Assembly (NCBI GenBank): GCA_030611015.1 | Contig: JAUWQP010000005.1 | Span: 1-35,628 of the forward strand | Source of the DNA: Chloroflexota bacterium | GTDB lineage: Bacteria > Chloroflexota > Dehalococcoidia > GIF9 > AB-539-J10 | Direction of reading: 5' to 3' | Length of the DNA: 35,628 nucleotides | Shown here: positions 1 to 35,628 of the stretch, one piece after another | Numbering within the stretch: the stretch's first letter is position 1 | Layout of the letters: every line of letters starts with the position of its first letter | Position numbers and translations under genes: made by a program | The notes under the pieces: model-generated | Database searches by the model: none | What the model saw: the letters and a program-made list of their open reading frames with translations, nothing else | Told to the model about the DNA's origin: nothing

Positions 1-2
1 CT

Positions 3-131
3 TTGCTGAAGTGGGAGAATGTGTATAATACTATCCGCCCTCATCAGGCACTGGGATACCTTACTCCAAAGGAATTTCTTAAGCTCCATCAACAAAATAA
101 AAGAAAGGAGGAGGTGTCACTAATCATATGA
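3..131 (+). mobile_element. C-terminal fragment of an rve-type (IS3/IS481-like) transposase/integrase, cut off by the window edge
   Basis: Frame 3 reads LLKWENVYNTIRPHQALGYLTPKEFLKLHQQNKRKEEVSLII*. YNTIRPHQALGYLTPKEF is the typical integrase-core C-terminal signature. Confidence 0.8.
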
Positions 132-430
132 ACGAGTACATCGTCTTGCGCGAAGTCGGGATAGGCGCTATCATGGGCGTTGCCCTCGGCACGGTTGCCC
201 TGGGCCTGGCTTATGCGTTCGGCCGGAACCTGGAGGCCTCGATCGTGGTGGGCATGACCCTGGCGGGCATCTCAGTAATGGCAACCCTGGTAGGCGGAGC
301 CCTACCATTTGTTTTTCGTCGACTCAAGATTGACCCGGCCTTGGTGTCGGCCCCTTTTATAACTACAATTATGGATATATTCGGCGTGGCGCTCTACTTC
401 GGCATTGCCCACATGATACTGGTAACGTAA
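128..430 (+). CDS. MgtE-like divalent cation transporter, C-terminal transmembrane part only (likely truncated)
   Basis: 100-aa ORF resembling the end of the MgtE TM domain (LREVGIGAIMGVALG...LKIDPALVSAPFITTIMDIFGVALYFGIA). The N-terminal and CBS domains are absent, and the ATG overlaps the transposase stop codon. Confidence 0.65.
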   Translation: MNEYIVLREVGIGAIMGVALGTVALGLAYAFGRNLEASIVVGMTLAGISVMATLVGGALPFVFRRLKIDPALVSAPFITTIMDIFGVALYFGIAHMILVT

Positions 431-485
431 TCAGGCTGTTGAGCGAAGCCGAAGCGCTCCTCCACGCTGGCAAAAGGAGATTGAT

Positions 486-1601
486 ATGACGAATAGAGTT
501 GTCGAAGAGCCAGAGAAAAAGCCCATGATAACACGATTGCAGAAGCTGCGAACGTCCGCTGCCAAAGAGCGATTCGATGCCCTCCTGGTTTCCCACCCGG
601 AGAACCGCCGCTACCTTTCCGGATTCACCGGCTCCTCAGGATGGCTGCTCGTTTCAAAGCAGAAGGCTATTTTGGCTACCGACTTTCGCTATGTGGAGCA
701 AGCTAAGGGTGAGTCTCCAGACTTCGAAATCGTCCAGACCAAGGGAGAGCTACACGACTGGCTGCCTGGTTTGATCTCCGATTCAGGATGGAACAGACTG
801 GGCTTCGAGGCCAACTGCATTTCCTACGATAGTCATCATAAGCTCACCGAGGCCATAGAGACGAAGCATGTTCACCTTGAGCTGATTCCCACTACCGGCC
901 TGGTAGAAGAGCTCCGTGCCATAAAAGAGCCTGGAGAGCTGGATTCCATCACAAGGGCAGTAGCTCTGGCTGATGCCGCTCTTGAACAGGCCAAGGCAAT
1001 AATCCGTCCGGGAATAACGGAAAAGGAGGCAGCCTGGGAGATAGAGAAATTTCTTCGCCAGGAAGGCAGCGAAGGCATCGCTTTTGAGGTCATTGTGGCT
1101 TCAGGCCCGAATTCGGCTTTGCCTCATGCTAGGCCTGCGGAGAGGACGATTCAGTCCGGTGAACCGGTACTCATTGATATGGGAGCGAGATTCAACGGTT
1201 ATTGCAGCGACCTTAGCCGCACGTTGTTCTTTGGTCAAACCGACAACACCCTACGGCGGATCTACGACATAGTGCTCAGAGCACAGACCGCTGCTATAGA
1301 AGGAGTTGAAGCAGGCATGGACGCCGCGCAGGCAGACCGACTGGCTCGAAGGACAATTGAGCAAGCTGGCTATGGAGATGCCTTTGGTCATGGTCTGGGA
1401 CATGGTGTCGGGCTGGCAGTGCACGAATCCCCAAGGCTTGGCTTTAATTCCTCCGATTCACTTGCAGATGGCATGGTTTTCACCATAGAGCCGGGAATCT
1501 ACCTCGTGGGACAGGGTGGTATCAGAATTGAAGATATGGTAGTTTTGGAAAATGGCAAGGCCAGAGTGTTGACCAAGGCTAAGAAGGATTTGTCATTCTG
1601 A
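486..1601 (+). CDS. Xaa-Pro aminopeptidase (M24 family)
   Basis: Creatinase N-domain (VSHPENRRYLSGFTGSSGWLLV) followed by M24 catalytic motifs (LIDMGARFNGYCSDLSRT, GHGLGHGVGLAVHE, FTIEPGIY). Confidence 0.93.
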   Translation: MTNRVVEEPEKKPMITRLQKLRTSAAKERFDALLVSHPENRRYLSGFTGSSGWLLVSKQKAILATDFRYVEQAKGESPDFEIVQTKGELHDWLPGLISDSGWNRLGFEANCISYDSHHKLTEAIETKHVHLELIPTTGLVEELRAIKEPGELDSITRAVALADAALEQAKAIIRPGITEKEAAWEIEKFLRQEGSEGIAFEVIVASGPNSALPHARPAERTIQSGEPVLIDMGARFNGYCSDLSRTLFFGQTDNTLRRIYDIVLRAQTAAIEGVEAGMDAAQADRLARRTIEQAGYGDAFGHGLGHGVGLAVHESPRLGFNSSDSLADGMVFTIEPGIYLVGQGGIRIEDMVVLENGKARVLTKAKKDLSF

Positions 1602-1632
1602 CACCTATAACAGAGGGTGTTTAAAAATGCCA

Positions 1633-1687
1633 CACCCCGATTCTATCGGGGTGCGGCACGACCCTGAAGGGTCGCACTACAGAATTT
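1633..1687. repeat. Intergenic double hairpin and repeat unit
   Basis: CACCCCGAT-TCT-ATCGGGGTG (1633-1653) followed by CGACCCT-GA-AGGGTCG (1659-1674). The segment 1664-1687 recurs inverted at 33939-33962 with one mismatch in 24. Confidence 0.8.
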
Positions 1688-1780
1688 TGAGGTGAAGAAT
1701 CTCAGCGACAGCCAAGACAAATTTGAGTCCAAAGCTAGAGCAAAATTAAACAGCCTAATAATAAACATGGAGGTCATCCT

Positions 1781-2341
1781 ATGATCGATGCCGGAGAATT
1801 AAGAAAGGGAGCTGCTATAGAGCTGGATGGCAAAATATATCAGATTCTGGAATATCAACACGTTAAGATGCAACAAAGGCAGCCTGTAGTCAAGTTGAAA
1901 CTTCGTGATGTTCGTAGCGGGAATGTCGCCGAACGGAATTTCCAATCCGGGGACAAAGTCACACCAGTATTTCTGGAGCACCGTCCTGTCCAATACCTTT
2001 ATAACGATGGCGACATTTACTATTTCATGGATAACGAGAGTTACGAGCAAATTATGTTAACCTCAGCTCAAATAGGAGAGGGCACAAATTATCTAAAAGA
2101 AGGGCGGCTGCTAGAGATTCTGACCACCAAGGGAGACATAGTGGCTATAGAGCTACCTAATTCTGTGGAGCTTCAGGTTATGGAGACAGAGCCCGGCCTC
2201 AAAGGGGACAGGGCAACAGCAGGCACTAAAGCAGCTAAGCTGGAAACAGGGGTAACCATCAAGGTTCCTCTCTTCATTAATACAAGCGACCTCATCAAGG
2301 TCAATACACGCACCGGGGAATATCAAGAGAAAGCAGGCTAA
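1781..2341 (+). CDS. efp: Elongation factor P
   Basis: 186 aa with EF-P KOW/OB domains; ends VPLFINTSDLIKVNTRTGEYQEKAG. AGGAGGT-like site upstream (catggaggtcatcctATG). Confidence 0.95.
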   Translation: MIDAGELRKGAAIELDGKIYQILEYQHVKMQQRQPVVKLKLRDVRSGNVAERNFQSGDKVTPVFLEHRPVQYLYNDGDIYYFMDNESYEQIMLTSAQIGEGTNYLKEGRLLEILTTKGDIVAIELPNSVELQVMETEPGLKGDRATAGTKAAKLETGVTIKVPLFINTSDLIKVNTRTGEYQEKAG

Positions 2342-2474
2342 TACCGCTTGATTTGCCTTTTACCTATTAGTAATGCTGGCTCCTTTCCCCAGAAGTCTTA
2401 ATACACTGATGCTGAACGAATTTAGCTGCAAACTTTAAGAAATCTGGTATAATCAGGTAACAGGCGAAAGGGAC

Positions 2475-2500
2475 AGATTCTTCAGTCGCTCAGAATGACC
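2475..2500. repeat. Short dispersed repeat (AGATTCTTC...CTCAGAATGACC type)
   Basis: AGATTCTTCAGTCGCTCAGAATGACC, the reverse-complement form of the copy at 18491-18517 (TGTCATTCTGAGTGAAGCGAAGAATCT). Confidence 0.65.
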
Positions 2501-2528
2501 GATAGACAACAAGAGACAGGTAAGCTAA

Positions 2529-3200
2529 TTGATAAAAGCTGATTTACATGTCCACACCTGCTATTCTATGGATTGTCTCACACCTTTGGAACAAATAGTC
2601 GAGCGCTGCCTCGAGCTAGGCATAAATTGTATTGCTGTAGCTGACCACAACACAGTTGCTGGCGCCTTAAAGTTAAGGGAATTCGCCCCGTTTAAAGTAA
2701 TCGTTGCTGAGGAAATCTTAACGCCTGTGGGCGAAATAATGGGGCTCTTTCTTAGTGAAGCAGTTTCTCGAGGATTGTCTCCCCAGGAAACAATATCTCG
2801 AATCAGAAGCCAAGGCGGTCTAGTGGCTATTCCCCACCCATTTGGCAGGTCACCGTTCCGGCATTATAAGGAACTAACATCAACAGAAGTCATATCTCAG
2901 GTTGATATCATCGAAACTTTTAATTCTCGTACGCCATTTTCCAGTAGCGTCGCCAGAGCACAGAAACTAGCCGAAGAGCAGGGGAAGGCTGCCAGCGCTG
3001 GCAGCGATGCCCATACTTTAGGCGAAATTGGCCGAGCATATGTGGAAATGCCCGAATTCAATGGATCTGACGATTTCCTAAATTCCTTAGCTCAGGGCAA
3101 AATATTCGGGCAAAAATCCAGCTATTTAGCTCATTTTGCTAGCACGTGGGCCAGGATCAGGAACCATGTATTGGGAGATCCTTCGCGGAGTTTACCCTGA
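2529..3200 (+). CDS. PHP-domain metal-dependent phosphoesterase
   Basis: PHP motifs: KADLHVHTCYSMDC, AVADHNTVAGA, LVAIPHPFG, SAGSDAHTLGEIG. Non-ATG start predicted. Confidence 0.88.
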   Translation: MIKADLHVHTCYSMDCLTPLEQIVERCLELGINCIAVADHNTVAGALKLREFAPFKVIVAEEILTPVGEIMGLFLSEAVSRGLSPQETISRIRSQGGLVAIPHPFGRSPFRHYKELTSTEVISQVDIIETFNSRTPFSSSVARAQKLAEEQGKAASAGSDAHTLGEIGRAYVEMPEFNGSDDFLNSLAQGKIFGQKSSYLAHFASTWARIRNHVLGDPSRSLP

Positions 3201-3277
3201 GCGCTGGGAGACTGCTTCGCTAATGACAAAAAGCGAAGGGCTCAAAGTGACATAAGTGCGGAGGGAAAAGCGGGCTC

Positions 3278-4036
3278 TTGCTAAACATTGGTTGGTTTTC
3301 CACGGGAAGAGATAAAGCTGCCCAACAGCTTTTGCTAGCTGTGCAGGATAAGACCTGCAGCAGCGATATTAAGGGAAAAATTAGCTTCGTGTTTAGCAAC
3401 CGCGAACCTGGCGAGGCGAAGGAGAGCGACCTGTTCTTTGAGCTTGTTCGGAGCTACAATATTCCTCTTGTCTGTTTATCTCACAAGAAGTTCAGGACTG
3501 GCGGAGAAGAAAAAGATTGGCGCATCAAATATGATAGAGAGGTAAACAAGAGGATTGAATCATTTGCCCCTGGCCTTTGTGTTCTTGCCGGCTATATGCT
3601 CATCGTGAGCGAAGAGCTATGCCAGAAATACGATATGATTAACCTTCATCCAGCACCTCCCGGTGGTCCTACGGGTAGCTGGCAGGAGGTGATCTGGACG
3701 TTGATACAAAATAAAGCCGACACAGCCGGGGCAATGATTCACCTGGTTACCCCCGAATTAGATAGGGGTCCGGTAGTTAGCTACTGCCTCTTCTCTATTA
3801 AAGGTGCGCCCTTTGCTGAATACTGGCGCAAAGATGACAAAGAGATGCTGTTTCGGCTTATTCGCCAGCATGAACTCGTTAGAGAATTCCCTCTTATCAT
3901 CTTGACATTACAATCTCTGAGCCGGGGCGAGGTCAGCATAAAGGACGGGAGAGTAAATGATGTTCAAGGAAAGTTAATCAGCGGCTATAACCTTAGTGGT
4001 AAAGCAGATGAGGAGGTGAAGAAAAGTCTGGAATGA
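3278..4036 (+). CDS. Formyltransferase-fold protein (PurN/Fmt N-domain-like)
   Basis: CVLAGYMLIVSEELCQKYDMINLHPAPPGGPTGSWQEVIW resembles the GART/formyltransferase active-site region. TTG start. Confidence 0.72.
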   Translation: MLNIGWFSTGRDKAAQQLLLAVQDKTCSSDIKGKISFVFSNREPGEAKESDLFFELVRSYNIPLVCLSHKKFRTGGEEKDWRIKYDREVNKRIESFAPGLCVLAGYMLIVSEELCQKYDMINLHPAPPGGPTGSWQEVIWTLIQNKADTAGAMIHLVTPELDRGPVVSYCLFSIKGAPFAEYWRKDDKEMLFRLIRQHELVREFPLIILTLQSLSRGEVSIKDGRVNDVQGKLISGYNLSGKADEEVKKSLE

Positions 4037-5022
4037 ACCTGATTTGCTTTGACCTCGAAGGACCTTTAGCTCCCCAAGATAATGCCTACGAACTGATGAA
4101 ACTATTCCCCCGTGGCGGCAAAATTTTCGAAGTCGTCAGCCGCTATGATGATTTGCTGACTTTAGAAGGTCGGCCTGACTATGAGCCAGGAGACACACTT
4201 GCTCTCATCGCCCCTTTCCTTGCTTATCACGGAATAGAAGAGGAGCAAATCGCTGCTATGGGGCAAAAGGCCGGGTTAACCCCAGGAGCCGCTGAATTAA
4301 TCTCCACACTTAAATCTCGAGGGTGGTACATATTTTGCATTAGTACCAGTTACGAACAATACGCCTTCACTATCACACAAAGACTGGACATACCCAGCGA
4401 GAATGTAGCTTGCACTTCCTTTCCCCTAGCGCAGATTCGCCAACTATTAAGCCCGGATGAATTTGCCTTACTGGAGCAAACAGAACACGAAATTGTGAAG
4501 CTTAATCCTTTTATTGACGATACTAGAATAAGGGAATATCTGGACTATTTTTATGCGCAGAAATTGCCTCAAACAGGCTCGGGAGGAATTATAGGTCAGG
4601 TGAAACCAGTAGGGGGGAGGCGCAAAGTAGAGGCACTGGAAAACTTTAGCACCAGGATGGGAAAACCACTTTCCCGTTGGACAGTGATAGGGGATAGCAT
4701 CACAGATTTCAAAATGCTTCGAACTGTAAACAAAGCAGGTGGCTTAGCCATTGCCTTCAACGCTAATGAATATGCCTTGCCCCATTCCACTCTGGGTCTG
4801 GCGTCGGTAAGCTTATCTGACTTATGGCTGGTCTTGGAAGCCTGGGAGAAAGGTGGTCGCCACGTTGTTGAAAGGGTGGTTAAGGAAAGGGAGGAGACTG
4901 GAGGCACAGAAGATAGAGTGTGGTTTCACTGGTTAGCTGGAGCAAAGGACGTAACTACTGCACTGGAAATCCATAAAAGAATCCGACTCCTGGTTAGAGA
5001 GGAAGCTGCCCAACTGGGCTAA
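4033..5022 (+). CDS. HAD-superfamily phosphatase-like protein (phosphoserine-phosphatase/EhaR-like)
   Basis: HAD-like motif I CFDLEGPLAPQD, motif II-like FCISTSYEQYA, motif III/IV VIGDSITDFKML. ATGA overlap with the preceding gene. Confidence 0.7.
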   Translation: MNLICFDLEGPLAPQDNAYELMKLFPRGGKIFEVVSRYDDLLTLEGRPDYEPGDTLALIAPFLAYHGIEEEQIAAMGQKAGLTPGAAELISTLKSRGWYIFCISTSYEQYAFTITQRLDIPSENVACTSFPLAQIRQLLSPDEFALLEQTEHEIVKLNPFIDDTRIREYLDYFYAQKLPQTGSGGIIGQVKPVGGRRKVEALENFSTRMGKPLSRWTVIGDSITDFKMLRTVNKAGGLAIAFNANEYALPHSTLGLASVSLSDLWLVLEAWEKGGRHVVERVVKEREETGGTEDRVWFHWLAGAKDVTTALEIHKRIRLLVREEAAQLG

Positions 5023-5032
5023 TATAAATTAC

Positions 5033-5191
5033 TTAATCCCTCCTTCCGGTCTCACGGAAGATCCACACGAAGGTGACAATAGCAATCACAGAAATAACGA
5101 TGACGGCAATCAAGCCCCCTCTGCCCAACCCGCCAAACGCTTCACCGGCGGCATAAACCGTAGCACTTGCCTCTATCCAGTCTACTATCAT
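5033..5191 (-). CDS. Predicted small single-pass membrane protein (52 aa)
   Basis: Reverse strand reads MIVDWIEASATVYAAGEAFGGLGRGGLIAVIVISVIAIVTFVWIFRETGRRD*. One hydrophobic helix; AGGTGAG just upstream of the ATG. Below the ORF-track length cutoff. Confidence 0.5.
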   Translation of the reverse strand: MIVDWIEASATVYAAGEAFGGLGRGGLIAVIVISVIAIVTFVWIFRETGRRD

Positions 5192-5263
5192 CTCACCTAT
5201 CAAAACAGTGAAACCAATGCCTTATGAAACCCCTCTCTCGAAGGGAGAGGTAGCGCATCCATT

Positions 5264-5869
5264 TTATTTTTTGGCTGGCTTGCTAAGTATCTCGTCTATA
5301 ATGCCGTACTCCACTGCTTGTTCAGCGCTAAGATAAAAGTCTCTGTCTGTGTCGTGGGCAATCTTCTCTACTGGCTGACCAGTGTGCTTAGCTATGATGT
5401 TACGTATCATTTCCTGCATCCTCATAATTTCTCTAGCAGCAATTTCGATATCCGCCGCCTGCCCCTGAGCACCGCCAACTGCCTGGTGCAGATGTATAGT
5501 CGAATTGGGTAAAGCGTACCTTTTTCCTTTACTCCCAGCGCAAAGAAGCAAGGTACCCATGCTAGCTGCTAAACCAACGCAAATGGTGGATACAGGGCAG
5601 CGAAGAATCTGCATAGTATCGTAAATGGCTAAGCCAGCGCTGATAATACCCCCAGGGCAATGAACATAAAGGTTTATATCCTTTTCTGGGTCTTCTCTTT
5701 CTAAGTACAGTAGCTGAGCAATAATAAGATTGGCTATCTGGTCGCTGATCGGCGTGCCCAAAAAAACGATTCTCTCTCTGAGCAAGAGCGAATATATATC
5801 GAAAATACGTTCACCCCTAGCACTGGTCTCAGTCACTGTAGGAATTATCACTTGAGATATTGTTTCCAT
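5264..5869 (-). CDS. clpP: ATP-dependent Clp protease proteolytic subunit
   Basis: 201 aa; [38 protein letters not shown] and [40 protein letters not shown]. Confidence 0.97.
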
Positions 5870-7161
5870 TATTCCTCCTTTGTTGTAACCTCGCCATCGC
5901 CAATAGCTATTTGTAATAGTCGGCCCATCGTCTTCTTCATACGCAGAGATTGTTCAATTGATTGCCTTATTTGAGGCAGTGAAAAGAACTGCGTCGCCTT
6001 TTCCTTATCCTCAGCACCATTGGCAATTTCACCTACTTTATTATCTACCTCCGAGGAATTAATTTCAATCTTTTCCTCCTCAGCAAATTTCTCCAGAACA
6101 AGACTCCGAATAAGCCGCTTTTTCGCTACAGGACGCAGTTCTGGTTTAAGTTCTTCTTCTGTTTTACTAGTCTTCTTCAGGTAATCCTCTAGCTCTCTAA
6201 AGCCCAAGCGCTGTGCCTCGTCTCTAAGAATTCCGGTAATTTCCTCATCCTCCAAAATAGGAGGGTAGCTTACCTCGCTGATTCCCACCAGAGCGTCAAG
6301 CGCCTTTTGCCTCAACTCCGAACGATTCTTGGCCTCCGCTTTGACTTTTAACTCAGCAGCCACCTTCTTCTTCATATCCACCAGGTTTTCATAGCCGGCA
6401 CTTCGAGCCAATTCATCATCGAGCTCTGGCAACTGTTTTTCCTTTATTTCGGTAACAGTGACTTTGAAAGCACCCTCTTTGCCACACATTTCTTTAATGG
6501 GGTAGTCATCAGGAATAGTCAAATTGAAGTTCATTTCTTTATTTTTCTCAGCGCCCTGCAAACGAGAGGCAAATCCAGGCACAGGTGAACTCGAATCCTT
6601 ATCCACCTCATATAATATGCCTTTGTGATTTAACCAGGGTTTCCCATCCACATTAGCCTCGATGTCCATGGTAACTAGATCACCCAGTTTGACAGAACGG
6701 TCTACAGGTACCCACGCTCCTTGGCTTTCCCGGAACTCTTCCATGGCAGCAGCAACTTCTTTCTTGGCGATTTTTTTTGCTGGGCCGGGCTCCAGCCTTA
6801 TGCTATGGCAATCGCCAAGCTTAATTTCAGGTTTGAGTGACACCATGGCTTTGAAAACCAAAGGCTCAGTTTGAATAATTTCTATTTCTGGTCTAGCAAT
6901 AGATTCGAGCTCTTGAGACTCGATTGCTTGCCTATAAAGCTGCGGTATAAGATGCTCCAGCGCCTCATGCAACAAACTCTGTTTTCCTACGTGCTGCACC
7001 AGAATGGCCCGCGGCGCTTTTCCTTTGCGAAAACCAGGTATGGACACCTCCTTAACCAGGTGATGATAAGCCTCGTTCAGCGATTTATCTAACTCACTGG
7101 CTTCAGCCTCAATAGTAAGAACTGCCTGGCAATTCCCCAAATTTTCTGTGCTTACTTTCAT
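5869..7161 (-). CDS. tig: Trigger factor
   Basis: 430 aa; [24 protein letters not shown]-terminal signature, PPIase and SurA-like C-domain; directly upstream of clpP. Confidence 0.95.
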
Positions 7162-8969
7162 GTGCCATGCTCTTTCTCATCGTGACGCAGAATCTCATGC
7201 TTTAGCTTGAGGTTTAATTCGTCAAGCTGGTGCTTCTCAACATAGGAAGGACTGTCCAGCATGAGATCAACGGCATTCTGATTTTTCGGGAAAGCGATAA
7301 CCTCCCTTATGCTCCGCTCCCCGGCAAATAACATTACCAACCGGTCTAGCCCTATGGCAATACCGCCATGGGGCGGTGCTCCATATTCCAGTGCTTCTAA
7401 GAGACCTCCAAATCGGCTTTCCATTTCCTCTTTACTGTAACCAAGGAGACTGAATGTTTTTTCTTGAAGCTGACGATTGTGAACCCTGATACTGCCGCTG
7501 CCAAGTTCACAGCCATTGCACACTACATCATAATGTTGACCATAGACCTTGGCTGGTTCTGTATCGAGAAGCGACAAATCTTCCCATCGAGGTGCAGTAA
7601 ACGGATGGTGCATGGGTTCCCAACGATTCTCAGCCTCATTCCTCTCCAAAAAAGGAAAATCACCTACGAAGGCAAAAGCCAGCAGGTCAGCATCGGCCAG
7701 ATTAAGCCGCTGTGCCATCTCGCGGCGCAACTCGTCCAGTGTATTATTGACTACCTCCAGTTTATCAGCCACGATAAGTACAAGGGCACCAGGCTTTACC
7801 TCGAATCTACCGGCTATTTCTTCCAATTGGCGAGGAGTTAAATATTTAGCAGCCGCCGATTTTACCTCATCCGAAGTTATTGCCCCGCCTGTGAAAGCTA
7901 TGGTCGTCAAACCCCGGGCACCACAGCTCTTCGCGAAATTCATCAATTCATCAAGTTGATGGCGAGTATAATGACCACAACCGGGGACACATATTCCCTT
8001 CACCTTGCCACCACAGTCGAGGACTGAGCGGAAGACTTGAAAGTCGGTGCCAGTGGCGATATCAGATATATCTTTAATCTCCAGACCAAACCTGATATCA
8101 GGTTTATCTGTGCCATACTTCTCCATCGCTTCTTTATAGGAGAGATATGGAAAGGGCTTTAGTAAGCGCATATCGGGTCTAACAGTCTCCACAAGCGAGG
8201 TGAAAAGTTCCTCCATAAGCTGTAATATGTCCTTTATTTCGATAAAACTCATTTCCATGTCAAGCTGGGTAAACTCAGGCTGGCGGTCTGCCCGGAGGTC
8301 TTCATCCCTGAAGCAACGAGCTATCTGGAAGTACTTGTCAAACCCGGCTACCATGAGAAGTTGTTTGAGCTGCTGTGGAGATTGAGGAAGGGCATAAAAC
8401 TTGCCGGGGTTGATACGACTGGGCACAAGGTAGTCGCGGGCTCCTTCTGGTGTGCTCTTAATCAAAATAGGTGTTTCAATTTCAACAAATCCCTTAGCGT
8501 CGAGGAAATCACGAATAAACTTTATCGCCCTGTGGCGTAGGAGAAGATTATCCTTCATCCTCGGTCTTCTCAGGTACAGGTAGCGGTTTTTGAGGCAAAG
8601 CGATTCCTCAACTTCCTCATCTTCACTTATATAGAATGGTGGCGTTTTTGCTGGATTAAAGATAACAGCCTCTTTGGCTACGACTTCAACATCTCCGGTA
8701 GCCAATTTGCGATTCTCTGTCCCTTCAGGGCGGAGAACAACTTCTCCTGTAACCTGAATTACATATTCACTACGGAGCGAACCAGCTATCTCGCATGCCT
8801 CTCGTGATACCTGGGGATTGAACACTACTTGAACTATACCTTCCCGGTCACGCAGGTCAATGAATACCTTTCCACCGTGGTCACGACGCCGATGCACCCA
8901 GCCCGCTAAAGTCACCTTTTGTCCGGCATGGTTTTTCCTCAGTTCACCACAGTTATGGCTTTTAAGCAA
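7158..8969 (-). CDS. aspS: Aspartyl-tRNA synthetase
   Basis: 603 aa; class II motifs [23 protein letters not shown] and [35 protein letters not shown]. Stop overlaps the tig start. Confidence 0.97.
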
Positions 8970-9037
8970 AGATAGTCTCCTTTTCTGGACTGGTCATTAT
9001 AGCCTATAACAGACTTGCCTTCAATTGAACAAAGAGA

Positions 9038-10744
9038 TCACAGCTCTGCTAGCTCTTGGAGAACAGCTAGCACTTCCTTTTGAGGTACATCAGCACGAAT
9101 TATCACTTTACCGATATCTTGTAACAGCACCCAGCGAATTGCTTTTTCTTTCACTTTTTTATCCAGTTCCATGGCACCAGTTACCCCGGCAAGGCTCAAT
9201 CTGAGATTGCTTCGCTTCGCTCGCAATGACGTGGGTAAGCCGAATTTCTGTAATAGGGCTTGTTGGCGCTCCACTACCGCTGAAGGCAAAAGACCTAATC
9301 GCTGACTGAGCTTGGCGGCTCCCACCATGCCAATGGCTACCGCTTCGCCATGAAGAAAGCGCTTATACTGAGTAGCCGCCTCTAATCCGTGAGCGATGGT
9401 ATGTCCATAATTTAGAATGGTGCGTTTCCCTTCCCTTTCTTTTTCATCCTGGCTGACGACCTGAGCCTTGATAGCAGCACTACGGGCAATAGCTCGGGTA
9501 AGCAACTCCGGCTCTAGTTTTGTCAGCCCATTAACATTGCTCTCCAGAAATTGAACAAATTCCTCATCAAGAATCATGCCATGCTTGATAACTTCAGCCC
9601 AGCCTGAGGTCAGCTCACGCTGAGGCAAAGTGGTAAGAGTCTGACAGTCAGCCAAAACCAGGTCAGGCTGATAGAAGGCACCAATAAGGTTTTTTCCCTC
9701 AGGATGATTAACCCCGACCTTACCCCCGATGCTGGCATCAACCATGGCTACCAAACTGGTCGGCATTTGTACCCAGAACATACCCCGTAAGAAGGTGGCA
9801 GCGACAAAACCCGCTAAGTCGCCTACCATACCGCCACCCAGGACGATGATAATGTCGTCTCGCTCCGCTCGATGCTCGACAAGGAAATCGTAAATCTTGA
9901 TAGCATAGTCCATGTTTTTCGTTTCTTCACCCGGAGGCACTACAAAGGAATTAACAGCAAAGCCAGCGTCCTTGAGAATTCCCACAACTTTGCTGCCATA
10001 AAGAGAGAAAACATTTTCGTCGCTAATTACGGTGGCTGTGCCAGATAGAGCAGCTTGCTTCATCTTCTCGCCCAGCTTGTCCAATAAACCATAGCCAACA
10101 AAGACAGGATAACTTTGAGTCGCAGTCTCTACCAGGCAAGCGATGTCTTTGTCAATGCCACTCCGTGCCTTTTCCCTGTCATTGCGAGGAGCGTAGCGAC
10201 GAAGCAATCTCCAAGCCCTTATTACCTCCTCTACTACCTGGCTGATGTTTAGATTGTCGGTATGAACCGTCCAGTCAACATTAGCGTAGTAAGGCTGCCG
10301 GGAGGCTTTAAGCTGCCTGATACGTTCCAAAGGGTTATCGTTAGCTAAAAGGGGGCGAACTTCGGTTTCAGGACTGTAAGCAGCCTCCTGGAATAAGCGC
10401 TCATAGATTGTCTCAGGTTTAGCCTCCAGGCAAACAATTAACCCGGTTTTGGCAAGCAACTCATCGTTTTGCGGGTCAACTATGGCACCGCCACCAATAG
10501 CTATGACTGTCTGCCTTTGCTGGCAGGCTTTTCTAATCGCCTCGCGCTCCAGTTCCCTGAACTTGCCCTCCCCATCCTGACGAAAAATCTCGGCGATAGG
10601 CTTGCCAGTTTGTTTAACTATCTCATCATCGGTATCAAGAAAATCCCAACTTAATCCCCGGGCTACCTCTTTAGCCACCAGAGATTTACCGGTGCCTGAG
10701 AAACCTGTGATAATGAGATTGCCCATTCGCCTGTCCAATTTCAT
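9038..10744 (-). CDS. aroKB: Fused shikimate kinase / 3-dehydroquinate synthase
   Basis: N-terminal AroK (GFSGTGKSLVAKEVARGL...DTDDEIVKQTGKPIAEIF...AIGGGAIVD) continuing in frame into AroB (PPGEETKNMDYAIKIYDFLVEHRAERDDIIIVLGGGMVGDLAGFVAATFLRG...LNYGHTIAHGLEA). Confidence 0.95.
   Translation of the reverse strand: MKLDRRMGNLIITGFSGTGKSLVAKEVARGLSWDFLDTDDEIVKQTGKPIAEIFRQDGEGKFRELEREAIRKACQQRQTVIAIGGGAIVDPQNDELLAKTGLIVCLEAKPETIYERLFQEAAYSPETEVRPLLANDNPLERIRQLKASRQPYYANVDWTVHTDNLNISQVVEEVIRAWRLLRRYAPRNDREKARSGIDKDIACLVETATQSYPVFVGYGLLDKLGEKMKQAALSGTATVISDENVFSLYGSKVVGILKDAGFAVNSFVVPPGEETKNMDYAIKIYDFLVEHRAERDDIIIVLGGGMVGDLAGFVAATFLRGMFWVQMPTSLVAMVDASIGGKVGVNHPEGKNLIGAFYQPDLVLADCQTLTTLPQRELTSGWAEVIKHGMILDEEFVQFLESNVNGLTKLEPELLTRAIARSAAIKAQVVSQDEKEREGKRTILNYGHTIAHGLEAATQYKRFLHGEAVAIGMVGAAKLSQRLGLLPSAVVERQQALLQKFGLPTSLRAKRSNLRLSLAGVTGAMELDKKVKEKAIRWVLLQDIGKVIIRADVPQKEVLAVLQELAEL
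9203..9231. repeat. Short palindromic dispersed repeat inside the aroB domain
   Basis: GAGATTGCTTCGCTTCGCTCGCAATGACG; encodes LRAKRSNL in frame. Confidence 0.8.
10176..10211. repeat. Short palindromic dispersed repeat at the aroK-aroB junction
   Basis: CCTGTCATTGCGAGGAGCGTAGCGACGAAGCAATCT; encodes RLLRRYAPRND in frame. Confidence 0.8.
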
Positions 10745-10896
10745 CTAGTTACCTTTGTCAGTATATTGAAAAAGCCAGATTAGAGCAAGAATTAGATTCG
10801 CACTTGATTGTTTGTAAACCACGCGTGGAGAGCTTGAATTTCGGCTGGCATTTTCCAATGAGGGCCGCCGCTGCCATGGGAGACGGAAGCACAAGT

Positions 10897-11697
10897 TTAA
10901 TCCTGGACTAAGCGGCTGAGGTATCCCTTAGTTCGGGCAAGGCGAAGCATCCAATACAAGAAGAGAAATCCCAAAAGACCGCAGATTAAGTTCAGAGCAC
11001 TTGCCCAAAACACATTATGCAGGGGAACTATTCCCTCGGTTATAGCTATGCGCATACCTTCAAACATATGCCTGGTTGGCAGAACAAAGGTGAGTTTTTG
11101 CAATAAAGGAGGAAATACAGATATGGGATAATAGACTGCGGAAAAAGGCAGCAGGAGAAAAGGAATGAAAAAAGCCAAAATATCGGCTGACGGTCCGAAA
11201 CGGACAACGAGCCCGATGGTCACCACACCGAACACCCAGCCGAAAACAAGAATGTTCATAAAAAAGGGGGTAATGTAAAGCCCCAAGTCCCAGATGTTGA
11301 GAGTGTAGAGCAAAAAAGCCAGAGGGGTAACGTAAAAGAAAGCCAGCAAAACTTGAGCAACACCTATCATGGCAAATCCCAGAATCAGTTCACTCAACTT
11401 TACTGGAGAGGCGAAAAGATTGATGATATTGCGCGACCATACCTCTTCCAAAAAAGAAACACCAAAAGATCGTTGGGAGAGGTCGAACACGGACCAAAAG
11501 ATAAAGGCGCTGAGAATAAGCAACATGAAATCATAATTGCCGTCAGCCGGAGCAACAGTTTCCACCCAGAGAGTGACAAATCCCCAGAGAAATAATTCAA
11601 CAGTAATAAAACCAAAAAGCGAGAACAGTTTCGGTACACTTCGCCGGATAATAACTACGTTCCTGTAGAATATGCCTAGTATGTGTAGAAAGTTCAT
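10897..11697 (-). CDS. ABC-2 type transporter permease
   Basis: 266 aa multi-TM protein with ABC-2 membrane family character (PFSAVYYPISVFPPLLQKLTFVLPTRHMFEGMR). Overlaps the adjacent ATPase gene. Confidence 0.85.
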   Translation of the reverse strand: MNFLHILGIFYRNVVIIRRSVPKLFSLFGFITVELFLWGFVTLWVETVAPADGNYDFMLLILSAFIFWSVFDLSQRSFGVSFLEEVWSRNIINLFASPVKLSELILGFAMIGVAQVLLAFFYVTPLAFLLYTLNIWDLGLYITPFFMNILVFGWVFGVVTIGLVVRFGPSADILAFFIPFLLLPFSAVYYPISVFPPLLQKLTFVLPTRHMFEGMRIAITEGIVPLHNVFWASALNLICGLLGFLFLYWMLRLARTKGYLSRLVQD

Positions 11698-12434
11698 AGA
11701 GATTTGCTGATTGGTTTTTTGGCAATAGTAATAAAAATTTCTTCTAAATCTTCCTGGTCAAAGCGTTTCTTAAGGGTCTGGGGAGTAGCATCGGCTATAA
11801 TCTGTCCCCGAGAAAGAAAAACAATTCTATCCGATACTATTTCTATTTCTCGCATATTATGGGAGGTCCAGAGAACAGCGCCGCTTGATTCCTGGACGCG
11901 TTTCAAGATTTTAGCCCGGAGCTCTTGGGCAATGGCCGGATCAAGGGAGGCAGTGGGCTCATCAAGTAAAAGAAGTCTGGGGTTGTTAACAAACGCCTTA
12001 GCCACACCGAGACGCATGTGCTCACCCGAAGAAAGTTGACCTATCTTTTTATTAGCCAAGCCGGCAAGATCAAATTCATCAAGAAGGAACTTCGCCCTTT
12101 CTTTATAATCCCGAACCCCGTAAAGAAGCGCAAACACAGTTAGTCCTTCCTTAGGAGTAAGATTGTAGGGTAAAAGAGAATAAGGACCAGTGAAGTTCAT
12201 CATAGAAAGCAACTCTTCGCGATGCTCCTTGAGATTTTTGCCAAAAATTTCAATATCACCGCTCGTGGGAGAAACAAGGGCGAGGAGCATCTGGATAGTT
12301 GTGGTCTTGCCAGCCCCATTGGGTCCCAGCAGGCTGACAATCTCGCCTTCTTTGATTTCAAAAGAAATGCAATTTACCGCTGTAAAATTGTTATATTGTT
12401 TAGTCAGATTTCTTACACTCAGAACAGTAGTCAT
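11694..12434 (-). CDS. ABC transporter ATP-binding protein (start re-assigned)
   Basis: Walker A LLGPNGAGKTT, signature LSSGEHMRLGVAKAF, Walker B LLLLDEPTASLDP. The ORF track starts at 12704, but homology-like sequence begins at MTTVLSVRNLTKQYNNF (ATG at 12434). Confidence 0.9.
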   Translation of the reverse strand: MTTVLSVRNLTKQYNNFTAVNCISFEIKEGEIVSLLGPNGAGKTTTIQMLLALVSPTSGDIEIFGKNLKEHREELLSMMNFTGPYSLLPYNLTPKEGLTVFALLYGVRDYKERAKFLLDEFDLAGLANKKIGQLSSGEHMRLGVAKAFVNNPRLLLLDEPTASLDPAIAQELRAKILKRVQESSGAVLWTSHNMREIEIVSDRIVFLSRGQIIADATPQTLKKRFDQEDLEEIFITIAKKPISKSL

Positions 12435-12607
12435 AAGAGTGCTTACACTTATACTCGAAAATGCAAAAAATTGCAATTTCCTCAGCATAGTTAAAAGAAC
12501 AATGTTCGCCTCACCATAACAACAGCAGAGATACTTATAAAGTGTCTGTTTACAGATTCCAAAAAGTCTCAGCATGCTAGGCTTGTCAAGATTAGGTATA
12601 ATAGGTT

Positions 12608-12675
12608 CTCTGTCACGCTGAGTCTCAACAAAGTGAAGAGGAGATTCTTCGCCCCGACAAGCCGGGGCGAAGAAT
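12608..12675. repeat. Dispersed repeat with a 13-bp perfect hairpin
   Basis: TCTGTCACGCTGAGTCTC...GAG followed by ATTCTTCGCCCCG (12644-12656) / CGGGGCGAAGAAT (12663-12675) with a 6-nt loop. Confidence 0.75.
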
Positions 12676-12811
12676 GGCAAGAGGCGACGGGCTCTTAATA
12701 GCAATTCAATCTGCTAAACGACTTCATTTGCCAGCACAAGCAATTTTTTGGCAGCATTAATTATGTTACTATGCTAGGAATTCACCGATAAGATTTCCCC
12801 AGGAAAAGACA

Positions 12812-13438
12812 ATGGTTGTAAAGACATTAGTGGTCGGCCTTTTTGCCGCCAACTGCTATATCGTTGGTTCATCTTCGACCAGGACAGGAATGATTATTGA
12901 CCCCGGCGCTGAGGCACCGACTATTCTGAAAACAGTACAGCAAATGGGATTGTCTATATCCTTAATTGTAGTAACCCACGCCCATATTGACCATATTGGT
13001 GCTCTCCGCACAGTTAAAGAAAAGACTCATGCCCAGTTTGCCCTTCATGAGTCTGAAAAAGGCTTAATATTTGCTGGCCCAATGCGTATGTTGACAGTAC
13101 TTGGCATTACCCCTATTAAATCACCTCCTCAGCCTGATAGGTTACTCAAGGACGGTGACCAGATAGATGTTGGCAACTTACACTTTGAAGTTCTCTACAC
13201 CCCGGGACATAGTTCTGGTGGAATCTGTCTTTTAGGGCATGGAGTAGTCTTTAGCGGCGATACTCTATTTAATTTTGGCATTGGCAGAACGGACCTTCCC
13301 GGTTGTAGCCACGAACTTTTGATGAAGAGCATTCGTGAAAAACTCATGGTTTTGCCTGATGAAACCATTGTTTACCCCGGCCACGGACCATCCACTACTA
13401 TCGGCGACGAACGCCAAGGCAACCCTTTCCTCCAGTGA
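12812..13438 (+). CDS. MBL-fold metallo-hydrolase (glyoxalase II-like)
   Basis: THAHIDHIGAL metal-binding motif, YTPGHSSGGICLLG, VYPGHGPSTTIGDER. Confidence 0.92.
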   Translation: MVVKTLVVGLFAANCYIVGSSSTRTGMIIDPGAEAPTILKTVQQMGLSISLIVVTHAHIDHIGALRTVKEKTHAQFALHESEKGLIFAGPMRMLTVLGITPIKSPPQPDRLLKDGDQIDVGNLHFEVLYTPGHSSGGICLLGHGVVFSGDTLFNFGIGRTDLPGCSHELLMKSIREKLMVLPDETIVYPGHGPSTTIGDERQGNPFLQ

Positions 13439-13583
13439 TTAAATCCCCTAACCCGGATTTCCTATAATAAGCTGGTCGTGCAGACAGGGTTTTATGCTAA
13501 AATGACTTCAGAAGCCTCTTTTGCCACATTCGACGGGGCTAAGCCCAGGAAGCCAACGAGTCAAGAAGCCGAGGAGTTGTTGA

Positions 13584-14789
13584 ATGAAGCTTCAATTTGA
13601 TAAGCGGCCGGGGCCGGCCCGATTGAAGCGCATCGTGCACTGCTTTAACTGGCGTCAGTATTCTCTGCTGATAATCGCCATCGTGCTCCTGGTCCTGTCA
13701 GCGCTGGCCAGTTGTGGCCCTTCGATTGAGAACCTCTTAGCGGTTGACTACACACCGCTGCCCGGGGATGACTGGAATGTGTCGACGCCCGCAGAACAGG
13801 GACTTGACCCGATGCTGGTGGCGGAGATGTATTACAATGCGGCTGAACTGGAGACTATTTATAGTCTGTTGGTTATCAAGAACGGCTATCTGATAGCTGA
13901 AGACTACTTCAATGAAGGGTCGGTTGAGCAGAAAGATCGGTTACAATCCGTCACGAAGAGTTTTACCTCGGCACTGGTCGGGATTGCACTGAAGCAGGGT
14001 TATCTGTCAAGCATTGACCAAAAGATGCTGGATTTTTTCCCGGAAGTCGCCGATCAGATAACTGACCGGAGGAAGGAGCAGATCACCATCCGGCATCTGT
14101 TACAGATGCGTGCCGGATATCCCTGGGAGGAAACCGATCCGGCTCTCTGGGAGGGGCTTTTATCGGGTCACTATCCGCCTCTCATACAGGAATTCCCTCT
14201 CCTCACCGATCCGGGAACCGAGTTCCACTACAGCAATCTATCATCCAACTGGCTGGGCATTATCGTAGATCGGGCGACTGGTACGAATCTCAAGGCATAT
14301 GCTGAAGAGAATCTTTTCTTACCGATTGGGGTGGAGGCGGGCGAATGGGGCACGGACGCAGAGGGCCACAACAATGGCTGTGGAGATCTGCACTTAACGG
14401 CACGTGATGCGACCAAGTTCGGCCTGTTATATCTCAACAAAGGTGAATACAAGGGGAACCAGGTCGTTCCCGCCGACTGGGTGCATGATTCCCTGCAGAG
14501 GTACTCGGATGATATCAATGCGACCGGCGGATTTCCAGCAAACTGGGGCCTTTCCATCAGCGATATCGGGTATGGCTATCAGTGGTGGCCCGCCAGGGCA
14601 GGCGAGCATCATTTCGACTTCGCGTGGGGGCATGGAGGACAGTTGATTGTTTTGTTGGAAGAGCTTGACATGGTTATTGTCGTCACCGCGTATCCGTTCT
14701 ACTTGGAACATACGTCGGAAGCATGGAATCACGAGCTTGCCAACGTCAATCTGGTGGGTGAGTTCATCAAGTCCTTACCGAGTGAGTGA
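13584..14789 (+). CDS. Serine hydrolase (beta-lactamase/penicillin-binding family), predicted lipoprotein
   Basis: LQSVTKSFTSALVGIAL (SxxK), YSN motif (FHYSNLSSNWLG), WGHGGQ. N-terminal TM segment ending in lipobox-like LASC. Confidence 0.88.
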   Translation: MKLQFDKRPGPARLKRIVHCFNWRQYSLLIIAIVLLVLSALASCGPSIENLLAVDYTPLPGDDWNVSTPAEQGLDPMLVAEMYYNAAELETIYSLLVIKNGYLIAEDYFNEGSVEQKDRLQSVTKSFTSALVGIALKQGYLSSIDQKMLDFFPEVADQITDRRKEQITIRHLLQMRAGYPWEETDPALWEGLLSGHYPPLIQEFPLLTDPGTEFHYSNLSSNWLGIIVDRATGTNLKAYAEENLFLPIGVEAGEWGTDAEGHNNGCGDLHLTARDATKFGLLYLNKGEYKGNQVVPADWVHDSLQRYSDDINATGGFPANWGLSISDIGYGYQWWPARAGEHHFDFAWGHGGQLIVLLEELDMVIVVTAYPFYLEHTSEAWNHELANVNLVGEFIKSLPSE

Positions 14790-14917
14790 CGGGCAGGCCA
14801 GAACGACATTCCGGCTGGCAAAGTGGTATTAATGATATTCCCTCTTAAGGGCTTCTGTTAATACTTCTTCGGTGTTGCTAATACCACCTCATTTACCGGG
14901 GGATTGTAGTCGAGTAA

Positions 14918-16090
14918 TCAAGATATATTGCTCAAATAATTACGATAATTAGCAAGGGTCTCTTTTAAGTTGTCGCCGCCGAATTTGTCCAAGTAAGCCT
15001 CAGCCAGGACAATGACTAACATGGCTTCGGCGACTACCCCGGCAGCCGGGACAACACAAATATCACTTCTTTCATAGTGGGCCTTTGCCTTCTCACCACT
15101 GCTAAGGTCTACGGAAGGTAAAGGACTAGCCAGGGTAGCAATAGGTTTGATTGCTGCCCTGACTATTATATCTTCGCCATTGCTTATGCCACCTTCGGTG
15201 CCACCGGCACGGTTGGTGACATGTCGCCAGGGAAGCCCCTTCGCTTTGCTACGTGGATTGGGTTCGATAACGTCGTGAGCTTGCGAGCCTTTTAGCCTGG
15301 CTAAAGCAAATCCTGCTCCGATTTCCACCCCTTTCACGGCATTGATGCTCATTATCGCCTGAGCAATCCTGCCGTCGAGACGGCGGTCCCAGCTAACGTG
15401 GCTGCCTAAGCCGATGGGGACACCGGTAGCAATCACCTCGAAAATGCCACCTAACGTGTCCCCATCGGCTTTAGCCTTATCAATGGCTGCCATCATTGCC
15501 TTGTCTATCTCGGCATGGGCACAACGGACTGGGGAGGCTTCTACTTGTTGCCAATCTATAGAGCTTGCTTCGCCTCGTTCTCGGTGATGTTGCCCAATTG
15601 CCATAGTGTAGCTATGAATAGCAACGTCAAACTCCTCCAGGAATCTTCGGGCTATAGCTCCGACAGCTACTCTGGCAGCTGTTTCCCGGGCGCTGGCTCT
15701 TTCTATTATGGGCCTGATGTCCTTAAGACTGTATTTGGTCACTCCTGCCAGGTCGGCATGTCCCGGGCGAGGAAAGGTTACAGGCTCGGCTTCTTTCTCT
15801 ACCGGAGAAACGCTTAATTGTTCCCGCCAGTTTTGCCAATCCCTGTTGGTGATAAAGAGTGCGATGGGGCTACCTGTGGTGAGCCCATAGCGAACGCCTG
15901 AAATAATTTCTGCCTTATCTTCTTCAATCTTCATGCGGGGACCACGCCCGTAGCCCTGCTGGCGGCGTTTCAGTTCTTTATTGATATACTCCTCATCCAG
16001 CGGAAGAGCAGCCACCATCCCTTCTACGATGGCTATCAATCCCCTTCCGTGGGATTCTCCAGCAGTAAGAAAACGAAATTCCCCCATCAA
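14918..16090 (-). CDS. aroC: Chorismate synthase
   Basis: 390 aa; FRFLTAGESHGRGLIAIVEG, RRQQGYGRGPRMKIEEDKAEIISGVR, RASARETAARVAVGA. Confidence 0.97.
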   Translation of the reverse strand: MMGEFRFLTAGESHGRGLIAIVEGMVAALPLDEEYINKELKRRQQGYGRGPRMKIEEDKAEIISGVRYGLTTGSPIALFITNRDWQNWREQLSVSPVEKEAEPVTFPRPGHADLAGVTKYSLKDIRPIIERASARETAARVAVGAIARRFLEEFDVAIHSYTMAIGQHHRERGEASSIDWQQVEASPVRCAHAEIDKAMMAAIDKAKADGDTLGGIFEVIATGVPIGLGSHVSWDRRLDGRIAQAIMSINAVKGVEIGAGFALARLKGSQAHDVIEPNPRSKAKGLPWRHVTNRAGGTEGGISNGEDIIVRAAIKPIATLASPLPSVDLSSGEKAKAHYERSDICVVPAAGVVAEAMLVIVLAEAYLDKFGGDNLKETLANYRNYLSNIS

Positions 16091-16161
16091 ATTAACCCCA
16101 TAACTTCGACCCTAAATTTAACTCGGTCCCCCCGAAAATGGCAAGATTTCCGTTGGTGAAA

Positions 16162-17085
16162 TTAGCTTTGATACAGAAACAGAGGCTGCCTGTAGTTATG
16201 GCTTAAGATTTCCAACAAAATTATATCTTGGGCGCTCAATCCTGCTATCCTCGCCTGTATAGCATTGGCAAACCCTAATAGCGACAGCAGTGTTATTTTA
16301 GGTGGTTGATAATACTCCACTATCGCAGCTTCGATGCCAGCCAGTTCCATGGCCAACTCTGTGGCTGTGTCCAGACCACCTAGCGCATCGACCAGACCCA
16401 ACTCCTTGGCTTCGGTACCGGTGTAAATTTGCCCGGTAGCCAAATTCCTGACCTCGTCCTTGCTCAGTCCTCTCCCCTCAGCCACCACATCTACAAAGAG
16501 CTCATAATACTCGTCAACCATTTCCTGCATGATTTTTTTCTCTTCCGGTGTCATCTCCCTGAATCCTGAATACATGCCCTTATATTTGCCGCCTTTGAAG
16601 GTTTCTATCTGGATACCCAGCTTCTCCAAAAGCCCCTCAACGTTTATTACTTGAGAGATAACTCCAATGCTCCCTGTCATTGTAGTAGGAAGGGCCACAA
16701 TCTTACTTGCTTTGGCGGAGATATAGTAGCCACCCGAAGCAACTGTGCCCCCCATGCTTACCACAATGGGTTTTGTCTCCTTAACTCTTTCAATCTCCCA
16801 CAGGATTTCCTGGCAGGGCGCTATCTCACCGCCAGGGCTCTCTATACGGAGGACAATCGCCTTGACTGCCTTATCTTTCTCCGCTCTCGTTAAATAATCA
16901 CTCACCAAATCCGGGGTAATGGTTGAGCCAAGGAACATTGAAGAGTCCGCGATGGTAATAGTCCCACTGATAGGGATTACAACAATTTTACCTACTGCCG
17001 ATCTGGGAATAAGGATAGTCGGAATTATTATTGCCGCAAGCAATGCTAAGATGCCCAAACTGATAACGATTGCCCTTTTTTTCAC
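16162..17085 (-). CDS. sppA: Signal peptide peptidase SppA-type serine protease
   Basis: N-terminal TM helix; IVLRIESPGGEIAPCQEI, VVSMGGTVASGGYYISAKASKIVALPTTMTGSIGVI. Confidence 0.9.
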   Translation of the reverse strand: MKKRAIVISLGILALLAAIIIPTILIPRSAVGKIVVIPISGTITIADSSMFLGSTITPDLVSDYLTRAEKDKAVKAIVLRIESPGGEIAPCQEILWEIERVKETKPIVVSMGGTVASGGYYISAKASKIVALPTTMTGSIGVISQVINVEGLLEKLGIQIETFKGGKYKGMYSGFREMTPEEKKIMQEMVDEYYELFVDVVAEGRGLSKDEVRNLATGQIYTGTEAKELGLVDALGGLDTATELAMELAGIEAAIVEYYQPPKITLLSLLGFANAIQARIAGLSAQDIILLEILSHNYRQPLFLYQS

Positions 17086-17972
17086 CTCTTGCCTCCTGTC
17101 AATATTTCCTTAGCCCTACTAAACATTATGTCAACTGGAGCTTCCCTTCCTGTCCATAGCTTGAAGGAAGCCGCTCCCTGGTATACTAACATAGGTAAGC
17201 CGCCAAGTATATCGGCCCCCGCTTTCTGTGCTAGCTTTAACAGAGGAGTTGGCCAGGGATTATATACCAGGTCATAAACTAAGACGCCCCTGGGAATCAC
17301 TTCCAGGCTCAAAGGCGATTGACCTTCTTGTGAACTGTGTTTCATTCCCATGGTAGTACAATTGATAATTAAGTGGCAATGACTAAAAGTTTGGTGAGAG
17401 CCCAAGCTTTGCCAGGGCAAAGCAACGACTTCGGTTTTTGCTGTCTCCAGGCCTGATGAAGAATCTGTGCTGTAGCTTGCCAGGCTATCTGCCAATGTCT
17501 GGGCTCGCTCAAAAGTACGGTTAATGATGGCCAGTGAGCTTGCATTCTTTTGCACCAAGGCAAAACCCACTGCCCTGGCCGCCCCACCAGCGCCCAGGAT
17601 GACTACTCGCTTGCCCTCAGGGTCAAAGTGCCCTTCTTTATCTAGCACCTCGATAAAACCATATGCGTCACTATTAAAACCCAGAAGTCTATCACCCTTT
17701 TTGACTATGGTATTGACAGCACCGATCGAAAGTGCCAAGTCATCAACTTCGTTTAATAAAGGTAAAACTGCCTCTTTATGGGGTGTGGTTACGTTAGCTC
17801 CAACATTTTGAGGTTTTCTTAAATTATTCACTATGTCTTGAAGTTGGGCTGGCTCTGTCTCCCAAGCCTCATAGCAGATATCAAGTTGATAATAATCCAG
17901 AGCCGCCTGCTGGAAATAAGGAGAGATAGAATGCTTAATGGGATAACCGATGAGGCCTATGTATCTCGACAT
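17082..17972 (-). CDS. aroE: Shikimate dehydrogenase
   Basis: GLIGYPIKHSISPYFQQAAL, NVTTPHKEAVLP, GAVNTIV, VILGAGGAARAVGFAL, VYDLVYNPWPTPLL. Confidence 0.96.
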   Translation of the reverse strand: MSRYIGLIGYPIKHSISPYFQQAALDYYQLDICYEAWETEPAQLQDIVNNLRKPQNVGANVTTPHKEAVLPLLNEVDDLALSIGAVNTIVKKGDRLLGFNSDAYGFIEVLDKEGHFDPEGKRVVILGAGGAARAVGFALVQKNASSLAIINRTFERAQTLADSLASYSTDSSSGLETAKTEVVALPWQSLGSHQTFSHCHLIINCTTMGMKHSSQEGQSPLSLEVIPRGVLVYDLVYNPWPTPLLKLAQKAGADILGGLPMLVYQGAASFKLWTGREAPVDIMFSRAKEILTGGKR

Positions 17973-18454
17973 TGCTCCCCTTTCCTGAGGCTATCGAGAT
18001 AACCCTGGAGAATAAAAGCCGCTGCTATGGCATCTACCTTGGCTTTAGGCTGAAAGTTGTAATTTGGGGCTCCTCTTTTTGCCCTGGAGCGCAGTCTTTT
18101 TCCCTTGCCACCGGCCTCTATCTTTAATCGCTCCGCAGCCCTGGTAGAGAAGCGTTCATCCCATAGTTGTACATCAAGCTGGTTGAAATTGCTTCGCTTC
18201 GCTTGCCATGACAGCTTGTCAGTGAAAGTTGTTACCTTACTAGCTTGTTTACCAAGCTCGCCATTCAAGCGGCGAGGCAGGCCAACTACAATACGCTCCA
18301 CCTCATATTGCTCCACCAGTTTGAGAATCACATCTACAAGGACATCTTCGTCTTCACTGTCGAGCACGCTTAGAGGGGTAGCCAAAATCCCCTGGGGGTC
18401 GCATATTGCTACGCCAGTTCTCTTATCTCCGATATCCAGCCCTAAGCTGCGCAT
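17957..18454 (-). CDS. ruvX: YqgF/RuvX family Holliday-junction resolvase-like protein (start re-assigned)
   Basis: MRSLGLDIGDKRTGVAICDPQGILATPLSVL, RIVVGLPRRLNGELG, LWDERFST, KVDAIAAAFILQGYLD. The upstream 31 codons in the ORF track come from a dispersed repeat. Confidence 0.88.
   Translation of the reverse strand: MRSLGLDIGDKRTGVAICDPQGILATPLSVLDSEDEDVLVDVILKLVEQYEVERIVVGLPRRLNGELGKQASKVTTFTDKLSWQAKRSNFNQLDVQLWDERFSTRAAERLKIEAGGKGKRLRSRAKRGAPNYNFQPKAKVDAIAAAFILQGYLDSLRKGEQCRDT
18186..18213. repeat. Short dispersed repeat inside ruvX
   Basis: AAATTGCTTCGCTTCGCTTGCCATGACA; encodes SWQAKRSNF in frame, near-identical to the aroB copy. Confidence 0.75.
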
Positions 18455-18490
18455 TTCACTTTCGCCTTTGAGGCCGAGCCTTTTGCCTCT

Positions 18491-18517
18491 TGTCATTCTG
18501 AGTGAAGCGAAGAATCT
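18491..18517. repeat. Short dispersed repeat upstream of ruvX
   Basis: TGTCATTCTGAGTGAAGCGAAGAATCT. Confidence 0.75.
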
Positions 18518-18558
18518 TAGACCCTTCGCTATCTCCCAGGGAGACAAAACAAATAATC

Positions 18559-21519
18559 TCAGCAGATTTGGCTCGCAATAATATTTTTCACTAATTTCAG
18601 GGCTTCGTCAATCTTGGCTGCTTCTTTTCCGCCGGCTTGAGCCATAGCAGCTTTGCCACCACCTCCTCCACCAGTGACTCTGGCTACTCGATTAATGATA
18701 TCACCGGCATGAAATCCCCTTGCTATCAGGTCAGGAGTCACCATAGCTAAAAAGCTCGGCTTGCCATCATAAACTGTAGCCAGAACCACTACAGCGCTCT
18801 GCAGCCTGCTCCTTAATATATCGCCCATTTCTCTGAGGATAGGCATGGTCAATGCCGGCACTCTGGCAGCCAAAACTGTCACACCGCTCACTTGCTCCAC
18901 TTGCCCAAATAAATCCCCAGCTATTTTACGTGACAGCTCCCTTTCCAGTGAAAGCACTCTCTTACGCTCTGCTTCTAGCTCACTAACGAGGGTTTTCACC
19001 TTGTTAGGGACTTCCTCAAGTGAACCTTCCACTTCTTTGGCCACGCTCTGCAAGGCTGTTAAGCGAGATTCAATTAGAGATTCAGCTTTTCTTCCCGTTA
19101 CCGCTTCGATACGATGTAGTCCTGTGCCGATGCTGCTTTCGCCGATTATCAAGAATATGCCAATTTCTCCCGTTGACCTTACATGAGTGCCGCCGCAGAG
19201 TTCTTTACTTATTGCTGGCTCCCCGATTTCCAGCATCCGAACTTCCTCTCCGTACTTTTCTTCGAATAAGGCGATAGCACCCTCAGCGATGGCCTGCTTA
19301 CAAGGAAGAATTTTGGGTTCCGCTTTTAAGTTCTGGCGTATCCATTCATTAACCTGCCTTTGAATTTCACTGAGCTGTCCCTCAGTCACCTGTCCCAAAT
19401 GGGAGAAGTCAAACCTGAACCTTTCCGGCTCTACCAATGAGCCTTTTTGCTCAATACGCCTGTCCACTATCTGTCTTAAAGCAGCCTGGAGGAGGTGGGT
19501 AGCAGTGTGGTTGCGAGCAATATCCAGGCGGCGATTGAAATCAACCTCGGCTTTTACTTCGTCACCGAGAGATATGTTCCCTGCAACCACTTTTCCCCTA
19601 TGTATTATCACGTCCGAAAGAGTTCTAAGGGTATTTGTGACGGCTACTTTTCCCTTCCGGCTGCTGATTTCACCGGTGTCGCCTACTTGCCCACCCATCT
19701 CGCCGTAGAAAGGAGTTTTGTCCAGCACAATATCAACTTCATCACCCTGGGAAGCAGTTCTCGCAGGCCGCTCTCCCACTCTTAATTCAAAAAGCTTAGA
19801 GTGAGAGGCAGTTGTACGATAGCCAACAAAATTGGTCGGCTTATGGACAACCTCAATCCTAGGAACATCTCTCAACCTTATTCCATCTGCCCTGGCCCTT
19901 TCCCGCTGCTTCTCCATCTCAGCCCGGAAACCTTTCCAATCTATAGAGAGGCCTTTCTTCTTCCTATATATATCTGTAGAGAGGTTTTTTTCTCTGGCAA
20001 TCTCGGCAGTCAGTTCCGGAGGAAAACCATAGGTATCATAAAGTATAAAAACCTCGACGCCCATCAGTCTTCTTGCACGTGACTTGACATCGCGCTTAAG
20101 TCTTTCGAACCCTTCGCGTAAGCTTCGCTTAAGGGCATCAAGAGAATCGGGGGTAGATGCGCGGTAGTCAGACACAAGCTTCTTTAGATTCTCCAAATCT
20201 CTCTCTGCAGGTTCTAGGAATTCCTGAACAACGGCTCTCCCCCCCACATGTAATACGTGCCCCCATGCCCTACAGTCCTCTGGGAAATCCTCTACTGCAG
20301 CCTCTACCCCACGTTTAAGGTCTCTGAAGCGTGGCTGTGACAACGCATCCTCGAAGGACTTTTGAAACCTAGGAAGGTAACCTAGCAATTCCTCTCGCAT
20401 CCTAAAAAGAGTCTGCTCCAAGATACCCATCCCAACTGGGAGTGTTCGCTGGAATTTCTCCTCCTCCGCTGTGATTACCTCTTTAATCAAGTGCCGATTA
20501 GTTACCAGTTCAGGATATATATCACCCATTCGGGAGATAACTATCTCAGCCATTTCACCAAGGAAAGGCTTATCCAAGCCCAGTTTCCTGCCAAAAAGCG
20601 AAGCACGCCTGAGTATTCGTCGCAGGACATATCCCCTCCCTTCGTTGGAAGACATTACACCATCGGCGATAAGAAAGGCAACGCCGCGTGAATGCTCAGC
20701 CACGATTCTAATGGCTCGGTCGGTATTCTCATCCCGACCATACTTTTTCTTGGATAAGCGGCGGATGCGGTCTACCAAAGGAGAAAACAAATCCGTTTCA
20801 TAAGGGGAAGGCTTGCCCTGGATAGCGGCCAAAGTCCTCTCCAGCCCCATACCGGTATCAATGTTTGGTTTGGGCAAAGGAGTGCGTTGTCTTTTTTTGT
20901 CCTGATTGTACTGAGTGAATACCAGATTCCATATCTCGGAGAAGCGACCACAGTCGCAATTGGGCTTACATTCAGCTTTACCACAGCCAAACTCTTCACC
21001 AAGGTCATAATGAATCTCGCTGCATGGCCCGCAGGGACCGGAATCACCAACCGGCCCCCAGAAATTATCCTCTTCGCCGAATCGCAATATCTTCTCAACG
21101 GGCACGTCAATTTCTCGCCAATAGGCGAAGGCTTCATCATCATCAAGATAGATAGTGACCCAGAGCCGCTCCTCGGGCAGCTTCAAATGCGCGGTAACAA
21201 ACTCCCAAGCCCAGAAAATAGCCTCTTTCTTAAAATAATCGCCCACGCTGAAATTGCCCAGCATCTCAAAGAAGGTAAGGTGTTTGCTATCACCCACCGA
21301 ATCTATATCAGTGGTGCGAAAGCACTTCTGGCAGGAAGCTAATCGCCGGCTAGGTGGGGCCTCCAATCCCAGGAAATATGGCTTAATTTGCACCATGCCC
21401 GCGCTGGTCAACAGTAAAGTAGGGTCCCTGTGAGGCACCAAGGAGGAGCTGGGGATAATCTCATGCCCCCTATCCTGGAAAAAATTCAGAAAGGCTTGCC
21501 TGAGTTCGTCACCAGTCAC
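18559..21519 (-). CDS. alaS: Alanyl-tRNA synthetase with a large internal insertion
   Basis: 986 aa; catalytic, editing (HTATHLLQAALR, CGGTHVRSTGEIG) and C-Ala (GGGGGGKAAMAQAGG) motifs are all present. About 110 extra residues before MGVEVFILYDTYGFPPELT. Confidence 0.95.
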   Translation of the reverse strand: MTGDELRQAFLNFFQDRGHEIIPSSSLVPHRDPTLLLTSAGMVQIKPYFLGLEAPPSRRLASCQKCFRTTDIDSVGDSKHLTFFEMLGNFSVGDYFKKEAIFWAWEFVTAHLKLPEERLWVTIYLDDDEAFAYWREIDVPVEKILRFGEEDNFWGPVGDSGPCGPCSEIHYDLGEEFGCGKAECKPNCDCGRFSEIWNLVFTQYNQDKKRQRTPLPKPNIDTGMGLERTLAAIQGKPSPYETDLFSPLVDRIRRLSKKKYGRDENTDRAIRIVAEHSRGVAFLIADGVMSSNEGRGYVLRRILRRASLFGRKLGLDKPFLGEMAEIVISRMGDIYPELVTNRHLIKEVITAEEEKFQRTLPVGMGILEQTLFRMREELLGYLPRFQKSFEDALSQPRFRDLKRGVEAAVEDFPEDCRAWGHVLHVGGRAVVQEFLEPAERDLENLKKLVSDYRASTPDSLDALKRSLREGFERLKRDVKSRARRLMGVEVFILYDTYGFPPELTAEIAREKNLSTDIYRKKKGLSIDWKGFRAEMEKQRERARADGIRLRDVPRIEVVHKPTNFVGYRTTASHSKLFELRVGERPARTASQGDEVDIVLDKTPFYGEMGGQVGDTGEISSRKGKVAVTNTLRTLSDVIIHRGKVVAGNISLGDEVKAEVDFNRRLDIARNHTATHLLQAALRQIVDRRIEQKGSLVEPERFRFDFSHLGQVTEGQLSEIQRQVNEWIRQNLKAEPKILPCKQAIAEGAIALFEEKYGEEVRMLEIGEPAISKELCGGTHVRSTGEIGIFLIIGESSIGTGLHRIEAVTGRKAESLIESRLTALQSVAKEVEGSLEEVPNKVKTLVSELEAERKRVLSLERELSRKIAGDLFGQVEQVSGVTVLAARVPALTMPILREMGDILRSRLQSAVVVLATVYDGKPSFLAMVTPDLIARGFHAGDIINRVARVTGGGGGGKAAMAQAGGKEAAKIDEALKLVKNIIASQIC

Positions 21520-21702
21520 TTAGCAGTCACCTTCTTGATTTTAGAAGGTGCCAGCTCTAATGTCAATCAGGGTGGAAGAGAGTGTTCAGCAACGTCAATC
21601 TGAAAAGTCCAAATGAATTTGGGCGATGGAGAATCTCTGAGAATCTTCACTTCGCTCGTGGTGAAATAGCAGGCGCGACGCTTACGCCAACCAGAAATTT
21701 AG

Positions 21703-21813
21703 TTATTGCCCCTTCTTCGTATAATCAGGGCACCAGGTGGCGTTGGGACGCTCAGGGCGGTGACAAGCAGTTCTCCAGTTCCATTTACAACTGTCACACA
21801 GGAAAATATTCAT
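21703..21813 (-). CDS. Predicted small Cys-rich (zinc-ribbon-like) protein, 36 aa
   Basis: MNIFLCDSCKWNWRTACHRPERPNATWCPDYTKKGQ*. CxxC...CH...C spacing. The frame stays open upstream, so the start is uncertain. Below the ORF-track cutoff. Confidence 0.45.
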   Translation of the reverse strand: MNIFLCDSCKWNWRTACHRPERPNATWCPDYTKKGQ

Positions 21814-21914
21814 GCCAAGGCTTTTCTTGACCCTGAGTTTTAATTTATCTATCCAACTGGGATTGATTTGCTTCTTCACCGTGTTCGGAGTGGCAGCCGG
21901 GGCAATAATATTCC

Positions 21915-23180
21915 CTAGATATCCTTAGATAGAGTGGCTAAGAATTCAGCGTTATTCTTTGTCTTAGCTAGCCTTTCCAAGATCCTTTGTGTAGCCTCGC
22001 CGTGATTAGGTGAATCGCTATCTATCATATTAACCACGCGTCTGAGCAGCCATACTTGTTTCAAGGTATTTTCATCCAGCAAAAGCTCTTCCCTCCTTGT
22101 GCCGCTAGGCATAATATCTATAGCCGGGAAGATTCTCCTCTCGAATAATTTTCTATCCAAGTGGAGTTCCATGTTACCTGTTCCCTTAAACTCCTCATAT
22201 ATGAGCTCATCCATACGGCTGCCGGTATCCACGAGGCAAGTAGCAATGATGGTTAGACTCCCCCCCTCCTCACTGTTGCGAGCAGTGCCGAAGAAGCGCT
22301 TGGGGGGATGCAGGGCTATTGAATCAATACCACCAGATAAAGTGCGTCCGCTAGGCGGCAGAGCTAAATTGTAAGCCCGTGTAAGCCTGGTAATACCATC
22401 AAGGAGAATGACTACATCTTTGCCCATTTCCACTAGCCTTTTGGCTCTCTCTAATGCTAATTCTGCTACCCGAGTCTGGCTCTCCACTGGTTCGTCGAAG
22501 GTGGCAGCGACAACCTCGGCCTTAACCGACCTCTTCATATCGGTGACCTCTTCAGGTCTTTCTCCAATAAGGCAAACCATAAGATAAATATCATTGTAGT
22601 TAGTAGCTATGCTATTGGCAATTTTTTGAAGAAGCACAGTCTTACCTGCCTTAGGTGGTGACACAATAAGCCCTCGTTGCCCCCGGCCTATAGGTGCCAC
22701 AAGATTAATTAGACGGGTGGATAACTCATTTGATGTTGTTTCCAGATTAATGAGCTTATTAGGGAAGATGGGTGTCAAGGCAGCAAAATTGCGGCGCGTT
22801 CTTGCCAGTTCAGGGTCAAGTCCATTGATACTCTCTACTCGGAGTAAGCCGTAGTATTTCTCGCTTTCTTTAGGAGGTCTAGCCTGGCCATGAACAGCGT
22901 CGCCGTCTTTTAAGTTAAAACGGCGTATCTGGGAATTTGATACATAGACATCATTAGCACCACGCTGGAAGGTATCCTGTCGTAGGAAGCCGTAGCCCTC
23001 ACTGATGATTTCTAAGACGCCCGTTACAAACACATTCCCCTGCTCCTCCGCTTCCGCTTGCAGGATGCGGTGGACAAGCTCGGATTTCTTCAAAGCAGAG
23101 TAGCCAATGATGCCACACTCCTTAGCTATTGCCTCCAATTCATCTCGATTTTTGCTTTCTAGTTCCACCATAGTTGACAT
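21915..23180 (-). CDS. rho: Transcription termination factor Rho
   Basis: 421 aa; GYGFLRQDTFQRGANDVYVSNSQIRRFNLKDGD, PIGRGQRGLIVSPPKAGKTVLLQ, LIGERPEEVTDM, SGGIDSIALHPPKRFFGTARN. Confidence 0.97.
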   Translation of the reverse strand: MSTMVELESKNRDELEAIAKECGIIGYSALKKSELVHRILQAEAEEQGNVFVTGVLEIISEGYGFLRQDTFQRGANDVYVSNSQIRRFNLKDGDAVHGQARPPKESEKYYGLLRVESINGLDPELARTRRNFAALTPIFPNKLINLETTSNELSTRLINLVAPIGRGQRGLIVSPPKAGKTVLLQKIANSIATNYNDIYLMVCLIGERPEEVTDMKRSVKAEVVAATFDEPVESQTRVAELALERAKRLVEMGKDVVILLDGITRLTRAYNLALPPSGRTLSGGIDSIALHPPKRFFGTARNSEEGGSLTIIATCLVDTGSRMDELIYEEFKGTGNMELHLDRKLFERRIFPAIDIMPSGTRREELLLDENTLKQVWLLRRVVNMIDSDSPNHGEATQRILERLAKTKNNAEFLATLSKDI

Positions 23181-23244
23181 AGTAACCTCTTTTTAAATGC
23201 ATTTCCTTTTTCCCGATTGTATCGGGATGGTTTGGTGAGGGCTT

Positions 23245-23907
23245 TTACAATAACCCCTCTCTCGCCATCACCCTCTTCCAGTCATTCCTAAAACGCTCGA
23301 TGCCGATATCTGTCAGAGGATGTCGTATCATTTGCAGTAACACCTCATAGGGCACTGTGACAATATGTGCACCAATCCTAGCTGCTGCTAAACAATGTTG
23401 AGGATGTCTGATACTGGCAGCGATAACTTGTGTTGGGAGTTGATAATAATCCAGGTATTCAACTATGTCAGCCACCACTTTCATTCCGTCCTCGCCAATG
23501 TCATCTAATCTGCCCACAAAAGGGCTTACAAAAGTGGCTCCTGCTGCTGCCCCTAGCAAAGCCTGGTTCAAGGTAAAGCATAGAGTGAAATTCACCTTTA
23601 TGTTTTCCTTGACCAGCACTGAGGTGGCCTCCACTCCTTCAAGGCTTGCAGGTATCTTAACCACGATGTTGCCCGCCCATTTAGCTATTTCCCTGGCCTC
23701 AGTTACCATTGCTTGAACATCCTGGCCCAATACCTCAGTAGATACCGGACCAGAGACAATGGAGCAGATTTCCTGGACTAACTTTCGATAATCAACATTG
23801 CCTTCCCGCGATACAAGGCTAGGGTTAGTGGTTACGCCCACAACCACCCCTAACCTTACTCCGTGGCGAATATGTTCTATATTGGCAGTATCTAAAAATA
23901 TCTTCAT
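23245..23907 (-). CDS. tal: Transaldolase (small, fructose-6-phosphate aldolase-like)
   Basis: 220 aa; MKIFLDTANIEHIR, GVTTNPSLVSREG, VVKIPAS, NFTLCFTLNQALLGAAAGATFVSPFVGRLDD. Confidence 0.95.
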   Translation of the reverse strand: MKIFLDTANIEHIRHGVRLGVVVGVTTNPSLVSREGNVDYRKLVQEICSIVSGPVSTEVLGQDVQAMVTEAREIAKWAGNIVVKIPASLEGVEATSVLVKENIKVNFTLCFTLNQALLGAAAGATFVSPFVGRLDDIGEDGMKVVADIVEYLDYYQLPTQVIAASIRHPQHCLAAARIGAHIVTVPYEVLLQMIRHPLTDIGIERFRNDWKRVMAREGLL

Positions 23908-23911
23908 CTTC

Positions 23912-25540
23912 TTAATTCAAAGGTAGACTTGTTTGAGCGCCTTCAACAAGCGTTTCCTTGGCTGCCCCAACAAATCCCACAAACAACGGGTGAGGAGAAT
24001 CAGGACGAGATTTAAATTCAGGGTGAAATTGGCAGGCAAGCATCCAGGGATGATCTCGCAATTCAACAATCTCCACTAACTTCCCATCCGGAGATAATCC
24101 GGAAGGCACAAGACCAGCTTCCTTCAATGGCTGGCGGAAATTATTGTTAAACTCATAACGATGGCGATGCCTTTCATAGACTACTTCGCTGCCACAGGCA
24201 CGAGCTGCTATTGTTCCCGCTACCAGATGGCAAGGATAAGTCCCGAGCCTCATGGTCCCCCCCTTTTGCTCTATGCCATGCTGTTCAGGGAGGAGGTCGA
24301 TGACAGGATAAGCGCTACTAGCATCAAACTCAGTGGAATTTACTTTGTCAGTATGAAAAACATGACGACCAAATTCGACGACCATAGTTTGCATCCCCAA
24401 GCATAAGCCCAAGTAAGGAATTTCCCTTTCTCGGGCAAATTTGGCAGCTTTTATCATGCCTTCAATTCCTCGATAACCAAAGCCACCAGGAACAATTATG
24501 CCTTGAACTTGTCCGAGTTTCTCATCGGCCAGACCATCCAATTGCTCTGAATCCAACCACTCTATTTTCACCTCACGATTGTGAGCCAATGCCGCATGAC
24601 ACAATGCTTCACGCACGGAGTAATACGCATCCCGGAGTTCTACGTATTTGCCTGCTAATCCAATAATCACAAGCTCTTTAGGAGCTTTCAACCTGGCTAC
24701 TATGTTCCGCCATTCTTCTAAGTTACTTTTCTCGGCCCTTAATTCCAATCGGCTAACTACCAATTCCCCTAACCCGGCATCCTCAAGCACCAGGGGCACC
24801 TCGTAAATAGTTTCGCTGGTAACCAGAGAGATAACCGCCTCTTTATCTACGTCGCAAAATAGCGATATTTTGTCCTTTATCCCCTCGGATATCTCCTTAT
24901 CGCTGCGACACAGTATGACATCGGGTTGAATACCAATTCTCCTCAGCTCGTTGACGCTGTGTTGAGTGGGCTTGGTCTTTAGCTCGTCTGTGGCAGCGAT
25001 GTGTGGTAAAAAAGTAACGTGAATGTATAGCACATTATCTCTGCCTTCATCCTTCCTCATTTGCCTTATAGCTTCGAGGAAGGGTTGTCCTTCAATATCC
25101 CCCACTGTGCCACCAACTTCAACAAGCATTAAATCAGCACGGGATATTTCGACCACTTCCCTTATCCGCCTCTTTATTTCATTGGTTACGTGGGGAACCA
25201 CCTGAATTGTACCCCCCAGATAATCTCCTCGCCTCTCCTGAGCAATGATAGAAGAATAGACTTGACCGGAAGTAACATTAGAGGCTTGGGTTAGCTCTAC
25301 GCCGATAAACCTCTCATAATGTCCCAAGTCCAAATCAGTCTCAGCACCATCCTGAGTAACAAACACTTCACCGTGCTGGTAAGGAGACATCGTCCCCGGG
25401 TCAACATTCAGGTAAGGATCAAGCTTTTGTACAGAGACAGATATACCACGGCTTTTCAATATTTTCCCTATGGAGGCTACTGAAATTCCCTTCCCTACAG
25501 AACTAACTACGCCACCAGTAATAAAAATGTATTTGCTCAC
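23912..25540 (-). CDS. pyrG: CTP synthase
   Basis: 542 aa; [62 protein letters not shown]; glutaminase domain GLCLGMQ and FHPEFKSRP. Confidence 0.98.
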
Positions 25541-25707
25541 TGCTCATTACAAGAATATATTACACGAGTATAAAGAAAACTAAATCCTGCAGGTTGATAT
25601 TAGAATGCGAAACAAACCCGAATTCTCTTGCATTATAAAAAGTCACAGTTAGAATTGTCAAGTCTGCGATTTGAATCACAAAAAATCTAACCGAAGAATT
25701 ATTATGC

Positions 25708-25744
25708 AGCCTGGTTAAACTTCAGAAGGAAGTGAGACCAGGCT
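25708..25744. promoter_or_regulatory. Nested inverted repeat upstream of the saccharopine-dehydrogenase-like gene
   Basis: AGCCTGGT (25708-25715) / ACCAGGCT (25737-25744) outer arms, ACTTC-AGAAG-GAAGT inner hairpin. No function assignable from sequence. Confidence 0.4.
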
Positions 25745-25879
25745 AAGGATTTGACAGGCACTATGGAGAGTTGTAGCATTTTGGCAGCATCGACCTGCCT
25801 AGAATTGACTGACATTACATACATAGTTGAATCTGAACTCAAATCTGAGGCAAAGTAAAATTAACAGGAGGACGAAAAA

Positions 25880-27049
25880 ATGAAAGTATTGGTTCTTGGC
25901 GGAGCTGGAAGGATGGCTTACGCCACAATGAAAGATTTGCTGGAGATAGATACTGATGAGGTGTCTAAAGTCGTCATAGCGGATATAAACTACGAAAAGG
26001 TGAAAAATGTAGCTGACAAATTTCAAAATGAAAAATTGGTGCCGGTATGCATCGACATAGCTGAATATGCGAAGTTGGTAGACCTGATGAAAGGGAGTGA
26101 TGTTGTTATAGATTCAACCTATGTTTCTGGTACTACTTCTCTATCTATTATTAAGGCGGCTCTAGAAGCCCGAGTGCACGTGATCAATCTCGGCCAGCTT
26201 GGCAAAGAAGAAGAAAAACAGGCTGCAACCATGAGCGATGCATTCACGAAAGCAGGGTTAAGTGTTATTCTGGGCTTAGGAAGTTCGCCAGGTATATCGA
26301 ATCTGATGGTGAGAGAGTTGGCAGACAGATTGGACACCATGAACACTGTGGAAATAAGCTTCGCCTATGAAAGCGTAGGGACTTCAACCTTACCGATTAA
26401 GGAACCTTTTGCGTTTGCGTTTGAGGAGTTTGTAGAACACCCGTTGATTTTCCAGGACGCAAAATTTGTGACCATACCACCTCAAAGCGGCATCCAGTAC
26501 ATTGAATTCCCTGCTCCAATAGGGATGCGCCCTGCATTTTGTATTCCTCATTCAGAGGTCTGGACTGTCGCCGAGACCTTCGAAGAGAAGGGTATAAAGA
26601 ATGTAAGCGTGAGAGCCGGCTTTGCACCCGATTTCGTGAAAAAGGTGAACTTTCTGGTTGACTGTGGCCTTATGAGTCATAAGCCTCTCAAGGTAGGCGG
26701 CATTGATGTCATCCCTAGTGATGTTCTCTTCTCTTGCCTGGCACAACTTCCCCCTGAAGAAGGGGAAGTTGTTGATTATGGCTGTACGCTAGTTGTAGCT
26801 GTAGGGACGAAGAATAAAGAGAAAGTGGAGTACAAAGCGTTGATGCTTAACCGCCCCTATAAAGGATTGACTAACGCACAGCATAGAACTGGACATTCAC
26901 CCTCGATAACAGCTAGAATGCTCTACAAAGGTGAGATTAAGACGAAGGGGGTGTTCCCTCCAGAGAGAGGCGTGGACCCGAAGCCTTTCTTCAGAGAACT
27001 TACCAAAAGGGAGTTGGAGATAGCGGTAACCTCTAGAACTTTTGTTTGA
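25880..27049 (+). CDS. Saccharopine dehydrogenase-like NAD(P)-binding protein
   Basis: 389 aa; MKVLVLGGAGRMAYATMKDLLE Rossmann start, VIDSTYVSGTTSLSIIKAALEARVHVINLG, GLGSSPGISNLMVRELADRLD. Strong RBS AGGAGG. Confidence 0.85.
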   Translation: MKVLVLGGAGRMAYATMKDLLEIDTDEVSKVVIADINYEKVKNVADKFQNEKLVPVCIDIAEYAKLVDLMKGSDVVIDSTYVSGTTSLSIIKAALEARVHVINLGQLGKEEEKQAATMSDAFTKAGLSVILGLGSSPGISNLMVRELADRLDTMNTVEISFAYESVGTSTLPIKEPFAFAFEEFVEHPLIFQDAKFVTIPPQSGIQYIEFPAPIGMRPAFCIPHSEVWTVAETFEEKGIKNVSVRAGFAPDFVKKVNFLVDCGLMSHKPLKVGGIDVIPSDVLFSCLAQLPPEEGEVVDYGCTLVVAVGTKNKEKVEYKALMLNRPYKGLTNAQHRTGHSPSITARMLYKGEIKTKGVFPPERGVDPKPFFRELTKRELEIAVTSRTFV

Positions 27050-27559
27050 TGGAGTTCAACCTGGGATTTAGTCTCTCACGCAACAGCCTATTCTGATTGA
27101 AAAACGAGGCTGAAAGAAGGGTTTCAAGCAACCCGGTTAGTAAGGCCTGTGATTAGTTGGAAGAGTTCGGAGCGAGCATTCATTGCGTAACACAACATGT
27201 CCGCTGCCGAGGCTGAACCCTGGCCTTGGTGGGTAGTAGAGGAATTTCACTTCGATGAGCCAGAAATAGCTTTCGCGAAAGCGAATCTTCTACCGATTGC
27301 AGACCACGAGATGCATGAGGCATGGACACAGCTCTGGGGAGATTTGAAAACCTCGATAGCAGGCTAATGATAAAACCTGCCCGAGTGACAGAGAGGCACC
27401 ATGCCTGTGTAGTATGGTGACTCTTTTTTAAGAAGAAAACTGCAAACCATGCAATAGCGTATGATCCATGTTCAGCAAGACCCGCAGGATTCAGTTCACA
27501 AACTGCCCCCCGAAGGCTTTTCCCGAAGGGAAAAATCGACTTTGATAGGGCACTTGATG

Positions 27560-27952
27560 GTGGTGAAGGAGACCACACCATGGAAGGCACCCCGGGAGTT
27601 GAGATTGTCAAAGACCTCAAAAGAGGCACCAATGACTATGTCGCTAAAAAACCAGGATATGATGTGTTCCTGGGTACAGACATGGAGTATCTGCTAAATG
27701 GTTTGGGGTCAAGCCTGGTGATACTCTTATTTTGGTTAGTCTGTATACAGATGTTTGCGTCCACTACCCCACAGCGTCGGCGCATCAAGGTGATTACCAC
27801 GTTTGTGTAGTGGAGGAATGTTGTGCGGGGACTAGCAGTGATGCACATAACGCTGCCCTGACAGCTATCGAGTAGCTGGAGACTGGCGTCAGGTTAAAAC
27901 TGGATGATATGCTGAGTGCCATAGTTAAATATAAGACACAAAAACAGTATTA
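27560..27952 (+). pseudogene. Degraded isochorismatase-family cysteine hydrolase
   Basis: HTMEGTPGVEIVKDLKRGTNDYVAKKPGYDVFLGTDMEYLLNGLG in one frame, then ILVSLYTDVCVHYPTASAHQGDYHVCVVEECCAGTSSDAHNAALTAIE* in another. Frameshift near 27725-27735 and an in-frame stop. Confidence 0.7.
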
Positions 27953-28075
27953 ACTTTGGTTACACAGTGTTCAAGTCGAAAAGTAACATAACAAGCGTTG
28001 CCCGGGGCTTGGCGTTCTTGGGTTTCCCAGCGCTAAAAATGGCCGTAGTCAACTCGATGACACCGGCGTATCTAT

Positions 28076-29104
28076 TCAACTACCCAGTGTTGCCACCATT
28101 ACCGCTTTTATAGTGTGGATTCTGTTTTCAGCCTCCTCGAAAACTATAGAAGCCTCCGATTCGAAAACCTCCTCAGTAACCTCCATGCTCTCCAGACCGA
28201 ATTTCTGGTAGATGTCCTCACCGACGGTTGTTTCCCTATTATGGAATGCAGGCAAGCAGTGCATGAACTTCACCTTCGGGTTGCCTGTCATTTTGACCAG
28301 TTCTTTATTTACCTGGTACGGCCTCAGAAGCTCGGTTCTTTCCTTCCACACTTCTTCTGGCTCACCCATGGACACCCAAACATCCGTATAGAGAAAATCG
28401 CAACCTTTTACCCCCTCTTCCATGTTGTCCGGTATATTTATCCTAGCTCCTGTCTCTCTGGCGATTTCCTTCGCCTTTTGCACAAGTTCCTGCCCCGGCT
28501 GCATGCTCTTTGGAGCAATGCAACGAAAATCCATTCCCATCTTTGCTGTACCAATAAGGAGCGAGTTTCCCATATTAAATCGAGCATCCCCCAGGTATGC
28601 GAGCTTTACCTGGCTTAAAGGTTTGTCGGTGTGTTCTATGATGGTAAGAATATCCGCCAGCACCTGGGTGGGATGAAACTCGTTGGTAAGCCCATTCCAA
28701 ACAGGCACCTTCGAATATTCGGCAAGCAACTCCACAACCTCCTGTCCAAACCCGCGGTAGCCAATTCCATCGTACATTCTACCCAGTACACGAGCCGTAT
28801 CTTTCATGGATTCTTTCTTGCCCAGTTGCGAGGCGGATGGGTCCAGATACGTTACCCTCGCCCCCTGATCACAGGCAGCTACTTCAAAAGCACACCTCGT
28901 TCTGGTGGAGCTCTTTTCAAAGACTAGAATGATTTTCTTGCCGGTCATCCTTGGCTGCTCGGTACCGTTGTAATGCGCCCATTTCAGGTGGGCAGAAAGG
29001 TCTAGTAAAAATTTAATCTCTTCTGGTGAAAAATCCAGTAGCTTGAGAACGCTCCTGTTTCTGAGATTGCAGGCCATTTTGCTGGTCCTCCTTTTAATAA
29101 TCAC
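28076..29104 (-). CDS. arcB: Ornithine carbamoyltransferase, catabolic (ArcB-like) type
   Basis: 342 aa; [83 protein letters not shown]. Confidence 0.92.
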
Positions 29105-29110
29105 TAATCC

Positions 29111-29146
29111 TGCAGCACGAGATTACCCCGTATTAAATACAGGATT
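29111..29146. repeat. Dispersed repeat (TGCAGCACGAG..TACCCCGTAT.AAATA)
   Basis: Matches 34010-34045 at 30 of 36 positions in the same orientation. Confidence 0.7.
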
Positions 29147-29159
29147 CGCCCAACGTTTC

Positions 29160-29969
29160 TTAACACCCCCTAATATCTTCCTCGATTGGTTGTGACCTCT
29201 GAAAAAGCTTTACGACCTCACGGATTGAATCGAAGATATAGTCCGGGGTAATATTCGAAGATTTCAGGTCCATTTCCTGAAATTCCCCCGTTTTTACAAG
29301 CGCTGTTTTTAGTCCCGCCCTCCCGGCACCCAGAATGTCAGTCTTGACTCTGTCTCCCACCATGAGGATTTTACTCCTCTCCATATTTCCCATGGTATCA
29401 AGGGTGCTATCGAAAATATAGCAATTCGACTTTCCAATATAGGTAGCCTTAATACCAGCAGCATCTTCAAGCATCTTCCCGTATGTCCCTACTGTTAACT
29501 CAAGCTCTCCCATGTTATTATCGGTAATCTCAGTAATCATAACGACCAATTTTGCGCCTTTTAAAAGAAAGCGGAGCGCTCTGTTCAGATTTTGGAAGTT
29601 GAAACCATCGCGAAAATCTCCCAGAGCAATATATTCCGGATTATCAGGGTCATGGTGGAGATTGCGAAACTCTTCCAGACCCTCCCCTTTGAGCATTACC
29701 CAACAAGACTTCGGATTCAGAGTTTCCAGATGTTGAGCGATGGCAAAGGAAGCGGTAATGACCTCATGTTGGTAAACAGCGAACCCCTTCTTGCTCAGGT
29801 TTTCTGTGCATGGCTTTCTGCTCTTCAGGGTGCTGTTGGAGAGAATTCGAATACTAACTCCCTTTCCACGACGGGAGTCGAGGAGCTCAATAGCCCCAGG
29901 ATATACTTTATCCTGGAACTCAAGTACCCCATCAAGATCGAATATGACACCCGCTATCTCGTCTTTCAC
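29160..29969 (-). CDS. HAD-superfamily (IIA, NagD-like) phosphatase
   Basis: GVIFDLDGVLEFQDKVYPGAIELLDSRRGKGVSIRILSNST, ATYIGKSNCYIFDSTLDTMG, ILMVGDRVKTDILGAGRAGLKTALVKTGEF. Confidence 0.85.
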   Translation of the reverse strand: MKDEIAGVIFDLDGVLEFQDKVYPGAIELLDSRRGKGVSIRILSNSTLKSRKPCTENLSKKGFAVYQHEVITASFAIAQHLETLNPKSCWVMLKGEGLEEFRNLHHDPDNPEYIALGDFRDGFNFQNLNRALRFLLKGAKLVVMITEITDNNMGELELTVGTYGKMLEDAAGIKATYIGKSNCYIFDSTLDTMGNMERSKILMVGDRVKTDILGAGRAGLKTALVKTGEFQEMDLKSSNITPDYIFDSIREVVKLFQRSQPIEEDIRGC

Positions 29970-29990
29970 CTCATCCCCTTTACTCGTAGT

Positions 29991-30022
29991 AGGGCAGAAT
30001 AGCCATGTGACTATTCTGCCCT
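29991..30022. repeat. Perfect 12-bp-stem hairpin between the arcC remnant and the HAD gene
   Basis: AGGGCAGAATAG-CCATGTGA-CTATTCTGCCCT. Confidence 0.85.
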
Positions 30023-30909
30023 CTATCTGGTAATTCGAGTGCCGGTTTTACCCTCAAGGGCCTTACCACAACTTCGGGAAGGGTTATAATCACCTCCCGT
30101 TCGCGCGATGGGTCTTTGTTCGTCTCCTCCAGGAACATGGTGGCCGCCCTCATTTTGGACTCCATACTCCCCTTGCCGAAGAGCCCTTCTTTCAGCATCT
30201 CCTTTGCTTCAGCCAAACTCAGCTTCTCCAGCGCCTTCTGCTGAGGCAAAGTCTTTATCAATCACCGCTTCGACACCACACAGGTCACGGTCATCCTCCC
30301 TAACCACTAGGATGCCTCTTTTCCCCCTACGGCGATTACAATCTCGCCAGCATCAAGCATACTCTTGATAATCCTTGCCATCTGAATATGTACCGGCATC
30401 GGCGACGGTACTACGCGCCTATAACCACGGGCACTATCTTCGACAACATCCCATCCCTTTTCCTGCCGCAATTGCTCTGCCTGGCTGGCACTATAAAAAG
30501 GACCGATGGGTTTAGAGGGATTCTGGAAAGCGGGATCGTTCTTATCCACTACTACCTCAGTTACCACGGTGGTGATATTATGTAGTGCTCCTGCTTGCCT
30601 CAGGCGGTTAGCCAGTGTGTTCTGAATCATGTAGCCTATAAAGCTCTGGGTAGCTGCCCCACAGATATCCAGAGGTAACGGCGGCACTACATCCTCAGCG
30701 ATCTCGTGGGCGAGGAGCAGATTACCCACCTGCGGACCATTGCCGCGGATGATGACAATGCGGCTTCCTCCTTTGAGCAGGTCCAGCAACTGGTCTGCAG
30801 TGCATCGTATATTTTCATATTGTTCCTCAGCGCTTCCCTTCTGTTCTGCCCTGAGAACCATGTTGCCGCCAAGTGCGATGACAAACGTCTTACTCTTGTT
30901 CCTATCCAT
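30023..30909 (-). pseudogene. arcC: Carbamate kinase, disrupted
   Basis: N-part KTFVIALGGNMVLRAEQKGSAEEQYENI...VIAVGGK breaks frame. VVREDDRDLCGVEAVIDKDFAS continues in another frame. The following ~35-40 residues are missing before PQQKALEKLSLAEAKEMLKEGLFGKGSM. The last residues KALEGKTGTRITR* are in yet another frame. Confidence 0.8.
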
Positions 30910-31015
30910 AATCTTCCCTCTCCCCCAATCTTTTCTCTCCGGCAGAATTAAGAAACATTAACTATTGCCACAAAATCTCAAAAAAGAGCCCTGTTTTGCC
31001 AGTCAGATTATCCCT

Positions 31016-32197
31016 TTAATAACCTTTAATCTGTTTCGGGAAGTAGTCCTCACACTTGCCCTCTCGATAGATGTCCAGCGTCGTACAGTGAAGGGTACCA
31101 CCTAGTGGGTCCACTTTGTCATACGGAATCGGAGCCACCTCGAAGCCGAGCTTATCCAGTTGCTCGCAGTACGCCGTCTCATGCGCCTCCACAAAGACCG
31201 TCTTGGGGCCGAGCGAGAAGATGTTCATCGAGATCCACGACACACCCTTCTCCGGCATGAGCAAGGTGGTTTTCGCTTTGTACACGTGGGTCGGCCAAGC
31301 CGCAGGGACCAGCTCCCAATCATTTTGCTTGAATAATTCCCAAAGCTGCGGGGTGCGCGGTGGCCAGTCTGGATTGGTACATACATAGCCCCGGCTGCAG
31401 CGGTACCAGATCCACATCAATGTGCCATGGCGAAAGGTTATCCGATTTACTAGGATCATCCGGTGTATCAAACTCCACATGGTGAACCCGGATGCCGAAT
31501 TCAGCAAACATGCACTTCAGCCAATCCATGCCACCCCTGTTAGTCACACGCGAGCACTGGTGAAAGGTGTCTTTGCCGAAACGCATGACATCGGCAGCAT
31601 CCCAAAGGGGCTCCTCCTCCGTCAATTGAAACTCCCAATAATATAGCTTCTGTTTCATTTCCTCCGGTGTCCAGACGTCGTCGAAGTAGTACCAATAACT
31701 TTCGACATAAGACTCGTCCGTCAGCCTGGGCTTGGGAGCGTTAAACCAGACCATTTCCAGGTCTTCTTTAAAGTACTGCTCACAGAGTGGCTGTAGATTC
31801 AGATATTCATACCACCGCGAGCGACGGCAGGGTGCTGCCTCAATGAGGTAGTTGTCATGACATAGGAACACATCCCGAGGATTATTGATGCCGTGGCAGT
31901 TCAACTGCGTCCAATCCGGTGTCGATACGGATTTATTAAACATACAAGGGTAAAGCACTACCCGCCCGACCATGACCTCCGTTTCTCCAGTACTGACACG
32001 AAATAATCCATCTGCTGATTGGCTGCAGCCACTATCTCCTCTGGAAACGGCCCATACCTCGGCAGGGGATAGCCGCCTTCCGGGAGATCATGTTGCCAGG
32101 CCAGCTCCGAAGCAGGAATGTTCGTCCCTTCCGGTCTTCCCACGATGACACGCTTCAACGGGTCCCACTCATTCCAAGAGTTGACAATCTTTGGCAT
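31016..32197 (-). pseudogene. Glycine amidinotransferase/AGAT-like guanidino-group-modifying enzyme, broken by two frameshifts
   Basis: Three overlapping ORFs form one protein: VNSWNEWDPLKRVIVGRPEGT / NKSVSTPDWTQLNCHGINNPRDVFL...WHIDVDLVPL / GYVCTNPDW...GGTLHCTTLDIYREGK. Frameshifts near 31985 and in the C4 run at 31389-31392. Confidence 0.8.
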
Positions 32198-32239
32198 TTC
32201 AATACCCTCCTTATGTCATATTATTATAGGTTATGCCTT

Positions 32240-33592
32240 CTACTTTTTTACGAAAAGATCATGCATCTTTACAAACTTCGATAGTATTTCGCCCAACTTC
32301 GGCATTCCGATTTCGCGAAGCTCATAAGAGGCTCTTGTATTAGGTTTCTTAATGTCAATGATTCTGCTCAAGTTAATAGGTGTTCCAATAACTACCGCAT
32401 CACAATCAACCTTGTTAACAGTCGCCTCCAGATCCTTTAGTTGCTGTTTGCCATAGCCCATTGCTGGCAGAAGCGTTCCAATATACGGATAACTCTTGAA
32501 GGTTTCGCTAATGCTACCCACTGTGTACGGTCTCGGGTCAACCAGTTCTCTCGCCCCATGCTGTCGGGCAGCAATCGTGCCCGCACCGTATTTCATCTCC
32601 CCATGCGTCAGCGTCGGGCCGTCTTCAATGACAAGCACTTTCTTTCCCTTGATAACTTCGGGGTCATCAACCTGAATCGGTGAGTTGGCTTCAATTACGG
32701 TTGCATTCGGATTTGTCTTAGCAATATTTTCTCGCACCCTTTGGACATTTTCCGGAGGGGCACTATCGATCTTATTGATAACCACCACATCGGCTATTCG
32801 CAAGCAGATTTCCCCGGGATAGTATGAGACCTCATGGCCCAGACGATGGGGGTCAGCAACAGTTATCATCAGGTCGGTGTTATAAAACGGAAAGTCATTA
32901 TTTCCCCCATCCCAGACAATAACGTCACAGCCCTTCGGGTCTTCTTCCGCAGCCGTTAAAATGTCCTGATAGTCCACCCCTGCGTATATAACGTTTCTGC
33001 GCACGACGTGTGGCTCGTACTCTTCCATCTCCTCAATGGTGCATTTGTGCTTCTCCAGGTCCTCTAACTCGGCAAAGCGCTGTACCCTCTGGGCAACCAA
33101 ATCGCCATACGGCATAGGATGGCGTATAGCAATAACCCTGAGGCCTCTTTCCATCAAGAGCTCTATAATTCTTCTTGAAGTCTGGCTTTTACCCGCGCCC
33201 GTTCTCACCGCACACACGGCGATAACAGGTTTCTTGCTCTTAAGCATCGTGTCCCTTGGACTGAGCATCATGTAGTTTGAACCAGCAGCATTTACAATTG
33301 CGCCGAGACCCATCACATGCTGGTAAGAAACATCACTATAGGAAAAGACGCAGAAATCAACATTTAACTCCCTTATAAGTCTCGGCAATGCCTCCTCCGC
33401 GTAGATTGGAATTCCCTCTGGATAGAGATTACCAGCCAGTTCAGGCGGGTACTTCTTATCCGCGATGCCTGGTATTTGTGCACCAGTGAATCCCACCACG
33501 TTGTACTTTACTTTGCCCCTAAAGTACACGTTGAAATTGTGAAAGTCCCTGCCCGCGGCGCCAATAATCAATACATTTTCCCTTTTTCCCAT
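32240..33592 (-). CDS. Cyclic 2,3-diphosphoglycerate synthetase-like P-loop GTPase
   Basis: 450 aa; VLIIGAAGRDFHNFNVYFRG, P-loop CAVRTGAGKSQTSRRI, DVIVWDGGNNDFPF, VVINKIDSAPPENV (NKxD), VIEDGPTLTHGEMKYGAG. Confidence 0.8.
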   Translation of the reverse strand: MGKRENVLIIGAAGRDFHNFNVYFRGKVKYNVVGFTGAQIPGIADKKYPPELAGNLYPEGIPIYAEEALPRLIRELNVDFCVFSYSDVSYQHVMGLGAIVNAAGSNYMMLSPRDTMLKSKKPVIAVCAVRTGAGKSQTSRRIIELLMERGLRVIAIRHPMPYGDLVAQRVQRFAELEDLEKHKCTIEEMEEYEPHVVRRNVIYAGVDYQDILTAAEEDPKGCDVIVWDGGNNDFPFYNTDLMITVADPHRLGHEVSYYPGEICLRIADVVVINKIDSAPPENVQRVRENIAKTNPNATVIEANSPIQVDDPEVIKGKKVLVIEDGPTLTHGEMKYGAGTIAARQHGARELVDPRPYTVGSISETFKSYPYIGTLLPAMGYGKQQLKDLEATVNKVDCDAVVIGTPINLSRIIDIKKPNTRASYELREIGMPKLGEILSKFVKMHDLFVKK

Positions 33593-33690
33593 AAGTAATA
33601 TGTCTTCCTTGATCTCTAAAATTCCATTATGCGCCCGACGTCAGGTGAAGAATCGGTTAGCTGCCTCATTCGATGTCAGAAAAGTTGCTA

Positions 33691-33742
33691 TATTGGTTCA
33701 GTTGTTTTCGGGCAAATCGGCTATGATAAAATGTTACCACTC
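33691..33742. repeat. Direct repeat copy 1
   Basis: TATTGGTTCAGTTGTTTTCGGGCAAATCG (33691-33719) identical to 34111-34139, followed by a similar AAAATGYTACCACTC tail. Confidence 0.9.
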
Positions 33743-33938
33743 TCCTCAGTTCTCCTCAAGTCCTTGTCCTTGTTCACGAATCTAATTTCTTTCTTGCCGC
33801 TGTTCACCTCTTTTCTATAATTAGGCTGTTTAATTTTTATTTTCGGTTCGGTTTCGGGTGTTTTGGCATCCCTGCAGGGCAGCATTTCACATATCGCCAC
33901 CTTGGCGGGGAATAAAACCCCACCCTACGAAGTGTTCC

Positions 33939-33962
33939 AAATTTTGTAGTGCGACCCTTCAG
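33939..33962. repeat. Inverted copy of the 1664-1687 repeat
   Basis: AAATTTTGTAGTGCGACCCTTCAG. Confidence 0.75.
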
Positions 33963-34009
33963 AGCCTATCCCAACCCCGTATCGAGTGCGAGGTAAGGTG
34001 CAGCCGGGA

Positions 34010-34045
34010 TGCAGCACGAGGCTACCCCGTATCAAATAGGGGACT
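34010..34045. repeat. Second copy of the 29111-29146 repeat
   Basis: TGCAGCACGAGGCTACCCCGTATCAAATAGGGGACT. Confidence 0.7.
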
Positions 34046-34110
34046 AGCACTACATTTTTGATCAGCCTCGCAATAACTCCTTCCATATCATCATGTTAAG
34101 AGAATGCCGG

Positions 34111-34160
34111 TATTGGTTCAGTTGTTTTCGGGCAAATCGAGAGCCAAAATGCTACCACTC
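34111..34160. repeat. Direct repeat copy 2
   Basis: See 33691-33742. Confidence 0.9.
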
Positions 34161-34220
34161 GCCTTACCTTTTGTCAACACACATGTCCTGAAATTCTTTG
34201 CGGAGTTGGCCCTGAGCAAT

Positions 34221-34250
34221 GTGAGACTGTTTCGTTTCGCTCACAATAAC
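34221..34250. repeat. Diverged short dispersed repeat overlapping the rnhB stop codon
   Basis: GTGAGACTGTTTCGTTTCGCTCACAATAAC compared with GAGATTGCTTCGCTTCGCTCGCAATGAC at 9203. Confidence 0.65.
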
Positions 34251-34921
34251 AGAGAGAGAAGCTCAGAGTGAACAAAGGCTGAGGGGTCAGGGCTTTGCCC
34301 TATAATTATATTCCTGACAGGGGCAAAGTATAGACGGTGAATTGGCGAAGGTCCGAGTTTTCGCAGACAGGATATGTGCCTTCCTGTTCCATAGCCTTTA
34401 TGCTGAGCAAATCCATAGCCAGGATAAATTTGGTCAAATTCCTCCATCATACGGTCTCGGGTGACCTTGGCTATGATAGAAGCACAGGCAATGGAGAGAC
34501 ATGATTTATCACCTCTAGTTATCCCCCTTTGAGGGATAGGACATTGAGACAAGCTCAGCCTATCAATGAGGAGGAAGTTCGGTTGTTTGGACAGTTTTTC
34601 TACCGCCTGCATCATAGCCAGTTTGGTTGCCCTGAGGATATTGATGGAGTCAATCACTTGCGGGGGAACGATGCCAATGCCCACAGCCACAGCCTCTTTG
34701 TTAATCAAGTCAAAGAGGGATTCACGTTTTCTGGAGTTTAGTTCCTTGCTATCCCTGACTAACTCAAACCAGGGCAGGTTTGCCAGGTGGGGCAGGATAA
34801 CAGCACCGGCGACTACCGGGCCAGCGAGAGCTCCTCGCCCAGCTTCATCAATACCAGCGATTAGCACATAGCCCTGTGATTTAAGCTCATTTTCATGACC
34901 AAGGTTTGGTAGCTGTAACAT
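34241..34921 (-). CDS. rnhB: Ribonuclease HII
   Basis: VLIAGIDEAGRGALAGPVVAGAVIL, RDSKELNSRKRE, ASIIAKVTRDRMM, YGFAQHKGYGTGRH. Confidence 0.96.
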   Translation of the reverse strand: MLQLPNLGHENELKSQGYVLIAGIDEAGRGALAGPVVAGAVILPHLANLPWFELVRDSKELNSRKRESLFDLINKEAVAVGIGIVPPQVIDSINILRATKLAMMQAVEKLSKQPNFLLIDRLSLSQCPIPQRGITRGDKSCLSIACASIIAKVTRDRMMEEFDQIYPGYGFAQHKGYGTGRHISCLRKLGPSPIHRLYFAPVRNIIIGQSPDPSAFVHSELLSLLL

Positions 34922-34934
34922 ATCTCTCCCAAAG

Positions 34935-35555
34935 TCACAAAGATGGAAGCAACAACGTGCTCACCCTATCCCAGATAATCTCAGCAATTTTCTCTTCAGG
35001 CAGCGAGGCATCTATCAGCAACCAGCAGTCGGGCTCGGCGGCCGCCATCTTGAGGTACCCCTCCCTGACTCGATGGTGGAACGATAAGTCCTCTAGCTCA
35101 AAGCGGTCTTTCAAGCTTTGCTTCCGCGCTAATCCTTGCTCAGGGGACATATCTAAAAGAATTGTGAGGTCCGGCTTGAGGTTCCCTGTTGCCATATTAT
35201 TGACTGTCTCCACAGTGGTCAAATCAAGTCCCCGCCCATAGCCCTGATAGACCAGGGTAGAGTCAGTGAAGCGGTCGCAGATGACTACCTTAGTTTCTTC
35301 TAAAGCAGGACGAATTAGCTCAGCTACCAATTGGACACGGGAGGCAGCAAAGAGGAACAGTTCAGCTTGGGGCGCAATGGAGGAGCCTCGTTTTCTCTTG
35401 AGCAATTTTCTTATCTCAGTGCCCAGAGATGTGCCTCCGGGCTCATGGGTTAATACCACAGGGATGTTTTGTTGCTCAAGCTTCTTCAGCAAGAGCCTGG
35501 ATTGGGTGCTTTTGCCGCAGCCTTCGCCACCTTCAAAGGTGATGAATGGTCCCAA
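34935..35555 (-). CDS. tmk: Thymidylate kinase
   Basis: 206 aa; FITFEGGEGCGKSTQSRLL, LTHEPGGTSLGTEIRKLL, CDRFTDSTLVYQGYGRGLD. Confidence 0.97.
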   Translation of the reverse strand: MGPFITFEGGEGCGKSTQSRLLLKKLEQQNIPVVLTHEPGGTSLGTEIRKLLKRKRGSSIAPQAELFLFAASRVQLVAELIRPALEETKVVICDRFTDSTLVYQGYGRGLDLTTVETVNNMATGNLKPDLTILLDMSPEQGLARKQSLKDRFELEDLSFHHRVREGYLKMAAAEPDCWLLIDASLPEEKIAEIIWDRVSTLLLPSL

Positions 35556-35628
35556 GAATTACCTCGATTTCCTTTTGCCGCTGGGTTCCAGGCTCCGGTT
35601 ACCAGAGTTGAAACCACTACGTCCAGCC

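Follow-up and report, generated by a model that had tools for sequence, protein, structure and literature searches.

A dispersed short repeat in the interdomain linker of a fused aroK-aroB gene from an uncultured Dehalococcoidia bacterium

In the window considered here, i.e. the whole 35,628-nucleotide stretch of contig JAUWQP010000005.1 that was analysed, the genes for shikimate kinase (aroK) and 3-dehydroquinate synthase (aroB) form a single open reading frame, and a short repeat lies between the two encoded domains. Such a position raises the question of whether the repeat created the fusion or entered a gene that was already fused. The second answer is very probably the correct one, the repeat, designated family A, being a dispersed element that invaded the linker when aroKB was already a single gene and that resembles selfish DNA in the way proteins put up with it. 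The source genome, from an uncultured member of the Dehalococcoidia, measures 1.79 Mb in 116 contigs, with 88.6 % completeness and 6.7 % estimated contamination.

The fused gene and the repeat in its linker

As defined by the list of open reading frames, Pfam and TIGR01357, the fused gene aroKB occupies 9038-10744 on the minus strand and encodes 568 amino acids. The shikimate kinase domain comprises residues 17-177 (10214-10696, minus strand; Pfam PF01202, 139.6 bits), and the 3-dehydroquinate synthase domain, as matched by the aroB model TIGR01357, comprises residues 212-561 (9062-10111, minus strand; 401.6 bits against a cut-off of 305). Pfam places SKI at 17-177, DHQ_synthase at 267-379 and DHQS_C at 381-531, and both domains are thus complete within one reading frame. 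Since 44 columns of the synthase domain are invariant in an alignment of 45 homologues, that domain looks functional. AroKB is presumably still active as a single polypeptide of ~62 kDa. The NCBIfam fusions PRK14021 and PRK13951 have the same order, kinase N-terminal and synthase C-terminal, and PRK14021 aligns with this AroKB over its full length; however, the scores fall below both curated cut-offs (313.7 vs 565 bits for PRK14021 and 227.9 vs 560 bits for PRK13951), which makes this a fused lineage apart from these two.

The linker repeat, TGTCATTGCGAGGAGCGTAGCGACGAAGCAATCTC, lies at 10177-10211, antisense to aroKB, so that the coding strand reads GAGATTGCTTCGTCGCTACGCTCCTCGCAATGACA and specifies RLLRRYAPRND (residues 179-189, R179-D189; minus strand). 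Its assignment as a long-form family A element draws on its coordinates, its copies in the genome and its relatives. Because the Pfam domains end and start on either side of it in one reading frame, the copy sits between the AroK and AroB domains, as the initial annotation had proposed. Family A, with the consensus GAGATTGCTTCG-N-CGCAATGACA, is short (29-36 bp, with 35 bp in the linker copy) and imperfectly palindromic, with ATTGC/GCAAT ends. Across 71 copies, its boundaries are GAG-ATTGCTTCG...CGCAATGA-CA, and the core is mostly 24, 30 or 31 nt long. The adjoining REKAR segment (residues 190-194; 10163-10177, minus strand), which follows the element on the coding strand and falls outside the A consensus, was delimited by alignment with relatives; it is missing from genome G015, and in G003 it is tandemly duplicated along with the end of the element. 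A slightly longer A unit is possible, since the flank of the copy in carA resembles the REKAR flank.

That the repeat belongs to a dispersed class, another proposal of the initial annotation, is borne out by its copy number. This genome contains 14 exact matches to the pattern ATTGCTTCGN(3-16)CGCAATGA vs 0 for a reversed control, and BLAST gives 20 matches to the element in the same genome, so the copies are not due to chance. Family A is also present in 43 of 60 relatives, reaching a maximum of 78 copies (G050) with the control at 0 throughout, these census figures being undercounts where copies carry several mismatches. A short-read misassembly at the repeat might, in a genome of 116 contigs with 6.7 % estimated contamination, have joined or padded the gene. 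This is scarcely credible, however, given that genomes assembled independently from other species (G012, G017, G009, G003 and G015) have the same element at the same codon, and that an element of 29-36 bp is shorter than usual reads and assembly words.

Relative age of the fusion and the repeat

A fused orthologue exists in most genomes of the same genus that have a match, in other genera of its family (f1), and in the sister families f2 and f4 of the same order. The f2 and f4 orthologues are 57-65 % identical and have linkers of 16-19 amino acids (linker length being measured from W178 to C) without a detectable A element. When each linker was scored for similarity to the A consensus, with shuffled sequence and the remaining windows of its gene as background, the linkers of g1, g2, g3, g14 and L047 outscored every background window of their own gene. 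The signal is weak in the linkers of L023 and L019; L031 and L038 are exceptions, and the background of L024 is not clean, because A copies occur elsewhere in its gene. Families f2 and f4, like fused homologues farther away, have linkers whose similarity to A is no higher than that of shuffled or background sequence. The fusion is therefore older than the A insertion and, because most f1 genera share the A signal in the same place and orientation, one old insertion is the simplest account, although many branches of the aroKB gene tree are weakly supported.

These comparisons bear directly on the initial annotation's proposal that insertion of the repeat over an old stop/start region created the fusion. 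The location of A exactly between the domains, together with the retention of separate aroK and aroB genes by some relatives within the order, is what that proposal has in its favour. Yet, besides the sister families that are fused without A, the separate genes, at ~40 % identity and ~1.5 kb apart, represent a distant lineage rather than a split form of aroKB. All three of the arrangements envisaged among sister genomes (fused with A, fused without A, and separate) were found, but no intermediate, and creation of the fusion by the repeat is accordingly highly improbable.

The companion suggestion, that the repeat lengthened the linker, fares better. The linker of this AroKB is 24 amino acids long vs 16-19 in element-free orthologues, with A encoding 11 residues, and the conclusion that it is partly repeat-derived and longer is supported. 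Relatives with clear elements have linkers of 17-32 amino acids, including 31-32 with a second element (B, below) and 31 in G003, which carries a 21-nt tandem duplication. The linkers of g2 and g3 are only 15 amino acids long although A-like; hence, the arrival of A may have replaced the old linker rather than simply added to it. The initial annotation had reasoned that element-free fused homologues sharing the same linker length and sequence would make the fusion older than the repeat and the linker not repeat-derived. The first half of that pairing holds; the second does not.

Tolerance and turnover of elements in two loops

The AlphaFold2 model of AroKB (mean pLDDT 87, pTM 0.65) assigns pLDDT values below 50 to residues 185-197, a stretch that follows the final helix of the kinase (167-182) and precedes the first strand of the synthase (201-206). 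In the course of events proposed here, a single A element would have arrived in, or early in, family f1, where it would have replaced or extended the old linker; the copy would survive in the disordered linker, where added residues do little harm, and insertions elsewhere, out of frame or gene-breaking, would be removed by selection. In-frame survivors are likely, since A, as read from its sequence, can be translated without a stop in five of six frames. Other elements later replaced A in some species.

A second family A element, absent from the initial annotation, lies within the same gene at 9203-9231 on the plus strand, in the short form and in the opposite orientation. Read along the coding strand of aroKB, these positions give SLRAKRSNL (residues 506-514). 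The peptide belongs to a loop in the C-terminal DHQS domain, here called loop 2 (501-517), which AlphaFold2 models as coil with lowered confidence. Loop 2 has 12 amino acids in element-free relatives within the order and 11-13 in distant fused homologues vs 18-65 where elements are present, i.e. 18 with A, 27-30 with an A-like element nested inside A, 56 in G025 and 65 in G011. The net change with the A copy is +18 nt, which is unequal to the length of the element. The 56-residue loop of G025 (L024) combines an A copy with one more insert, and the 65-residue loop of G011 (L031) contains tandem-looking units (SSREVPPL). The loop 2 copy is missing from G017 (L011), though present in its nearest relatives. 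Toward the 3' end of the G017 gene, identity to G012 drops from ~94 % to 75 %, and in that part the gene is 87-88 % identical to its element-free counterpart in G005; this shift from G012 toward G005 suggests that homologous recombination brought an empty allele into G017.

The linker insert, too, differs between species: it may be A, one of two other dispersed elements (B and C), a tandemly duplicated stretch or an additional insertion. Element B, HPHLNPLPSRERK in the linker, corresponds to a dispersed CACCCTNANCCTCTCCC...GGGAGAGG element with a control count of 0. Element C, read as DGCQLSAFSD or DSFQLSAFSD, is related to AGCTNTCAGCTTTCAGC, which is dispersed mainly in G023 and G025; C is the weakest case, because copies are few in the genomes that bear it. 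In both linkers B abuts the remnant half of an A element, which reads ATTGCTTCG...CACCCT in aroKB and GAAGCGAAGCAATCT in carA, an arrangement that would fit exchange at an existing copy rather than fresh insertion; L175 has a comparable A-B junction. It is possible, and offered tentatively, that such loops are standing landing sites at which unrelated elements displace one another, being exchanged by recombination or template switching at existing copies. One further aroKB, 88 % identical and with another linker insert, comes from a contig labelled Latescibacterota (L052, DAOVPH010000132.1), probably through a binning error.

The persistence of linker and loop 2 elements in many species, always with inserts in frame, might instead mean that the encoded peptide is kept because it is useful, e.g. 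for tuning linker length or domain contacts. That is unlikely, as the peptides are unrelated from species to species, vary in length (15-32 residues for the linker, 12-65 for loop 2), lie in the linker within a segment predicted to be disordered, and are lacking from loop 2 in the close relatives G017 and G005. Somewhat less likely still is an action at the level of DNA or RNA, such as a hairpin or transcript control, with the place in the gene being secondary. The imperfect palindrome with its ATTGC/GCAAT ends would suit such a role, and repetitive extragenic palindromes (REPs) are often thought to be RNA elements (PMC3733652). Against it, the single strands of both aroKB copies fold no better than shuffles (z-scores of 0.5 to 0.7), on which ground the hairpin idea was rejected, and an Rfam search returned two matches only, both far under threshold. 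Tolerated selfish DNA thus remains the preferred reading.

Copies in other genes and relation to known repeats

Eight of the 14 exact A copies in this genome are intragenic. Both aroKB and a DUF1015 gene contain a pair, whereas carA, pheT, hypF and miaB have a single copy; copies that match less exactly occur in nadB, nadC, ruvX and, again, hypF. Both the coding frame and the orientation vary between host genes (SLRAKRSN, VIATEAKQS, RLLRRYAPRND), and the use of several frames and both orientations implies that it is the DNA that spreads, with the peptides as by-products. The clearest instance is pheT (L122, L199-L223), in which same-genus alleles are either filled (VIASEAKQS, net +42 nt) or empty, with the flanking protein unchanged; inspection by eye revealed no clean target-site duplication, and the +42 nt is unequal to the length of the element. 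The carA element lies between the CPSase (9-134) and GATase (198-373) domains, i.e. also in an interdomain linker, and the carA linker (L119, L174-L191) has A in some species, B plus an A remnant in others and no element in more distant ones, thereby repeating the pattern of the aroKB linker. TAG stops were reported in three carA relatives; in two of these the stop sits at the C terminus of the aligned region (376/378 and 381/383), outside the element. The ruvX (yqgF) copy, at 18188-18211 of the window with two mismatches, is in frame and yields SWQAKRSN shortly before the conserved DERFST.

Rickettsia palindromic elements (RPEs) are dispersed short palindromic DNAs that occur in frame in genes likely to encode working proteins (PMC3733652). 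Family A is alike by description, being short, dispersed and palindromic, and as a multicopy family it likewise has in-frame copies in conserved genes with element-free orthologues. It differs in size (29-36 bp vs ~95-136 bp for families 4-7 of Rickettsia conorii; PMC2267715), in its host, an uncultured Dehalococcoidia bacterium, and in that unrelated families alternate here in the same loop. CGTC-type REPs offer a second comparison, for they are also short, with intragenic copies reported and a dedicated transposase not known, and they consist of a CGTC (or TGTC/CCTC) head, an AT-starting stem of 8-9 bp, a 4-5 nt loop and a CCA tail (PMC3733652). The head of A, TGTC followed by AT (TGTCATTGC at 10177, and the flank profile of the 71 copies), is an allowed variant; however, its outer stem runs for only 5 bp without interruption, short of the 8-9 bp of the type, and it ends in CTC instead of CCA (GAG when read on the opposite strand, where 86-99 % of the 71 copies share each base). 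Lacking that stem, that tail and better-than-shuffle folding, A is not claimed as a member of this type. A complete candidate transposase for A was not found in the genome, itself 88.6 % complete, the sole match being a 48-position hit to Y1_Tnp with no adjoining A copy; nor did this incomplete assembly contain the REP-flanked RAYT tyrosine transposase gene that characterizes GTAG REPs/REPINs. Literature searches by element sequence and by encoded peptides gave nothing relevant among the papers listed, and a search that covered little of the subscription literature yielded no paper describing elements of this kind in Dehalococcoidia.

On the best reading, the kind of event is already known from Rickettsia RPEs and intragenic REPs, and what is new is its occurrence in Dehalococcoidia, where more than one family has struck the same loops. 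The phenomenon of RPEs and REPs within proteins is thereby extended to a little-known uncultured lineage of Chloroflexota, which provides a natural experiment in which a linker and a surface loop of one enzyme have been rewritten many times, leaving filled, empty, nested and recombined alleles. Because these alleles occur in close species, it can be asked how selfish DNA enters proteins, whether loops are targeted or are merely where inserts survive, and how fast inserts turn over. For annotation, SLRAKRSN or RYAPRND in proteins of this group denotes a translated element and not a domain.

Several other copies and repeats were observed. The adjoining nadB and nadC genes (L006, 276-2721) have one in-frame A-like insert apiece. 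Element copies also lie at the 3' end of an ABC-ATPase reading frame (L007, ~1504-1533) and of a diphthine-ammonia-ligase-like one (L123, ~1551-1574), in both of which the TGA of ..CAATGA seems to be the stop codon. Within the window, a perfect 29-nt direct repeat occurs at 33691-33719 and 34111-34139, 420 bp apart, and a 44-nt inverted pair of 80 % identity (1647-1690 and 33936-33979) contains CGACCCTGAAGGGTCG, possibly another dispersed element.
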